Source of the DNA: Terriglobia bacterium
Lineage (GTDB): Bacteria > Acidobacteriota > Terriglobia > Terriglobales > Acidobacteriaceae
Length of the DNA: 64,000 nt
NCBI GenBank assembly: GCA_020073165.1
Contig: JAIQFP010000012.1
Coordinates: 1 to 64,000 of the forward strand
Direction of reading: 5' to 3'
This document shows, piece by piece, positions 1 through 64,000 of this stretch. Position 1 is the stretch's first letter, and each line of letters opens with the position of its first letter. The translations under genes and the position numbers were made by a program. Under the pieces are notes generated by a model, which was not told the origin of the DNA, ran no database searches, and was given only the letters and a program-made list of their open reading frames with translations.

Positions 1-101
1 ATGTGCTTGTCGATAAGCCGTAGCAGATGGTTTTCAGGAACCTGATCTTCCAGACGGAAGTAGTAGAACAGCGCTTCGGAGCGGTCGTGTTGCCCCATCA
101 T
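1..101 (-). CDS. IS1182-family transposase, N-terminal fragment at window edge
   Basis: Reading the minus strand from an ATG at 101 gives MMGQHDRSEALFYYF followed by RLEDQVPENHLLRLIDKH, cut by the window edge. This opening is characteristic of IS1182/IS5-like DDE transposases, where the LEDQVPxxHLLR stretch precedes the DDE core. The Shine-Dalgarno-like GGAGG lies about ten bases upstream. An in-frame ATG at 140 would add 13 residues, but the family consensus favours the start at 101. Whether the element is intact cannot be judged here. Confidence 0.75.
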   Translation of the reverse strand, partial: MMGQHDRSEALFYYFRLEDQVPENHLLRLIDKH

Positions 102-214
102 GATCAGCAGGCCTCCAACGATGAGAATCCAACAGAGCATGGACGAATGCTTTCTTCTAACACGCCTCGGCTGAATCTCATCCTGCTAATCGAAGTGACT
201 TTTTCAACACCCAC
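1..214 (-). mobile_element. Edge of an IS1182-type insertion sequence
   Basis: The window opens inside an insertion sequence that runs off the left edge. It contains the first codons of a minus-strand transposase (1-101). Near 199-214 there is a sequence whose reverse complement contains GGTGTTGAAAAAGTCA, which resembles the terminal inverted repeats of IS1182-type elements. The outer boundary is my estimate because the other end is not visible. The target-site duplication cannot be checked from this window. Confidence 0.55.
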
Positions 215-291
215 GCCTGTTTGCAACAACAATCAATCTCCTTTTCCTTCCCTCCGTGCTAAAATGCCGCCCCGGTTGGGGGAGGCAGGCT

Positions 292-1155
292 ATGCGGAAA
301 ACGACTGTTGTGTCCGTGGTGGTTCTTCTACTGCTGGCTGCGTCCGCGCCGCGGGCGCTGGCGCAGGGAACGTACACGCAGATTGATGTGCCGGGGGCGA
401 CAGCGACCTTTGTCGAGGGAATCGACACCGCGGGTGACGTCGTTGGCTACTACGCAGATAGCAGCTCCACCTACCATGGGTTTCTTCTGAGCAGTGGCAC
501 TTACACCACCATCGATCCTCCCGGCTCCACGCACACGATTGCAGTTGGAATCAACGACGAGGGCCAAATTGTTGGCTCCGCCACCACCGGCAGCTACTTA
601 TACGACGTGGCGACCCAGACATTCACCCGCATTAACTTTCATGAATCAAGCACCAGTACTTCCACCTACGGCATCAACAATGCAGGAACCATTGTCGGGC
701 TGATCCAGAACACCATAACTGGGCACAACTATGGGTTCGAGCTTAGCGCCGCCAAGTACACCAAGGTGGCTCTCCCTCAGCCCTACTCATACCTCTCGAG
801 CATCAACAACTCGGGAATCGCGATTGGGGATGCGTCCAACGGCCAGGTGACGAAGCCTTTCCTTTACAGTCAGGGCAAAATCACGAAGCTCAATGTGCCG
901 GGAATCACCCCTCTGTACGCCAGTGGGGTCAACGACAACGGCGCGATTGCCGGGTCCTACCTCACGCCCTCTGCGTCGCTGGTCGGCTTTGTATATCAGA
1001 ACGGCGTAGTTGGGCAGATCGCTTTCCCCGGATCCAATATCACATATGCCAATTCCATCAACAATGCCGGGGAAGTCGTAGGGTTCTTTAGCGGGTCAGA
1101 TAACAATTTCCACGGCTTTCTCTGGACGCCTCCCGCTGGTGCGGCAAAGAAATAG
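292..1155 (+). CDS. Secreted HAF-repeat protein
   Basis: A protein of 287 residues with a clear signal peptide (MRKTTVVSVVVLLLLAASA, cleavage near ALA-Q). The rest is a run of short repeats of the form 'GINNAGTIVG' (GINDEGQIVG, SINNSGIAIG, GVNDNGAIAG, SINNAGEVVG), spaced about 45-50 residues apart. This is the pattern of the 'HAF' extracellular repeat family, expected to fold as a beta-propeller or beta-sheet array outside the cytoplasm. The ATG at 292 has GGAGG at 281-285, so it is preferred over an in-frame GTG at 256. The gene converges with the kinase gene. Its molecular function is unknown. Confidence 0.8.
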   Translation: MRKTTVVSVVVLLLLAASAPRALAQGTYTQIDVPGATATFVEGIDTAGDVVGYYADSSSTYHGFLLSSGTYTTIDPPGSTHTIAVGINDEGQIVGSATTGSYLYDVATQTFTRINFHESSTSTSTYGINNAGTIVGLIQNTITGHNYGFELSAAKYTKVALPQPYSYLSSINNSGIAIGDASNGQVTKPFLYSQGKITKLNVPGITPLYASGVNDNGAIAGSYLTPSASLVGFVYQNGVVGQIAFPGSNITYANSINNAGEVVGFFSGSDNNFHGFLWTPPAGAAKK

Positions 1156-1182
1156 CTGGCCCCGGCTGGTCGCTGCTGAAAT

Positions 1183-1199
1183 ATCGCCATAGCACTCAT
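1183..1199 (-). repeat. Copy A of a dispersed 17-bp motif
   Basis: The plus-strand sequence ATCGCCATAGCACTCAT occurs here, at 4247-4263 and at 4655-4671, always in the same orientation. On the minus strand each copy reads ATGAGTGCTATGGCGAT, and the following bases keep a (T/C)TTCA-like stretch. This copy adjoins the first of two hairpins between the convergent HAF and kinase genes. Its function is unknown. Confidence 0.75.
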
Positions 1200-1245
1200 A
1201 ACCGATTGGTTATGAGTGTAATCGCCTGATAGCGTCAACTATCAG
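1193..1245. terminator. Two tandem hairpins between convergent genes
   Basis: A perfect 11-bp inverted repeat CACTCATAACC / GGTTATGAGTG with loop GATT (1193-1218) is followed by a 7-bp perfect one, CTGATAG / CTATCAG with a 6-base loop (1226-1245). They sit between the stop codons of the HAF gene (1155) and the kinase gene (1280), which are convergent, so a bidirectional transcription end is likely. Neither hairpin has a long T-run, so Rho-independent termination is not certain. Confidence 0.5.
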
Positions 1246-1279
1246 TAGGCCGTAAGCGACGAGGAAAGATTTTCTATCG

Positions 1280-4129
1280 TTACCGCAGCTTCGCGTACTC
1301 CGCCTTGGCTTCTTTGAGGATGGGGATGTCGGGGTCGGCGTCTTTCCACAGTTGGAAAAAGTCCCGATACGAGGTGCGGGCTTTCGACTTGTCTCCACCC
1401 AGCGCATAGGCACGCGCCAACTGCAAGCGTGCCAGCGTGCCGAGCGGAAAATTCTGGACACAACCAGGATGGTCCAGAATCTTTTGGAACTCATTCACCG
1501 CCTGACTGGCCTGGCCCAGACGCAGGTAAGCCTGCCCACGCACGTACACCGGGTAAAGCGTGGCCGGACCTATGGGGGTGGGCGATCCGAGTTCGTAAGG
1601 CGCGGCGGCCCGGAGTATATCGATGGCCTGGGCGGGGTGGTTCAGATCGAGTTCCGCCGCGGCGCGGGCGGTCGGCAGCCAGTAGAAATTCAAAACCGTA
1701 CTCGAAGGATGAGCTTTCGCCAATTCGTCAGCGAGGGCCTGCGCCTCGGCGGCAAAGCCGGCGCGCGCCAGCGCCACGGCGACGACGGCCTTCACATCCC
1801 TTGAGGGAAGAAGTTTGAGCGTAGCATTCGCAGCTTCAAGAGCGGGGGCTGAATCACCGAATTCGGCCTCGCGCAGAGCTGCTTCGGCGAAGTAGACGGC
1901 TGCGACTTCGCTCTCTTGATAGCGCTGGGCTACCGAAACTGCCTTTTGGGACAGAGCCCGGGCTGATTGGCGATGACCGGAGTACGCTTCTGTGTCGGAT
2001 TGCGCGTTGAAGAACCATTCTTCGCCGGGCTTGCCCGCCGCCCAAGCCACATCTGCTTGCATGCCGGCGGCATTTCCCTCAAGAAAGTCAAGAGTGTACC
2101 GTAACACGTAGGCCGGCCAAGGCTCGAATTTGCGCTTCAGCCCGTCTTCAACCACCATCCGCGCTTCGTGCAGGCGATTGAGACAGAGATACGCATCTCC
2201 GAGATTGGAGTAGTTGTAATAGCCCGCCTTTGCCAGTTGCCTTTCCTCCAGCAAAACCTCCAAGGCTTCTAGGTACTGTCCAAGAAACAGGTAATCATTG
2301 CCGAGGCGATCACGGGGGATCGGATCCTGGGGGTAGGCTTGCGCCCACAGCTGGAAGGTTTCCTGGGCCTGCCGCAGGTCACCAGCGACGCCATCGTAGT
2401 ATTCGCCTGCGATGAAGAATTTTTCCCTCTTGCTCACCCGATCGCGGAGACTAAAGGCCTTCTCAAGGCCCGGGTTCGCTTGCTTAGGTTCACCAATGTT
2501 GGCGTACTCAATCCCAAGCCGCAGGTGGGCCATAGCGAAGTTGGGGTCGAGTTCGACTGCCTGGCGGTAGAAGGGAATCGCGGCATAATCGCCTTTTTCG
2601 TGGCGGGCTTTCAGTCCGAGAGTGTAGGCATTCAGAGCTTCCAGGGAAGAAGTGGTGACGTCTTCCAGAGGGGCATCGTACTTCTGCACCGAGCCCAGCG
2701 ATTCGCCCAGCCTTGTGCGCAGCTGGGTTGCGGCGTCGCCCAGTGCCTTGAGGACCTGTTCTTTGCCGTTCGCGGTCACCTGCTCATCCGCCAGAGGGTC
2801 GCCATTGCTGCAGCTTACCGCTTTCAACCCGAGTACATACTGGCTGCCCAGGCTGGCAATGGAGCCTTCGATGGTCGCTGCGCTCGCCGTGCGCCGGCAA
2901 ACTTCCCTAGCCACCTTGTCCGGCAGGCGGGCATCTTTCGGTTGAGCCATCAGCGCGAGGGTTTCGGCAATGCGATCGTCGGAGAGCAGGTTGAGAAATG
3001 GGGACTGTTCGAGTTGTGCTGACAATCCTTGCCGCAGGGTGCCATCGAAGACCGGATCGCCGGTGGTATTGGCGAAGTCGGCCAGGACAATGGTGTCCTT
3101 TTCGGTGAGCTGAGTTGGGTGGTGGGAGCGGAAGTAGACACCGCCCGCCACCAATCCGGCGATAACCACCACAGCGGCGGAGACGACGATCCTGGCGAGC
3201 TGGGCTCGGCTTGGACGAGCCTGTACCTGACTTTCGAGGTTGACAGCGCTGACCCGGCTGTCACTGTCCCGCTTCAGGCGATGCAGGTCAGTCCGCATGT
3301 CGGCGGCGTGCTGGTAGCGCAGGCTGCGGTCTTTCTCCAGTGCCTTGTGGATGATCTCTTCCAGCCTGGCCGGAATATTCGGATTCAGCCGCACTGGGTT
3401 TGCGGGTTCACGGTTCAGGATGGAGTCGAATAGAGCCGCCGTGCTCTCACCGCGAAAGGGCTGCGTGCCGGTGGCCATCTCGTAGAGCACGGCGCCGAAG
3501 GAGAACAAGTCCGTACGGGCATCCAGTCCCCGGGCCCGGGCCTGCTCCGGAGACATGTAGGCTACGGTGCCGGGAGTCGCTCCCGGATCGGTCAGGTGCT
3601 CCGTGCTCATCGCGGTTTCCTGCTCGCCCCTTGCTGCCGCGTCTGCAGCCGAACCCGTGGGTGTCAACTTGGCCAGTCCGAAGTCGAGTATCTTGGCGTG
3701 GCCGCGTTTAGTCACGAAGATGTTGGCGGGCTTGATGTCGCGATGAATGATGCCGGCGGCATGGGCGGCATCGAGCGCATCGGCGATCTCGATGGCCAGT
3801 GTCAGGAGCGTCTCTGTATCCAGCGGACGGCCGCCGATCAGGTGCCTGAGAGTGACGCCATCCAGATACTCCATGGCAATGAAGGCGAGGCCTTCTTGCT
3901 CCCCGATGTCATGGATAGTGCAGATGTTGGGGTGATTGAGGGCGGAGGCGGCCTGGGCCTCCCGCCGGAAGCGGGCCAGGGCCTGGGAGTCCTGTGCGAC
4001 GTCCCGGGGAAGAAACTTCATGGCGATAAAACGGTGGAGGCGAGTGTCCTCGGCCTTGTAGACGACGCCCATCCCACCGCCGCCGAGTTTCTCGACGACG
4101 CGATAGTGCGAGATGGTCTGACCGATCAA
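1280..4129 (-). CDS. Serine/threonine protein kinase with C-terminal TPR region
   Basis: A Hanks-type kinase of 949 residues. Visible motifs are the glycine loop [11 protein letters not shown] (residues 16-26), the ATP-binding Lys38 (AMKFL), the catalytic HRDIKPAN (129-136) and DFG (149-151). A single membrane helix follows at about 312-333, so the kinase is cytoplasmic and the C-terminal half periplasmic. The outer half starts with an adenylate-cyclase-associated-like stretch ([20 protein letters not shown]) and continues with TPR-like helices. This arrangement is typical of the large Acidobacteriota Pkn family. It probably phosphorylates regulators in response to an envelope signal; the substrate is unknown. 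The upstream gap carries copy B of the 17-bp motif. Confidence 0.93.
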
Positions 4130-4246
4130 TTAGAGAAGCGCTCCGGCCTCGGGCGGCAACATTGCGGCAATCTTAGGGGTGAATGGAAGGGCAAGTCAAT
4201 GAAAGCCGTGGAGTTGGCTGTGGCTCAAGAGGATTGTTGGTGAAAA

Positions 4247-4263
4247 ATCGCCATAGCACTCAT
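4247..4263 (-). repeat. Copy B of the dispersed 17-bp motif
   Basis: An exact copy of ATCGCCATAGCACTCAT, lying between the stop of the VOC gene (4280) and the start of the kinase gene (4129). On the minus strand it is about 120 bases upstream of the kinase start. Reading on from its ATG gives the short peptide MSAMAIFHQQSS and a stop. Confidence 0.75.
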
Positions 4264-4279
4264 TGACAGTTTTGGGTTT

Positions 4280-4600
4280 CTACTTTTTGGGCTCGAATCC
4301 CCGGCCGACCCGGAACACGTGGCCATCGGGATGGCGAAGGTGCATCTCGCGGACGTTCCACGGCATGTCGCCCTCTTCGTCTCCGTCCTGCTGAAACGTG
4401 GTGGTGTTTGCGCCGCGGCCGCGGCCTCCCTGGGCCCCCTGACAAAGAAAGATGCAAGTTTCCTTACCCGATCCAACCGCGCCAAACGTCGGAGGCGTTC
4501 CCCAGTCCCACAATTTCTTCCATCCCCACTTCTCAAACCACGCGACCGTGCTGGCGATGTCGGACACGTTTAATATCGGAGTCAAACCTTTGGCTTCCAT
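4280..4600 (-). CDS. VOC/glyoxalase-like bleomycin-resistance-fold protein
   Basis: A small protein of 106 residues beginning MEAKGLTPILNVSDIASTVA, followed by WFEKWGW, FGAVGSGKETCIFLCQG and ending HLRHPDGHVFRVGRGFEPKK. The order (N-terminal beta strand, xSWYxxLG-like helix, C-terminal DPDGxxFxV-like strand) is that of the vicinal oxygen chelate superfamily. The metal and substrate cannot be assigned. Longer in-frame reading upstream is possible, but that part lacks family similarity and carries the repeat at 4655-4671. The Shine-Dalgarno is weak. A Gly/Arg-rich loop (GAQGGRGRGAN) is unusual for so small a member. Confidence 0.75.
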   Translation of the reverse strand: MEAKGLTPILNVSDIASTVAWFEKWGWKKLWDWGTPPTFGAVGSGKETCIFLCQGAQGGRGRGANTTTFQQDGDEEGDMPWNVREMHLRHPDGHVFRVGRGFEPKK

Positions 4601-4654
4601 AAGGGAAGCAGGATAACACCCGTCGGACCGGTGGATTTCGTCTACTGTTGAAAC

Positions 4655-4671
4655 ATCGCCATAGCACTCAT
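4655..4671 (-). repeat. Copy C of the dispersed 17-bp motif
   Basis: An exact copy of ATCGCCATAGCACTCAT, 55 bases upstream of the VOC gene start on the minus strand. From its ATG the minus strand reads MSAMAMFQQ and then TAG, a nine-codon open frame. The other two copies encode nearly the same nonapeptide. Confidence 0.75.
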
Positions 4672-4851
4672 AATCCTGCCCCCAGGGGCCGAAACACTCC
4701 AAGCTCTCTGCCCAAGTCGGGGGTTTGGAGTGCCAACGCCTGTCAGCAGCAGTTATGGCCTGGGTGCCTGAGGATTTCCGCCACCACACCATTCACGACA
4801 GCGTAGATCAAAGCCTTTCATTCGGACCAATAAAGCTTAGTAGGGGTGCAG

Positions 4852-5607
4852 CTATCTTGTTTTTGCCTGCAGCGCCGTGCGTGTGGCCACGAGCGTGTTG
4901 ATCAGCGACTCCTTCGGCAGCTTCTGGATAATCGGTTCGATCACCCATCCCAGACCAAAGGGCACATCCCGCGTCAGCGAAATCGCGCGACACTCCACGT
5001 ACACGCCACCGTCCCGCTCTTGGAATCTCCAGTACGAATAGAGCCGCCACAGGAACCCGTAACCGGTATCGGCCGGCAGCACGTTCTCCTTCGGGCTGCC
5101 GGCGTGCTCCACTTCGGCAATCCGCGTCGTGTACGAGCGACAAGTCCAGCGTTTTCGGTCGAGGGCACGATATTGCACGTCGTGGTCTGTATCGAGGACC
5201 ACGGTCAGGATTTTCTTCTTGAGAAGCCGCAAGTAGATCTGGAAATCGTTCTCGCGACGGCTTATCAGCTTTGAAGCAATCACCTCGGGCTTGTAGATAT
5301 TCTTGTGGTTGTCGTAGTCCTGCACCAGCGCCAGAGCGTCACCGACCGTCGTGCCGGGAACAAATGCGGTGCCGATCCAGTCATGGATCAAACCGTCCGG
5401 CACCTTAGCCGGCCCTTTCCCCGACCAGAACTGCGCTGCGACCTGTCCTCCGCGGACCTGTTGCGCTCTCTCCGCAGCGGCGTCCGACCACAGGAATGAG
5501 TTCCCCTGAAGCGTCTGCTTCATTCCCGCCTCGGCCTCGCGAATATATGCATCAAAAGCCTCTACCGTTTGAGGCTTCAACTGCACCGGCTTTGCCGTTT
5601 GCGCCAT
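4852..5607 (-). CDS. START/SRPBCC-like conserved hypothetical protein
   Basis: A protein of 251 residues without a signal peptide. The middle and C-terminal parts (VLDTDHDVQYRALDRKRW, then IAEVEHAGSPKENV, GFLWRLYSYWRFQERDGGVYVECRAISLTRDVP) have the alternating strands of a START/polyketide-cyclase (SRPBCC) fold, a hydrophobic-ligand pocket. The first 90 residues (MAQTAKPVQLKPQTVEAFDAY) are helical. The frame is closed by a TGA about 55 bases upstream, so the start at 5607 stands. I know similar proteins as conserved hypotheticals in Acidobacteriota but no function. A palindrome (5653-5672) lies in its 5' region. Confidence 0.65.
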   Translation of the reverse strand: MAQTAKPVQLKPQTVEAFDAYIREAEAGMKQTLQGNSFLWSDAAAERAQQVRGGQVAAQFWSGKGPAKVPDGLIHDWIGTAFVPGTTVGDALALVQDYDNHKNIYKPEVIASKLISRRENDFQIYLRLLKKKILTVVLDTDHDVQYRALDRKRWTCRSYTTRIAEVEHAGSPKENVLPADTGYGFLWRLYSYWRFQERDGGVYVECRAISLTRDVPFGLGWVIEPIIQKLPKESLINTLVATRTALQAKTR

Positions 5608-6231
5608 AGGTCTGGACCTGACAGGTTGCGGGGAAACTCCGGTTTGGGGTGGCGCAGCGCTTCAGCGCTGCGGCACCTCTCTGGAATCGAGTACGGCTTC
5701 AGCCGCCGAGGGCCTTTTCTTTTGCAGCCTCCCAGTGCGAATCGTGAGCGGTCCATATTCGCTTGTCAAGTAAGCCGCCCGGGCGGCGAGGGCAGAATCG
5801 GAACAGACGGAGTTCCGGGGGCCGATGCCCTCACCAGCCTGCCTGTTGGCTTCTGGAGGGAGTCCCGGCCAACTCCAATCCGCGTTCCCCGCTCCTTAGT
5901 CGTGAGTGTTAAGGTCGCCTGTATACGTCAACTTACGAATCGAAGTTTCTTCCCGCACGGCTCTCCCCTGTTTTCTGGAAACGGGCTGGACGCTCCATTT
6001 TGGAAACCTTCCCGAATTGGGAACACTCCAAGAAAAATTCGCAGTATTTTGTCCGCGTCACGGTGTTCACAAAGCCAATTGGAGCACACACTCAGGACGG
6101 AGGCGAATAGCCGCGCGGCACGCGTCGCGGCTCTCACCTGCATGCTGGAACCCCCAGCTTGATGTCTCCCCGGATGAGCTGGCAGCCTCCCCGGTTTGCA
6201 GCGTGTGTCTTTGCCTCCGGAGGAGGATGCC
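5608..6231. other. 624-bp region without a supported gene
   Basis: No open frame here has a recognisable product, ribosome-binding site or coding character. It holds the palindrome at 5653-5672 and otherwise unremarkable mixed sequence. It separates two divergently transcribed genes, so promoters for both are expected here, but no convincing -35/-10 pair was found. Confidence 0.5.
5653..5672. repeat. Short intergenic palindrome
   Basis: CGCAGCGC and GCGCTGCG form an 8-bp stem around the loop TTCA. The flank GGGTGGCGCAGCGC recurs as its reverse complement at about 51465-51480, downstream of the DinB-like gene, so this is probably a degenerate dispersed element. Confidence 0.55.
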
Positions 6232-7191
6232 TTGAACAAGCCCTTGCGACCTTTTCTACTTCTTGTTTTGCTCTCGTTAGTTATAGGTGTCGCCGGTTGT
6301 GGCGGCGGCAATCAATCCACTCCGAATCCTAGTCCCTCTCCGCCTCCACCGTCAGGGGCCAATGTGGCCTACCTGACCCAGATTACGGGTACCGGCAACT
6401 ATCAGATCAACCTGATGAGCAACACCAGAGTGACTCACGTGGGGTCGCCCGACAAGTTCAATTACGTCCACCTCTCCCCCAACGGCAAGAAGGTCGTCTA
6501 TTCTTTGTCGGATGGGTACTGGTTCTGGATCGGGATCATGAATTCCGATGGGTCCGGGCAGACAACTCTAACTCCCACCTCCGGAGAAATTGACTTGTAC
6601 CCGCAATTCACGCCCGACGGCAGCAAGATTATCTACGCATCCTGGCCCGAGCCCAATCGCCTCAATTGCTGCGATATCATTCTGATGAATGCCGACGGTA
6701 CCAATCCGCAGAACCTCACCAATCAGAACGGAAATGTCTATTTCGAGCCGACCGTTTCTCCTGACGGGAAAACCATCGCCACCTCGTTTTGCAATGTAAG
6801 TGTCTGCGGTCTGGCGACCATGAACATCGATGGGAGCGGACTCCAGGTCATCCAGACCGGGGTGTTCCTGACTGAGCCGGTTTTCAGCGCGAACAGCACG
6901 AAGATTTTCTTCTCCAATGTTCTCGGACCATACCCCGACAATAGCAACATCTACGTCGTCAATGTCGACGGCACGAATCTGGCCCAGCTCACGAACAGCA
7001 GCTACGATTGGTGTCCTATGGTCGTGGGCGACAAGGTGCTGTTTGTATCCACCCGTGACTCCCAAACGCACAATGTGCCGGACAACGAGATCTACGACAT
7101 GAATTCCGACGGGTCAGGTATCACTCGGCTCACCAACGACACGGATAATGACTCGTTCATTGGCTACCCCATGTTTGGCATACCCGGTTAG
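6232..7191 (+). CDS. TolB-like beta-propeller lipoprotein
   Basis: A protein of 319 residues starting at TTG 6232, preceded by AGGAGG at 6221-6226. The N-terminus MNKPLRPFLLLVLLSLVIGV ends in a lipobox VAGC with Cys23 as the lipidated residue. A Pro/Ser-rich linker follows, then repeated WD40-like/TolB blades recognised by 'SPDGK' and 'NxDGTNxxxLT' motifs (MNADGTNPQNLTN, VNVDGTNLAQLTN, MNSDGSGITRLTN). It should be an envelope-anchored beta-propeller, possibly a binding scaffold. Without Tol/Pal neighbours it is not TolB itself. A terminator follows at 7225-7256. Confidence 0.85.
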   Translation: MNKPLRPFLLLVLLSLVIGVAGCGGGNQSTPNPSPSPPPPSGANVAYLTQITGTGNYQINLMSNTRVTHVGSPDKFNYVHLSPNGKKVVYSLSDGYWFWIGIMNSDGSGQTTLTPTSGEIDLYPQFTPDGSKIIYASWPEPNRLNCCDIILMNADGTNPQNLTNQNGNVYFEPTVSPDGKTIATSFCNVSVCGLATMNIDGSGLQVIQTGVFLTEPVFSANSTKIFFSNVLGPYPDNSNIYVVNVDGTNLAQLTNSSYDWCPMVVGDKVLFVSTRDSQTHNVPDNEIYDMNSDGSGITRLTNDTDNDSFIGYPMFGIPG

Positions 7192-7224
7192 GGGGCATTT
7201 TGGATTGCGAAGTTCGACTGGCTT

Positions 7225-7256
7225 GGGCGCTGCTCCACGTGCGGCGCCCCGTTTTT
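7225..7256 (+). terminator. Intrinsic terminator after the beta-propeller lipoprotein gene
   Basis: GGGCGC (7225-7230) pairs with GCGCCC (7244-7249), and CGTTTTTGTTT follows. It begins 33 bases after the stop codon. Confidence 0.7.
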
Positions 7257-7458
7257 GTTTCACTGTCTCCGTAGGATGGCGTGAAGGACAGCTTCAATCA
7301 GCACAGACTTCTTTGCGGTCCCCCGTGGAGGTGATACTGGTCCCGGTCATCGTCATCGGCAGTTGGCGTAAAATCACCTCTACACCAACAACCGAGTTCT
7401 TCGCGTTAAAGCAACGAATGAATTGCCCGTGTTGACATGAGGCGCATCGGGGAAAAGA

Positions 7459-7962
7459 ATGATTCCTCCAACCTACAAACCGAAAAAGAAATTCATGCAG
7501 CTTGCGATCGCGGAGGCCAAGCGCGCCCGCGACCGGGGCGACTATCCCATCGGCGCCGTCATCACGCGTCTGATTGGAAAACGGGAAGTGGTTATCGCGT
7601 CGGCTGGCAACCGGGTAAAAACTTCGGGTTCATCCATCAAGCATGTGGAGCTTGAAACGCTGAAATATGTTTCCTCCGGCTACGGCCGGTATCTGCCGGA
7701 TTTCGTGTTGTATTCCACGCATGAACCTTGTGCCATGTGCGCGGGTGCCTGCGTCTGGTCCAAAATAGGAGCCGTGGTGTTTGGCGTTTCCCAGGAAGAT
7801 ATCACCGCCTACGGCAAGAAACACGGTACCGAGGAATTCAAATGGCGCGCCTGTCTCATTTCGTGCAGATTCGTCCTTGAAAAGGGCAACCTTCACATTC
7901 CCGTCTTCGACACTTTCTTAGGACCTGAGTGCCGCAAGTTATTCGGATATCGACCCTCCTAA
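7459..7962 (+). CDS. Nucleoside deaminase of the cytidine/tRNA-adenosine deaminase family
   Basis: A protein of 167 residues with the zinc-dependent deaminase signature: the first ligand and proton-shuttle glutamate as HVE (near residue 61) and the second motif PCAMC (near 93), with a typical helix-strand order (AIAEAKRARDRGDYPIGAVI, then VVFGVSQEDI). These enzymes hydrolytically deaminate cytosine, guanine or adenine bases. The HVE in place of the usual HAE and the unusual C-terminus (FVLEKGNLHIPVFDTF) leave the substrate open: guanine deaminase-like and TadA-like roles are both possible. GGGGA lies eight bases upstream of the ATG. Confidence 0.85.
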   Translation: MIPPTYKPKKKFMQLAIAEAKRARDRGDYPIGAVITRLIGKREVVIASAGNRVKTSGSSIKHVELETLKYVSSGYGRYLPDFVLYSTHEPCAMCAGACVWSKIGAVVFGVSQEDITAYGKKHGTEEFKWRACLISCRFVLEKGNLHIPVFDTFLGPECRKLFGYRPS

Positions 7963-8095
7963 AAGAAACACTTTCCGGTAATCCAGCTTTTTCCGATTAC
8001 ACCAGTAGTCCTCAGAGCCGCCTTGTTTACGAGCTGAGTTCTAGCCCAAGACTCCTCGCATGCCTCATCCGGTATGATGGATTTTGCCATCATCC

Positions 8096-8920
8096 ATGCC
8101 CCCGCGCAGACCGACCATCGGCGTCTTCGATTCCGGCTTTGGCGGCCTCACCGTTCTCAGAGAACTGGCCGCTCTCGTCCCAGACGCGGACTACATCTAC
8201 TTCGGCGACACCGCCCGCCTCCCCTATGGTTCGAAGTCGGTAGAAACCGTGGCCCGCTACGCCACCGGCGCGGCGCACTATCTGGAGCGGCACGGCGCGG
8301 GCATGCTGGTGATTGCCTGCAATACCGCCACCGCCCTGGCCCTCGATCGCATCACCGAAGCGGCCAGCGTCCCCGTGATCGGCGTGGTGGAACCCGGTGC
8401 CGAGCGCGCCGCCGCTGCCAGCCAGAACCGCAAGGTCGTAGTCATCGGCACCGAGGCCACCGTCGCCAGCCATGCCTACCTGCGCGCGCTGCAAGCCCGC
8501 GGCATGGACGCCAAAGAAAAAGCTTGTCCCCTGTTGGTGCCGCTGGTGGAGGAAGGCTGGGTCGAGCATCCCGTGACCGAGGTCGTGGCCCAGATTTACC
8601 TCAACGAGGCCTTCGCCGGAGGATTCGAGCATGCCGACGTGCTGGTGCTCGGCTGCACCCATTACCCGCTGCTCAAACCCTTATTGCACCGAATCGCGCC
8701 CGCGCATGTGACTATTGTGGACTCCGCCGAGTCCACCGCCCAAGTCGTCAGTGAGCAACTCCGCCGCTCTCCTCTGCCTATCCTGACCGACGAAGAGCGT
8801 CGCCACACGCCTCGTTTCAAGTTCTTCGCCACTGATTCCGTAGAAAAATTCCGCCGCCTCGGCGCCCGCTTCCTCGGCCATCCCGTGGAGGATGTCCAGC
8901 ACGTGGATTTGAAAGAGTAG
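8096..8920 (+). CDS. murI: Glutamate racemase
   Basis: A protein of 274 residues that interconverts L- and D-glutamate for peptidoglycan synthesis in the cytoplasm. Signature segments are IGVFDSGFGGLTVLREL (start), FGDTARLPYGSKS, the first catalytic cysteine in VIACNTATA and the second in LGCTHYPLL. The length is normal for the family. The ATG at 8096 (MPPRRPTIG) is preferred to the upstream in-frame TTG at 8084. No cell-wall genes are adjacent. A 24-bp inverted repeat follows the gene. Confidence 0.97.
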   Translation: MPPRRPTIGVFDSGFGGLTVLRELAALVPDADYIYFGDTARLPYGSKSVETVARYATGAAHYLERHGAGMLVIACNTATALALDRITEAASVPVIGVVEPGAERAAAASQNRKVVVIGTEATVASHAYLRALQARGMDAKEKACPLLVPLVEEGWVEHPVTEVVAQIYLNEAFAGGFEHADVLVLGCTHYPLLKPLLHRIAPAHVTIVDSAESTAQVVSEQLRRSPLPILTDEERRHTPRFKFFATDSVEKFRRLGARFLGHPVEDVQHVDLKE

Positions 8921-8925
8921 GTATG

Positions 8926-9063
8926 GGGTCTCGGGTGTCAGGTCTCAGGCTTCAGGCGGCGCCTCCGCTTTAAACCGCAAGTATCAGGTTTTGAGAATGG
9001 CTTCATCCGCGAGCACGAACGCCGCCCGCACACCAGCAACCTGACACCTGAGACCCGAGACCC
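8926..9063. repeat. Near-perfect 24-bp inverted repeat of GGTCTCGGGT-type words
   Basis: The left arm 8926-8949 begins GGGTCTCGGGTGTCAGG. The right arm 9040-9063, read on the other strand, matches at 22 of 24 bases; the two mismatches are a reciprocal swap of G and C. The arms are built of short near-repeats (GTCTCGG, GTGTCAGG, GTCTCAGG). About 90 bases lie between them. Similar word-permuted sequences occur at 40190, 60566 and 63521. Confidence 0.75.
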
Positions 9064-9066
9064 AAA

Positions 9067-9096
9067 AACAAAAGCGGCCGCGAATCTCGCGGCCGC
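9067..9096 (-). terminator. Intrinsic terminator of the TonB gene
   Basis: GCGGCCGCGA (9074-9083) and TCGCGGCCGC (9087-9096) form a perfect 10-bp stem with loop ATC. On the minus strand it is followed by TTTTGTTTTT and begins 21 bases after the TonB gene stop. Confidence 0.85.
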
Positions 9097-9117
9097 CGCT
9101 TACAATCCCAAACCTGT

Positions 9118-10116
9118 TTAATACAATCGGAACTCCACTTCCACGTTAATCTGTACCGCGACCGGCTTGCCATCTTTCATGGCGGGTTCAAACTTCCAGG
9201 TTTTGACCGCTTCGATGGCCTTCTCGTCCAGACCCAGACCCAGGGTACGCGCCACGCGAATATCACGCGGCCGCCCATCCGGTCCTACCACCAGCCACAG
9301 TACGCAGGTGCCCTGGTACTTGGCTTTCCGGGCTTCCTCTGAGTACTCGGGGTCGGGCTGGTAAATAACTCGGGGAGCCGAAACCCCTCCGCCCACGCGG
9401 AACACTCCGCCGCCGATGCCGCCGCCGCGCCCCGGGCCAACACCCGGCCCTTCGCCGGATCCGACCCCGCCACCGTTACCCGAGCCTATGCCTCCGCCGG
9501 ATCCCGTGCCGTTGGAAGGGGGACCCGAAGGCAAATGCGACATGGGATCGCCCAGATTCGGCAAAGTATTCATTGCCAGATGAATCTGCGGTGGGATCAC
9601 CACCGTGGGCTCCACCGCCAGTTTGGGATTCTCGTTGCGCACCACCACTGCGGGAGGTGTGATCTGCTCCATCGCGGTCTTGGGCAACCGGCCTTTGGGT
9701 GCCTGCAGCTTGTCGCGGTCGCCGCCGCCGCCACCACCGCCGGCAATGGTCTTTGAAGGCGGCAGCGCAGGAATATCATCGGGCGAAATCAGTGTCACCG
9801 TCTCGTGCGGCTTGGTCACCTGGGCCACCATCCGCCCGGCCCAGATGGTTCCTCCAATGATTGCCGCCAGTCCGATCACGTGCACCACGGTCGAGCCCAG
9901 CGCTCCGTTCTTCTTATAATTGTAGAAGCCCCAGATGTCTTTGACGGGGATCGGCTTGGAAGTCAGGACCAGCGGCGGCAGTTTCTTGGGGAAGAAAAAT
10001 TCATCCAGGCCCTTGAACAGTGACTTCCACAGCGGCTGCTCGAGCGTTTCTTTGGGCAGCAACAGATTGAGTTCGGGCTCAGCCCTGAACTGCGGATTCA
10101 TTTCTGAGGTCGCCAT
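9118..10116 (-). CDS. TonB-family energy transducer
   Basis: A protein of 332 residues. After an approximately 75-residue cytoplasmic N-terminus comes one membrane helix (TVVHVIGLAAIIGGTIWAG, about 75-95). A periplasmic linker rich in Pro and then Gly (two glycine tracts, one of seven in a row, one of G-S-G repeats at about 200-235) leads to a C-terminal TonB domain (YPDPEYSEEARK-like start, GLDEKAIEAVKTWKFEPA, VEVEFRLY end). It would couple the proton motive force to outer-membrane receptors, but no exbB/exbD or receptor lies nearby. The Gly-rich linker in place of the usual Pro-Lys/Glu linker is notable. The long cytoplasmic N-terminus is more common in Acidobacteriota paralogues. Confidence 0.9.
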   Translation of the reverse strand: MATSEMNPQFRAEPELNLLLPKETLEQPLWKSLFKGLDEFFFPKKLPPLVLTSKPIPVKDIWGFYNYKKNGALGSTVVHVIGLAAIIGGTIWAGRMVAQVTKPHETVTLISPDDIPALPPSKTIAGGGGGGGDRDKLQAPKGRLPKTAMEQITPPAVVVRNENPKLAVEPTVVIPPQIHLAMNTLPNLGDPMSHLPSGPPSNGTGSGGGIGSGNGGGVGSGEGPGVGPGRGGGIGGGVFRVGGGVSAPRVIYQPDPEYSEEARKAKYQGTCVLWLVVGPDGRPRDIRVARTLGLGLDEKAIEAVKTWKFEPAMKDGKPVAVQINVEVEFRLY

Positions 10117-10435
10117 AAATTGAAACCGGCTTCCGGCTTATTCTCCCCATCGGGGCAAGAAACGCCCCTTCCCGAGCTGATGAGCACTTCCTGTGCCAAG
10201 TTGCTTACCACCCCAGTACCGCCACGGCGACGGGAGAGGGTTTCTCCTCCGCATCAACTCGTGCCGTCCCAATCATCACAAGGTTAGATGCTTGGATGCA
10301 GAAAACGTCACCTGGTTGAAAATTGTACACGCTTTTTCCCCTTTTCTGACAGTGCTTTTGCAAATTCCCCTCCGGGCAACACCTTGGTGCCATTCCGGAG
10401 GGTCAATGGACGTTCGTTTCCCCGCTCCCTATATA
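10117..10435. other. Intergenic region between the divergent TonB and ileS genes
   Basis: About 320 bases with no supported gene. They must hold promoters for both directions. TATAAT is present at 10432-10437 but overlaps the chosen ileS start, so it is not a usable -10 for it. No T-box-like structure was recognised. Confidence 0.45.
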
Positions 10436-13300
10436 ATGAAAAAAATCAACTATTTGGGAGAAACCACCCGCGTGGACCTGAAATCCACCATCAATCTGCC
10501 CAGGACCGACTTTCCCATGAAGGCCAACCTGCCGCAGAACGAGCCCAAAATGCTGGCTCGTTGGGAGCAGATGCACATCTACGAGCGCATCCGCCGGGCC
10601 AGTGCGGGGAAGCACAGCTATGTTCTGCACGATGGCCCTCCCTACGCTAACGGCCCCATCCATCTTGGGCACGCTCTCAACAAGTGCCTTAAGGACTTCG
10701 TGGTCAAGTCCAGGACGATGTCCGGACTTGATGCGCCCTATGTCCCAGGATGGGACTGCCACGGCTTGCCCATCGAGATCAAGGTGGACCAGATGCTGGG
10801 CGGCAAGAAACTCCAGATGAAGGCCACCGACGTCCGCTTGGAGTGCCGCAAATACGCCCAGAAGTATCTCGACTTGCAGCGCGAGCAGTTCAAGCGCATC
10901 GGTTGCTTCGGACGCTGGGATCAGCCCTATTCCACCATGACTCCGCAGTACGAGTCGGTGGTGCTGGCGACGCTTTATACCTTCCTTGAGAACAACTTCG
11001 TCTACAAAGGCCTGCGCTCGGTTTACTGGTGCATCCACGATGAGACAGCGCTGGCCGAGGCCGAAGTCGAGTACGAAAATCACACCAGCCCGACGGTCTG
11101 GGTAAAGTACCCCTTTGCCGGAGACCCGGCCGCGCTTGACCCCGTGCTCCGCGGAAAGAAAGTGTTCACGGTGATCTGGACGACCACGCCGTGGACGCTG
11201 CCCGCGTCCATGGCCGTGGCTTTCCATCCCAAGGAAGATTACGTCGCGCTGGAATCGCAGGGCGAGGTTTACATCGTCGCTGCCCGCCTTGCCGGTGAAT
11301 TCGCCAACAAGGTTGGCCTGACCGCCACGCGCCAACTGGCCCGCTTTCCTGGCAAGAAGCTGGAGTACGGCAACTTTACCCACCCCTTCTTGAACCGCAG
11401 CATCCTGGGTGTGCTCGCCGACTACGTCACCATGGACACCGGCACCGGCGTGGTCCACACCGCCCCGTCCCACGGCGCCGAGGACTTCGCCACTGGAGTG
11501 AAGTACAAGCTCGACCTCACCACCAACGTGGACGAGTCCGGCATCATGCACAACGGCTTGCCCGAATACGAAGGCAAGAAGGTCTTCGAAGCCAACACCC
11601 CGATCGTCGAACTCCTGAAGAAGCGCGGAGTGCTCATGCACGCCGAGAAGCTGGAGCACTCCTACCCGCACTGCTGGCGCTGCCATAACCCCATCATCTT
11701 CCGCGCCACCGAGCAGTGGTTCATCTCCATGGAGACCCCCGTGCAGGGCGGCACGCTGCGCAGCCGCACCCTGGAGGAGATCAAGCGGGTCAAGTGGGAT
11801 CCAGCGTGGGGTGAGGATCGCATCTCCAACATGATTACCACGCGCCCGGACTGGTGCATCTCGCGGCAGCGCATCTGGGGCGTGCCCATCGCCGTGTTTC
11901 TGTGCTCAGGCTGCAAGCAGCCGCTGAACGAGCCCGCGGTCAACCGCAAGGTCGTGCAGTTGTTCGCGCGCTCGGGTGCCGACGCCTGGTACACGCCCGA
12001 GGCCGATGCGCTCCTGCCTGCGGGCACCCAGTGTCCGAAATGCGGCGGCAGCAAGTTCGAGAAGGAGACCGACATCATTGACGTCTGGTTCGAGTCCGGA
12101 TGCAGCTATCTGGCGTTGCGCGCGGCCGAGCCGGCGTACCCTTGGCCCTCGGACTTCTACCTGGAAGGCGGAGATCAGCACCGCGGCTGGTTCCACTCTT
12201 CCCTGCTCTGCGCCATGGGCTCGCAGGGCAGCGCTCCGTATCGCATGGTCGCCACCAACGGCTGGACCCTCGACGAGCAGGGCCGCGCCATGTCCAAGTC
12301 TCTCGGCAACGTGGTTGATCCTGTGGACATCGCCGACCGTATGGGTGGCGAGATCGTGCGCCTGTGGGTCGCTTCGGTGGACTTCCGCGAGGACGTCACC
12401 TGCTCCGAGCACCTCATGCAGCGCGTCGCCGAGAACTACCGCAAGGTCCGCAACTCGCTGTTCAAGTACGTGCTCGCCAACCTCTACGACTTCGATCCCC
12501 AGCGCGACGCTGTTCCCTTCCCGCAGATGCAGGACCTTGACCAGTACATGCTGCGCCAGACCGCGGCCGTGGCCGAGCAACTGCAGCGCTGGTACGACGA
12601 GTTCGCCTTCCACAAGCTCTACCAGGAGGTGAACCGCTTCTGCATCGTCGAGCTGAGCGCCTTCTACTTCGACATCCTGAAGGACCGCCTGTACACCGCG
12701 GCTCCCAGCTCAACTGCCCGCCGCTCGGCGCAGACCGCCATCTGGCGCATCGGCGAAGCCCTGGTTCGCCTGCTCGCCCCCATCATGAGCTTCACCTGCG
12801 ACGAAGTCTGGCCGTATCTGCCCAAGCTCGCAGATCGCCCGGAAAGCGTCCACCTGGCGCTGTTTCCTACTGTGGCGGACCTGTTGGGCCAGGGCACCAC
12901 GCTCGATGATCCCGGCCAGCGCGAGGACTGGACCACACTCCGCGCCGTGCGCGACGAGGTCCTTAAGGCCCTGGAAGAGGCCCGCAACAGCAAGCTGATC
13001 GGAGGCGGCCTCGAAGCCCAGATCACCATCCGCGCGCCCGAATCTGTCCATTCCGTGCTGGCGCGCTTCGCGGACCAGTTGCGCTACCTGTTCATCGTCT
13101 CGGCGGTCGCGCTGGAGCTAAGCTCCGCAGGTAACGGAACCGGAGGAGTCAGCGTCCAAGTAAGTAAGGCATCAGGACAAAAGTGCGAGCGCTGCTGGAA
13201 CTACTCGATCCACGTGGGCGAAGACGCCAAATATCCCACGGTCTGCGAGCGGTGCAGCGTGGTGCTCAAAGAGATCGTGGCCGAAGAGCGAGCCAGTTAA
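10436..13300 (+). CDS. ileS: Isoleucyl-tRNA synthetase
   Basis: A class I aminoacyl-tRNA synthetase of 954 residues that charges tRNA-Ile and edits valine. It shows the HIGH-type motif in GPPYANGPIHLGHALN, PGWDCHGLPIE, the editing domain (TTTPWTLPASMAV, HTAPSHGAEDF), the KMSKS-type motif AMSKSLGN, and a C-terminal zinc finger (CERCWNYS ... CERCS). Length fits the bacterial type. I chose ATG 10436 (MKKINYLGETTRVDLKSTIN) because it aligns with the usual N-terminus. An in-frame ATG at 10406 has a GGAGGG three bases upstream and would add ten residues. lspA follows, a common bacterial pairing. Confidence 0.97.
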   Translation: MKKINYLGETTRVDLKSTINLPRTDFPMKANLPQNEPKMLARWEQMHIYERIRRASAGKHSYVLHDGPPYANGPIHLGHALNKCLKDFVVKSRTMSGLDAPYVPGWDCHGLPIEIKVDQMLGGKKLQMKATDVRLECRKYAQKYLDLQREQFKRIGCFGRWDQPYSTMTPQYESVVLATLYTFLENNFVYKGLRSVYWCIHDETALAEAEVEYENHTSPTVWVKYPFAGDPAALDPVLRGKKVFTVIWTTTPWTLPASMAVAFHPKEDYVALESQGEVYIVAARLAGEFANKVGLTATRQLARFPGKKLEYGNFTHPFLNRSILGVLADYVTMDTGTGVVHTAPSHGAEDFATGVKYKLDLTTNVDESGIMHNGLPEYEGKKVFEANTPIVELLKKRGVLMHAEKLEHSYPHCWRCHNPIIFRATEQWFISMETPVQGGTLRSRTLEEIKRVKWDPAWGEDRISNMITTRPDWCISRQRIWGVPIAVFLCSGCKQPLNEPAVNRKVVQLFARSGADAWYTPEADALLPAGTQCPKCGGSKFEKETDIIDVWFESGCSYLALRAAEPAYPWPSDFYLEGGDQHRGWFHSSLLCAMGSQGSAPYRMVATNGWTLDEQGRAMSKSLGNVVDPVDIADRMGGEIVRLWVASVDFREDVTCSEHLMQRVAENYRKVRNSLFKYVLANLYDFDPQRDAVPFPQMQDLDQYMLRQTAAVAEQLQRWYDEFAFHKLYQEVNRFCIVELSAFYFDILKDRLYTAAPSSTARRSAQTAIWRIGEALVRLLAPIMSFTCDEVWPYLPKLADRPESVHLALFPTVADLLGQGTTLDDPGQREDWTTLRAVRDEVLKALEEARNSKLIGGGLEAQITIRAPESVHSVLARFADQLRYLFIVSAVALELSSAGNGTGGVSVQVSKASGQKCERCWNYSIHVGEDAKYPTVCERCSVVLKEIVAEERAS

Positions 13301-13317
13301 ATCGCCCTTCCCCTCGG

Positions 13318-13357
13318 CGTCATCCTGAGCCCGCCGCGGGCGAAGGACCCGGCGCGC
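13318..13357 (-). repeat. Dispersed 'GGGTCCTTCGCCCG...GGATGACG' element, short copy
   Basis: On the minus strand this reads CGCGCCGGGTCCTTCGCCCG and ends in CAGGATGACG. It shares the order GGGTCC(C/T)T, CCCG, GGATGACG with longer copies at 21691-21750 and 49539-49592 (GGCTGAACTGCGCCGGG, TTCGGGATG). It lies between ileS and lspA. Confidence 0.5.
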
Positions 13358-13491
13358 AGTGGCAGGGACTTGAAGCGAAACTTGTGCCGTCGCGTGGCCC
13401 AAGAGCGTACTGACGCCTTTGCGTCCTTCGCAGGTGTTCTTGGCGCCCTTTGCGGTTTAAGATTTCGACTTGAGGAGAGGAATTCGAATCA

Positions 13492-14007
13492 GTGTCTGGG
13501 ATGCCCCATCTTCACGCCATGCGCAAGTTGCACTTCCTGATCTCCCTGGCCGTGGTGTGTCTCGATCGGCTGGCGAAATGGGAGGTCGCCCGCAATCTCG
13601 CTCTGCACGAGAACATCCAAGTCATCCCAGATTTTTTCCGCATCACCCACGTGGAGAACCGCGGCGCCGCCTTCGGCCTGTTCGCCGACTCCCCTTCCGA
13701 ATGGAAAATTGCCGTGCTGGTGCTGTTCTCGATCGTGGCCCTGGTGATCGTCTCCGCGCTGCTGTGGCGCAACAGCCACTCCATCACCACCACCGGGGTA
13801 GGCCTTGCCCTCATCCTCGGAGGCGCCCTCGGCAACCTCTGGGACCGCCTGGTCAGCGGCCGCGTGGTGGACTTCCTGCTCTTCTACGTCGGCCAGTACC
13901 AATGGCCGGCCTTCAACGTCGCCGATAGCGCCATCGTGATCGGCGCCGGCCTGCTGGTCATCGAAATCATGTTCACCAAGGCCCCGGCCGCAGAAAAACC
14001 CCTCTAG
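13492..14007 (+). CDS. lspA: Lipoprotein signal peptidase (signal peptidase II)
   Basis: An inner-membrane aspartic peptidase of 171 residues that cleaves prolipoproteins after lipidation. Four hydrophobic segments are visible (LHFLISLAVVCLDRLAKW, IAVLVLFSIVALVIVSALLW, VGLALILGGALGN, AFNVADSAIVIGAGLLVIEI). Family motifs are present: THVENRGAAFGLF, GALGNLWDR, and the two catalytic aspartates in GRVVDF and NVADS. The start is uncertain: GTG 13492, ATG 13501 or ATG 13519. An AGGAGAGG at 13472-13479 favours the first, at a rather long spacing. It probably forms a unit with ileS despite a 190-base gap that contains a repeat. Confidence 0.95.
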   Translation: MSGMPHLHAMRKLHFLISLAVVCLDRLAKWEVARNLALHENIQVIPDFFRITHVENRGAAFGLFADSPSEWKIAVLVLFSIVALVIVSALLWRNSHSITTTGVGLALILGGALGNLWDRLVSGRVVDFLLFYVGQYQWPAFNVADSAIVIGAGLLVIEIMFTKAPAAEKPL

Positions 14008-14031
14008 CGCATTCCCGCATGGCCCACGTAG

Positions 14032-14053
14032 GGACAGACGCCCTCGTCTGTCC
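14032..14053. repeat. GGACAGACG hairpin repeat, copy 1
   Basis: GGACAGACG and CGTCTGTCC form a perfect 9-bp stem with loop CCCT. It is flanked by CACGTAG on the left and CGGGTGTATCGGAC on the right. The same hairpin with the same flanks occurs at 16665-16686. Both copies lie just downstream of a gene (here lspA, 24 bases after its stop), so they may act as transcript ends. Confidence 0.8.
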
Positions 14054-14072
14054 GGGTGTATCGGACTACTCT

Positions 14073-14246
14073 CTAGTGGTGTACCGCCGCCAGAATCTTT
14101 TCCTGGTTCTTCACAATGACATTCAGGGTCTCTTGATTCTTCAGGATGCGCTCCTGATTTTTCAGGATCACGACTTGGTTCTGAAGAATCGTCTTCTGGT
14201 TGGCGAGGATTACTTCTGTTTCTGAGAGGACTGCGGTGGATGACAT
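14073..14246 (-). CDS. Small heptad-repeat protein with 'ILxNQ' repeats
   Basis: A 57-residue protein starting at ATG 14246, with a strong AGGAGG seven bases upstream. After MSSTAVLSETE it consists almost wholly of seven-residue units: VILANQK, TILQNQV, VILKNQE, RILKNQE, then TLNVIVKNQEKILAAVHH. Ile/Leu at positions one and two and Asn-Gln at the end recur in register, so it should form a parallel coiled coil with a polar Asn/Gln stripe. I know similar short proteins as conserved hypotheticals in Acidobacteriota. It probably oligomerises; the partner and role are unknown. Confidence 0.8.
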   Translation of the reverse strand: MSSTAVLSETEVILANQKTILQNQVVILKNQERILKNQETLNVIVKNQEKILAAVHH

Positions 14247-14463
14247 GATGCAACCTCCTGGGGGAATTTGGGCTTGAATCAACCCTATTCCCGAGCCCAA
14301 CCCGGTTCTGTGACGCAAATCACAGTCAAAGGTAAATGGCGCGCGGCCCGCCTTTCGCATCCCTCTTGACTCCCGGGGCCCCACCTGTCTCCCCTCCTCT
14401 CCCCGAACCTGCTACCTTGTCTTTTCGCCGTTGTGCCCACCGCTGGGCCAAAGGAGAAATGGA

Positions 14464-16647
14464 ATGACTTCCCGGGTTCTTTATGCCCTTCTGTTGATAT
14501 TCGCCGTCGCTCCGACCCGCGCCCAGCAATCCGCTCCTCCAGCACGCAAGAGGATTGGTCTGGTGCTCAGTGGCGGAGGCGCCCGCGGCCTGGCACACCT
14601 GGGCGTCCTCCGCTGGCTCGACGAAAACCGCATCCCCGTGGACTACATCACCGGCACCAGCATGGGCGCGCTTATCGGTTCCCTCTACGCCACCGGCATG
14701 GACGCCGCCCAGCGCAGCCAGTTCATCGCCGCCATCGACTGGGACAAGGCCCTGCAAAGCGAGCCCGCCTACCGGGAACTCTCCTTCCGTCGCAAAGAGG
14801 ATCGCCGCAACTACGAAATCGGCGTCCGCCTCGGTATCAAGCACGGCCTCGCTGGCCCCAACGGCTTCAGCCCCGGCATGGAATCCGGCCTGGTCATCGA
14901 CCGCATCAACTTCCCTTACTCGTCCGTCGACAACTTCGACGATCTCCCTGTCCCCTTCCGCTGTGTCGCCACCGACATGCTCCGCGGCACCGAGGTCGTG
15001 CTTCAAGACGGTTCTCTCTCCCAGGCCCTGCGCGCCACCATGGCGATCCCCGGCGTCTTCACTCCGGTGGAGTGGAAGGGCACGCTGCTCTCCGATGGCG
15101 GATTGGTGGACAACATTCCCACCGATGTCGCCCGCCACATGGGCGCCCAGGTAGTCATTGCCGTGAATGTTGGCACTCCGCTTCTGGATCGCGAGGAGCT
15201 GCAATCCGTCAGTGGCGTGCTCGTGCAGAGCATCGCGGTGATGACGCTGGCCAACGATCAGCATGCCCTGGCCTTGTCGGACATCACCATCACTCCTGAC
15301 CTCGGTAAGTACGGCATCTTCGATTTTGCTTCTGCCCAGGAGATCACCCGCCGCGGCTACGCAGCCGCCCAGGCCAACGCCGCCAAGTTGCTGCCTTACG
15401 CTCTGAGCGAGAGCGAGTGGCAGGACTATCTTGCCGCCCGCGCCACGCGCAAACGCCAGCCCGAAACCCGCGCCCATGCCCTCGAAGTCACCGGCGTGCA
15501 GGACGACCAGCGCATCCGTCTGCAAAGACGTCTCCGCCCCGTGCTCGGCTCCGACCTCAACCTCTCAAATCTTGAACGGCGGCTCGACTACATTGCCGGA
15601 GACGGCCTCTTCGACCGCCTCGGCTACGAAGGCTATGTGCAGAATGGTGTCGCCGGCTTGCGCATTCCGGTGCATGAAAAAACCTATGGCCCGCCTTTTC
15701 TCGACTTCGCCGTGGACGTGTCCGGATCGGGCGTAGGCGCCTTCAATTTCACCGCCGGAGCCCGCCTCACCTTCATGGACGTGGCCCGCCATGGCGGCGA
15801 GTGGCGCAACCAGGCCACGGTGGGATCCAGCAGATTGGCGGCTACCGAGTTTTACCAGCCTCTGGGCGCCAGCCACTTCTTTGTTGCGCCGTTCGCCTTC
15901 GCCAGCAAGACCGCGCGCAACGGCTTTGCGCAGGACCAGCGCGTGGGACTTTTTGACGACGAGCGTGCCGGCGGTGGGCTCGACGTCGGATTCTCCTCCG
16001 GCCGCCGCAGCGAACTCCGCTTCGGTTATGAGTTGTTCCACGGCAATATCGCGCCCACCATCGGGGCCTCCACCCTGCCGTCGGTCAACGGAACCACCGG
16101 GCAACTCCGCTTGCGCTTCGTTTACGACGGGCAGGACAGCCCCGCCGTGCCCAGCCGTGGCGAGCGCCTGGTGGCCACGCTGTCGCGCACCTTGCAAACT
16201 CCCGGCTCCACCACTTCCTTTAACCAGCTGCAAGTAGATTCTCTGACTTTCGCGCCCCTCAGCCCCAAGAATTCCCTGTTCTTCGGCGCCTCCGGCGGCA
16301 CCACCTTTCACAACGATGCCGGTCCCTTCCAGCTCTTCTCCCTCGGCGGTCCATTCCGTCTCGGCGCCTACTCCACCGATGAGTTCCTGGGCAACCACTT
16401 CGGCTACGCTTCCATGGGTTTCCGCCGCGAAATCTATCGGCTGCCGCCGCTGGTGGGCAACAAGGTGTACTGGGCAAGCTGGCTGGAAGCGGGCACTGTC
16501 TTCGACGACCCCAGCCGCTTCGCGGTGAAGTCGAGCCTGAACCTGGGCATCATCGCGGAGACCTTCGTCGGCCCCATCGCCCTGAGCGGCGCCGTTAGCC
16601 CCACCGGCAAGACCAAGATCAACTTCTCCATCGGAAGATTGTTCTAG
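14464..16647 (+). CDS. Patatin-like phospholipase fused to an outer-membrane beta-barrel (PlpD type)
   Basis: A protein of 727 residues. A signal peptide (MTSRVLYALLLIFAVAPTRA) precedes a patatin domain: oxyanion motif GGGARG, nucleophile in GTSMG and the aspartate in DGGLVDN. A POTRA-like segment follows (ALEVTGVQDDQRIRLQRRL, about residues 340-410), and then a C-terminal surface-antigen/Omp85 barrel of about 300 residues (KTKINFSIGRLF at the end). This is the layout of PlpD, the type Vd secretion family, in which a lipase is carried by its own barrel. AAGGAG lies eight bases before ATG 14464. A hairpin repeat follows the stop. Confidence 0.93.
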   Translation: MTSRVLYALLLIFAVAPTRAQQSAPPARKRIGLVLSGGGARGLAHLGVLRWLDENRIPVDYITGTSMGALIGSLYATGMDAAQRSQFIAAIDWDKALQSEPAYRELSFRRKEDRRNYEIGVRLGIKHGLAGPNGFSPGMESGLVIDRINFPYSSVDNFDDLPVPFRCVATDMLRGTEVVLQDGSLSQALRATMAIPGVFTPVEWKGTLLSDGGLVDNIPTDVARHMGAQVVIAVNVGTPLLDREELQSVSGVLVQSIAVMTLANDQHALALSDITITPDLGKYGIFDFASAQEITRRGYAAAQANAAKLLPYALSESEWQDYLAARATRKRQPETRAHALEVTGVQDDQRIRLQRRLRPVLGSDLNLSNLERRLDYIAGDGLFDRLGYEGYVQNGVAGLRIPVHEKTYGPPFLDFAVDVSGSGVGAFNFTAGARLTFMDVARHGGEWRNQATVGSSRLAATEFYQPLGASHFFVAPFAFASKTARNGFAQDQRVGLFDDERAGGGLDVGFSSGRRSELRFGYELFHGNIAPTIGASTLPSVNGTTGQLRLRFVYDGQDSPAVPSRGERLVATLSRTLQTPGSTTSFNQLQVDSLTFAPLSPKNSLFFGASGGTTFHNDAGPFQLFSLGGPFRLGAYSTDEFLGNHFGYASMGFRREIYRLPPLVGNKVYWASWLEAGTVFDDPSRFAVKSSLNLGIIAETFVGPIALSGAVSPTGKTKINFSIGRLF

Positions 16648-16664
16648 GGACGCAGGTCACGTAG

Positions 16665-16686
16665 GGACAGACGCCCTCGTCTGTCC
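16665..16686. repeat. GGACAGACG hairpin repeat, copy 2
   Basis: Identical 22-base hairpin to 14032-14053, again within 20 bases of a stop codon (the patatin gene at 16647). The right flank carries an extra GGCGGTC before the shared GGGTGTATCGGAC. Confidence 0.8.
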
Positions 16687-16760
16687 GGCGGTCCGGGTGT
16701 ATCGGACCGCAATCGCGCCGCACCGCCCCGTGATGGCTCGCTCCTTCCCCTCCATTTTAG

Positions 16761-16812
16761 AGCGGGTGCCCCGCCCTTCTCTTTTCGCTCTGTGGAGAGA
16801 CCGGGCAGAGTC
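16761..16812. repeat. 'GGGTGCCCC' hairpin element, copy 1
   Basis: GCGGGTGCCCCGCCCTTCTC is followed by a GGAGAGA...GGGCAG segment that can pair imperfectly with it. It resembles the clearer hairpins at 18478-18535 and 18577-18620, which begin with the same GCGGGTGCCCC or CGGGTGCCCC. Confidence 0.45.
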
Positions 16813-16933
16813 TTCCCGCCCCATTTGACGCCGCCATTGGGAAATGTTTAGCCTTGCCCCTAGCCAAAGGCAGCGCGTCGGCGGAGAAGACCCTCCCTGG
16901 CGCGACGCCATCAGCATCCCGCCGGAGGATCCC

Positions 16934-17338
16934 ATGGCCATTGAGATTCGCGGCCTCGCGCCGCTGCTCCAGGTCTTCGACATGCCCACCTCCATCGCCT
17001 TTTACCGCGATGTTCTGGGCTTCGAGGTGGTGAGCACCTCCAACCCTGGGAAAGACCAGTTCGGTTGGGCCCTGCTCCAGCTCAATGGCTGCCAGTTGAT
17101 GCTGAACACCGCTTACGACGATGACGCCCGCCCGCCGGTGCCGGATCAAGCCCGCATCGCCGCCCACGAAGACACCGCCATTTACTTCGGCTGCCCCGAC
17201 GTAGACGCCGCCTACGCTCACCTCCGCGCCCGCAACGTGGATGTGAAGCGCCCCACCATCGCCCCCTACGGCATGAAGCAGCTCTACGTCACCGATCCCG
17301 ACGGCTATAACCTGTGCTTCCAGTGGCCCGCCAAGTAG
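16934..17338 (+). CDS. VOC/glyoxalase family protein
   Basis: A protein of 134 residues starting at ATG 16934, with GGAGG six bases upstream. The sequence follows the vicinal oxygen chelate fold twice: ILxVxD-like LLQVFDMPTSIAFYRDVLGF, then HEDTAIYFGCPDVDAAYAHL and ending YVTDPDGYNLCFQWP. The likely metal ligands are the His of the second module (HEDTAIYF) and the terminal glutamate position, here occupied by other residues. Substrate is unknown: glyoxalase, fosfomycin-resistance and dioxygenase roles all share the fold. It stands alone between two repeats and a convergent gene. Confidence 0.88.
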   Translation: MAIEIRGLAPLLQVFDMPTSIAFYRDVLGFEVVSTSNPGKDQFGWALLQLNGCQLMLNTAYDDDARPPVPDQARIAAHEDTAIYFGCPDVDAAYAHLRARNVDVKRPTIAPYGMKQLYVTDPDGYNLCFQWPAK

Positions 17339-17454
17339 CGCCACGACGCGCGTAGCGAGGGCCGCACCGGCTGCTGGCAGTGCAGCCGGGTGTGCCGCTA
17401 CCCGCACCTTTCGAAAACCGCGCCGGGTGAAAGGCCTTGGCCAACCGCCCAACC

Positions 17455-18348
17455 TTATTCGGGAGACAAAATGCCGAAGTCAAATACCCTGTTCGCCGCG
17501 GCTGCCCCGGGAGCAAACGCTCCCGCACTCTCCGCACTGAGGAAGCAGTACTCCCCGGGTTTTAAAGGAGCGTTGGGAACGACTTTGTACACGCCCGGCT
17601 TTAACTTGGTGTGAGTAAATGGAATGGTGTTCTTTTCGTCCGTGCCCGACGAGGAACCGAAGGCATTGACCTTCATCACGACCGTTTCACGAGTGTCGCC
17701 TTTGACTTCTAGCCGCAGCAGTGTGAATTCGTTGGGGGTACTCACGCCCCCAAAGGAGGCATGGCTCAGTCCCGCCCCCTTTTCCTCGAAGTAGAAGTAG
17801 AACACAGCGCCTGTATCACTTGTCTTCGTACCAGCATGTCCACCGCGAACCACGGCTTTCCACTTCATTTTGGCGATACCGTAGGTCATCGCCGACTTAA
17901 ACATGCCACCTGATTTCCCTTGCGTATAGACAGTAGGTTCCAAGAGAGTCAATTGCCGCCCATTCCGTGTATTCGCATCAATGTAGATGCCCGGATCGTG
18001 CGGGGCATCTGGATCGTTCGGGTCGGTGTTGACGCTTACCGTCGGGGAGGCGGCTACAGCTTGAATAGGCGCCACTGCGGCTACTGGGTGCGGATTGATC
18101 ATTGCCCGAATGACCGCGTCGGAGACCTTTGCGGCCTTCAATGCCGTCAGACCTGACACGCTCGTGTCAAAGTCGGTCGCTTCCGCAGCGTGAATCTTGT
18201 CAATGACCACGTCGTCGGACAGCCCCAGGGAAACCATATCAATTATGTCTTGGTTGGCTATCTTCTTGCCTGGCTGCTGTTGGCCCAAGCAAAGCGCACT
18301 CACTAGGGTTACCCCTAGAATCCCGCAAACCAATCTCTTCTGCAGCAA
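17455..18348 (-). CDS. Secreted protein of unknown function
   Basis: A protein of 297 residues with a signal peptide (MLQKRLVCGILGVTLVSALCLGQ). Residues 25-85 (NQDIIDMVSLGLSDDVVIDKIHAAEATDFDTSVSGL and following) form a helical motif often found at the start of Acidobacteriota secreted proteins. After a Pro/Ala linker comes a beta-rich domain (KAVVRGGHAGTKTSDTGAVFYFYFEEKGA, TLLRLEVKGDTRETVVMKV, YKVVPNAPLKPGEYCFL). The final segment resembles surface-adhesion or glycine-rich secreted modules, but I do not recognise a named family. It converges with the VOC gene across a 116-base gap. Confidence 0.75.
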   Translation of the reverse strand: MLQKRLVCGILGVTLVSALCLGQQQPGKKIANQDIIDMVSLGLSDDVVIDKIHAAEATDFDTSVSGLTALKAAKVSDAVIRAMINPHPVAAVAPIQAVAASPTVSVNTDPNDPDAPHDPGIYIDANTRNGRQLTLLEPTVYTQGKSGGMFKSAMTYGIAKMKWKAVVRGGHAGTKTSDTGAVFYFYFEEKGAGLSHASFGGVSTPNEFTLLRLEVKGDTRETVVMKVNAFGSSSGTDEKNTIPFTHTKLKPGVYKVVPNAPLKPGEYCFLSAESAGAFAPGAAAANRVFDFGILSPE

Positions 18349-18477
18349 GTTGCACCTCCAATAAGTGGAAGGTCTCGGGGCCGGGGGAAGGGGTGCAAAT
18401 TCCGTGTGGCAACGAAGTCTAGATCATCTAGCCTTCCCTAGCAAGAACTTCCTGGCGGGTGCACCGGCGCCCAAGGC

Positions 18478-18535
18478 GGGTGCCCCGTCCTTGTCTCTCC
18501 GTTCTTCGGAGAGACAGGGCGGGGATTTTCGTCGC
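18478..18535. repeat. 'GGGTGCCCC' hairpin element, copy 2
   Basis: GCCCCGTCCTTGTCTCTCCG pairs with CGGAGAGACAGGGCGGGG across the loop TTCT (with one bulged T), giving about 18 paired positions. ATTTTCG follows, so it could also terminate transcription. Confidence 0.65.
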
Positions 18536-18576
18536 GAAGGGTAAGCTGTACGACCAACCCCATCCCCTCTCCCTTG

Positions 18577-18620
18577 CGCTCGGGTGCCCCATTTCTCGCG
18601 CTTTTTGCGAGAAGTGGGGT
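18577..18620. repeat. 'GGGTGCCCC' hairpin element, copy 3
   Basis: CTCGGGTGCCCCA then TTCTCGC (18593-18599) pairs with GCGAGAA (18607-18613) and TGGGG (18615-18619), closing the CCCCA at 18587-18591. The preceding CCCCTCTCCC is also found before the related element at 21868-21915. Confidence 0.65.
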
Positions 18621-18694
18621 CTTTGCTCACTTCCGTAATCTGGCCGCCCTCTGACCTTCGTGGTACGAATTTCATTCATCCACGGAAGGCACAC

Positions 18695-19159
18695 ATGAAG
18701 TCGCCCAAGGACACCCAAATCACCGAGCTAGCCGGACGCAACCGCCTGGCCAGCGAACTCCAGCGCGCCGGCATTGAAGTCGCACGACCGGAGCGCGACC
18801 ACGGCGTAGACCTCGTGGCCTTCCTCGACAACGGCACGTTCCGTGCCTGCCCCATACAGATGAAAGTAGCTAGTCGGGAAAGGTTCGACGTTCAGCGCAA
18901 GTATGCTGACTTCCCGGAACTGAAATTGGTCTACGTTTGGGACGTTGAAAAGGACAAGTCCAGTTACTTCGTTCTTAGCTACACAGACGCCGAGAACGTG
19001 GCCGAGCAAATGGGCTGGACTAAGACTCGGAGTTGGCGCGGAGAAATCAAGGGCCCTGCAGGTTACGGCACCCGCCATGTGGGCGAGGCGCTCCGCAAAC
19101 GGCTCGAGTCGTACAAGGTGACCGCTCCGGACGATTGGAAGCGGCGACTGTTCCCCTGA
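18695..19159 (+). CDS. Predicted PD-(D/E)XK-fold protein
   Basis: A protein of 154 residues (MKSPKDTQITELAGRNRLAS...). The segment ELAGRNRLASELQRAGIEVA, then GVDLVAFLDNG and CPIQMKVA gives the helix-D-QxK order of a restriction-endonuclease-like core, with candidate catalytic residues Glu in ITEL, Asp in GVDL, and Gln/Lys in IQMK. Proteins with this 'KDTQITELAGRN' opening occur widely as hypotheticals. A nuclease role is inferred, not shown. It is the first of four defence-type genes between two repeat-rich gaps. The ATG at 18695 has GGAAGG upstream. Confidence 0.65.
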   Translation: MKSPKDTQITELAGRNRLASELQRAGIEVARPERDHGVDLVAFLDNGTFRACPIQMKVASRERFDVQRKYADFPELKLVYVWDVEKDKSSYFVLSYTDAENVAEQMGWTKTRSWRGEIKGPAGYGTRHVGEALRKRLESYKVTAPDDWKRRLFP

Positions 19160-19286
19160 CGATCCCAAGTAGGCAGTCGAATCAGTGACCGGCGAACACC
19201 CCCGCCCAAGCGGAACTTTGGACAGGCCACCTTCAGAGTTAGGATGGGCCACGCCCGGACCACCGGCCCCGACTTCTTGCATGATC

Positions 19287-19769
19287 TTATTGTCTGGCTG
19301 CCGCAGGCTTCCGGGTGATCGCCCGGACCCATTCATCGATCAGCCGATAAGAAATCGAGGAAGGGTCGCGAAGCGGCGAAATCGCGTCCGTCATCGTGGT
19401 CTTCACCCAAGCGTTTGGGTTCGTTTCCCAATCAAAGTAATACGCAACATCCCTCACTGCACGGGAGTGGCGAAACCAGCCGATGTTCTTCGAAGGGTGA
19501 AGAATGTAGTTGTATTCACCGTTAACGGTCGCAAGGGCAAACGGATACTGGTGTGCAACAATCAAGACACGGTCGCCGGGACCCATTTCATGGGCGAAGA
19601 GCCGGTAATCCTTTTCGCCGGGTATCAGGGTGGACCGGTCCAGCCTCATTAGGTCGCCAACGTCAGTCGCGAAATCCAGACCGATGTAACCAGCCGCAAG
19701 GCTTTCCACACAGCCTTTTACTGACTCGCTCGGTTCCGCAGGATGCAGTTGCATGCGCCAGTAAGCCAT
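19287..19769 (-). CDS. EVE/McrB-N-like (PUA-fold) protein
   Basis: A protein of 160 residues with GGAGGAAG before its ATG. The pattern AYWRMQLHPAE at the start, GYIGLDF, then MGPGDRVLIVAHQYPFALATV, NGEYNYI and GWFRHSRAVRDVAYY resembles the EVE/McrB-N-like modules of modification-dependent restriction enzymes (W...H, IG(L/I), GDxVL, Gxaxv, (R)xV). Such domains read modified bases. Here the domain stands alone, without the usual AAA+ or nuclease part, so it may work with a neighbouring nuclease. It is divergent from the Abi-C-like gene (62-base gap). Base composition is lower in GC than the flanks. Confidence 0.55.
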   Translation of the reverse strand: MAYWRMQLHPAEPSESVKGCVESLAAGYIGLDFATDVGDLMRLDRSTLIPGEKDYRLFAHEMGPGDRVLIVAHQYPFALATVNGEYNYILHPSKNIGWFRHSRAVRDVAYYFDWETNPNAWVKTTMTDAISPLRDPSSISYRLIDEWVRAITRKPAAARQ

Positions 19770-19831
19770 TGCTTCCTCCTAATGCTTAATGATCCAGCGG
19801 CTCAATTGTACCCTGATAGAATTCGGGCAAG

Positions 19832-20617
19832 ATGTTGCTCCTCTATTACGGTAGCGGCTCCCGAGAAGTGCAGCTTGCAGAGCAGCACAACCCAACGGTT
19901 TGGAGTCTGGTCAAGAAGAATGCCGTGCGATACCTCCGGCTGAAGCATGAGATTGATGCGGCTGATACTCTGGAGAATACGCCTTTTGAGTTGTGGGATG
20001 GAACGAACGGATTCAACGATGAATTCGAATTGCTGTACCTACGGACGCCTTTAGGGCACTATCTCCAGCTTCGCGTGGAAGCCCATACTGACCTTAGCCA
20101 CTGGAGGTACCGCCAAATAGCAGATGCCCTGAGTGAAATGAACAACCCGATCCGGTTCATCGCGGTAGACCCTCTGACCGAGGAAACAAATGGTGTTGCG
20201 ATGCCGGAATTGAAAATCACATCCGCCGTAGTTGAACGCGCCTTGAGCGACTTCGAAACGTTGGCGCAATCAAAGGGGGGCCATGTTAGCAGCATTGACC
20301 GTATACACACAGCGTTGCATGGGTATCTTGCAGAGGTTTGCCGCGAGGCAGGTATTCAGCACGACGACAGTGCAGGCATAACAACACTTTTCAAGTTGAT
20401 CCGGCTCCAACATCCAAAGCTTCAGAACTCGCCTCCCGGAGAGGAGGCGCAAAGGATTGTACTTGCTCTGGCGACAATCGTAGACACCCTAAACCCTGTC
20501 CGGAACTGGAAGAGCATGGCGCACCCGAATGAAGAGTTGCTGGGCGAGGCTGAAGCGATGTTAGCTGCAAATGCAGTAAGAAGTCTGCTTCACTACTTGA
20601 ACAGCAAGTTGCAGTGA
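19832..20617 (+). CDS. Abortive-infection-type (Abi-C-like) protein
   Basis: A protein of 261 residues. The C-terminal 130 residues (HTALHGYLAEVCREAGI, TTLFKLIRLQHPKL, LALATIVDTLNPVRN, AHPNEELLGEAEAMLAANAVRSLLHYL) follow the Abi-C layout: a helix, a 'TLFK(L)' segment, then a 'VDxLNxxRN...AH' helix pair ending in 'AxxAVxxxxxFL'. The first 130 residues (MLLLYYGSGSREVQLAEQHN) do not match a family I can name. Abi-C proteins are associated with phage-triggered growth arrest. A function in defence is inferred from the fold and from the neighbours. It converges with the gene at 20636 with 18 bases between stops. Confidence 0.6.
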   Translation: MLLLYYGSGSREVQLAEQHNPTVWSLVKKNAVRYLRLKHEIDAADTLENTPFELWDGTNGFNDEFELLYLRTPLGHYLQLRVEAHTDLSHWRYRQIADALSEMNNPIRFIAVDPLTEETNGVAMPELKITSAVVERALSDFETLAQSKGGHVSSIDRIHTALHGYLAEVCREAGIQHDDSAGITTLFKLIRLQHPKLQNSPPGEEAQRIVLALATIVDTLNPVRNWKSMAHPNEELLGEAEAMLAANAVRSLLHYLNSKLQ

Positions 20618-20635
20618 CCCACCCGCCCCGCCTAG

Positions 20636-21589
20636 TCACTTTTTCGAGGCACGGTACAGGAGCGTTCCTTCTTCTGCGAGACAGTTCCTTTTTGCGCGGA
20701 GAAGGTCTATCAACGTTATCTGCCCTTCCAGAACTGTCGTGAGGTCGTAGCCATCAATTAGGAAAAAAGTGGGCTGCTTATGCTTCGAAATTGATTCAAG
20801 ACATTCATTTGTGAAACCGCTAACAGAAACGAACGCTCCTCTTGTGAATGACGACTTGCCTTCGATCTTGCCTCGAAAAACCAGCAGCTTATCCTCAGCC
20901 AGACGCCCAGCTTCCCATTTGGCTTCGACGAGATAGCTCTCTTCGTCGAGCAGAAACGAGCCGTCAATCTGTTCGCCAACCAGCTTGAACGAGCCCCTGG
21001 GTGCTAGTTGGAACATCTCGAATAGCTCATTCAGAACGCGCTCGAGCTTCAACCCTGCTCGCTGCCGGTTATCGTCCGTGGAGAGAGCATAAAACACATC
21101 TCGAAGCTCCTCTCTCTTTCTTTCTTGCGCTACGACACTTGCTGCCTCCAGTTCTTCAGAGCGGAGTTCTGCCTCGACGATGTGCTGTGCCCGCTTACTG
21201 CTATCGCCATCCAGAGAGGACCAAAACTCCTTATCCCAAAGAGCTGGAAACTTGAAACCAAGCTCCAGCAGATATCCGTTCAGCGTCTTGATGTGAGTCG
21301 AGCGAATCGGTTTGCCATTTTTCCTGCAATACGGAATACCGGCACCTACCACCTCGAGAATTAGTTTTTCGAAGGACAAAGGTTCCCGATCAAGCGTCAG
21401 ACGCAAGAGGTGACTAATAGCAGGCTCCTTGCTGCCTTCCTGCCAGTAGTGGCCCAGCCCTAGACGCTGAGCAATACTTCGGAACGAGACATGACTTTTC
21501 CACTCTGGTCGACCTGAACCCGGAAGGAAATCGTAGAGCAAATGGGCAACATTTGAAATTGCTTCGGCCTTCTTGAGCGAAGTCACCAT
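20636..21589 (-). CDS. Restriction-endonuclease-like protein
   Basis: A protein of 317 residues starting MVTSLKKAEAISNVAHLLYD. The N-terminal 190 residues are helical. In the C-terminal part QIDGSFLLDEESYLVEAKW has the D-x(n)-ExK order of a Mrr-like PD-(D/E)XK nuclease core, followed by FTRGAFVSVSGFTNECLESI and FFLIDGYDLTTVL, typical of the last strands of that fold. It should cleave DNA, target unknown. The same frame stays open upstream into a repeat region, but that part has no gene character, so I start at 21589. Its Shine-Dalgarno is poor. It lies convergent with the Abi-C-like gene. Confidence 0.65.
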   Translation of the reverse strand: MVTSLKKAEAISNVAHLLYDFLPGSGRPEWKSHVSFRSIAQRLGLGHYWQEGSKEPAISHLLRLTLDREPLSFEKLILEVVGAGIPYCRKNGKPIRSTHIKTLNGYLLELGFKFPALWDKEFWSSLDGDSSKRAQHIVEAELRSEELEAASVVAQERKREELRDVFYALSTDDNRQRAGLKLERVLNELFEMFQLAPRGSFKLVGEQIDGSFLLDEESYLVEAKWEAGRLAEDKLLVFRGKIEGKSSFTRGAFVSVSGFTNECLESISKHKQPTFFLIDGYDLTTVLEGQITLIDLLRAKRNCLAEEGTLLYRASKK

Positions 21590-21690
21590 CTTAGGGGATG
21601 ATAACCCCGTCGTGCTGGCCGGAACAGTCTTGTTTGGCGCATGGCCCGGCCGGGTGCAGGCAGCGGCGTAAATGCCCTCTTCCAGCACCT

Positions 21691-21750
21691 TGCCGCCGCG
21701 CGCCGGGTCCCTCACCCGGCTGAACTGCGCCGGGTTTCGGGATGACGTCA
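21691..21750. repeat. Dispersed 'GGCTGAACTGCGCCGGG' element, copy 2
   Basis: This copy has CGCGCCGGGTCCCTCACCCG, then GGCTGAACTGCGCCGGG and TTTCGGGATGACGTCATC. The 17-base GGCTGAACTGCGCCGGG recurs exactly at 49539-49592, and the outer words recur at 13318-13357. Confidence 0.7.
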
Positions 21751-21867
21751 TCATGGGGGGGCAGCACTGCCAGGGGCCCTGCCATGGCCTCGCTCCGCTC
21801 GGTGGACGGCCGAGGCGGCCGTCGCCACGTGGGCATGGCGAACATGACCCCTCTGGTTGACTTCCCC

Positions 21868-21915
21868 TCTCCCCTCGGGTGTATAAAAGCCCCACTTGCA
21901 CCCGAATTGTGGGGT
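21868..21915. repeat. 'GGGTG...CCCCAC' hairpin element, copy 4
   Basis: CCCCTCTCCCCTCGGGTG precedes CCCCAC ... GTGGGG (6-bp stem). The layout matches the element at 18577-18620 on the other side of the defence genes. Confidence 0.5.
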
Positions 21916-21986
21916 CGGGCGCATCCCTCTCTTCTCTTGCTCCCTCACAAGGCCCCGTCCGCTTCGTCGAGAAATCGAGGTGGGGC

Positions 21987-22340
21987 ATGGACGAGCGCGA
22001 ACTCGCCAACCACGTGCTGGAGATCGTGGACCAGACGGCGTACCGCATCTCTGCCCGGCGCATCCTGGCGGTGCACCTGGCGGTGGGAGGCCGGCGGGTC
22101 TTTGACCTCAATCGCCTGCGCGACACCTTCCGCAAGTGTGCGCTCGGCACCGTGGCCGAGGGCGCGGCCCTGTTCGTCAAGGTGCTGCCCGTCCGCCATC
22201 GCTGCCAGGGCTGCGGCAACAATTTCGAGGCGTTCAACCGCGAATGTCCCTGCCCGGAGTGCGGCCATCCCCATACCGAGATGATCGGCGGCGAGGAGTT
22301 GCGCGTGCTCGACATGGAACTCGACGATGACGCGGCCTGA
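21987..22340 (+). CDS. HypA-like nickel metallochaperone homologue lacking the N-terminal His
   Basis: A protein of 117 residues with the HypA layout: N-terminal 'MxE' helix (MDERELANHVLEIVDQTAY), a central domain, then a zinc loop with CxxC pairs (RCQGCGNNFEAF, CPCPECGHPHTE). HypA uses Met1-His2-Glu3 to bind nickel for hydrogenase or urease maturation. Here residue 2 is Asp, so nickel binding as in classical HypA is doubtful. No hydrogenase, urease or other hyp gene lies in the window. It precedes glutamate dehydrogenase by 27 bases and may be cotranscribed with it. The zinc module suggests a structural or metal-delivery role. Confidence 0.75.
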   Translation: MDERELANHVLEIVDQTAYRISARRILAVHLAVGGRRVFDLNRLRDTFRKCALGTVAEGAALFVKVLPVRHRCQGCGNNFEAFNRECPCPECGHPHTEMIGGEELRVLDMELDDDAA

Positions 22341-22367
22341 GCTGGTTTCTTTTTAAGGAGGATGATG

Positions 22368-23651
22368 ATGGCAACTGCTCGCGTTCCGGTTCCGATATCA
22401 ACTTCTGAAGAGCTCAATCCTTTTCGTATTGCCATGCGCCAGTTCGACACCGCCGCCGAAAAATGTGGCCTCGAACCCGGTCTGCGGGAGGTGCTGCGCC
22501 GCCCGCGCCGCGCTCTCTCCCTTTCCCTGCCCGTCAAGATGGACGACGGCAGCATCCGCGTCTTCGAGGGCTTCCGCGTGCAACACTCTAACGCTCGCGG
22601 ACCCTGCAAGGGCGGCATCCGCTACCACCCGAATGTCACCTATGACGAAGTCAAAGCCCTGGCTTCGTGGATGACCTGGAAATGCGCCATCGTGAATATT
22701 CCCTTCGGCGGCGCCAAGGGCGGCATCGTCTGCGATCCGCGGCGCATGTCCAAGGACGAACTGGAGCGCCTGACACGCCGCTATGCTTACGAGATCTCGC
22801 CTATCATCGGGCCCCACCAGGACATTCCCGCGCCCGACGTGTACACCGACTCGCAAGTCATGGCGTGGATCATGGACACCTACAGCATGACCCACGGCGC
22901 CAGCTCGCCCAGCGTGGTCACCGGCAAGCCGACGTTCCTGGGCGGGTCCTTCGGGCGCAACGAAGCCACCGCGCGCGGGTGCCTGTTCGTGATCCGCTCT
23001 GCGTGCGAAGTGACGGGGATCAAGCTGAACCGGGCGACGGTGGCGATCCAGGGATTCGGCAACGCCGGCGCGATTGCCGCCGAACTTGTCGGCCAGGCAG
23101 GTGCAACCATCATCGCGGTCAGCGACTCCCGCGCCGGCATCCTCAACCGCGCCGGGCTGGACGTGGCTGCGCTGATGGAGCACAAGGTCAAGACGGGCTC
23201 GGTGGCAGGCTTCCCCAACTCCGACCCCATCTCCAGCGAGGCGCTGCTGGAACTACAGTGCGACATCCTGATACCAGCCGCGCTGGAGAACCAGATCACG
23301 CTGGAAAACGTGGACCACATCAAGGCGCGCATCATCGCCGAAGCCGCCAACGGTCCCACCACCCCGGACGCGGACTCCATCCTGCACCAGCGCGGGGTGA
23401 TGGTCATTCCCGACATCCTGGCCAATGCCGGCGGAGTCACCGTCTCCTACTTCGAGTGGGTGCAGGACCTGCAGGAGCTGTTCTGGGATGAGGACGACGT
23501 CAACCGCCGCCTGGAGCGCGTGATGGTCAAGGCCTTCTCCGATGTCCACGCCACGGCAAAGAAGTACAACGTAGACATGCGTACCGGGGCGTACATCCTG
23601 GCTATCGACCGGGTAGCGACAGCGACGCGCAGCCGGGGCATTTGGCCATAG
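22368..23651 (+). CDS. gdhA: Glu/Leu/Phe/Val-type glutamate dehydrogenase
   Basis: A protein of 427 residues that interconverts glutamate and 2-oxoglutarate plus ammonia. Signatures include GGIRYHPNV, MTWKCAIVNIPFGGAKGGI (the catalytic-lysine region), the Rossmann segment VAIQGFGNAGAIAAELV, and AEAANGPTTPDAD near the C-terminus. Cofactor preference cannot be settled by eye. Three ATG codons follow AAGGAGG in tandem (22362, 22365, 22368); the third has the best spacing and gives MATARVPVP. It follows the HypA-like gene, and its 3' end converges with the transglycosylase gene. Confidence 0.95.
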   Translation: MATARVPVPISTSEELNPFRIAMRQFDTAAEKCGLEPGLREVLRRPRRALSLSLPVKMDDGSIRVFEGFRVQHSNARGPCKGGIRYHPNVTYDEVKALASWMTWKCAIVNIPFGGAKGGIVCDPRRMSKDELERLTRRYAYEISPIIGPHQDIPAPDVYTDSQVMAWIMDTYSMTHGASSPSVVTGKPTFLGGSFGRNEATARGCLFVIRSACEVTGIKLNRATVAIQGFGNAGAIAAELVGQAGATIIAVSDSRAGILNRAGLDVAALMEHKVKTGSVAGFPNSDPISSEALLELQCDILIPAALENQITLENVDHIKARIIAEAANGPTTPDADSILHQRGVMVIPDILANAGGVTVSYFEWVQDLQELFWDEDDVNRRLERVMVKAFSDVHATAKKYNVDMRTGAYILAIDRVATATRSRGIWP

Positions 23652-23690
23652 AAGAAAGATAGTCACAACAGGAGGACATGAAGGTTTTTC

Positions 23691-26009
23691 TCACGGCGCG
23701 CCATACAACTGCCGGTACACGTTGGCATTGCGCAGGATGGCCTGGACGTATTCGCGGGTTTCGGTGAAAGGAATGGATTCGACGAACTCCTGCGGGTCGC
23801 GGTACTTACCCTGTGCCAGCCAGTCCTGCACCCGATCTGCGCCGGCGTTGTAGGCGGCGAGCGCATATTCAAACGCGCCAAACTTGTCTACCATGCTGCG
23901 GAAATAGCGGGTGCCCAGTCGCATGTTCACTGCCGGGGTGAACAACTGCTGGGTGGAAAAATGCGCCAGCTTTTCCTGCTTGGCGACTCCCCTGCCCACC
24001 TTGGGCAGGAGTTGCATCAGGCCCACGGCGTTGGCGCGCGACACTGCGGCGGGGTTGAACTCGGACTCCTGCCGGATGAGCGAGGCCACGAGATAGGGAT
24101 CCAGCGAATTGTTTGCGGAAAATTTCTTTAGATCGGCCCAGTAGGGTTTGGGGAACAGTGCTTCCCAGTAGGGCCGCGGCAGGCTGGGCAGATCCACGGC
24201 AAAGTAGTTGGGCACCGCTTTTTTCAGGACTTGAATCGCCACGTCGTAACGGCCCGCGTCCTGGTACATGCGCGCGGTCTCGGCGGGGAGCCAGTTGCCT
24301 TTGTCCTCCGCGGCTGCGGCCTGCAGTTCGCGGGCGGCAAAGTCCAGCAGAGCGTCGTTCTCCAGCAATTCTGCCTTCTGCACGCGCAGGTCGTCGGTAG
24401 GTACTTCGTCTTCCGTCGCCTTGGTACCGGCATTCATTTGCGGGATGCGGTCCAGTAGCGCGAAGTGCACGGGATCGTTGTCGTCCTTCAGCTTGCGCAT
24501 TTGCTGGCGCGCCAACTCCCCGTAGTAGTAATTGCGAAAACGCTCGGAGAGCTTCTGGTAGTACGCCCGGGCCTTGCCCGGCTCGCCGTCCTCCTCGGCC
24601 AGACGCCCTCGCCAGTACAGGGCCGCGGGAATCTCTCCCGAGGCGGGATACAAAGCAATCTGCTGCTCGAACCCCTGCTTGGCGTCGTCGGTCCTGCCCT
24701 GGCGCAGGCTCAGCCAGGCCACCTTCCAGTGCGCGTAGGAGGCGCGGCTGCCGTTGGGAAATCGCTGCTGCAGCTCGCGGAAGGAATCAATGGCATGGTC
24801 GTAGTCGCGCCGGAGCAGGTAGATGTTGCCCGCTGACAGCAGGGCCTGTTCCATCCAGGGGCTGGTCGGGTCGGTTTGCCGAAGCTGGTCGAGGAAGCGG
24901 AGGAAGGCCTGGTCGTCATCAGCCGCGCGCGCAATCTCTCCCAGGTTGAACAGGCGCTCTGCATTCATTTCGGGAGGGAGATTCGCCAGCGCATCCAGCG
25001 CCTTCCTGGCATCCTTGTTCTGGCCGGCGCGGCGCAGTGCGGTTCCCATCGCCAACTGCACTTCCGGACGCTCGCTCGAGCTCACGGCTTCGAGCAGGTC
25101 GCGATACTCGCCGGCGGCGTCGCTGAACCGCTTGCCTTTCATCAGCAAGTCGGCGCGAGTGCGGCGCTCGTTCACGCCTGGGGGCGGAATCTGCGCGGAC
25201 GCGGCCAACCGCTTGAATTCGATTTCCGCCTGGTTGGCCTCCGCACTCAGCGGCATGGTGTAATACAGGTTGCGCAAGGCAGTGGTCGCCTTCTGGGGCA
25301 GTCCGGCAGCCGCATAGGCGCGGCCCAACACCAATTCCAGGTCCGCTCGCGTAGGTTGACGATCCTTCTCCAAGAGAGCAATTGACTCTTGCGGCCTGCC
25401 TTCGCTCAGCAGGGCGTTGGCATACAGGATGTGGGCATCGCGAATCAGCAGCGACTCAGGGTAAGTCTGCTCGAATTCGCTCAGGGTCGCAACCGCTTCC
25501 GCCGTTCGCCCGGTCTGAAAGTAACAGGTCCCCAGGTAATAACTGACGTAGTCGCCCAAGTCTCCGGCGCGCGGCTTGGCCCGGTTCAGGGGATCGACCG
25601 CTTTGGCATAGTCGTGATCGAGTACGTGCGCATAGCCCACCACCAGCCACGCCAGCGCCCCGGCGTCCTCCTTGGCGTGCCGCGTGGCGTAGGCTTCCAC
25701 TCCCGCGTAAGCTGCGGCGGTGCGGTCTTGGAGTAGTTGCCGTGCCATCGGCTTCAGGGTGGTCGAGGCCACAAACGCCTGGCGCATGCGGCGCAACCGT
25801 GGAGAGCTGCGTTTCTTGCGCCGCTTGGTTGAGGTCGATTTCTTTGCGGTGGTTTTACCGGGTTTGGCAGAGATGGAGCTGTTTCCGCCGCCGGACGGGG
25901 TTTTCTTGCCAGGCGATTGGGCAGCCGCAGCAGGAGCCAGCGGAGAAGGATCACCGCGCCATCCTGCGAGGATCAGAACGAGAACCAGTTGCCAACGATG
26001 GAGAACCAC
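23691..26009 (-). CDS. Soluble lytic murein transglycosylase-like protein
   Basis: A protein of 772 residues with a hydrophobic N-terminal segment (VLVLILAGWRGDPSP) and a basic Lys/Arg-rich stretch (TSTKRRKKRSS) before it becomes a long superhelix of TPR-like repeats. At the C-terminus is the SLT domain: ASLIRQESEF with the catalytic Glu, AVGLMQLLPK, VNMRLGTRYF, ALAAYNAGADRV. It should cleave glycan strands of peptidoglycan with 1,6-anhydro formation in the periplasm. Length and domain order match the Slt70 type, longer than Slt itself. The gene is nine bases behind the GAF-like gene, so they are probably cotranscribed. Confidence 0.93.
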   Translation of the reverse strand: MVLHRWQLVLVLILAGWRGDPSPLAPAAAAQSPGKKTPSGGGNSSISAKPGKTTAKKSTSTKRRKKRSSPRLRRMRQAFVASTTLKPMARQLLQDRTAAAYAGVEAYATRHAKEDAGALAWLVVGYAHVLDHDYAKAVDPLNRAKPRAGDLGDYVSYYLGTCYFQTGRTAEAVATLSEFEQTYPESLLIRDAHILYANALLSEGRPQESIALLEKDRQPTRADLELVLGRAYAAAGLPQKATTALRNLYYTMPLSAEANQAEIEFKRLAASAQIPPPGVNERRTRADLLMKGKRFSDAAGEYRDLLEAVSSSERPEVQLAMGTALRRAGQNKDARKALDALANLPPEMNAERLFNLGEIARAADDDQAFLRFLDQLRQTDPTSPWMEQALLSAGNIYLLRRDYDHAIDSFRELQQRFPNGSRASYAHWKVAWLSLRQGRTDDAKQGFEQQIALYPASGEIPAALYWRGRLAEEDGEPGKARAYYQKLSERFRNYYYGELARQQMRKLKDDNDPVHFALLDRIPQMNAGTKATEDEVPTDDLRVQKAELLENDALLDFAARELQAAAAEDKGNWLPAETARMYQDAGRYDVAIQVLKKAVPNYFAVDLPSLPRPYWEALFPKPYWADLKKFSANNSLDPYLVASLIRQESEFNPAAVSRANAVGLMQLLPKVGRGVAKQEKLAHFSTQQLFTPAVNMRLGTRYFRSMVDKFGAFEYALAAYNAGADRVQDWLAQGKYRDPQEFVESIPFTETREYVQAILRNANVYRQLYGAP

Positions 26010-26018
26010 TCTGTTGAA

Positions 26019-27146
26019 TTATCGCCGAAAATCAGCGCCCATGACCGAACTATCATCCTCGGCCAGGCTGCGGACGAGTTCGTGGCTGAAGTAATCGGCG
26101 CCGGCAGCCGCAGTGTTGCCGTACCGCTTCTGGTATGTGGCCCGGCTCTTTTCGATATCCTCCTTGAGGCGATCGTACAGGTCTTTGTTCTTACGGCCTT
26201 CGGCCACTTTGGCCTGGTTGTACAACTTAATTTCATCCACCAGCAAGCGGGCAAAGCGCTGGGCTTTGCGGTGCACCTCGGCGTCTTCCGCCGCCATTTG
26301 GGCGACCGGATCGGCCGCCACCGCAGCTTCGGTCCCTTCTGCGGCCGGAGCCGGGCTCGCCGGCTCTGAGGGCTCGCCCTCCGCTGCCGTGGATTCAGCC
26401 GGGGGAGTGGGCGGCGCAGCAGTATGGATTGGTGCGTGCGCAGCAAACGGATCAGAATACGAGCTAACAGTCGGCGCCGCCGGTATCGTCTCCGATTTCT
26501 CCGCCTCAGCAACGCCTTCCTTCTGGGCCTGTTTGCGCAGCGAAACCACTTCCAGCCAGGCGCTGGTGGAGGTTACTAGCAGTTCCAGCGCCTCCGAATC
26601 CATCTTCCCGCCCGCTTCGACGCCCGCATCCGCATAAACCAGCGCTGCTACTTTGTCTTTCAGCCGCAGCGGAATCAGCAGCACGCGATCGTCCCCAGGG
26701 GCGACAAACTGGGTGACGAAGCGCGGATCCATCTCGTTCGCAGTGCCTTTGAACGCCATACGCGACTCCAGGGCCCGGGCCGCGACCCCAGTGGTGACAT
26801 CCAAGGCAAAATCCTTGATCGCGTCGTCGTTCTTGCCGAGGCCTCGCCCTTGCCAGCCGGTCGCAGCACCGGCCTTCATGACGAACAGCGCCGCTCTCCC
26901 CGTATAGCGCACCGTATTGTCCAGCAGAGCGCGCAGAATTTCGCGCTGCGTGTTCCCGGCATGGATCGCAGAGATCGCTTTTAGCAGGTCAACCGCGCCA
27001 CTTCCGCCCGCCGCGGTCTCCCCTTGAGGTGGGATCTCCTGCAGAACCCGGGCCACCAGCTCGTCGCGCAACTGCGGAACATGGCTTTCCAGGACCTGCG
27101 ACACCACCTTCTCGACGATTTGCTCAATCCAGGTTCTCTCGGCCAT
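26019..27146 (-). CDS. GAF-domain-like protein with helical ends
   Basis: A protein of 375 residues. Residues 1-40 are an amphipathic helix (WIEQIVEKVVSQVLESHVPQ). Residues 50-200 have a GAF-like order (REILRALLDNTVRYTGRAALFV, VLLIPLRLKDKVAALVYADA). A Pro/Ala/Glu-rich linker (about 225-285) leads to a C-terminal helical segment (VHRKAQRFARLLVDEIKLYN, EDIEKSRATYQKRYG). GAF modules bind small ligands or interact with partners; no ligand-binding Cys or His is obvious. It is upstream of the lytic transglycosylase with a nine-base gap, suggesting a joint envelope role. The exact function is unknown. Confidence 0.75.
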   Translation of the reverse strand: MAERTWIEQIVEKVVSQVLESHVPQLRDELVARVLQEIPPQGETAAGGSGAVDLLKAISAIHAGNTQREILRALLDNTVRYTGRAALFVMKAGAATGWQGRGLGKNDDAIKDFALDVTTGVAARALESRMAFKGTANEMDPRFVTQFVAPGDDRVLLIPLRLKDKVAALVYADAGVEAGGKMDSEALELLVTSTSAWLEVVSLRKQAQKEGVAEAEKSETIPAAPTVSSYSDPFAAHAPIHTAAPPTPPAESTAAEGEPSEPASPAPAAEGTEAAVAADPVAQMAAEDAEVHRKAQRFARLLVDEIKLYNQAKVAEGRKNKDLYDRLKEDIEKSRATYQKRYGNTAAAGADYFSHELVRSLAEDDSSVMGADFRR

Positions 27147-27320
27147 TTTCAGTGTTCCATTCGCCCGTTGCCGCCGGCCCCCCGACGTTCGCAGGTTACT
27201 CCTAAGCTCTGATTATACGGTACTTGCCCACCTCTACAGATTGGACAGGGACATGTGCTGCGAGAACGCCCCACCGCCGAATTTATCGCAAACCGGCCAC
27301 CTCTGCATACGTCAAAAGAC

Positions 27321-27351
27321 TTGAGCCAAAGATCAGGTTACCAAGTAAAAT
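27321..27351 (+). promoter_or_regulatory. Possible promoter of the sigma-factor gene
   Basis: TTGAGC (27321-27326) and TAAAAT (27346-27351) are separated by 19 bases, about 50 bases before the sigma-factor start. The spacing is longer than ideal and the hexamers are only partial matches, so this is a weak call. Confidence 0.3.
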
Positions 27352-27403
27352 AACAGTTCTGTCCCTGGCCGAATGGCTCGAAAATTGTTGCATCGGAAGG
27401 AAG

Positions 27404-28033
27404 ATGAGCGCCATCCAACCCAAATTAGGTGAACCGATCAGCGACGAACTGGCGCTGGTTCAGGCAGCCAAGGGCGGAGACGTCGGAGCCTTCGAAGAAC
27501 TGGTCCGGCGTTACGACCGGAACGTATTTCGCATCGCGCAGCACATCACGCAGAACCGCGAAGACGCGGAAGACGTGGTGCAGGATGCATTCCTAAAGGC
27601 CTACAGCAACCTGGAACAGTTCCAGGGCCAGTCGAAATTTTATACCTGGCTGGTGCGGATCGCGGTGAACGAAGCGCTGATGAAATTGCGCCGGCGTCGC
27701 CCCGAGCGCATGGTCTCGCTGGACGAAGAGGTCAAGACGGAAGAAGATTCGCTGCCGCGCGAGGTGGCGGACTGGAGCCCTAACCCCGAACAGCAATATA
27801 GCCAGGCGGAGTTGCGGGACATCTTGACCCGTACTATTCAGGGTCTGCCCCCCAGTTTTCGGACAGTGTTTGTCCTGAGGGACGTGGAAGGTCTCTCGAC
27901 CGAGGAGACAGCTGAGGCTCTGGAGCTCAGCATTCCGGCGGTCAAGTCGCGCCTCCTGCGGGCTCGCCTGCAGTTGCGCGAACGGCTGAGCCGGTTCTTC
28001 CAGAAACGTGATGGCGGAGATGGCACAAAGTGA
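27404..28033 (+). CDS. ECF-type RNA polymerase sigma factor
   Basis: A protein of 209 residues (ATG 27404, preceded by GGAAGGAAG). Region 2 is AFEELVRRYDRNVFRIAQHI, EDAEDVVQDAFLKAY, FYTWLVRIAVNEAL; a variable linker follows (LDEEVKTEEDSLP); region 4 is LPPSFRTVFVLRDVEGLSTEETAEALELS with a helix-turn-helix ending VKSRLLRARLQLRE. It directs RNA polymerase to a small regulon, probably stress or envelope genes. The stop overlaps the GTG start of the downstream zinc-finger anti-sigma gene, so the pair is translated together. It is divergent from the GAF-like gene. Confidence 0.95.
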   Translation: MSAIQPKLGEPISDELALVQAAKGGDVGAFEELVRRYDRNVFRIAQHITQNREDAEDVVQDAFLKAYSNLEQFQGQSKFYTWLVRIAVNEALMKLRRRRPERMVSLDEEVKTEEDSLPREVADWSPNPEQQYSQAELRDILTRTIQGLPPSFRTVFVLRDVEGLSTEETAEALELSIPAVKSRLLRARLQLRERLSRFFQKRDGGDGTK

Positions 28034-28287
28034 AATGCTCTGAGTTCCTGCAAGAGCTAACCAATTATCTGGACGGCGTCCTGGACGCTCGCACAAAGGC
28101 CGAACTGGAAGATCATCTCGCCTGGTGCCACAACTGCTACGTCGTCTGCGATACCACCAAGAAGACCATCGAGATCTACCGCGACTCTCATCTCTACCCG
28201 CTTCCTGAGGATCTCCGGACGCGCCTGCGTTCCGCCATTATGGCGAAGTGTTCGAAGCGCAAGAAATTGGGCGGCGAGAGCACTTAG
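28030..28287 (+). CDS. Zinc-finger anti-sigma factor
   Basis: A protein of 85 residues starting at GTG 28030, which overlaps the TGA of the sigma-factor gene. The ZAS motif is visible as Cys3 and His29-x3-Cys33-x2-Cys36 (EDHLAWCHNC). No membrane helix follows, so this is a soluble anti-sigma factor. Such proteins bind the adjacent ECF sigma and release it on oxidation or zinc loss. The C-terminal half is short and basic (MAKCSKRKKLGG). Confidence 0.88.
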   Translation: MKCSEFLQELTNYLDGVLDARTKAELEDHLAWCHNCYVVCDTTKKTIEIYRDSHLYPLPEDLRTRLRSAIMAKCSKRKKLGGEST

Positions 28288-28563
28288 CGCTTGGCTGCTG
28301 CCGCGCAGACTTCTCACTGGTTGGAAGCCGGTCGCGATGGCGCCGTAAGGTATTTGTTCCCCGCAAATCTTTGCGCAGCAATTCTCCTCGTTCGTGTAAC
28401 TCTAATCTCAGCAAGCTCTTCCCCATTGTGAATCTGGAAGCTCACCTGCTGCGTACATCTGTCGAACCTTTTTGAGCAGGGCGGAATCTAAGCAAGTGAA
28501 TTAGTTCTTTTTTGGGAAACTACAGGAAGGGCCGGAAAGAGCCCAGGGTCTGGGGAGGGAGAT

Positions 28564-28800
28564 ATGATAGCGAGTTTGTTGGATGCCTTCTTTGGCTGTT
28601 GGCATAACCACTACAGTTTTCCCATCACGCTTCGTTCCGGTTCCCGCCGTAACACGGCGGCCTCCCTCACCGGCACTTACGTGGTGTGTCTGGACTGTGG
28701 CAAGGAGTTTCCCTACGACTGGCAGGAGATGAAGGTGATTACTTCCACGTCCGAAGCACACCGTCGCCTGCATTCGCTGGCTACCAAGCACGCTGCCTGA
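28564..28800 (+). CDS. Conserved 78-residue protein with one CxxC
   Basis: The ATG at 28564 is preceded by GAGGGAG. The protein reads MIASLLDAFFGCWHNHYSFP, then ITLRSGSRRN, TYVVCLDCGKEFPYDWQEMK. The CLDCGKEFPYDW segment is a zinc-knuckle-like CxxC. I have seen this protein type, with its 'CxHxxYSFPIT...TYVVCLDCGKEFPYDW' pattern, as a conserved hypothetical in Acidobacteriota; together with Cys12 and a His it could make a zinc site. A strong intrinsic terminator follows. Function is unknown. Confidence 0.8.
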   Translation: MIASLLDAFFGCWHNHYSFPITLRSGSRRNTAASLTGTYVVCLDCGKEFPYDWQEMKVITSTSEAHRRLHSLATKHAA

Positions 28801-28833
28801 CGATTGGACCTGCCTGCTTCCGCAACGCGAACC

Positions 28834-28857
28834 GCCGCGAGCAATCGCGGCTTTTTT
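28834..28857 (+). terminator. Intrinsic terminator of the 78-residue protein gene
   Basis: GCCGCGA and TCGCGGC form a perfect 7-bp stem with loop GCAA, followed by six T. It starts 34 bases after the stop codon. Confidence 0.92.
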
Positions 28858-28868
28858 CTTGTGCAACA

Positions 28869-29144
28869 CTACTTCTCGGCAGTGGTGGGATCGATCGTGC
28901 CCCTGATCTGGGAGATGCGGTTGGCCGGAAACCCACCCTGTTCCGCATGCTTGCGGATGGCCTGTTCGTTTTCCGCGATGTATACGCAGTAAATCTTGTT
29001 GTCCGTGACGTAGCTTTCGACCCACTGAATGGAAGGGCCCATGCCGCGCAGCACGGAACAGGATTTCTGCGAAACGGCCTGCAGTTCCTGTGGCGACAGC
29101 TTGCCGGCGTTGGGGATTTCGCGCTCGATGAGGAATTTAGGCAT
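28869..29144 (-). CDS. DUF4242 protein (small nickel-binding-type fold)
   Basis: A protein of 91 residues (MPKFLIEREIPNAGKLS...) with AGGAGG seven bases before the ATG at 29144. The layout (FLIEREIPNAG, WVESYVTDNKIYCVYIAEN, IRKHAEQGGFPANRISQI) is that of DUF4242, small ferredoxin-fold proteins in which a nickel-binding member is known (SCO4226). The Cys in SQKSCSVLRGM and the His in IRKHAEQGG are candidate ligands. The role is unknown. It converges with the 78-residue gene. Confidence 0.85.
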   Translation of the reverse strand: MPKFLIEREIPNAGKLSPQELQAVSQKSCSVLRGMGPSIQWVESYVTDNKIYCVYIAENEQAIRKHAEQGGFPANRISQIRGTIDPTTAEK

Positions 29145-29368
29145 TCTTACCTCCTGCTCTCTGGGTGATCGGCCCATAGAATACCATCCGCGGCCAGCGG
29201 CCTGAAGTAGCGGCGCATAGTCTCCAGGCGTTCCTCGGCTTTCCACGGCGGCGCCTTGTTCCATTTTCAGAACACAAATGCACTTCCAGTTGACTTGAGC
29301 GCGATTCGGTGACACACTCCCGCGCATTCCGGCAAGACTGTTGCAAGAGGCTGTCGCGTGCGCCGAAC

Positions 29369-32089
29369 ATGGACCCTGTCCCCATTCGCGAGGTTCTGGA
29401 CGAAGAAATCCAGCAGGTGGAGACCTCCCGTGGTTTGCGGCTGGATGATCAGTACCCGCAGCGCCCTCCGGCAAAACAGAGTCTGATTGGTCTGGCCTTC
29501 TCGGGCGGGGGCATTCGCAGCGCCACCTTCAATCTTGGCGTGCTGCAGGCGCTTGCCCAGACAAATCTACTGCGCGCCTTCGATTACGTCTCTACAGTTT
29601 CTGGCGGCGGGTATATTGGGGGTTGGCTGATGGCCTGGATGCATCATCAGCACATTGGCATCCAGTGGGTCGAAGAGTGCCTCTCGCGCAAGCCCTATTC
29701 GCCCAGCCATGCCGCCGACCCGCCCGAACTGCATTTCCTGCGCAACTACAGCAACTATCTGACCCCACGCAAAGGCCTTCTGGGCGCGGATTTCTGGGCG
29801 TTCCTGGCTGCGTACCTGCGCAATACGTTCTTGAACCAGACCATCCTGGTGCTCTCACTGTTGGCGCTGCTCCTGCTGCCGCGCCTGCTGGTGTATGTCC
29901 CACATGTGCTCGAAGCCGAAGAAGCGGAATGGGCGTGGCGAATCCCCTTCACTCAACAGCTGCTCACTTCCCAGCTCTCCGCCCTTGCGGGGGGACTGTT
30001 TCTGGGCCTAGTAGCGTTGATCTTTATCGGATTGAACCTGTTTTGGGTGGATGTGGATAACGACAAACCCTACCCTTGGTTCACCCGACAGTGGGCAGTC
30101 CAACTCTGGGTCGTGCTGCCGCTGATTGTCGCGGCCTCGCTGTTCGCCTATTCCGCTGGGCACCTTCTTCAGGAGTGGGGAATTCTGGACAGTCCCGCTC
30201 TCGGTCCTCCACTTCTGGGCATCGGCATCTACGCCGGCTTGTGGGCGCTGGCGCTCCTGGTCCGTCGGATCGCGGGCGTCCGAAGAGGGACCGCCGGTCC
30301 AGCCCGCCCGGCGGTGTGGTTGGTGCTGACTACGGCTGCGGCGACCGGTGCTCTGCTCAGCTACCTGTTCCTGCCGTATGCGAAGATCCTGATTCCTCCC
30401 GGCTCTCCTCCCGGGACGACCTACGATCTGTGGCGTGTACTCACGTTTGGCACAGCGGGATTCGTGGGGATCATGCTGCTGGCTGGCGTGCTCCATATCG
30501 GGCTGATGGGTCGTCGCATGCTCGACGCTCACCGCGAGTGGTGGGGGCGCCTGGGCGGTTGGATCCTGATTTACAGCATTGGATGGCTCTCACTTTTCCT
30601 GATTGCCATCTATGCCCCGGTGGGTCTCGCGAGGCTCTGGGACATTTCTTTCCAGCGGAAATACACGTTCACTACCGGCACACTGGTGTGGGTGCTCTCG
30701 ACTTTGTACGGCATTTTGTTCGGCAAGAGCGAAGCCACCAGCGGCGTTTTGAAGCCGGACACCCCGGTCACCAAGAAGCTCCTCGGATATGTCGCCCGCC
30801 TGACGCCCTATATCTTTATTCTCGGGCTGCTGCTGGCGCTTTCGGCTCTGGCCGCCTGGATTGCGAATGCGCTGCCAGGAAACCCGCCTCTACTGTCGGA
30901 GTGGCCCAGCGACATCGTCGACCCCCTGGTTCCGCTTTTCTGTGGTTTGTTTGCCGTGGCTGCGCTAGTGCTCTCCTGGCGCGTGGATATCAATGAGTTC
31001 TCCGTGCACCATCTGTACCGCAACCGGCTGATACGCTGCTACCTCGGCGCTTCCGCCCCCAAGCGCGACCGTCAGGCTCAGCCCTTCACCGGCTTTTCCG
31101 AAGCCGACGATCTGCCCCTGAAAGAGCTGCAGATCCCATTCCATTCCACTGACCCCAAAGATGCGCGGCCTTTCCCCATCTTGAACACCAGCCTGAACGT
31201 GGTGCGGGGCAAGGAACTGGCCTTGCAGACGCGCAAAGCCCGCTCCTTCGCCTTCACCCCGCTCTACGCAGGATTCGCTCGCCAGAAAGTGGAGAGCACG
31301 GAGTGGGAGCCGGCCTACGCGCTCACGGCGAAGGCTGGTTCCAAGCGCCCCGAATCTAAGGACGGCACCACCTTGGGAACCGCGGTTGCCATTTCTGGCG
31401 CAGCCGCCAGCCCCAACATGGGTTTCTACTCCTCGCCGCCACTGGCCTTCCTCATGACCCTGTTCGACGTGCGCCTGGGCTGGTGGGTGGGCAACCCGGC
31501 ACACCACGACGGATGGCTTCGCGGCAGCCCCATCGTCGGCTTCGTTTCCCTGCTCCGGGAGCTGCTGGGCTCTACCAACGACGATAACAAGTATGTTTAC
31601 CTCTCCGATGGAGGCCATTTTGAAAATCTGGCGGTGTACGAACTGGTGCGGCGGGGCTGCCGCTTGATTGTAGCCTGTGACGCGTCGTGTGACTCAGGGT
31701 ATGGTTTCGGCGATCTGCACAACGCCATCGAACGCTGCCGCACTGACTTCGGGGTTGAAATCGAGGTGGACACCAGCGAACTCAAGCCTGCTGACGATGG
31801 ACTCTCGCAGAGTCATTTCGCGGTGGGCAAGATCCACTACGTCCCCGGCTCGGAGCAGAATGACGGCGTACTCATTTATCTCAAGCCCGCGCTTCTGGCC
31901 GACGATCCGGCGGATGTCCTCGGCTACAAGGCCACCAATTCCCATTTCCCCCACGACACAACGGCCAACCAGTGGTTCGACGAAGCTCACTTCGAGAACT
32001 ACCGGGCACTGGGAGAAACTGCGGGGAGCGCGGCGTGCTCTAGCATCACCGACAAGATTCGCAAGGTGATGGTTCACGGCGCGGCTTAA
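29369..32089 (+). CDS. Membrane-embedded patatin-like phospholipase with split catalytic residues
   Basis: A protein of 906 residues (if ATG 29369 is used). It opens with a patatin start (LIGLAFSGGGIRSATFNLGV) and the nucleophile Ser in YVSTVSGGG (about residue 78). About ten hydrophobic segments then follow between roughly residues 150 and 560. The patatin part resumes with FTPLYAG..., and the catalytic aspartate lies in YLSDGGHFENLA (about residue 747). The two catalytic residues are thus separated by a large membrane insert. It likely hydrolyses membrane lipids. The start is uncertain; GTG 29309 would add 20 residues. No partner gene is adjacent. Confidence 0.85.
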   Translation: MDPVPIREVLDEEIQQVETSRGLRLDDQYPQRPPAKQSLIGLAFSGGGIRSATFNLGVLQALAQTNLLRAFDYVSTVSGGGYIGGWLMAWMHHQHIGIQWVEECLSRKPYSPSHAADPPELHFLRNYSNYLTPRKGLLGADFWAFLAAYLRNTFLNQTILVLSLLALLLLPRLLVYVPHVLEAEEAEWAWRIPFTQQLLTSQLSALAGGLFLGLVALIFIGLNLFWVDVDNDKPYPWFTRQWAVQLWVVLPLIVAASLFAYSAGHLLQEWGILDSPALGPPLLGIGIYAGLWALALLVRRIAGVRRGTAGPARPAVWLVLTTAAATGALLSYLFLPYAKILIPPGSPPGTTYDLWRVLTFGTAGFVGIMLLAGVLHIGLMGRRMLDAHREWWGRLGGWILIYSIGWLSLFLIAIYAPVGLARLWDISFQRKYTFTTGTLVWVLSTLYGILFGKSEATSGVLKPDTPVTKKLLGYVARLTPYIFILGLLLALSALAAWIANALPGNPPLLSEWPSDIVDPLVPLFCGLFAVAALVLSWRVDINEFSVHHLYRNRLIRCYLGASAPKRDRQAQPFTGFSEADDLPLKELQIPFHSTDPKDARPFPILNTSLNVVRGKELALQTRKARSFAFTPLYAGFARQKVESTEWEPAYALTAKAGSKRPESKDGTTLGTAVAISGAAASPNMGFYSSPPLAFLMTLFDVRLGWWVGNPAHHDGWLRGSPIVGFVSLLRELLGSTNDDNKYVYLSDGGHFENLAVYELVRRGCRLIVACDASCDSGYGFGDLHNAIERCRTDFGVEIEVDTSELKPADDGLSQSHFAVGKIHYVPGSEQNDGVLIYLKPALLADDPADVLGYKATNSHFPHDTTANQWFDEAHFENYRALGETAGSAACSSITDKIRKVMVHGAA

Positions 32090-32160
32090 ACCGTGCCGTT
32101 TCAAAACGTATCTTGTCAGGCCACGAATTCATCGGTTGCGGCGCCAGAAGCCGCAAGCCG

Positions 32161-32955
32161 CTAACGCGCAGCCAGCTTTTCCAGCGCCGTCTTGTTGCGA
32201 ATGACCAGCGCTGAGCCGCTTAGTTCGATGATGCTGCGCTTCCTGAAATCACCGAGAACACGAGTCACCGTCTCCCGCGAAGAGCCGATCAGCTGGGCTA
32301 TTTCTTCGTGGGTGAGAGTCAGCTTGAGGCGAAGCGCGTCCCCACTCGCTGGCGCATCTGCTGACCACTGCAGGAAGAGTCGCGCGAGCTTTTCCGAGAC
32401 CGAATGCGACAGCCCGACGGAGCGGATCACATCGTATGCCGACTGGCACTGCCGGCCGAGAGATTGAGCAGCGTGCAAGCAAGCATCCCCGTGCTGTTTG
32501 AGGAAGTCTAGAAAATCCTCGCTCCGTACGAACGCCAATTGGCAGGGCTGCAATGTTTCCGCGGTGAGTTCATGGGGTTGGCCCGTAATCACCGAATGCG
32601 CTCCCAGAATTTCGCCCGCCTGGGCAATTTTCAGGATGAAGGTCTTGCCGTCGCTGTTGGTAGCGAGCATTTTCACCCGGCCTTGACAGACTATGTAAAC
32701 GCCACGAGAGGCCTGGCCTTCCATGAACACAATCGCGCCATCCGGGTACGATGCCGTGTGCTTGATCTCGTCCAGAGCCTGCATGGTGGGTCGCGAGAGG
32801 GCACAAAAGAAGTTGTCGGTACGCAGCTTGCAACTCAGGCAGTCGTCAACGATCGGTAAGCCATAGGGCAGGTGCGCCTTGGGCTGTGGGTCTGCCGAGA
32901 TCTGCACCTGCGCCAGAGCGGAACGGGTAGCGATTGCTGTCTGTGGACTTGCCAT
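32161..32955 (-). CDS. Crp/Fnr-family transcription regulator with N-terminal cysteine cluster
   Basis: A protein of 264 residues (ATG 32955). An N-terminal Cys cluster (DDCLSCKLRTDNFFC; C-x2-C-x8-C) precedes a cNMP-type effector domain (YPDGAIVFMEGQASRGVYIV, GRVKMLATNSDGKT) and a winged helix at the C-terminus (LTHEEIAQLIGSSRETVTRVL). FNR uses a similar Cys group for an oxygen-sensitive iron-sulfur cluster, but the spacing differs here, so that role is inferred. The recognition helix has CRP-like Arg-Glu-x3-Arg residues (RETVTR). The palindrome GGTGATCTCAATCACC lies about 190 bases upstream and could be its own operator. Confidence 0.9.
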   Translation of the reverse strand: MASPQTAIATRSALAQVQISADPQPKAHLPYGLPIVDDCLSCKLRTDNFFCALSRPTMQALDEIKHTASYPDGAIVFMEGQASRGVYIVCQGRVKMLATNSDGKTFILKIAQAGEILGAHSVITGQPHELTAETLQPCQLAFVRSEDFLDFLKQHGDACLHAAQSLGRQCQSAYDVIRSVGLSHSVSEKLARLFLQWSADAPASGDALRLKLTLTHEEIAQLIGSSRETVTRVLGDFRKRSIIELSGSALVIRNKTALEKLAAR

Positions 32956-33145
32956 AAGACCTGTCCTTTCGGAGCACTCTGTAGAAGGGCAACTTAGGGG
33001 CCGTTCTCTTGCCGGCACAAGCGCTAAGAGCCGAGACACCGCAAGTGCAACAAAAGACGCGCTCCCTGCAAAGTCTGCTGCCCGCAACCTCGCAGGTAAA
33101 CCCCGGGTAAGGATTGGCGCCCGTGGGTCATTTCGCACAGTCTTG

Positions 33146-33161
33146 GGTGATCTCAATCACC
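33146..33161. promoter_or_regulatory. Palindromic Crp/Fnr-type operator
   Basis: GGTGATCTCAATCACC is a perfect 6+6 palindrome with a 4-base centre. It resembles TTGAT-N4-ATCAA of FNR with a CRP-like GTGA half-site. It is in the 282-base gap upstream of the Crp/Fnr gene at 32161, between that gene and the response-regulator gene. Confidence 0.55.
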
Positions 33162-33237
33162 GGGCCATGTGATTTCATCGGGCCCGGAAAGCCTTCCCTT
33201 ACCTCAGGCGGTTAGCCCCGCCAGGCCTTCTTAGCGA

Positions 33238-33651
33238 TCATGTTGAAGCATCGCACCGCGACCGCTGCCGTGGTAATCCAACCTGGTTACAGAGCCGAGC
33301 GACGGTCGGCAGCAATTCCCTGATAGCTTCGGTCTTGGGTACAACCGCATCGACCAGCATGTGCGTCTCTTCCGGGATCTCGCTACCGGAGAACATGACC
33401 ACCAGCGTTTCCGGTCGGATGCGCCTGATCTCAAGGGCAAACTGGTGCCCATTCATCTCCGGCATGTGGTAATCGAGAAGCACCGCGTCAAACCTGCATA
33501 TGGTCGCAAGCCTTAGTCCCTGCCGCGCCGATGCTGCGGTGACGACGATATATCCCGAGGCTTCAAACAGCACTCTCAAGTACTCCAACATCGCCTGACT
33601 GTCATCGATGCAGAGCAGCATTCTGCTGGGCCCTCGATACGCTCGAGTCAT
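33238..33651 (-). CDS. Single-domain response regulator
   Basis: A receiver domain of 137 residues without an output domain. The acidic pair Asp16-Asp17 (LLCIDDSQ), the phosphorylated Asp60 (AVLLDYHMPEMNG), Ser88 (MFSGS) and Lys106 (VPKTE) are all present. CheY-like receivers of this type relay phosphate between a sensor kinase and another partner. No histidine kinase is adjacent. GAGG lies six bases before ATG 33651. The gene is divergent from the Crp/Fnr gene at 33974 and may share control with it. Confidence 0.92.
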   Translation of the reverse strand: MTRAYRGPSRMLLCIDDSQAMLEYLRVLFEASGYIVVTAASARQGLRLATICRFDAVLLDYHMPEMNGHQFALEIRRIRPETLVVMFSGSEIPEETHMLVDAVVPKTEAIRELLPTVARLCNQVGLPRQRSRCDAST

Positions 33652-33822
33652 TGGAACCTCCCAAAAAAGGGCAGGCCGACCGATATGGGGAGGGCGATAT
33701 AGGTCTATGAATGGAGGCCGAGCTGCCCTGGTATGTCCGTACGCTAGAAAGCGAACCCAACCCTCGACTCGCACTCCCCACAGTCTGGGAGCGATTTTGA
33801 CGGAGCGCCCCAGTCGTGTCTG

Positions 33823-33853
33823 TTCAAAATTGCACAGGTTTGTGCAATTTGAA
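33823..33853. promoter_or_regulatory. Long palindrome in the divergent Crp/Fnr region
   Basis: TTCAAAATTGCACA (33823-33836), spacer GGTT, TGTGCAATTTGAA (33841-33853): a 13-bp inverted repeat with one bulged A. The core TTGCACA-N4-TGTGCAA looks like a dimeric Crp/Fnr operator. It lies about 80 bases upstream of the likely transcription start of the gene at 33974 and about 180 bases upstream of the divergent response-regulator gene. Confidence 0.6.
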
Positions 33854-33881
33854 CCCAGTTAGAATTGTCACCATTGGTTCC

Positions 33882-33912
33882 TTGCTGGTTGGTCACGGTC
33901 TGTGACTATAAT
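33882..33912 (+). promoter_or_regulatory. Promoter with an operator-like palindrome for the Crp/Fnr gene
   Basis: TTGCTG (33882-33887) and a consensus TATAAT (33907-33912) with a 19-base spacer. The palindrome GTCAC-GGTCT-GTGAC (33892-33906) fills the spacer and abuts the -10. A dimeric regulator bound there would block RNA polymerase, so autorepression is plausible. Confidence 0.6.
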
Positions 33913-33973
33913 AACGCACGCTCCTGCCCCGCGGATCGAACCAGCTTGGGCGGTGTTTTTGGGGGAGGCTGTT

Positions 33974-34630
33974 ATGTCCCGTGGCAAACTACGGCCTTTT
34001 GATTCCCGGACCTTCCTGGCTCAGAACGGCCTGGGAAGAACCCTCCGGCAATATCGAAAGAACCAAACCCTCTTCGTCCAGGGCGATCCTGCGGACGCTG
34101 TGTTCTACATCAAGAAAGGTCGAATCAAACTCACCGTCCTGTCTAAGCAGGGCAAAGAGGCTACGATCGCGTTGCTTGGGCCGGAGGACTTTATGGGGGA
34201 GGGATGTATAACCTCCGAGCAGCCTTTGCGCATGGCGTCGGCTACCGCCATCACAGAATGTTCCGTACTTAGAATTGAAAAGCAGGCGATGCTGAACGTG
34301 CTTCACCGGGAACATTCATTCTCGGACCTGTTTGTCGCGTATCTGGTTATGCGCAATAGTCAAATTCAAGAGGACCTGGTTGATCAACTCTTTAACTCTG
34401 CTGAAAAACGGTTAGCGCGGACTCTCTTGTTGCTGGCCCGCTTCGGAAAGGAGGGCCGATCGGAGATCGTGCTACCCAAGATAAGCCAGGAAACTTTGGC
34501 AGAAATGGTCGGGACCACGCGGGCACGAGTCAACTTCTTTATGAATCGGTTCAGACGCCTGGGTTTCATCCAGTACAACGGTGGGTTGGAAATTCACAGT
34601 TCGCTGCTCGACATCGTGCTGCACGATTAA
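33974..34630 (+). CDS. Crp/Fnr-family transcription regulator
   Basis: A protein of 218 residues starting at ATG 33974 (MSRGKLRPFDSRTF), with GGGAGG six bases before it. The effector domain follows the CRP pattern (KNQTLFVQGDPADAVFYIKKGRIKLTV, KEATIALLGPEDFMGEGCI), then the dimer helix and a winged helix (SQETLAEMVGTTRARVNFFMNRFRRLGFI). It has no cysteine cluster. The ligand is unknown; its family relatives include cAMP-binding and cofactor-free members. It has a strong-looking promoter with palindromes just upstream. No target gene is evident. Confidence 0.92.
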   Translation: MSRGKLRPFDSRTFLAQNGLGRTLRQYRKNQTLFVQGDPADAVFYIKKGRIKLTVLSKQGKEATIALLGPEDFMGEGCITSEQPLRMASATAITECSVLRIEKQAMLNVLHREHSFSDLFVAYLVMRNSQIQEDLVDQLFNSAEKRLARTLLLLARFGKEGRSEIVLPKISQETLAEMVGTTRARVNFFMNRFRRLGFIQYNGGLEIHSSLLDIVLHD

Positions 34631-34736
34631 GGTTTTCCCGACCAGCCAGTTTCCGACGAATCCCACATAGACCCATCAGGAGTCCCATTCAAACTTGGAA
34701 ACAGTCGCACTGCACCCCTGTCGCAAGACGCCGGCG

Positions 34737-36575
34737 CTACTTTCTTTGTTCCAGCTTAACCGACACGGTAATGGGCTGACCGTCTCTCATCACCTTGACC
34801 TCGACTACGTCGCCCACCTTGCTGCGCCGCAACGCATCAGTGAAATCATAGAGGTTGTTAATCGGCTTGCCGCCGAATTGAACGAGGACGTCCCCGGCCT
34901 TGAGACCTGCCTTGGCCGCGGGAGATCCCGGCCGCACGTCGGAGAATTTCACTCCGTTCTCGGTTTGACCGAAGTCGGGAATCGATCCGAAATACGGGCC
35001 ATAACCCCGGCCCGTGCCGCCACCGGCGGCGGGGCGATCTTCCACCACGTTGATGAAGGTGGGGCGCTCGGGCGCGTCGGCGATTTGGGTTCCGACGCTG
35101 GAAATGAGATCCAGCAAGCGAGCGGCCTCGGGAGCATTGATCTTGTCCCAGGTGTCGGACGGTTTGTGGTAGTCAGAGTGCAAGCCTGAGAAGAAAAATA
35201 AGACTGGAATCTTCTTGCTCACGAACGAGGTGTGGTCGCTGGCGGCATAGCCTCCAGCGGAGAACTCCAGCTTCAAACCGGACTTGGTTTGCGCGTCGTC
35301 GAGCAGGGACTTGAAGGTCGAGCCGGTCCCGACGCCTCCGATGTAAACCTTGCCGTCCCGGATGCGGCCGATCATGTCCATATTGAGCATGGCCACGGCC
35401 CTGTCGAGGGGCAGCGTAGGCTCCTTCACCCAGGCAGCGGAGCCTAGCAGGCCGAGTTCTTCTCCCGCAAAGGAAGCGAAAAGAATTCCACGGTGGAGCT
35501 GGCCTTGCATGGGAGCAAGCAGGCGCGCTAATTCGAGCACGCCGGCAGTGCCAGAGGCGTTGTCGTCAGCGCCAGGATGAATTTGCCCGATCTGCGAGGG
35601 CGCCAGCGAATCGAAGTTGCCCCGGCCCAAGTGGTCGTAGTGCGCGCCGATGATGATGTATTCATCGGTCTTTCCAGGAAGGTAGGCGAGAACGTTGTTC
35701 ACGGTGGCGCGCGTGCTCTCGATGCTGACGTTCAGGGAGACGCGCAGGTTCTCGGGAAAAGCGAAGGACTCGGGTTTCGACGAAGTATTGATCTGGTTCT
35801 GGACGTCGGCCAGCGACTTCCCTGCCGCCTGGAACCAGGCTTCGGCCACAGCATTCTTCACTTGCAGAAAGAGGATGCCGACGTTCTCCGGGCCGCTCAC
35901 GCTGCCGAAGCGGGTCAGCAGATCTTCCTCGCCGTCGCCCAGTTTGCCGTTGATCAACACGATGGCTTTGGCGCCATGGTTGCGCGCATTGATCGCCTTG
36001 GTGATGAGTTGGGAATGCTGGGTCAGGCCCTGGTGGCCGCTTTTCTCGGCGAAGCCCGCAGGTTCGTAGCGCAACACCACCACGATCTTGTCTTTCACGT
36101 CGAGGTGGGCGTAGTCGTCATACTGAAACTCGTCGGCGGAGGCGCCGTATCCGGCGAAGACGACTGGGGCGTCGGCCGAGCCCGAGGCGGAGAAGCTAAG
36201 AGGAACAAAATCCTGGTTGACCTTCAGATCCGTCTTGGAATCGGCCCGGTGCACGGTGAAATGGTTGTTGGATTTGAGCCGGGCGCCGGTGATCACGGTG
36301 AACGATTGCAAGTAAGAGTGGGTGCCTGCCGGCTTCAGCCCGAGGCTGGCAAAGCGCTTCTCGATCAAATGCGCCGCCCGGGTCAAACCCTTGGTGCCAT
36401 CGCCGCGGCCTTCCATGGCCGGGGTGGTTAGGGCCTTGATGTCGTCAAGATAGCGCTGGGAGTCGGCGGTGCCCACCGTGCTGGGGGCACTGGTCGCGGC
36501 CAGAGTCAAGGCCAGGATGGCGGCAATCACGGAGAAGAGTCGCTTCGGCTTGGCAGAAATCACAAGGCGGTTCAT
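34737..36575 (-). CDS. Secreted M28-family aminopeptidase with PA and PDZ domains
   Basis: A protein of 612 residues with a signal peptide (FSVIAAILALTLAATSA). A PA-type inserted domain spans about residues 130-250. The M28 zinc site is visible as His312 and neighbours in GAHYDHLG, Asp337 (HPGADDNASG), Glu372/373 (FAGEELGLLG), Asp400 (LNMDMIGR) and His470 (SDYHKPSDTW). A PDZ domain follows at about 520-612 (GVKFSDVRPGSPAAKAGLKAGDVLVQFGG). It should be an extracytoplasmic aminopeptidase. The PDZ may bind the C-termini of peptides or partner proteins. Next to metH but not obviously related. Confidence 0.93.
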   Translation of the reverse strand: MNRLVISAKPKRLFSVIAAILALTLAATSAPSTVGTADSQRYLDDIKALTTPAMEGRGDGTKGLTRAAHLIEKRFASLGLKPAGTHSYLQSFTVITGARLKSNNHFTVHRADSKTDLKVNQDFVPLSFSASGSADAPVVFAGYGASADEFQYDDYAHLDVKDKIVVVLRYEPAGFAEKSGHQGLTQHSQLITKAINARNHGAKAIVLINGKLGDGEEDLLTRFGSVSGPENVGILFLQVKNAVAEAWFQAAGKSLADVQNQINTSSKPESFAFPENLRVSLNVSIESTRATVNNVLAYLPGKTDEYIIIGAHYDHLGRGNFDSLAPSQIGQIHPGADDNASGTAGVLELARLLAPMQGQLHRGILFASFAGEELGLLGSAAWVKEPTLPLDRAVAMLNMDMIGRIRDGKVYIGGVGTGSTFKSLLDDAQTKSGLKLEFSAGGYAASDHTSFVSKKIPVLFFFSGLHSDYHKPSDTWDKINAPEAARLLDLISSVGTQIADAPERPTFINVVEDRPAAGGGTGRGYGPYFGSIPDFGQTENGVKFSDVRPGSPAAKAGLKAGDVLVQFGGKPINNLYDFTDALRRSKVGDVVEVKVMRDGQPITVSVKLEQRK

Positions 36576-36688
36576 GGGGATGTCAGTGGTCGAATGTATG
36601 ACGGGCGCGGGGGAGTGTCAATGAGATGCGAAGGGCTGGGAGGTGGGATTCACCGCCCTACTTTCGTCTGGTCGCCGCCAGACCCCAT

Positions 36689-39600
36689 CTACACCACAAA
36701 ATATTTTGCCCCGGGGTGGTGCGCCACAATCGCTGAGGTGGACTGCTCGGGGTCCAGCAAGAACCCGCTGGTCAGGTGCACGCCGACATTCTCCTCGGGA
36801 TGGAGCAGGGCAAACAGCTTGGTCTGATCTTCCAGGTTGGGGCAGGCGGGATAGCCGAACGAATAGCGCGAGCCGCGATACTTCTGGTGGAACAGGTCGG
36901 TGATGCGGGGCGCGTCGTCGCCGGCGATGCCCAGCTCTTCGCGCATTTTCTTGTGCAGGTATTCGGCGAGGGCTTCGGCGGTTTCCACACTTAGTCCATG
37001 CAGGTAGAGATAGCGGGTGTACTCGCCTCCCTCGAACAATCGTTGCGTTTCCTGCGAGGCTTTCGAGCCCATGGTCACGAGCGAGAAGCCGATGACGTCC
37101 ATCTTGCCCGACGCCTTGGGCGCGAAGAAATCGGCGACGGAGAGCTTGCGCCCTTCTTTCTGGCGGGGAAAGGTGAAGCGGAGGAGTTCGGTAGCGCCGG
37201 CGTCTCGCCGCCCAATTGGATCCACGGGTTCATACACAATCACATCATTCCCCTCGCTCTGGGCGGGGAAGTATCCGTAGACCACCTTGGGCTCAAACAC
37301 GCCGCTGGCGATCACGTCCTCTTGCAGTTGCTGCTTGATGGGCCGGAACTTCTGCTCTACCAGCCTCAGGTAGTCCTGTTGCGATGCGGTCTTCAACTGC
37401 CACTGGTTTTTGAACAATGCCGTGTCGTTGATGTACTGAAACAGCTCGCGCAGATCGAAGTCTTTCCGCACCCGCACGCCCCAGAAGGGAGGCACCGGGA
37501 TATTGGGGGCGTCGGCCACGACCGGGCTGCGCTCGGCGAATACCGGGCCGGACTCGGTGTCGACTGCCGCCGCCTTGGCATACTCCTTCACGGTGCGGCC
37601 TTCCTGCAAACGTGCGTCGCGGCCGCCATCGGAGGTGGCCAAGTCCTCCATGATGTGCAGCCCGGCAAAGGCGTCGTCGGCGTAGAACACGGCGTTCTCG
37701 TACTCGCGGCGCAGATCGTCCTCCACATACTTGCGGGTCAACGCCGCGCCTCCGCAGATTACCGGGAACTCCAGTTTCTGCCGCTGCAAGTCCTGGATGA
37801 CGTACTTCATCTCCAGCGTTGATTTCACCAGCAAGCCGCTCAGACCAATGGCGTCGGCCTTGTGCTCCTGCGCCGCTTTGATGATGGTGTCGCCCGGTTG
37901 TTTGATGCCCAGGTTCACCACCCGGAATCCGTTGTTGGTGAGAATGATGTCCACCAGATTCTTGCCGATGTCGTGGACGTCACCTTTCACCGTGGCCAGC
38001 ACGATGGTGCCCTTCTGCGAGCCGGCTTTCTTCTCCATCTTGGGCTCGAGATACGCCACTGCCTGCTTCATTACTCCCGCCGAGTCCAGCACCGAAGGCA
38101 ACTGCATCTTGCGTGCGCCGAACAGGTCGCCGACCGTGCGCATGCCGTCCAGCAGCACGGTGTTGATCAGCTCCAGCGGGCTGTATTGGACCAGCGCGTC
38201 TTCCAGTAACTCCTCCAACGTCTTCTTTTGTGCGCCTTCGCCGACAGATTTCTCTCCGTTGATGATGGCGAACTTCAGCTTGTCGTCGACCGAGAGCGTC
38301 TCGACATGGGCTGTGGTTGACGCTTGCGGCTTGCCTTTTTGCCCGGCGAAGTGCTGCATGTATTTCTGCAGGGGATCGCCGTCCGACTGGTCGCGGTAAA
38401 TCAGCTTGCGCGCCAGTTCAACTTCTTCTTGAGGAATCTTGTACAAAGGATAGATCTTGGTGTAGTTGACAATGGCCATATCGAGACCGTTGTCCACCGC
38501 CTCGTGCATGAAAACACTGTTCAGCACGCGTCGCGGGTAAGCATCCAGCCCAAAGGAAATGTTGCTGACGCCGAGGATGGTCTTCACCTCGGGCAATTCG
38601 TGTTTGATACCCTTGACCGCCTGTAGCGTCTCGATACCCGCAGAACGATATTCCTCCTGGCCGGTGGAAATCGGCAAGGTGAGCGCGTCGAAAATGATGT
38701 CCGCAGGGCGGATGCCGTACTTCGCGGTGGCCAGATCGAAAATACGTTTGGCGATCGCCACCTTCTTCTCTGCCGTGAGGGCCATTCCATCTTCGTCGAT
38801 GGTCAAAGCAATCACGGCGGCACCGAAGCGCTTGGCCATGGGCAGCACTTTCGAGGTGCGCTTTTCGCCATCTTCCAGGTTGATGGAATTGATGATGGCT
38901 TTTCCGGGAATGCGCTTGAGCGCTTCTTCCACCACGTCGGCTTCGGTCGAATCCACCAGTATGGGCGCGGGCACGCGGGTCGCGACCTTTTCCAGAATGG
39001 AAGTGATATAGCCCTTCTCATCTTCGCCGACGATGGCGCAGCACAGGTCGAGCATGTGGGAACCGTCATTCACCAGCTTCTTGGCCAGGGCCAGAATGTC
39101 GTCGTATTTCTTGCCGCGAACCATGTTGCGGAAATGCTCGACCCGCGTCGTGGTGTTCATTTCCTCGGCGACGATCAGCGGTTTGGGATCTAGGTCGAGC
39201 GGCACTGAGGTATAGGCGCTGGACGCGGCGGCGGTGGGCTTCACTTCGCGCTGGGCTGGCTCTACGCCGGAGACGGCCTCGACTACGGCCTTCAGGTGTT
39301 CGGGCGTTGTACCGCAGCATCCACCCACGATGCGTACCCCGTAGTCAGCGATGAAGTGTTTGTGATATTGCGCCAGATCTTCGGGCTTGAGTTTGTAGAC
39401 GGCGCGTCCGCCCTCGTTCTGCGGCAGCCCGGCGTTAGGCAGCACGGAGATGTACTTGGTGGAGTTGACCCCCAGGAAGCGGACCGCGTCGTTCATCTCA
39501 ACCGGCCCCGTGGCGCAATTGAGGCCGATCACATCCACGTCGAAAGGCTCGAGGGCGGTGAGCGCCGCGCCGATTTCGGTCCCCAGCAGCATGGTGCCGG

Positions 39601-40180
39601 TCGCTTCGAGCGTGACCTGAACGGTAACGGGCAATTGCTTCCCTGCCCGTTCCATAGCATCGAACACGCCGACCAGCGCGGCCTTGGCCTGCAAGAGATC
39701 CTGGCAGGTTTCGACCAACAGCACATCCACACCGCCTTCGATCAGGGCCAAGGCCTGCTCGGTGTAGCCGGCGGCCATGTCGTCAAACTTGATGTGTCCC
39801 AGCGACGGCAGCTTGGTGGTGGGGCCAATCGATCCGGCCACAAAGCGCGGCTTGGCGGGAGTGGAGAACTGCTGGGCAACTTCTCTTGCAATCCTGGCCG
39901 CGGCGACGTTGATCTCGGCGACTCTGTCCTGGAGGTCGTATTCGCCTAGCACAACGCGGGTGGCACCGAAGGTGTCGGTCTCCACCACGTCGCAACCCAC
40001 ACCCAGGAAACTGGCGTGGATTTCTTTAATGATGTCGGGGCGGCTGAGCACGAGGATCTCGTTACAGCCTTCGTTACCCCAGAAATCGTCCACACTGGGA
40101 TTGCGGAACTGGATGTTGGTTCCCATGGCGCCGTCGTAAATGACGACGCGGTCACGGACGGTTTGGAGAAAGGCAGACAT
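36689..40180 (-). CDS. metH: Cobalamin-dependent methionine synthase
   Basis: A full-length enzyme of 1163 residues that methylates homocysteine using methyltetrahydrofolate and cobalamin. The homocysteine domain has its zinc cysteines in GLNCATGP and GGCCGTTPEH. The pterin-binding domain follows (FDALTLPISTGQEEYRSAG, ILGVSNISFGLDAYPR). The cobalamin domain has GDVHDIGKNLV, with the axial His near residue 735. The C-terminal reactivation domain (RYSFGYPACPNLEDQTKLF) binds S-adenosylmethionine. A 15-bp inverted repeat sits just upstream of the start. I found no cobalamin riboswitch. Confidence 0.97.
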   Translation of the reverse strand: MSAFLQTVRDRVVIYDGAMGTNIQFRNPSVDDFWGNEGCNEILVLSRPDIIKEIHASFLGVGCDVVETDTFGATRVVLGEYDLQDRVAEINVAAARIAREVAQQFSTPAKPRFVAGSIGPTTKLPSLGHIKFDDMAAGYTEQALALIEGGVDVLLVETCQDLLQAKAALVGVFDAMERAGKQLPVTVQVTLEATGTMLLGTEIGAALTALEPFDVDVIGLNCATGPVEMNDAVRFLGVNSTKYISVLPNAGLPQNEGGRAVYKLKPEDLAQYHKHFIADYGVRIVGGCCGTTPEHLKAVVEAVSGVEPAQREVKPTAAASSAYTSVPLDLDPKPLIVAEEMNTTTRVEHFRNMVRGKKYDDILALAKKLVNDGSHMLDLCCAIVGEDEKGYITSILEKVATRVPAPILVDSTEADVVEEALKRIPGKAIINSINLEDGEKRTSKVLPMAKRFGAAVIALTIDEDGMALTAEKKVAIAKRIFDLATAKYGIRPADIIFDALTLPISTGQEEYRSAGIETLQAVKGIKHELPEVKTILGVSNISFGLDAYPRRVLNSVFMHEAVDNGLDMAIVNYTKIYPLYKIPQEEVELARKLIYRDQSDGDPLQKYMQHFAGQKGKPQASTTAHVETLSVDDKLKFAIINGEKSVGEGAQKKTLEELLEDALVQYSPLELINTVLLDGMRTVGDLFGARKMQLPSVLDSAGVMKQAVAYLEPKMEKKAGSQKGTIVLATVKGDVHDIGKNLVDIILTNNGFRVVNLGIKQPGDTIIKAAQEHKADAIGLSGLLVKSTLEMKYVIQDLQRQKLEFPVICGGAALTRKYVEDDLRREYENAVFYADDAFAGLHIMEDLATSDGGRDARLQEGRTVKEYAKAAAVDTESGPVFAERSPVVADAPNIPVPPFWGVRVRKDFDLRELFQYINDTALFKNQWQLKTASQQDYLRLVEQKFRPIKQQLQEDVIASGVFEPKVVYGYFPAQSEGNDVIVYEPVDPIGRRDAGATELLRFTFPRQKEGRKLSVADFFAPKASGKMDVIGFSLVTMGSKASQETQRLFEGGEYTRYLYLHGLSVETAEALAEYLHKKMREELGIAGDDAPRITDLFHQKYRGSRYSFGYPACPNLEDQTKLFALLHPEENVGVHLTSGFLLDPEQSTSAIVAHHPGAKYFVV

Positions 40181-40189
40181 CGGTCGTTC

Positions 40190-40237
40190 GTCGTTGGTCG
40201 TTAGTCGTTGGCGATCGGTTGGCTAACGACCAACGAC
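40190..40237. repeat. 15-bp inverted repeat upstream of metH
   Basis: GTCGTTGGTCGTTAG (40190-40204) and CTAACGACCAACGAC (40223-40237) are perfect inverted repeats with an 18-base centre made of the same words (TCGTTGGCGATCGGTTGG). It begins ten bases from the metH start, so it would be in the mRNA leader and could affect translation. Confidence 0.7.
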
Positions 40238-40266
40238 CATCGGCCAGCGACGGCTTTCATGCACAA

Positions 40267-40291
40267 ACGCCGGCCCGCGGGGGACCGGCGT
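40267..40291 (-). terminator. Hairpin after nuoI, probable terminator
   Basis: ACGCCGG (40267-40273) pairs with CCGGCGT (40285-40291), and CCC/GGG inside extends the stem. It lies about 30 bases after the nuoI stop. The T-run on the minus strand is only TTTG, so termination strength is uncertain. Confidence 0.5.
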
Positions 40292-40322
40292 TCCTCTATT
40301 CTAACCTGTCCTTGGTTGAACT

Positions 40323-40853
40323 CTAGCTCCCCTGCCCGGGCAGGGCCGGCGTGCCGGCCTCCACTTCGGCCCGATTGAAGATGGCGTTGGCTCCCATATG
40401 CGCCGGCATGGGGGCGAGCATTTGCTCTTTCCGATAGACCAGGTTGCTGGCGTTGAAGCTCGCGATCTCGAAGCCATGTCCGTGGGTGATGGCATCGGTG
40501 GGGCAGGCCTCCACGCAATATCCGCAAAAAATGCAGCGGTTGTAATCGATGTTATAGACCTTGGCGTAGCGCTCCGCGCCGCTCACCCGGTGGGTGGCGG
40601 TGTTCTCCGCCGCCTCGATATAGATGCAGTTCGAGGGGCATGCGGCTGCGCACAGGAAGCAGGCCACGCACTTCTCCAAGCCGTTTTCGTCACGCTGTAG
40701 CACGTGCACGCCGCGGAAACGCTCCTGAAACTTCGCCCCTTTGAGCGGGCCAGGGCCGTCGGGATAGTTCTCGACGATCGTCGGCTGAAACATCTCCCGA
40801 AAGGTAACGCTCATGCCCTTGGCGATGGCGGCGATGTCTTTCAGAATCGGCAT
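40323..40853 (-). CDS. nuoI: NADH-quinone oxidoreductase subunit I
   Basis: A protein of 176 residues with two 4Fe-4S clusters: CVACFLCAAACP and CIFCGYCVEACP. The N-terminus (MPILKDIAAIAKGMSVTFRE) and the segment RGVHVLQRDENGLEKCVAC match the NuoI type of respiratory complex I. It should sit in the peripheral arm and pass electrons to the quinone site. None of the other nuo genes lies in the window, so it is separated from the usual nuo operon. It is an orphan here between ubiD and metH. Confidence 0.93.
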   Translation of the reverse strand: MPILKDIAAIAKGMSVTFREMFQPTIVENYPDGPGPLKGAKFQERFRGVHVLQRDENGLEKCVACFLCAAACPSNCIYIEAAENTATHRVSGAERYAKVYNIDYNRCIFCGYCVEACPTDAITHGHGFEIASFNASNLVYRKEQMLAPMPAHMGANAIFNRAEVEAGTPALPGQGS

Positions 40854-40969
40854 TGCCCAACTAGTATACCGAAAGGGCGCAGATAGATGCGGGAGCAGAC
40901 ACAGGGAACCGTAGGCCGGATACTCCGAATGGTCACTGGACAGGGGTCATCTGCGAGTTGGCGCGCTCA

Positions 40970-42514
40970 CTAATCCAGGCCGAGTTCCTTCCACTTCCTG
41001 TCCACTAGCGCCTTCGTTTTCTCGTCCATCAGGATCTCATCCGGCCAGGGGCGGGTGAAGCCTTCGCTCGCCCATTTGCGGGTGGCATCGATGCCCATCT
41101 TGGAGCCGTAATTGGGCAGGCGCGAGGCGTGGTCGAGCGAATCCACCGGGCCGAGGGTGAACTGGGTGTCGCGCTCGGGATCGATGTGGTTCAGCGCCTT
41201 CAGCGTGACCTCACCGATGTCCTGCACGTTGACGTCTTCATCCACCACCACGATGCATTTGGTGAACATCGCCTGGCCCAGCGACCAGATAGCGTTCATC
41301 ACCTTGCGCGCTTGGCCGGGATAGGACTTCTTGATGGAGACAATCATCAGGTTGTGGAAGATGCCTTCCACGGGCAGGTTGATGTCCACCAGCTCGGGGA
41401 TGGTCAGCTTCATCAGCGGCAGGAAGATGCGCTCTACGGCTTTGCCCATCCAGCCGTCTTCCATGGGTGGCTTGCCGACGATGGTGGTCGAGTAGATCGG
41501 ATCTTTGCGGTGAGTGATGCAGCTGACGTGGAATACGGGATACAGATCTTCCAGCGAGTAGAAGCCGGTGTGGTCGCCGAAGGGCCCTTCGCTACGCAGT
41601 TCGTCAAGGTGCACGTGGCCTTCGAGGACGATCTCCGCCGTCGCCGGCACTTCCAGGTCCACGGTCTCGCACTTCACAAGTTCCACCGGCTTCTGCCGCA
41701 GGAACCCGGCGATCAGATATTCCTCGACGTCGGGTGGGGCGGGAACAATCGCAGCAAACGTTAATGCGGGATCGGTGCCGATGGCAACGGCGACTTCCAT
41801 TTTTCCCGCAGGAAGATTCGCCACGGTCTGCGAGCCCCCGGAGGTGCGGGCCATAAGATCCACCCGTAGGGACGCCGCTTGCTGCGTCTCCCGCAGGCGC
41901 TCGCGATAGTGCTCCGCCCCCACTTTCTGGCGTTGCCAGTGCATGCCGGTGGTCTTCTCGTCGAAGACCTGCATGCGGTACATGCCCACGTTGCGCTTGC
42001 CGGTGTTGGGATCGCGCGTGACTACGCAGGGAAGAGTGATGAATCGTCCCGCGTCCTGGGGCCAGCACTGCAGGATGGGAAAGTCGAGCAGCGAGAAGTT
42101 GTCGCGTTTGATCACTTCCTTGCAGGGGCCGGTGGACACTGTCTTGGGAAAGAACTTCCCCATCTCCGCGAGCATGGGGAGCATTTTGACTTTGTCCAGG
42201 AAGCCCTGCGGGGACTTGACGTCCATGAAGGCGCGGATGCGGTCGGCTACTTCGTCGAGTTTGTCGACTTCGAGGGCCAGGTTCATGCGGCGTGCGGAGC
42301 CGAACTGGTTGATCAGAACCTGTGCGCCGGGATGGCCTTTGAGGTTCTGAAAGAGGAGGGCGGGACCCCCAGATCCGTGGCCCGCCTTTCCTTTCGACAC
42401 CCGGTCAGTGATCTCGGTGATCTCGAGGATGGGATCGACTTCAGTGCGGATCTTCTTCAATTCGCCGGCGCGCTCGAGCGCGGCCAGCCAGTCCCGCAAG
42501 TCGTCGTAAGCCAA
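40970..42514 (-). CDS. ubiD: UbiD-family decarboxylase
   Basis: A protein of 514 residues of the UbiD/menaquinone-decarboxylase family, which uses prenylated FMN (made by UbiX) to remove carboxyl groups from aromatic or unsaturated acids. Signature regions are GPALLFQNLKGHPGAQVLINQFGSARRM, MYRMQVFDEKTTGMHWQRQKV, EGPFGDHTGFYS (with the catalytic Glu group) and PVFHVSCITHRKDPI. Length fits the family. A quinone-pathway role is suggested by the neighbouring nuoI, but a different aromatic acid cannot be excluded. No ubiX is visible. Confidence 0.92.
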   Translation of the reverse strand: MAYDDLRDWLAALERAGELKKIRTEVDPILEITEITDRVSKGKAGHGSGGPALLFQNLKGHPGAQVLINQFGSARRMNLALEVDKLDEVADRIRAFMDVKSPQGFLDKVKMLPMLAEMGKFFPKTVSTGPCKEVIKRDNFSLLDFPILQCWPQDAGRFITLPCVVTRDPNTGKRNVGMYRMQVFDEKTTGMHWQRQKVGAEHYRERLRETQQAASLRVDLMARTSGGSQTVANLPAGKMEVAVAIGTDPALTFAAIVPAPPDVEEYLIAGFLRQKPVELVKCETVDLEVPATAEIVLEGHVHLDELRSEGPFGDHTGFYSLEDLYPVFHVSCITHRKDPIYSTTIVGKPPMEDGWMGKAVERIFLPLMKLTIPELVDINLPVEGIFHNLMIVSIKKSYPGQARKVMNAIWSLGQAMFTKCIVVVDEDVNVQDIGEVTLKALNHIDPERDTQFTLGPVDSLDHASRLPNYGSKMGIDATRKWASEGFTRPWPDEILMDEKTKALVDRKWKELGLD

Positions 42515-42613
42515 GGGAAGCTCCTCCAGAACGGACGATTATACGGGGCAGAAGGCAAAATCCTAAACCGCAGGGGTCGCGGAGAACTGCCGCCGAGGGC
42601 GCGGAGACAACCT

Positions 42614-42741
42614 GGAACTGGTCTCATAAACAGTTTTGAAAGGGTGCGGCTTTCAGCCGCACCGTTCAAAAGCCACAAAGACGCGGGCTTTAGCCCCTGA
42701 AGGCCCCCGCTTGGTCCCGACACAGATTTATGAGACCAGTT

Positions 42742-42742
<1 letters not shown>
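42614..42742. mobile_element. 129-bp MITE-like element with 16-bp terminal inverted repeats
   Basis: GAACTGGTCTCATAAA (42614-42629) and its perfect inverted copy TTTATGAGACCAGTTC (42727-42742) bound a 129-bp element. Inside are two nested hairpins: TTTTGAA / TTCAAAA around GGTGCGGC-TTTCA-GCCGCACC, and GCGGGCTTTAGCCCC with a following CCCCCGC. There is no coding sequence. The right terminal repeat ends exactly on the stop codon of the serine-hydrolase gene. The words resemble extragenic palindromes I associate with Acidobacteriota. Confidence 0.7.
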
Positions 42743-45258
<2,516 letters not shown>

Positions 45259-45285
45259 ACTGAGGGATAAACCAAACGCTGCGTG

Positions 45286-46296
45286 TCACAACGTCTTACG
45301 GTAATGCACACAGCGGTCCACCACCTCGTACCCCAGCGTCTCATGCACGCGTTGCGACACTTCATTATCGACCCAGGTATCCGACGCTATCTCAACGCAT
45401 CCTTGGCTACGTGCCCAGTCTTCTGCCGCGGCCATAAGTTTCCTGCCTATCCCCTGGTGCCGATGGTTCTCAGCAACGTACCAACCCTCGACATAGCCCA
45501 CCGGGCGGGCCGGGTTGCAGCCGTCCGCGTGGGACCGCAAGTCGACCTCCAGAAAACCCGCTAAGGTCCGATCACTCGCCTCGGCCACCAAAATGATAAG
45601 CGGCATGGTTACGGGAGCCTTGCCTTCGAGAATGAGCGTGAGTTCCCGGGCATGCTCCCCGGCGAAAGACTTGGGCCACAGGGTCTCGCGCATGCGCACG
45701 AGTTGGCCGCAGTCTGGCGGCTCAGCCCGCCTGATGCCTGGATGTCCCGGATTTTCCCCCGACTTTTTCCGAGTTTCTCGCCGCTTCCTGATGAGACCAT
45801 CTAGCGCCCATGGGCCAGAACCACCCAAAACAAGGGCCGCCAGACATGCCAGGTACAGGAGGTCGCATTCATAGCCCGGCGGCCCGAACTGTGGACCGGC
45901 AGAGGTCACGGCGATGAGCTTGATCGAACTGAACCCGTAGGGCAGATGCACAGTAACGATAGCCACCAACAGAATCGCTGCTAGCGGTACGCTGGCAAAC
46001 GTCACGAACGCCCCCAGAAACACTGCGAAACCGCCGGCTATCTCGGCCAGTATGGTCACCCATGCCATGAAATGGGGTAAGGGCACGCCTAGCGCGTGCA
46101 GGACCGTCGCGAATGTGTCAGGGCCCCGTGTCAGCTTGGCGAAACCATGCGCCATAAAGCCACACCCGACGATCAGGCGCAGCACAATGGGAGCCCAGCG
46201 GGCCAATGGAAATTGATTTGACACCACAAACGGCCCCGCGCCCAATGTTTCCCTGGGTCGGGCCGCTTGGCTCAAGACGTTGTTCATGTTCGACAA
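45286..46296 (-). CDS. DoxX-GNAT fusion protein
   Basis: A protein of 336 residues. The first 165 residues form a DoxX-type unit with four membrane helices (WAPIVLRLIVGCGFMAHGF, FMAWVTILAEIAGGFAVFLG, PLAAILLVAIVTVHLPYG, DLLYLACLAALVLGGSG). A linker (KRRETRKKSGENPGHPG) leads to a GNAT domain resembling aminoglycoside 6'-N-acetyltransferases: EGWYVAENHRHQGIGRKLM (acetyl-CoA site) and CVEIASDTWVDNEVSQRVHETLGYE. No ATG, GTG or TTG start occurs in the linker in this frame, so the GNAT part cannot start separately. It is either a true fusion or two merged genes. Confidence 0.85.
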   Translation of the reverse strand: MSNMNNVLSQAARPRETLGAGPFVVSNQFPLARWAPIVLRLIVGCGFMAHGFAKLTRGPDTFATVLHALGVPLPHFMAWVTILAEIAGGFAVFLGAFVTFASVPLAAILLVAIVTVHLPYGFSSIKLIAVTSAGPQFGPPGYECDLLYLACLAALVLGGSGPWALDGLIRKRRETRKKSGENPGHPGIRRAEPPDCGQLVRMRETLWPKSFAGEHARELTLILEGKAPVTMPLIILVAEASDRTLAGFLEVDLRSHADGCNPARPVGYVEGWYVAENHRHQGIGRKLMAAAEDWARSQGCVEIASDTWVDNEVSQRVHETLGYEVVDRCVHYRKTL

Positions 46297-46406
46297 GCTC
46301 GACTCCGTTGCGATTGAGATACCAGCACGCAGGTATGAAAACCGTATTCAGCGTGTTTGCAAGGTTTGATTCAACACCGGTGAGATGGATGCGCGACTGA
46401 TGTCAC

Positions 46407-48164
46407 TTGTTTGTCAAGAGATGTTCGCACCCCATCGGGCGACTTCTTCAACCGTCGCAACCCAGGGCAGACGAGACGCTTCCTCCGCTTTCTGGTTCAG
46501 GTTACGTTCCGTCCGTCCCCGAGGCACCGAAAGCTGCGGTGGTGGTAAGATACTTGCTAAGAGGTGAGACTGCTTTCGACGAAACGACTGTTGCACGGCT
46601 CGATGCTCTTAGCAGCCAAGCAAACTTAAAGATCCAAGAACTCTCCTATGCCATCAAGGCACAGATAGCCTCGAAGCAGGGCAGCAACGGCCCCAATGAG
46701 ACCGTTCGACGGCTGTACAAAGAAATCAGAAAACTCGGAGCTGACTATCTCCGACAGGTCCGACTTCTTCAGCACTCAGCGGGAATCTCCGAGGCAAAAA
46801 TCAGGGCCTACGCTCGCGAGCGCCAGAAAAAACTCCTTCCGGATGGCCCTGATCTGTTGTGGCGGGCAGAGATTGAGCAGGTCAACAAAACTCAAGACAT
46901 GGATCCGTTGGTGCGAAGCGCATTGGTGCGACTCACCAACTCGGTCGATCTAAGCTGGCTTCAGCAGGAGGCCCGCAAGCCGTACCGTCTGGGGCATTCC
47001 TTCCTTGCGAACCCGCTTCACCTCGTCAACGGCATTCGCGTTGGAACGGCCCCCGGCGTCGAGGGTCCGCAGCGGTTCGCACGAATGCTGCTGCTAGCAG
47101 AAGATCACCTCAAGAAGCGCATCGATTTGGACTTCTTTTCCACGGCGGCCCTGGTACCAGAGCTCGCCGCCCTCGGGACCAGCCTTGAACAGATTTCGGC
47201 CCTCGGCCCCGAGGCCGAAAGGAAGATGGCTGCCCTTCCGGGGATGACGGACGAGCAAGTAAGCTCGACGATTTACGAGCTACTGGTAGGCGCCGCAGGC
47301 GTGAGAACTGGCCTCGACCTCACGATGATCGCCGAAGACAGATCAAAGAAAGTACCAGAGTACCGCATCAACAATCTTCATTCGGTTCCAGCGGTTCTGG
47401 AATGCAAACGACGCAGGGGTCTGACAGACTATGAATTAGAAGAGGCCGCGCGTGTGGAGCGCTTATACAATTTTGTGCGGCCAGGACTTCGCGACCGCGG
47501 AGTGTACGGTTCCCTTGAGGTCTCCTTCGGCATCCCCGTTCAGCGTGTTCCGTTTGGGGAGTTCGTGGAGCTAACGGAGAAAGCGGTGGCGAAGCCGGAC
47601 GGGCAGAACGCGAAGCGCGCGAGTTGGGGTTCGTTGGCCTTCCGACCCCTCCCGTATCGCCGGAGTATTACAGGGACGCGGCTGTATTCGCCCGAATATC
47701 TCGAAGAAGTGTTTGGCTGGAGCCCGGATCAGGACGAGTGGGATGGGATACTCTGCGAGGTTGAGCCACCTGTGAGAGTCGACGTCGAGATCTTCATGAA
47801 GCCATTGTGCCTGAAGTGGAGAAGCGAGAGCGAGGAGGCCCTTCTGAAAAAGGCACGAGGGATAAAATCGCTTTGGACCGATGCAATGAAGCAGATTCCG
47901 GAGGGAGAGATGGGGTTTATCTACGTAGCGTACCCTGAGGGTTCTCGGGCAGCGATAGCGGACGCCCGCACCCGTCAAATAAAGAAGGAACTCAATGAAG
48001 TCTGGCACCGCTGGTCAATACGGGCACCAGCGACGATCGTCAGTCGCCTGTATGCCCGCGCCTTAGGCGTGGGTGTCCCTGACTTGATCGAAAACGTCCT
48101 GCTTGCGGCAACAGCGGGCGAGGAGTTTTGGCTAACAAAACTGCCGCAACGCATCTTTACGTAA
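46407..48164 (+). CDS. Unrecognised 585-residue protein, possible nuclease-fold
   Basis: The frame from TTG 46407 to 48164 is continuous and has coding character, but I do not recognise the family. The start is uncertain; the first 40 residues may not be coding. There is a coiled stretch (NETVRRLYKEIRKLGADYLRQ), then LLVGAAGVRTGLDLTMIAED and VPAVLECKRRRGLTDYELEE. The Asp in TGLDLTM and the ECK motif are in the right order for a PD-(D/E)XK nuclease. The base composition is lower in GC than its neighbours, suggesting transfer. No mobile gene is adjacent. Confidence 0.6.
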   Translation: MFVKRCSHPIGRLLQPSQPRADETLPPLSGSGYVPSVPEAPKAAVVVRYLLRGETAFDETTVARLDALSSQANLKIQELSYAIKAQIASKQGSNGPNETVRRLYKEIRKLGADYLRQVRLLQHSAGISEAKIRAYARERQKKLLPDGPDLLWRAEIEQVNKTQDMDPLVRSALVRLTNSVDLSWLQQEARKPYRLGHSFLANPLHLVNGIRVGTAPGVEGPQRFARMLLLAEDHLKKRIDLDFFSTAALVPELAALGTSLEQISALGPEAERKMAALPGMTDEQVSSTIYELLVGAAGVRTGLDLTMIAEDRSKKVPEYRINNLHSVPAVLECKRRRGLTDYELEEAARVERLYNFVRPGLRDRGVYGSLEVSFGIPVQRVPFGEFVELTEKAVAKPDGQNAKRASWGSLAFRPLPYRRSITGTRLYSPEYLEEVFGWSPDQDEWDGILCEVEPPVRVDVEIFMKPLCLKWRSESEEALLKKARGIKSLWTDAMKQIPEGEMGFIYVAYPEGSRAAIADARTRQIKKELNEVWHRWSIRAPATIVSRLYARALGVGVPDLIENVLLAATAGEEFWLTKLPQRIFT

Positions 48165-48260
48165 AGGGCGGGCCCGCATCCGTGTACATCATCAACACCA
48201 TCCACCGCCAACGGCATCCAACGTTTATATTGTTTGGGCAAAGCAACGAAAGGCGGACGC

Positions 48261-49511
48261 GTGAAACGACGGGTGGTCATTACCGGGATGGGGGCGGTCA
48301 GCCCCAACGGCGTAGGCAATGCTGCCTTCGCCGAGGGCATTCTGGCCGGTCGCAGCGGCGTGGGACGCATTTCGCGCTTCGATCCGGCTGAGGTTTCCGT
48401 GCAAATTGCCGGAGAAGTGCGCGACTTCGACGAACTGGCTTGGGTGGAGAAGCGCGAGCGCAAGCATGTGTCGCGCGTGCTCCCACTGGCGTTAGCGGCC
48501 TCCACTGAAGCTCTGCGCGAGGCCGGGATTGATCCCGCTTCCCTGCCCCTGGAACACAAGCGCCGCTTTGGCGTGATTCTCGGTTCCGGCGGCGGCTCAC
48601 AGGAGTTCACCGAGGAACAGTACCGGCTGTTCTTCCATCAGCAATACAAGCAGATGAGCCTGTTCTGCGTGCCCACCGGGGTGATGGGAACGTTGTCCAG
48701 CGAACTGAGCGTGCGTTTCGGCTTGCGAGGGGCGAGTCACGTGATCACTACGGGCTGCACGTCTTCCACCGATGCTCTCGGATATTCCCTACGGCAGATT
48801 CAGTCTGGGCGGCTGGACATGGTCCTGAGCGGCGGGGCGGATGCGCCCATTGCCCTTGGCATCATCAAGGGATTCATCCTGATGAAGATTCTGACTGACT
48901 CCTGGAACCATGCTCCAGAGCGCGGCTCGCGGCCGTTCTCGGTAGACCGCGACGGCTTCGTGCTGGCCGAAGGGGCATGGATGTTTGTGTTGGAAGAATA
49001 CGAACACGCCCGGGCGCGTGGAGCCAAAGTGCTGGCGGAAATCTGCGGGTACGGTTCCACGTGCGAAGCTTTCCACCGCGTGCGCCTGCAGGAGTGCGGT
49101 GAGGAGCCGGCGCGGGCCATTGAGCTGGCGATGAAGCAAGCTGGGGTTGCCCCACAGGACGTGCACTACGTCAATCTGCATGGGACTTCGACCCAGTTGA
49201 ACGATCGTATCGAGACCCGCGCGCTGAAACTGGCGCTGGGGGAGCACGCGCGGCACGTGCCGATGTCGGCATTGAAGTCACAGATTGGGCATCCCCAGGG
49301 CGCGTGCGGTGCGGCGGGCGTGGCTGCCACCATCGTGGCCATGCAGCGTGGGCAGATACCCCCCACCATCAATCTGGAGACCCCTGACCCGGAGTGCGAC
49401 TTGGATTATGTGCCGGAAGCCGGTCGCAAGAAAGCCATCGAGCACGCCGTGTGCAACTGTATTGCGTTCGGGTCGAAGAATTCGGCGCTGGTGCTGCGGA
49501 AAGTCGCTTAG
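48261..49511 (+). CDS. Beta-ketoacyl-ACP synthase (FabF/KAS II type)
   Basis: A thiolase-fold condensing enzyme of 416 residues, with AAAGG upstream of GTG 48261. The catalytic Cys is in TTGCTSSTDA, His in NLHGTSTQLND and SQIGHPQGACG, and the nearby Lys in SALKSQIG. Length and motif order match FabF. It would extend acyl-ACP with malonyl-ACP. No other fatty-acid or polyketide gene is adjacent, so it may be a dedicated or redundant KAS. An in-frame TTG at 48234 would add nine residues. Confidence 0.9.
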   Translation: MKRRVVITGMGAVSPNGVGNAAFAEGILAGRSGVGRISRFDPAEVSVQIAGEVRDFDELAWVEKRERKHVSRVLPLALAASTEALREAGIDPASLPLEHKRRFGVILGSGGGSQEFTEEQYRLFFHQQYKQMSLFCVPTGVMGTLSSELSVRFGLRGASHVITTGCTSSTDALGYSLRQIQSGRLDMVLSGGADAPIALGIIKGFILMKILTDSWNHAPERGSRPFSVDRDGFVLAEGAWMFVLEEYEHARARGAKVLAEICGYGSTCEAFHRVRLQECGEEPARAIELAMKQAGVAPQDVHYVNLHGTSTQLNDRIETRALKLALGEHARHVPMSALKSQIGHPQGACGAAGVAATIVAMQRGQIPPTINLETPDPECDLDYVPEAGRKKAIEHAVCNCIAFGSKNSALVLRKVA

Positions 49512-49538
49512 CGCTCGAGGTCCTTGCCGCTCCACGCA

Positions 49539-49592
49539 AGATCCTTCGCCCGGCTGAACTGCGCCGGGGCTTCGGGATGGCGCCATTCTGGG
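49539..49592. repeat. Dispersed 'GGCTGAACTGCGCCGGG' element, copy 3
   Basis: ATCCTTCGCCCGGCTGAACT, then GCGCCGGGGCTTCGGGATGG and CGCCATTCTGGGGG. It matches 21691-21750 through GGCTGAACTGCGCCGGG and TTCGGGATG. Confidence 0.7.
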
Positions 49593-49669
49593 GGAAGGTC
49601 GTCAGTTCCCTTGCCTTGCGTACCGTTGCCTCCTTCCGTTACATTCGCGGGTTCGCTTTCGGGGGAATT

Positions 49670-50965
49670 ATGAAGCGCCTTTGCTTGCATCTACTGCCGA
49701 TTGTGTTTGCTGCCCTCGTTGCTTCTCTTCCTGACGTCGCCTTTGCTGCACCGGGCGCGGTGCGCTGCGGCAAGCTGCTGGATGTGCGCGCAGGGCGCAT
49801 GCTCGACGACCAGACCGTGGTATTCGATGACGCAGGGGTCATCACGTCGGTTGGGCCGGCATCTTCTGCAACGCTTCCCGCTGGAGTGAGCGCGGTGGAC
49901 CTTTCCGGCGCGACCTGCCTGCCGGGGTTGATTGACGTGCACACCCACATCACCGGCAACGCGAACGAGCATGGCTATCGCGGGCTAGGGATTTCGGTTC
50001 CGCGCGAAGCGATCAATGGAGTGAAGAATGCGCGGATCACGCTGCGCGCCGGCTTCACGACCATTCGCAACGTCGGGGCACACGACTTCACGGATGTTGC
50101 CTTGCGCGATGCGATCAACGCCGGGGACGTGGAAGGCCCGCGCATGCTGGTGTCCGGGCCGCCACTCGGTATCACGGGCGGGCATTGTGATGAAAACCTA
50201 TTGCCTTACGAATTTCACTACAAAGCGGAGGGCGTGGCCGACGGGCCGTGGGCGGCGCAGGCGAAGGTGCGCGAGGTCATCAAGTACGGCGCTGACCTGA
50301 TTAAGATCTGCGCATCCGGCGGCGTGCTGAGCAAGGGCGACCTGCCGGACGCGCCGCAGTACACCCTGGAAGAAATGCAGGACATCGCGGCGGAAGCCCA
50401 CAGACTGGGGCGCAAAGTGGCAGCCCATGCGCACGGCACGGAGTCCATCAAGGAGGCCATCCGCGCCGGCATCGATTCCATCGAGCACTCCAGCCTGATT
50501 GACGAGGAGGGCATCCGCCTGGCCAAGGAACACGGAACCTATCTGGTCTTCGACATCTACAACGACGACTACATCCTCGCGATGGGTGAGAAGGCGGGAA
50601 TGCTGCCGGAATCCATCGAAAAAGAGCGGAAGATCGGGCGGCTGCAGCGGGAGAATTTCCGCAAGTCATTCCTGGCGGGAGCCAAGATGGCGTTCGGGAC
50701 GGATGCAGGGGTGTATCCGCACGGCGACAATGCCAAACAGTTCGCCAAGATGGTGGAGTTCGGCATGAAGCCGATCGATGCCATTCAGGCAGCTACGATC
50801 AACGCCGCGGACCTGATGGGTTGGTCGGATAAGGTCGGGGCGCTGGAGAAAGGCCATTACGCAGACGTGATCGCGGTGCAGGGAGACCCGCTGGCGGACG
50901 TGCACGTGCTGGAGCAGGTAAAGTTCGTGATGAAGGGTGGTCGCGTAGTCAAGAACGAGAAGTAG
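49670..50965 (+). CDS. Secreted amidohydrolase
   Basis: A protein of 431 residues with a signal peptide (MKRLCLHLLPIVFAALVASL, cleavage near AFA-A). The amidohydrolase pattern is clear: DVHTH metal ligands (LIDVHTHITG), the carbamylatable Lys in DLIKICASGG, His in VAAHAHGTE and SIEHSSL, and Asp in FGTDAGVYPHG. These imidazolonepropionase/prolidase-like members often hydrolyse dipeptides or cyclic amides. The exact substrate is unknown. GGGGG precedes ATG 49670. The DinB-like gene follows by eight bases, so the two are likely cotranscribed. Confidence 0.92.
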   Translation: MKRLCLHLLPIVFAALVASLPDVAFAAPGAVRCGKLLDVRAGRMLDDQTVVFDDAGVITSVGPASSATLPAGVSAVDLSGATCLPGLIDVHTHITGNANEHGYRGLGISVPREAINGVKNARITLRAGFTTIRNVGAHDFTDVALRDAINAGDVEGPRMLVSGPPLGITGGHCDENLLPYEFHYKAEGVADGPWAAQAKVREVIKYGADLIKICASGGVLSKGDLPDAPQYTLEEMQDIAAEAHRLGRKVAAHAHGTESIKEAIRAGIDSIEHSSLIDEEGIRLAKEHGTYLVFDIYNDDYILAMGEKAGMLPESIEKERKIGRLQRENFRKSFLAGAKMAFGTDAGVYPHGDNAKQFAKMVEFGMKPIDAIQAATINAADLMGWSDKVGALEKGHYADVIAVQGDPLADVHVLEQVKFVMKGGRVVKNEK

Positions 50966-50973
50966 GAGCTCTT

Positions 50974-51453
50974 ATGGAAAAATTACCCGCCACCGTGGCA
51001 GAGGGCTTAGCTGCGCGTTACACCGAGCTTGCTGGCAAGGTGCGGGATCTGGCCACACCGCTTTCCGAGGAGCAGTTCTGGCGCAAGCCGTTTGCTTTTG
51101 GCAACAGCTTCGGCCACCTGGTGCTGCATCTGACGGGGAACCTGAATTACTACATTGGTGCGGAAGTCGCCCGAACCGGATACGTCAGAGACCGGAATCG
51201 CGAGTTCACCGAGACGGAGCGTGCGCCCAAGACGGAAATATTACGTCATTTCGACGAGGCGATCGGGGTGGTGGTGAAAGCCATCCGGGCGCAGTCGCCC
51301 GAGGATTGGTCCAAGGCATACACCGCGTTACGCGAGGATGATGCGGGCAATCGCTTCAACATCTTCCTGAGATGTGCGACCCACCTTCACCACCATGTGG
51401 GACAGATGATGTATTTGTGCTTTGAACTGAAGCGGGAGGACAGCGGACGCTAG
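50974..51453 (+). CDS. DinB-like four-helix metal protein
   Basis: A protein of 159 residues with AGGAG before its ATG. The pattern FGHLVLHLTGNLNYYIG and THLHHHVGQMMYLC gives the His triad of the DinB/YfiT-like superfamily, which binds a divalent metal and often acts as a thiol transferase. The thiol and substrate are unknown. It is eight bases behind the amidohydrolase gene. Confidence 0.88.
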   Translation: MEKLPATVAEGLAARYTELAGKVRDLATPLSEEQFWRKPFAFGNSFGHLVLHLTGNLNYYIGAEVARTGYVRDRNREFTETERAPKTEILRHFDEAIGVVVKAIRAQSPEDWSKAYTALREDDAGNRFNIFLRCATHLHHHVGQMMYLCFELKREDSGR

Positions 51454-51497
51454 CGACCTCAAGCAGCGCTGCGCCACCCAAAATCCACGGAGCGTGA

Positions 51498-52265
51498 TCA
51501 CGCTAGCAAGTGCAGGACGGTCTGCTCCACCTTGGGCCAAGCTACTGAGTGCGGATCAATCAGCTCGTAATGCCCGGCTTGTGAGACTTCCAGCAGGTGC
51601 ACGTCTTCACCACGTTTCTTTTTCTGCTCCGCGTAATTGTGGCTGAAATCCGGAGGCACCACGTCATCGGCAAGGCCGTGGATCAGCCATTGCGTGGCGC
51701 CCTTGATGGACAGCTCCATGGGGTCGGCGTCGCGGTAATGCTCCGGGACTTCCTTGGGCTTGCCTCCGAGAAACTCGACGACAGCGTCGTTGCTCAGGTG
51801 CTGCTCCCATGCGCGCTGCAGGTCGACGACGCCGGCGAGTGAGAGCACGCGTTTGACCTGCGGTTCGTGCGCCGCCAGACATAAGGCAAGCTGTCCGCCT
51901 GCGGAGTGGCCCATGACCAGAGTTTGTTCGGTGTCCAGGTTGTACCGCTTCGCGATCTGCGGCAGGAAGCGGTAGCCCCTCCCGATGTCCTCAAACGTAC
52001 CTGGCCATCCCCCGCCCTCGTTACCCACACGGCGATATTCCACGTTCCAAGTGGCCAGGCCCTTTGCCGTGAGCGCGGCGCAGAGATGCCCGGCGTGGGC
52101 TAGGTCATAGCGGGCGCGCCAGTAGCCCCCGTGGATGTTCATTACCACCGGAAACGGTCCCTTGTTCTTGGGAATGCGCAGATCGCCGAACTGGTTGCGG
52201 TCGGTGCCGTAGGGCAGACGCGCGTCGGCAGGTGGTGGAGGCAGAGTGAGGATGTCGTTCGCCAT
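51498..52265 (-). CDS. Alpha/beta hydrolase
   Basis: A protein of 255 residues (MANDILTLPPPPADARLPYG...). The alpha/beta-hydrolase motifs are visible: oxyanion HGGYW (VVMNIHGGYWRARYD), nucleophile GHSAGG (LVMGHSAGGQLALCL), Asp in GLADDVVPP and His in AGHYELIDPHS. The HGG motif fits the esterase or dienelactone-hydrolase-like branch. In-frame ATG codons upstream at 52277 and 52292 are alternatives. It converges with the DinB-like gene. Confidence 0.9.
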   Translation of the reverse strand: MANDILTLPPPPADARLPYGTDRNQFGDLRIPKNKGPFPVVMNIHGGYWRARYDLAHAGHLCAALTAKGLATWNVEYRRVGNEGGGWPGTFEDIGRGYRFLPQIAKRYNLDTEQTLVMGHSAGGQLALCLAAHEPQVKRVLSLAGVVDLQRAWEQHLSNDAVVEFLGGKPKEVPEHYRDADPMELSIKGATQWLIHGLADDVVPPDFSHNYAEQKKKRGEDVHLLEVSQAGHYELIDPHSVAWPKVEQTVLHLLA

Positions 52266-52566
52266 GCGAAATGGCATTCTAACCCGTTGCATTGGCCCAT
52301 CGCAGCTTCGGAGGACTTTGTCGGTGGAGCGGCAAGTCACAGAAAGGAAAAGCGGGGGTGCCTGGACCCCAAAACGGGAAACAGGGGGTAACGGGCCTTT
52401 CCAGATCAGGAAGCTATCACACGGGTACGGTGTCGCACATCACCGCAATTCTGGAGCCTTGCGCCTATCGTTCGCTTGTTCAAACAAAACGCTTCCAGAT
52501 CCCCCGCTCCCGGCGGGGCTACTTCCTATCCTGAACCAACCTAAGAACGAAAGGAGAATTTCCCCC
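52266..52566. other. Intergenic region between divergent genes
   Basis: About 300 bases with no supported gene. It contains a hairpin-prone CCCCCGCTCCCGGCGGGG at about 52501-52519, and it should hold the promoters of the alpha/beta hydrolase and the ABM-like gene. No clear -35/-10 pair was found. Confidence 0.4.
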
Positions 52567-52890
52567 ATGTTTGCACGTATCCTTCAGTTTGTTCCCAAAG
52601 TGGAGAAAAGAGAGGAACTCATCCGGGTCATCAAGAAGGATGTTCTGCCCATCCTGAAGAAGCAGACCGGCTTCTTGGAGATCCTCCCCTTCATGCCCGA
52701 GATCAAGAACGAGCACGTAGTCATGGTTAGCCTCTGGAATGAGAGGAAGGACTTTGAGCGCTATGAGCGCGAGTGGTTCCCCAAGGTCGAGGAGATGCTG
52801 CACCCCTATCTGACCACTCCCATCACCTGGAAGCTCTACACGGTCGAGACCACGCTGTGCGAGCACTTCGAGAAGGCCCTGACGGTCTAG
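52567..52890 (+). CDS. ABM-like dimeric alpha/beta-barrel protein
   Basis: A protein of 107 residues with AAGGAGA about ten bases upstream of the ATG. It has the short ferredoxin-like pattern of the antibiotic-biosynthesis-monooxygenase family (FARILQFVPKVEKREELI, GFLEILPFMPEIKNEHVVMV, LWNERKDFERYE). Members are cofactor-free oxygenases or small binding proteins. The role is unknown. An intrinsic terminator follows. Confidence 0.8.
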   Translation: MFARILQFVPKVEKREELIRVIKKDVLPILKKQTGFLEILPFMPEIKNEHVVMVSLWNERKDFERYEREWFPKVEEMLHPYLTTPITWKLYTVETTLCEHFEKALTV

Positions 52891-52911
52891 AGGCAAGCGC
52901 AAGAACAATCC

Positions 52912-52944
52912 AGCCGGAGCAAGGAAGGCTTGCCCCGGCTTTTT
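52912..52944 (+). terminator. Intrinsic terminator of the ABM-like gene
   Basis: AGCCGGAGCAAG (52912-52923) and CTTGCCCCGGCT (52929-52940) form a stem of 12 positions with one A-C mismatch around loop GAAGG, followed by TTTT. It begins 21 bases after the stop. Confidence 0.88.
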
Positions 52945-53014
52945 GTCTGATCTCGCGGGAGTACCTTTGGCTTTTCTTTTCGCGACCCGGCGAAAGGCAG
53001 GGCCCGCGTGGCAC

Positions 53015-53257
53015 CTAGTGCTCTTTGAGCTTCAGCCTGGATTTGTTTTCTTCAAGGAACTCGCGCAGTCTCTCACTGACCTCCAGCAGCCGCATCCACT
53101 GTTCGTAGTAGAGCGTGACCGGAAATCGGCCCAGGCCGTACACGCTGACTCCGCCCTTTTCGCTGACCCGGAATTCCAAGCTCCCGGTGCGGCGCGGACC
53201 CTGCTTCTCCAGCTCCGCCAGCCGCGCTTTCAGTTCTTCATAGGTTGGTTCGGGCAT
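53015..53257 (-). CDS. Small conserved protein of unknown function
   Basis: A protein of 80 residues (MPEPTYEELKARLAELEKQG...). The N-terminus is a coiled-coil (YEELKARLAELEKQG), and the second part has FRVSEKGGVSVYGLGRFPVTLYYEQWMRLL. The 'SEKGxVSVYGLGRFPVTLYxEQWxRLL' pattern is one I have seen as a widely distributed small hypothetical. Its function is unknown. GGTCTTGC precedes the ATG, so the ribosome site is weak. It converges with the ABM-like gene. Confidence 0.75.
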   Translation of the reverse strand: MPEPTYEELKARLAELEKQGPRRTGSLEFRVSEKGGVSVYGLGRFPVTLYYEQWMRLLEVSERLREFLEENKSRLKLKEH

Positions 53258-53345
53258 AGCAAGACCTCGAATGATGACGTTATGCGTCTATCATAGGGGC
53301 TGGAACAGAGTTCGTCGAGCGCGTAATACAAACCCTCAGCCTGGG

Positions 53346-54284
53346 CTAGGGAATGGTCAGGGTTTCGCCCTCCGAGGCACTGACGCGCTGCTCCCGGCCG
53401 CGCCAGGTGTAGGTAACCTCCAACAGCTTCTTGTGTTCGGGGGCAGGATCGCCTCCCATTGAATCATTGCTCACGCGGACGCTCAGCCGGTCGTTCTGCA
53501 CCATGCCCTGCAGCCGGGTCGTGACATCGCTGGAGTGGCCGCGAACGCCATAGGTGGCGTTCAGGATGCGCAGATCGGAATAGTAGCTGCTATCAGGCCG
53601 AGCGACCCCCAGCGAAGCGACCTGGTCGAAGGGCACCTCGTCGGGAATATTGTGATGGCGCATGATCTCGCGCATGCGGATCTCCATGCCGCGCACGTTG
53701 TCCCCATCGTAAGCGTGGAGATACCCCAGCCAGCGGGTGTAGTAGCTGTCGAAACGCTCCTGCTCCTCTGCTTGCAAGTGCTCTCGCCACTGGCTGACAA
53801 AACCCGCGCCGTAGTTGCCCCAGGTGTAATTCGTCAGGGCGGCATAGGGCACGGTGATGGGAACCTGGTGTTGCCGCATCACCTCCTGCATGCGCTTTTC
53901 CATGCTGAGAGTCTCCTCGCGATTGTTGGCGCGCTTGTAGTCCAGCCAGCGCTCGTAGTAGGAGTCATAGCGAGCCTGGTCATCGAGCGAGAAGCGCCCG
54001 CGGTACTGCCGGTAGTTGCCCTTGTCCCAACTTTCCGAGGAGGCAATGGCATCGTACGGCACCGAGGCCGGAATGTTGTAACGCTCCATGATTTCTTGCA
54101 TCCGCCGTTCCATGCGAATGATGTCATCGCGATCGTTGGTCCGCTTGGACTCCAGCCAGTGCTGGTAGTAGCCGTCGAAACGCACCTGATCGTCAGAGGA
54201 GAGCCGTCCCTGGTATTGCGCGATCTGGGCGAGGGACAGCACCGCGAAGACAAACACGGTCAGCAAAGCTAAGAGTTTCTTCAT
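53346..54284 (-). CDS. Secreted protein with three tandem repeats and a beta-rich C-terminus
   Basis: A protein of 312 residues with a signal peptide (MKKLLALLTVFVFAVLSLA) and GGAGACC before ATG 54284. After it come three tandem units of about 70 residues: QYQGRLSSDDQVRFDGYYQH, QYRGRFSLDDQARYDSYYER and the more diverged WREHLQAEEQERFDSYYTRW. Each continues to 'MExRMxEIMxxxxIPxxVPYxA'. The C-terminal 85 residues (ILNATYGVRGHSSDVTTRLQ, VTYTWRGREQRVSASEGE) resemble the DUF3395-type module. The repeats look like helical hairpins. Function is unknown. Confidence 0.8.
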   Translation of the reverse strand: MKKLLALLTVFVFAVLSLAQIAQYQGRLSSDDQVRFDGYYQHWLESKRTNDRDDIIRMERRMQEIMERYNIPASVPYDAIASSESWDKGNYRQYRGRFSLDDQARYDSYYERWLDYKRANNREETLSMEKRMQEVMRQHQVPITVPYAALTNYTWGNYGAGFVSQWREHLQAEEQERFDSYYTRWLGYLHAYDGDNVRGMEIRMREIMRHHNIPDEVPFDQVASLGVARPDSSYYSDLRILNATYGVRGHSSDVTTRLQGMVQNDRLSVRVSNDSMGGDPAPEHKKLLEVTYTWRGREQRVSASEGETLTIP

Positions 54285-54474
54285 AAGGTCTCCGTTCAGC
54301 CACACGTATGCACAGCTTTGACAAAACCGTCGGGAAACTCGGCGAACAAGTTCCCAATCATGGATCGAGAACAGAATTCTGCCATGTTGGCAGCGCCAGC
54401 ACAATGACGTCAGGGGTGCGTGCGTAACGGGTGACTGACTAGACTGGTCTTCACGAAGGAGCCACCGCGATCGT

Positions 54475-55716
54475 TCACAGCTTGGCACGCAGCAAACTGA
54501 TGACATCGTCGGAAGTAATCACCCCAGTCAGTTTCTGGTTATCGTCCACCACCGGCAAGGTCATCAGGTTGTACTTGTCAAACAACTCAACAACTTCCTT
54601 CTCGCCGGCGCTTTCGTGACAGGAGATCAGAGGCTCCTGGGTGAGTGAAAGTAAGGGAGCCGCGGGCGAGGCTAGTACCAGCTTGGCCAGCGGGACGGCG
54701 CCGACCAGGGTACCGCGCGAATCCACCAGGTAAATGGTACTCACGGTTTCGACTCCGCCTTCGAAGTTACGCAAGGCTTCCACCGCATCGTGCACCGTAG
54801 CGTTGAAGGTAAGCGCGAGGTACTCGGTGTTCATCCGGCCAGCAGCCGTGTTTTCCTTGAACTCGAGGAGTTCGACCATCTCCTTGCGTTCCTGGGGTTC
54901 CATTTCCAGGAGGATTTCCGAGGTGCGCTCCTCGGGCAGATCGGCCAGCAGGTCGGCGGCGGCGTCGGGCTCCATCTCTTCCACGATCTCGGCAGCGCGT
55001 TCCGAATCCAGTGACTCCACGATCGCCTTCTGCACCTTGGGCTGCACTTCCTCCAAGGCTTCGGCGGCGACTTCTTCGTCCAGGGTTTCAAACACGGCTT
55101 CGCGCTCGTCCGGAGCCAGGTCTTCCACGATGTCGGCAATGTCGGCGGGGTGCAGGCGGGCCAGGCGCTCGTGGGAAATCTTGAGTCTCACTCTTCGGGC
55201 AGGATCGGTTTCGATCAGGTCGACGAAATCCCAGGGAATGGTACGCGGGGGAATCTGGCGGAGCAGGGCGCGCAGGGCGACGAATGGCACCACGCCCTTC
55301 AGCAGCCGGCGCACCGCCCCGCGGGCGCCGACGTCGACCGAACCCACCTTCAAAACCGGGTGGTTGCCCACTACTTCCTGGTGCAGGTCAACATCATTGA
55401 CGCGCACCACTTTGCGTCCGTGCACATCAATCACTTGCTGGTCCAGCAGGTCGCGCTCGAGCAGCAGCAAGCCCTCTGATCCGCCATTCGACGGCCATTC
55501 GGCGGAAACCGTCTCGGCGCGAACTCCTCCGTTGAGCGAAACCACCGCACTGAACGGCAGCATGCGGTCGCCCTGCTTGGTGCGGACGATCACCATGGCA
55601 ATGCGCGCCCGATCTTCCTGCGGGGCCAGGGCCAGTTCGCGCACACGTCCACGTTGGCTTCCGGTGCTGTCGAACACCGGAGAGCCCAGCAACTCTGTTA
55701 GCGCCACTGTGGACAT
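54475..55716 (-). CDS. MgtE_N and CBS-domain protein without a transport domain
   Basis: A protein of 413 residues. Two PRC-barrel-like units (LLGSPVFDSTGSQRGRVREL, LLDQQVIDVHGRKVVRVNDV) precede an MgtE_N superhelix (HERLARLHPADIADIVEDLA, DEREAVFETLDEEVAAEALE, DAAADLLADLPEER) and a pair of CBS domains (TVHDAVEALRNFEGGV, VVDDNQKLTGVITSDDVISL). This is the cytosolic half of the MgtE magnesium channel, but the five-helix channel domain is absent. It may be a magnesium-sensing or regulatory stand-alone unit. ATG 55716 fits best; the frame is open further upstream. Confidence 0.85.
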   Translation of the reverse strand: MSTVALTELLGSPVFDSTGSQRGRVRELALAPQEDRARIAMVIVRTKQGDRMLPFSAVVSLNGGVRAETVSAEWPSNGGSEGLLLLERDLLDQQVIDVHGRKVVRVNDVDLHQEVVGNHPVLKVGSVDVGARGAVRRLLKGVVPFVALRALLRQIPPRTIPWDFVDLIETDPARRVRLKISHERLARLHPADIADIVEDLAPDEREAVFETLDEEVAAEALEEVQPKVQKAIVESLDSERAAEIVEEMEPDAAADLLADLPEERTSEILLEMEPQERKEMVELLEFKENTAAGRMNTEYLALTFNATVHDAVEALRNFEGGVETVSTIYLVDSRGTLVGAVPLAKLVLASPAAPLLSLTQEPLISCHESAGEKEVVELFDKYNLMTLPVVDDNQKLTGVITSDDVISLLRAKL

Positions 55717-55974
55717 CACCCAGAGAATACTCAACTGCTCAAGCGGAATCCAGAAGAGTTGACGGTTTCTTGGCCCGTGGGTGTCTAATACCGATGGTGA
55801 CGTGTGGGCGATCCCCAGAGTCCCAAAACGGGCGGGCTTCCGGATGCGCGTTGACATTTGTGTGCCAGAAGGGCGAAACTACCGGATTCGCTAACCGGCC
55901 TGCTTTCCCCTAGCATCAAGGGCGACGGTTGGCGGAGGCTTCAGGCTGCACTTGCATTCGCCAAAATCTTTGCC

Positions 55975-56421
55975 ATGACCGATCACCGGGTCTCCTACAC
56001 TCTGGACTCGACGTTGGAGACCGTCGACAGTGCCGAGCAAACTGCCAGCCGGATCGCGGCCGAGACCGGCTTCGGCGAAGATGAGGTCATGCAGATTGCC
56101 ATGGCGGTGCGGGAAGCTGCGGTCAATGCCGTGCTCCATGGCAACGCCTATGATCCCGGCAAGAAAGTCAGCGTAGATTTTGAAAGGACCGGCCACGACC
56201 TGGTGATTACCATCCGCGACCAGGGCAGAGGTCTGGACTTGAGCAAGATTCCCGACCCCCTGGCGCCGGAGAACCTGCTGAAGACGTCGGGGCGGGGTAT
56301 TTTTCTTATCCGCTCGTTCATGGATGAGGTGCACATCCACCCTTCCCAAACGGGCACCGAAATCAAACTTATCAAGCACGTCCACGGCCAGACCGCGGGC
56401 GGCAAGGAGGCTTCCCAGTGA
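55975..56421 (+). CDS. Anti-sigma-type serine kinase (RsbW/SpoIIAB-like ATPase)
   Basis: A protein of 148 residues of the GHKL ATPase type. The N box is VREAAVNAVLHGNAYDPG, the G1 box is RDQGRGLDLSKIP and the G2 box TSGRGIFLIRSFMDEV. These kinases bind a sigma factor and phosphorylate the STAS partner. Its stop overlaps the GTG start of the STAS gene. This indicates a partner-switching unit; the target sigma factor is not in the window. Confidence 0.92.
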   Translation: MTDHRVSYTLDSTLETVDSAEQTASRIAAETGFGEDEVMQIAMAVREAAVNAVLHGNAYDPGKKVSVDFERTGHDLVITIRDQGRGLDLSKIPDPLAPENLLKTSGRGIFLIRSFMDEVHIHPSQTGTEIKLIKHVHGQTAGGKEASQ

Positions 56422-56762
56422 GCATGAAGTGCAGCAACCGTCAGGTCGATGGCATCACGATTGTGGACTGCAGCGGCCGTATCACGCTGGGTGAGGGCAG
56501 CGTCATCCTGCGCGATACCATACGCGAACTGCTTTCCAAGGGGCAGAAGAAGATCCTGCTCAACCTCGCCGATGTGAACTACATCGACAGCTCGGGCATT
56601 GGCGAGCTCGTCAGCGCCTTTACCACTGTGCGCAACCAGGGCGGCGAACTCAAGCTGCTCAACCTCACCAAGAAGGTGCACGACCTGCTGCAGATCACCA
56701 AGCTGTACACCGTCTTCGACGTGAAGGACGAGGAGGCGGCGGCGGTCAAGGCGTTCGGTTAG
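56418..56762 (+). CDS. STAS-domain anti-anti-sigma factor
   Basis: A protein of 114 residues starting at GTG 56418, with GGAGG seven bases upstream and overlapping the preceding TGA by four bases. The STAS pattern is clear (ITIVDCSGRITLGEGSVILR, NLADVNYIDSSGIGELVSAF), with the conserved phosphorylatable Ser58 in DSSGIG. In its unphosphorylated form it should bind and inactivate the RsbW-like kinase. Confidence 0.93.
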   Translation: MSMKCSNRQVDGITIVDCSGRITLGEGSVILRDTIRELLSKGQKKILLNLADVNYIDSSGIGELVSAFTTVRNQGGELKLLNLTKKVHDLLQITKLYTVFDVKDEEAAAVKAFG

Positions 56763-56940
56763 AAGAGCCAGTCTTACGGACCTGTGGGCGTCATCCGAAG
56801 GCCATCCAGGCCGCAGGGTCTGACGCCCACCGCCCTGTGCCTTGCCCCGCCGTCGGCGTCCCCCCGGCTATCACAACTCCCTGCCTCGCCCGTCACATTC
56901 TCCCGGCTCGTGATGCATACAATTGAAGCGAGGTTCGCGT

Positions 56941-57465
56941 ATGCGCATTTCTCGTCTCGAAAGCTCGCAGGTAGACTCCGCGACGGCAGAAATTTTCGAC
57001 AAGTTCCAGAAAGAGCGCGGCAATGTGCCCAACATGTTCCGCACTGTGGCGCATCGCCCGGAATACTTGCGGACCATGATTGCCCACTTTCGTACCGTGA
57101 TGAATACCGGCACCATCTCCACCAAGCTCAAAGAACTGTTGGTGGTACGGGTGTCGCAGATCAACCGCTGCCAGTATTGACTGGCCTCGCATACCGTCTT
57201 GGCAAGACGGCAAGGCTGGAGCGAGGAGCAGATCAGGGATCTGGAGAACTACGAGAAGCGCGCTGACTTCAGCGCAGCGGAAAGAGCGGCGTTGCGCCTG
57301 ACTGAGCGCATGACCTGGGATGCCCACACCGTGGATGATGAACTGTGGGCAGAATTGCGCCAATACTACGACGAAGGCCAGATCGTGGAACTGGCGTCGG
57401 CGATCGGTTTGTTCAACTACTTCAACCGCTTCAACGACGCGCTGAGAATGGAGCCGGCGAAGTAA
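56941..57465 (+). CDS. AhpD-like protein with in-frame UGA, predicted selenoprotein (CxxU)
   Basis: Read through its TGA at 57178-57180, the gene encodes 174 residues starting at ATG 56941 (MRISRLESSQVDSATAEIFD). The TGA is codon 80 and lies in Cys77-Gln-Tyr-TGA-Leu-Ala-Ser-His84 (INRCQY, then LASHTV). AhpD and peroxidase-related proteins have C-x2-C-x3-H here, so the TGA takes the place of the second redox cysteine. Protein similarity continues on both sides in the same frame (LARRQGWSEEQI, FSAAERAALRLTERM, LASAIGLFNYFNRFNDALRM), and a SECIS-like stem-loop starts at once after the TGA. Selenocysteine is therefore more likely than a nonsense mutation. Such proteins reduce peroxides or act as thiol oxidoreductases. 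It follows the STAS gene by 178 bases. Confidence 0.8.
57178..57219 (+). promoter_or_regulatory. Bacterial-type SECIS element with its UGA
   Basis: After UGA (57178-57180) the lower stem CUGGCCU (57181-57187) pairs with AGGCUGG (57213-57219), including two G-U pairs. Internal loops are CGCAUA and CA. The upper stem CCGUCUU (57194-57200) pairs perfectly with AAGACGG (57204-57210). The apical loop is GGC. The distance from UGA to the apical loop is 20 bases. A G at the start of a small apical loop and a spacing of roughly 16-37 bases are the features I recall for bacterial SECIS elements, which recruit SelB. Confidence 0.75.
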
Positions 57466-57561
57466 GTCGTCTGGTGTGCGCTGAACTGGTGTGGGGACGA
57501 GTCCACGACCCGTCCGGGCCGAGCGCAGCCTGGCGAGGTTTTGTCCGTAGGAGACCGTGCA

Positions 57562-58077
57562 GTGGCGTTCGTAAAGACTCTTCTGCTGATCGTGCCAGTA
57601 CTGCTGATATCCTCGCTCAGCGCCGCCGACTGCATTCCCTTTGCCGAAGCCGCCAAGCATGTCGGCGCAACTCGGTGCGTCAGTGGCAAGGTTCTCCACG
57701 TCAAACAAGGCAACCGCGGTGTGACTTTCCTGAACTTCTGCGAAGACTATCGCCTCTGCACCTTTAGCGTCGTCGTCTTCCCCAGCGACCTGAAAAGTGT
57801 GGGTGACGTGCGCCAACTGCAAGGCAAGGACATCGAAATTCACGGTCCCATCAGGCTCTACGACGGCCGCGCTGAGATCATCCTGCGTGACTACAAACAA
57901 CTGAGCGGCGAGGCCGCGCGGATTCCACCCTTACCGAAGGGTTACGACGTGGAGAAAAAAGGGCGCTACAGCGCCGGCAAGTTCAGCTATCCGAACAAGC
58001 GCAAAACCGCCAAGCAACGGCAGACTGCGCCGGTGCAGACCGAAGAGCAGGAGGATGCGTCGGTCTTGCCGGAGTAG
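57562..58077 (+). CDS. Secreted OB-fold protein of unknown function
   Basis: A protein of 171 residues starting at GTG 57562, with TAGGAG about eight bases upstream. It has a signal peptide (VAFVKTLLLIVPVLLISSLS, cleavage near SAA-D). The next 100 residues (AKHVGATRCVSGKVLHVKQG, VTFLNFCEDYRLCTFSVVVF, LQGKDIEIHGPIRLYDGRAEI) have the five-strand order of an OB fold. Cysteines at CEDYRLC could pair. The basic, Gln-rich C-terminus (KRKTAKQRQTAPVQ) suggests nucleic-acid or anionic-polymer contact. It follows the AhpD-like gene by 96 bases. Confidence 0.75.
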   Translation: MAFVKTLLLIVPVLLISSLSAADCIPFAEAAKHVGATRCVSGKVLHVKQGNRGVTFLNFCEDYRLCTFSVVVFPSDLKSVGDVRQLQGKDIEIHGPIRLYDGRAEIILRDYKQLSGEAARIPPLPKGYDVEKKGRYSAGKFSYPNKRKTAKQRQTAPVQTEEQEDASVLPE

Positions 58078-58123
58078 CCTCTGCTGGATCGTGGCCCGGC
58101 GGGGCGCCGGCGCTATCGCAGGT

Positions 58124-59299
58124 CTACACCAGTCCCTTCTTCAACTCCTCCAGCGGATACTTGGTGCCCCGCCAGACTACCCCGCCATGCCACAAGGTAA
58201 GAAGCATGGAACGCAGCATGGTGTACATGAACAGTGCCGTGCTGATGGGATGGAGAAAGAAGTAGTATGCGGGGACGGCAGATTTCCACGACATGCCGAG
58301 GTAGATGAGGAACATCGAGAGCAAGGCCACGGCGTATGGCAGCCGCGCCCAGCCGTGCGCCAGCCAGACTCCCAGGAACGGCATCAGGTTCAGAAATGCC
58401 AGGGCGGCGCAGGAGAGCAACGCCCGCGGCCACTGGAACGACATGATGGCGAAGAAATTCTTGGTCAGGTTGCGTACCACGCCCAGGGCGCCTTTGGCCC
58501 AGCGGATAGAGATCAAGTCTTCCCCAAACACGTTGCGCTGGGCGTAACCTGCGTTCTTCACCACTTTGCCCAGCTTCATGTCGTCGAGCACTTCCATTCG
58601 CAGTGCGTGGTAGGTGCCAATCGCCTCATATACGCGGCGGCGCACCAGGTTGAACGCGCCCACACCCATGTGATCTTTCGTATCGGGTTCGGCGACCTTC
58701 CAGGGACGGTGGCCGAACACAAACAGGGTCTGGAAGAAAGCAATCATCATCTTCTCGCCGGGACGCTTCATGATCATGCGGGGAAACAACACTACGTGGT
58801 CGGCAGGCTCGGATTCGGCGTAGGCCATGGCTCTGCGCAGGGCGTCGGGCTTGAACAGCACGTCAGCATCGGTGAACAGCAGCCAGTCACCTGCGGCCTC
58901 TTTGCCCGCCGTCCACATGGCATGGGTCTTGCCCAGCCAGCCCGTGGGTAGGCTGTCGATGTGTATTACTTTCAAGCAGCCGTGGGCTTGGGGACTGGCG
59001 GCAATGCGGTCCATGATCTCGCCGGTGCGGTCCGCGGAGCGGTCGTCCACCGCGATGACTTCATAGTTGTCATAGTCGAGGGCGAGCAAGCTGCTGAGGG
59101 CTTGCTCGATTTCCTCTTGTTCGTTGCGGGCAGGGACGATGATGCTGACCCGCGGATTGCCTCGCGGGGTGACCGGGTTGCGATCCCACTCGGGACGGGA
59201 GACGTCGGGAATCCTGGGCATACCGAGCGCGGCACTGACCAACCGCGACGCCCAGGCCAGGCCCAGGATGCCGCCGACAATCCAGTGGAAGTAATTCAT
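58124..59299 (-). CDS. Membrane family-2 glycosyltransferase
   Basis: A protein of 391 residues. An N-terminal helix (NYFHWIVGGILGLAWASRL) precedes a GT-A domain with the motifs VSIIVPARNEQEEIE, DDRSADRTGEI, FTDADVLFKPDAL, the acceptor-site group LDDMKLG and RW in DLISIRWAKG. Three to four C-terminal membrane helices follow (LLSCAALAFLNLMPFLGVW, LPYAVALLSMFLIYLGM, YYFFLHPISTALFMYTML). It resembles HpnB/CrtQ-like GT2 enzymes; the acceptor is unknown. Its start overlaps the MFS stop by four bases, so the two are translationally coupled. Confidence 0.9.
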   Translation of the reverse strand: MNYFHWIVGGILGLAWASRLVSAALGMPRIPDVSRPEWDRNPVTPRGNPRVSIIVPARNEQEEIEQALSSLLALDYDNYEVIAVDDRSADRTGEIMDRIAASPQAHGCLKVIHIDSLPTGWLGKTHAMWTAGKEAAGDWLLFTDADVLFKPDALRRAMAYAESEPADHVVLFPRMIMKRPGEKMMIAFFQTLFVFGHRPWKVAEPDTKDHMGVGAFNLVRRRVYEAIGTYHALRMEVLDDMKLGKVVKNAGYAQRNVFGEDLISIRWAKGALGVVRNLTKNFFAIMSFQWPRALLSCAALAFLNLMPFLGVWLAHGWARLPYAVALLSMFLIYLGMSWKSAVPAYYFFLHPISTALFMYTMLRSMLLTLWHGGVVWRGTKYPLEELKKGLV

Positions 59300-60555
59300 C
59301 CTGCCCCGGCTCCCGAGCTGGGGTTGTTGTTTACGCGTACTGGGGGAGCAAATCGCATGCCGTAAAACAGTATGGCAGATGAGACCGCCATGGCGATCAC
59401 CGGCAAAATGAAAGCCGCCTGCAGAGAGCGCCGGTCGGCAACGTATCCCATGAGCGTTGGGGATGGCACATCGCCGAGCAGATGGAAGATGAAGATGTTG
59501 ACCGCAATGGCGGTGGCGCGAATATGGGCGCCCACAGAGTTGACCAGAGCGGTATTGAGTGGCGATGTGTTCAGCAGCAGCAGAAATGCTGCGACTGCGA
59601 TGGCGGGCAACATGGCTCGTCCCTTCATGAATAAAGCCATGATCATCACCGGCACACCCAGCCCCATGCTGACCGCGGAGACAAAATAGTAAGAGCTCTT
59701 CATGCGGGGCAGTAGGCGATCGCCCAGCCACCCACCGATCAACGATGCCAGAATGCCGTCGATGACCACGATGGTTCCGAAGAGCTCATTCGCCGTTTGC
59801 AGGCTATATCCGCGTGCCCGCGAAAGAAACGTCGGCATCCATACCTGTACTCCCCCCAGAGAAAACGTGCCCGCAGCCATGCCCAGCGTGACCGTCCAGA
59901 AGGCCGGGTTGCTCGCCAGGCCGAGAATCGTACCCCGCTCCGGGGTTTCCTTCAGCGAGTCGAACCGGCCCCGCTCCGGCTCCGGGAGAAACAATATCGC
60001 AAGCGCCAGCAGGAAGCCGGGGAAGGCGGCGATGTAAAAAGGAAAACGCCAGCCCATCGAGGGGCCGAGCTTGCCACCCAACAGGTAGCCCGCTGCCGTG
60101 CCCACCGGAATCGCCAGGTAGAACACGCCGAAGATGCGGCCCCGCTCTCTTTCGGGAAACAAGTCGGCTACGAACGTGGGTGCAATGGTCACAAAGGTGG
60201 CTTCGCCAATTCCCACCAGGGTGTGCCGGACCAGCAATTCCCAATAGGTGTGCGTGAACGCGGTCAGCAGCGTAAGTCCACTCCAGAAGATTGCCCCCAG
60301 CACGATGATGCGCTTGCGGGAGTAGCGGTCGGCCAGTGGACCGGTGAACGGCGCTGCCACCATGTAGAAACCCAGAAACGCGCTGGTGAGATAGCCCAGC
60401 TGCGTGTTGGTGAGACGGAACTCGTTCTGCACCAGCGGCTGCACAGCAAACAGCACCGAGCGGTCAATGTAGTTGAGGAGGTTCAGCGCGGTGAGCAGAG
60501 CGAGCGCGGTCCGGGGATAGAGCTTGGTTGGAGGCACCGGGTGGGAATATAACAC
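59296..60555 (-). CDS. MFS transporter (spinster-like)
   Basis: A protein of 419 residues starting at GTG 60555, with about twelve membrane segments. The order LNLLNYIDRSVLFAVQPLVQ, LGYLTSAFLGFYMVAAPFTG, DRYSRKRIIVLGAIFWSG, GIGEATFVTIAPTFVADLFP, and AGTFSLGGVQVWMPTFLSRA in the second half is that of the spinster-like branch of the MFS. Members export sphingolipid-like or other amphipathic molecules; here the cargo may be linked to the glycosyltransferase, whose start overlaps its stop. No regulator is adjacent. Confidence 0.9.
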   Translation of the reverse strand: MLYSHPVPPTKLYPRTALALLTALNLLNYIDRSVLFAVQPLVQNEFRLTNTQLGYLTSAFLGFYMVAAPFTGPLADRYSRKRIIVLGAIFWSGLTLLTAFTHTYWELLVRHTLVGIGEATFVTIAPTFVADLFPERERGRIFGVFYLAIPVGTAAGYLLGGKLGPSMGWRFPFYIAAFPGFLLALAILFLPEPERGRFDSLKETPERGTILGLASNPAFWTVTLGMAAGTFSLGGVQVWMPTFLSRARGYSLQTANELFGTIVVIDGILASLIGGWLGDRLLPRMKSSYYFVSAVSMGLGVPVMIMALFMKGRAMLPAIAVAAFLLLLNTSPLNTALVNSVGAHIRATAIAVNIFIFHLLGDVPSPTLMGYVADRRSLQAAFILPVIAMAVSSAILFYGMRFAPPVRVNNNPSSGAGAG

Positions 60556-60565
60556 CAGTTGCTGC

Positions 60566-60603
60566 TTGTCAGTTCTTGGTTGTCAGTTCTCGGTTCCCAG
60601 TTG
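60566..60603. repeat. Word-permuted repeat at the end of queF
   Basis: TTGTCAGTTC, TTGGTTGTCAGTTCTCGG, TTCCCAGTTG: a run of short near-copies of GTCAGTTCT. It encodes the last seven residues of the QueF protein (AQLGTEN) and extends beyond the stop. It resembles the word-permuted repeats at 8926, 40190 and 63521. Confidence 0.6.
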
Positions 60604-61020
60604 TGCTCTGCCGCCGCCCTTGGTTGTTTGCGGGCGCGGCCATTTTGCCACCACCACCGTCGCAATCCCTCCCCGAGGCCGGAACTCGCCCTTAACCTCG
60701 GCCCAAACGGGTTTCGCGCAGCGCACCACGTCTTCCAGTACCCGGTTGACAATGTTTTCCTGGAAGATTCCCAGGTTGCGGTAGGCCTGCAAGTACTCCT
60801 TGAGTGATTTCAGTTCCAGGCAATGCTGGTCGGGCATGTAGCGGATGGTCAGCGTCCCAAAATCAGGCAGCCCGGTCTTGGGGCAGACGGAAGTGAACTC
60901 CGGGTCGTCCACCACGATTTCGTATCCTGGAAACTGGTTGGGCCAGGTCTCAATGTCGGGGAACTTGGCGTCCAGTCCGGCGCGGGCATGCTCCGGAGTG
61001 TAGCGCGGCGGCTTGGGCAT
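60583..61020 (-). CDS. queF: NADPH-dependent 7-cyano-7-deazaguanine reductase
   Basis: A type I QueF of 145 residues that reduces preQ0 to preQ1 in queuosine synthesis. The catalytic Cys46 is in EFTSVCPKTGLPDFGTL, with the conserved aspartate at position 53 (LPDF), and the substrate signature LELKSLKEYLQAYRN and FQENIVNRVLEDVV follow. The final residues (AQLGTEN) are encoded by a repeat, so the C-terminal tail is longer than normal. No other queuosine gene lies in the window. ATG 61020 is preferred over 61056. Confidence 0.95.
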   Translation of the reverse strand: MPKPPRYTPEHARAGLDAKFPDIETWPNQFPGYEIVVDDPEFTSVCPKTGLPDFGTLTIRYMPDQHCLELKSLKEYLQAYRNLGIFQENIVNRVLEDVVRCAKPVWAEVKGEFRPRGGIATVVVAKWPRPQTTKGGGRAQLGTEN

Positions 61021-61157
61021 GGCCCATTGTATCCACTGCACGGCCGGAACATCCAAATTGTGAAGGATTTACGTTTTTCTGCCGGCACCTTGCATCTAAT
61101 CGTTCAGGTGCCCCCTGCAGAGCCCGCAGGTGGTACATTATTTTGTTTAGCTAAGAC

Positions 61158-62411
61158 ATGGCTCCCAGTGCCGTCAATCCCGGTTTCCTGGCGCGCAACC
61201 GCTGGCTGGTCTGGGCGGTGGCAATCGTGGCCGCGGTCGTGCTGCTGGCCGCGTTCATGTCGCTGCGCAGCGATACCATCCCGGTCAGCGCCGCTACCGC
61301 AGTTCGCAGCACTATTCGCAGTGTCGTTTCCACGAACGGCAAAGTGGAGCCGGTGCAGAATTTCGAGGCCCATGCCCCGGTCGCCACTATGGTCAAGAAG
61401 TTGCTGGTAAAGGAAGGCGACCACGTCAAGAAAGGTCAACTCCTGGTCCAATTGAACGACTCCGAAGCGCGCGACCAGGCGGCGCGCGCCCTGGCCCAGA
61501 TCAAAGCCGCGCAAGCTGATGTCAGCGCCATCGAGAAGGGGGGAACGCGCGAGGAAGTTCTGACCCTGCAAGCGCTGCTGCTGAAGGCGCGTGCAGATCG
61601 CGATACCGCGCAGCGTAATCTGGAGGCTCTGCAACGCCTTCAGCAACAGGGTGCGGCCTCACCGGGCGAGGTGAAGGCGGCACAAGACCAGCTCGCCCAC
61701 GCCGATGCTGACCTCAAGCTGCTGGAGCAAAAGCAAAAGGATCGCTACTCCAAACCTGAAGTTGCCCGGGTGGACGCGCAGCAAACCCAGGCCCAGGCAG
61801 CCTATGCTGCTGCGGAGGACGTCCTGGCTCAACTCAATATCCGCGCACCCTTTGATGGGGTGGTCTATTCCCTTCCTATCCGGCAGGGGGCTTTCGTCAA
61901 TCCGGGGGACCTAGTGTTGCAGGAAGCTGATCTTTCCAAGGTGCTGGTTCGGGCTTTCGTGGACGAGCCCGATGTAGGGCGCTTGGCCCCCGGGCAAAAG
62001 ATCGAAGTTACCTGGGACGCTTTGCCGGGCCGCATCTGGGATGGGACGGTGAACACTGTTCCCGCAGCCGTCAAGCTACGTGGCACGCGCAACGTGGGGG
62101 AAACTACCTGTGTAGTGGACAATCGAGACCTCAAGTTGCTCCCCAACGTCAACGTAGGCGTGACTGTTATCACGGCGGAGCATAGGGGGGTGCTTACGGT
62201 TCCGCGCGAGGCGGTTCGGCAGAGCGACAGCAAGACTTATGTTTTCCGGATCGTGGACGACCAGTTGCAGCGTCATGAAGTGCAGACCTCCATCTCCAAT
62301 CTGACTCAGGTGGAAGTCACCAGCGGTCTGGCAGAAAACGCGCTGGTGGCGCTGACTTCCCTCAATTCCAAGCCGTTGCGCAACGGGTTGGCGGTGAAGG
62401 TAGTTCGCTAA
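61158..62411 (+). CDS. HlyD-type membrane-fusion (periplasmic adaptor) protein
   Basis: A protein of 417 residues. A membrane anchor (WLVWAVAIVAAVVLLAAFMSL) precedes a biotinyl/lipoyl-like half (GKVEPVQNFEAHAPVATMVK, EGDHVKKGQLLVQLND), a coiled-coil hairpin (about residues 90-210), the second lipoyl half (IRAPFDGVVYSLPIRQGAFV), and a beta-barrel and membrane-proximal part. This is an RND- or ABC-type adaptor. It is followed at three bases by a TPR gene and then a TolC-type gene, so a tripartite export system is likely. The inner-membrane pump is not in the window. Confidence 0.92.
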   Translation: MAPSAVNPGFLARNRWLVWAVAIVAAVVLLAAFMSLRSDTIPVSAATAVRSTIRSVVSTNGKVEPVQNFEAHAPVATMVKKLLVKEGDHVKKGQLLVQLNDSEARDQAARALAQIKAAQADVSAIEKGGTREEVLTLQALLLKARADRDTAQRNLEALQRLQQQGAASPGEVKAAQDQLAHADADLKLLEQKQKDRYSKPEVARVDAQQTQAQAAYAAAEDVLAQLNIRAPFDGVVYSLPIRQGAFVNPGDLVLQEADLSKVLVRAFVDEPDVGRLAPGQKIEVTWDALPGRIWDGTVNTVPAAVKLRGTRNVGETTCVVDNRDLKLLPNVNVGVTVITAEHRGVLTVPREAVRQSDSKTYVFRIVDDQLQRHEVQTSISNLTQVEVTSGLAENALVALTSLNSKPLRNGLAVKVVR

Positions 62412-62414
62412 GCG

Positions 62415-63380
62415 ATGATTTCGATGAGGAACGCATTTGTCGTGATTTTGTTGGCGCTGCTGCCGGGCGTCGCTGGGGCTGCCCAAACCGCCCACGAGTT
62501 GCTGGCCGCGGGGCGGGTGGATGACGCGATTACCTCCTTGCAAAGCCGCATCAACACGACTCCCAACGATGCCGAGTCCTACAACCTGTTGTGTCGCGCC
62601 TATTTTGCCTTGCAGTCCTGGGACCGCGGCATCAATGCCTGCCAGAAGGCGGTGTCGCTGCAGCCGGACAATGGCTGGTATCACCTTTGGCTGGGACGGA
62701 TCTATGGGGAAAAGGCGGACCGTGCCAACTTTTTCTCGGCTGCCTCCCTGGCCGGCAAAGTCCGCACTGAGTTTGAGACTGCGGTGCGTTTGAGCCCGCA
62801 GAGTGCGATCGCCCGCACCGATCTGGCGGAATTCTATCTCGAAGCTCCCGGCATCGTGGGTGGCGGTCGGGACAAGGCTGCGGCCCAGGCTGAGACCCTG
62901 GACAAACTCGATCCTTCCAAGGCCCACTGGGTCAGGGGCCGCATCGCGGAAAAGAAGAAGGACCCGGTCACCGCCGAGCGCGAGTATCGTGCTGCCATTG
63001 AAGCCAGCCACGGCAGCGCCAACTCGTGGTTGAATCTGGCCCTGTTCTTCCGCCACGTGGGGCGCTTGGATGAGATGGAAGACGCCCTCAGCCATGCCAG
63101 TTCCGCGCAGATGGATCAGCCGGAAGTTCTGGTGGACGCAGCCGAGACGCTGATCCGCGCCGGAAGAAATTTTCCCGGGGCAATCGGGCTGCTTCGTCGC
63201 TACCTCTCGTCCAGTTCGACGGTGGAAGAGGCGCCTGCCTTCAAGGCCCACTACCTGCTGGGCACGCTGTTGGAGAAGCAGGGCGACAAGCAGGCGGCGG
63301 CCCAGGAGTATCGCGCCGCGCTGTCCATGGCCAGAGGCTTTTCTCAAGCGCAGGATGCGCTCAACCGGCTGAACCGCTAG
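62415..63380 (+). CDS. Secreted TPR protein in the export operon
   Basis: A protein of 321 residues with a signal peptide (MISMRNAFVVILLALLPGVA). TPR-like repeats follow (AHELLAAGRVDDAITSLQSR, YNLLCRAYFALQSWDRGINA, YHLWLGRIYGEKADRANFFS, AEREYRAAIEASHGSANSWL, AHYLLGTLLEKQGDKQAAAQ). It starts three bases after the adaptor stop, so it is cotranscribed. It may assemble the export complex or bind cargo. No catalytic residues are evident. Confidence 0.88.
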   Translation: MISMRNAFVVILLALLPGVAGAAQTAHELLAAGRVDDAITSLQSRINTTPNDAESYNLLCRAYFALQSWDRGINACQKAVSLQPDNGWYHLWLGRIYGEKADRANFFSAASLAGKVRTEFETAVRLSPQSAIARTDLAEFYLEAPGIVGGGRDKAAAQAETLDKLDPSKAHWVRGRIAEKKKDPVTAEREYRAAIEASHGSANSWLNLALFFRHVGRLDEMEDALSHASSAQMDQPEVLVDAAETLIRAGRNFPGAIGLLRRYLSSSSTVEEAPAFKAHYLLGTLLEKQGDKQAAAQEYRAALSMARGFSQAQDALNRLNR

Positions 63381-63520
63381 TTCGCACACAGACCAAGTTT
63401 CGACTGGACATCTCATTTGCCGCCGCATGCGCGATGGTCTTGGACAGAATTTGCGCTCCTCTTTCTGTTCCTTATGGTAAGTACGGACTGTCGGTTATTC
63501 CGCCAAAGTCTTCCAATCTC

Positions 63521-63555
63521 GTTCTCAGTACCCGGTACTTGCTACTCGGTACTCC
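63521..63555. repeat. Word-permuted GGTACT repeat
   Basis: GTTCTCAGTACCCGGTACTT, then GCTACTCGGTACTCC: near-repeats of GTACCCGG, GTACTTGC and GGTACTC. It is just upstream of the TolC-type gene. It is the same kind of word-permuted sequence as at 8926, 40190 and 60566. Confidence 0.6.
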
Positions 63556-63568
63556 TAAGGTGAAGAGA

Positions 63569-64000
63569 TGAAACATGCTTCACGCGGTGTGTCGTTCCTC
63601 TCGGTTCTGCTGCTGGTCACTCTCTTTTCCCTGGCCGCACGACTGGCGGCTGAGCCCGTGCCCTTGCAGCGCGTGGTTCAGTTGGCGCTGAGCCACAGCA
63701 GCACCGTGGCGGCGGCTGGGGCTGACGAGCAGCGTGCCTATGCCGCCTACCGCGAGGCTCACAACCAGTACATTCCGCAGTTCATACTGGGCTCGGGCCT
63801 GGGGCAGTCTTGGGGGTTTCCGCTTAGCCTGGAAGGGGCGGCGCCCTCCATTGTGAATCTGAACACCCAGTCGGCACTGCTCAATCCGTCGCTGCGGGAT
63901 TTTGTGCGTGCCGCCAAGACCGACTGGCAGGCCGCCACCGTCCAGTCCAAGGACCAGCGCAACCAGCTCCTGCAGGAGGCGGTCCTCAGCTACGCCGAAC
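63569..64000 (+). CDS. TolC-family outer-membrane efflux protein (5' part, cut by the window)
   Basis: The first 144 codons, starting at ATG 63569, run off the right edge. A signal peptide (VSFLSVLLLVTLFSLAARLA) precedes the TolC-type helical start (PLQRVVQLALSHSSTVAAAG, EQRAYAAYREAHNQYIPQFI). With the adaptor and TPR genes it completes a tripartite export system. The rest of the protein and any pump gene lie outside the window. Confidence 0.85.

Follow-up and report, generated by a model that had tools for sequence, protein, structure and literature searches.

A predicted AhpD-like selenoprotein of Acidobacteriota and the hairpin downstream of its in-frame TGA

Genes for AhpD-like selenoproteins may be mistaken for truncated genes or pseudogenes in annotation. 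A locus in the soil-type genome of a Terriglobia bacterium raises the corresponding question: is the TGA in its reading frame a stop, an error, or a codon for selenocysteine (Sec)? We analysed the 64,000-nucleotide stretch that carries it (the window), together with the rest of the host genome and homologous loci from other genomes.

The frame at 56941..57465 (+ strand) consists of 174 codons followed by a TAA stop, and encodes an AhpD-like protein (CMD domain, TIGR01926-type) with a TGA as codon 80 (57178..57180, + strand). This codon occupies the position of the second Cys in the CxxCxxxH motif, in the active-site context NRCQY-U-LASHT. The partner cysteine of C-x2-U, Cys77, is encoded by TGC at 57169..57171 and His84 by CAT at 57190..57192, both on the same strand, giving C77-x2-U80-x3-H84. 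Translation of 56941-57465 reproduced the frame, the coordinates, the TGA and the three residues as the initial annotation had listed them. Its proposal that the gene encodes an AhpD-like selenoprotein is supported by the Sec machinery of the host, by a covarying hairpin kept only in Sec forms, and by the same TGA in relatives. We consider this finding well supported: with a probability of about 0.96, the gene encodes a Sec-containing AhpD-like thiol/selenol oxidoreductase whose UGA would be decoded via SelB and Sec-tRNA(Sec) at the hairpin.

Conservation of the TGA in homologous loci

We compared codon 80 across 111 fetched homologous loci (the window was set aside, and some records stand under two locus identifiers). 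The codon was TGA in 39 loci, TGC or TGT in 70 and Ala in 2. The nearest genome, from the same genus and 95% identical, has TGA as well; orthologues are 50-95% identical over the whole length, and the TGA is still seen in homologues whose protein identity is as low as about 34-50%. A sample taken across the phylum contained 22 genomes with a close match (E <= 1e-40), of which 18 carried the TGA form and the other four an open frame. Plasmid records yielded no relatives other than distant ones (best rows 33%).

Taken by itself, one TGA in a draft genome might be a true stop that arose by nonsense mutation and left a pseudogene, or a TGC or TGT miscalled in the assembly. The recurrence of TGA in the 95%-identical congeneric genome and in more than 20 other genomes, however, shows that it is not a sequencing error, which disposes of the misread cysteine codon that the initial annotation had named as a way to be wrong. 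A pseudogene is likewise refuted by this recurrence and by the conservation of the protein on both sides of the TGA, active-site residues included, as far as the C terminus; conservation beyond the TGA is what translation of that part would predict. Covariation of the hairpin, described below, also speaks against these explanations, to which we attach next to no probability.

The residues around codon 80 differ between the two forms. Position 77 was Cys in 39/39 Sec forms, and Thr in 51 of the 70 Cys forms (xTPYC), while His84 was invariant in the homologue alignment. In two homologues of about 35% identity (L051 and L052), the redox positions are taken by Ser and Ala; the redox site thus appears to have been lost in that branch.

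The hairpin and the machinery for Sec insertion

Just 3′ of the TGA lies a SECIS-type hairpin (57194..57210, + strand) with a 7-bp stem, CCGUCUU/AAGACGG, and the triloop GGC (57201-57203), which is separated from the UGA by 20 intervening nucleotides; stem-loop sequences and spacing were as initially annotated. The window has 1713 TGA triplets (+ strand, 818; − strand, 895), and in a scan of all of them a 7-bp stem of Watson-Crick pairs closing a G-initial triloop was present 15-25 nt after the TGA at codon 80 only. An Rfam search with the hairpin gave no match, and the hairpin was therefore assessed through comparative counts. Folding of the single sequence was not significant (z −1.5), and its MFE structure differs from the hairpin; the case for a functional element is carried by comparative evidence, not by folding of one sequence.

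The comparison of Sec and Cys homologues that the initial annotation had recommended separated the two forms sharply. The stem was complete in 32/34 distinct Sec forms and in 0/68 distinct Cys forms, the latter keeping a mean of 2.0 of 7 pairs. In an alignment of 33 Sec forms, from which the divergent L053 was omitted, 97.8% of stem cells were paired, and 26 double changes (C-G to U-A is one example) were distributed over six of the seven pairs. None of 500 shuffles reached this level, and slid registers were far lower too. The triloop was GGC in 33/34 distinct Sec forms. Two TGA forms (L030 and L053) lack the exact hairpin, and each can form another small hairpin nearby.

The initial annotation had described a two-part stem-loop, of which the upper stem was borne out as covarying and specific to Sec forms, and the lower was not. 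The proposed lower stem, CUGGCCU (57181-57187) with AGGCUGG (57213-57219), spans 57181..57219 (+ strand); its letters are present, but it is not conserved as a structure. Were SECIS function to depend on it as well as on the apical hairpin, one would expect it to weaken in Cys forms, where no SECIS is required, yet it pairs about as well in them (5.2 of 7) as in Sec forms (5.4 of 7). All seven pairs can form in the window sequence and the true register pairs better than slid ones, but covariation among Sec forms hardly exceeds that of shuffles. The arms encode the conserved residues Leu-Ala/Ser and Gly-Trp, so that the pairing is accounted for by conservation of the coding sequence. We therefore rejected the lower stem as part of the SECIS; that both parts are required together is unlikely.

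The host genome (4.6 Mb in 35 contigs, 100% complete) has the whole set of Sec genes for which the initial annotation had advised a search: tRNA-Sec with anticodon TCA (70.3 bits, over cut-off), selB (370.7 bits), selA, and a selD with an in-frame TGA of its own at AAG-U-ASK. tRNA-Sec scored over cut-off in 20/23 related TGA-form genomes. It was not found in three incomplete assemblies with the TGA form (G002, G044 and G048), the first two of which have selB. Altogether, five TGA-form genomes were without a tRNA-Sec match, all of them drafts (completeness, where given, 90, 89 and 73%); selB was over cut-off in three of these five, matched partially in one and gave no clear match in one.

Low-level UGA readthrough occurs in some bacteria, and the codon might thus be read as an ordinary amino acid by near-cognate suppression, giving a regulated extension without selenium. 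The UGA, however, sits exactly at the redox Cys position of the homologues, the SECIS-type hairpin is kept only together with UGA, and the host genome contains Sec genes. We rejected this explanation as highly improbable. The TGA of codon 80 is almost certainly decoded as Sec, judging from these comparisons: SelB, carrying Sec-tRNA(Sec)(UCA), would bind the hairpin at 57194-57210 just 3′ of the UGA.

At least four selenoprotein genes are predicted in the host genome. Its selD (L019, contig C2, about 127.6-128.7 kb) is predicted to encode a Sec-containing SelD; its in-frame TGA (AAG-U-ASKL) is followed by the hairpin GTCCGGC-GGC-GCTGGAC, whose 7-bp stem carries its GGC loop 20 nt beyond the UGA, the same geometry as in the AhpD-like gene. 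A second AhpD-like TIGR01926 candidate (L138, C22:57086-57421; CVY-U-IESH) scored 107.2 bits against a cut-off of 81.8 and has a 7-bp hairpin whose GTT loop lies 17 nt beyond the UGA. A third AhpD-like candidate (L136, C16:6865-7266; CPF-U-MDIG) has a 7-bp hairpin with the loop GTT 18 nt after the UGA, and its nearest family is the YciW-related NF053654 (128.8 bits, below cut-off). The host genome also contains a Cys-type AhpD-like paralogue (L009/L134, C11:75042-75536; GCRYCLQHH) less than 1 kb from selB.

Exchange of Sec and Cys in Acidobacteriota

In most syntenic loci, the Sec form is immediately preceded by two ORFs (55858-56762 in the window), one with an RsbW-like ATPase domain and one with a STAS domain. 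In the window, the former is of the anti-sigma kinase type (HATPase_c_2, PF13581; 55858..56421, + strand) and the latter of the anti-sigma-factor-antagonist type (PF01740; 56418..56762, + strand). Downstream of the selenoprotein gene, a small ORF (57541-58077) without a Pfam match is kept in about half of the syntenic loci.

In a midpoint-rooted tree of 105 rows, the Cys forms made up one clade of 65 members, another of three, and a single distant paralogue beside selB. On at least two occasions Cys forms appear nested among Sec forms, and one of these cases concerns the locus syntenic with the Sec gene. That case is the clade of three (L065, L066 and L070), which is still accompanied by the RsbW-like and STAS genes known from the Sec locus and whose genomes still have tRNA-Sec and selB. 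The retained neighbours and machinery indicate that in these three Cys most likely took over from Sec within the existing gene and the hairpin was lost. As for the large Cys clade, RsbW-like and STAS neighbours were found at none of its loci checked for synteny, and tRNA-Sec was present in 2 of the 17 genomes sampled from it. One Cys-form genome assembled as a single contig (G018) yielded neither tRNA-Sec nor selB over cut-off; another (G020) has both.

Sec is likely ancestral in this family in Acidobacteriota, although its direction of change is not firmly rooted, because the tree is midpoint-rooted and has long branches and unsettled bootstrap values. A fuller scenario, which we advance tentatively and at somewhat less than even odds, is that ancestral Sec was replaced at least twice by Cys and that one of the replacements then lost the partner Cys as well (CxxU to CxxC to TPYC), so that those Cys enzymes may use a different, one-cysteine mechanism. 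If so, Sec/Cys orthologue pairs would allow the contribution of selenium to be tested apart from that of the resolving cysteine. The Sec and Cys orthologues form a natural series, in which one Cys replacement sits at the Sec locus itself, and lend themselves to tests of the reasons for keeping or losing Sec.

Putative function and comparison with known families

With the TGA read as Cys, the protein matched the CMD family (PF02627, 7e-18) and, among NCBIfam models, passed the cut-off of TIGR01926 'peroxidase-related enzyme' (95.8 versus 81.8 bits). An AlphaFold model (pLDDT 95) is all-helical, and in it residue 80 lies close to where helix 78-90 begins; the protein has the AhpD core motif, CxxC/U-x3-H, within an all-helical CMD fold. 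Membership of AhpD proper (TIGR00777) was rejected, at 21.3 bits against a cut-off of 191.95.

The chemistry of AhpD-type CxxC proteins provides a basis for assigning roles to the two redox residues, and by this analogy Sec80 is likely the attacking residue and Cys77 the resolving one. Sec80, at the helix start near His84, would probably attack and reduce a peroxide or similar electrophile; Cys77 would resolve it as a selenenylsulfide, which a cellular thiol system would then reduce. A peroxidase role, as predicted from family and fold, is probable only, since the debrominase Bmp8 shares the fold. Indeed, Bmp8 (6ohi/6ohj) is among both the sequence and the fold matches, and the family's substrates are mostly untested, which would leave room for an AhpD-fold thiol enzyme of another kind, for example a Bmp8-like reductive dehalogenase or a reductant of protein disulfides. 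Fold scores are, however, slightly nearer to 'peroxidase-related' AhpD-core proteins (TM about 0.9 for 2prr, 3c1l, 6k40 and 2oyo), and the neighbouring genes examined included none that we recognised as halogenation-type. We regard a role other than peroxidase as doubtful, and the peroxidase as the better prediction.

Solved 'peroxidase-related' AhpD-core proteins (2prr, 3c1l, 2oyo, 2pfx and 6k40) superimpose on the model with TM-scores of 0.87-0.91 and an rmsd of about 2-3 Å at 26-29% identity to the window protein; their annotations are those of uncharacterised proteins, antioxidant proteins or alkyl hydroperoxide reductases, and not of selenoproteins. Bmp8 (6ohi) has the fold in common with the model at TM 0.86 and 22-24% identity. 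The best NCBIfam match by E-value (1.7e-28) was NF053654 (GroundWater_YciW, YciW-related (seleno)protein), but membership was rejected at 99.6 bits against a cut-off of 310; the paralogue L136 is nearer to it, although also below the cut-off.

Acidobacteriota are known Sec users, as exemplified by the three known selenoprotein genes of Occallatibacter riparius (PMC12013277), and the locus adds an example from a phylum rarely discussed for selenium use. AhpD-like CxxU selenoproteins were first reported from the Sargasso Sea (PMC1088965) and also from GOS data (PMC2398784), and 'AhpD-like protein, TIGR01926, CxxU' is a known prokaryotic selenoprotein family in a 2026 review of the prokaryotic selenoproteome (PMC13188914). 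The initial annotation had likewise counted AhpD-like proteins with CxxU among described bacterial selenoproteins. Since that family is already listed, the type of selenoprotein is known and the window gene is a lineage-wide addition to it. What is new is the Acidobacteriota lineage, its synteny and its Sec/Cys history; we found no published description of this AhpD-like lineage in the literature searched. The window gene resembles the TIGR01926 CxxU family in having Sec at the second position of CxxC and a bacterial SECIS-type hairpin, and differs from it in forming a separate Acidobacteriota lineage that adjoins RsbW- and STAS-type genes.
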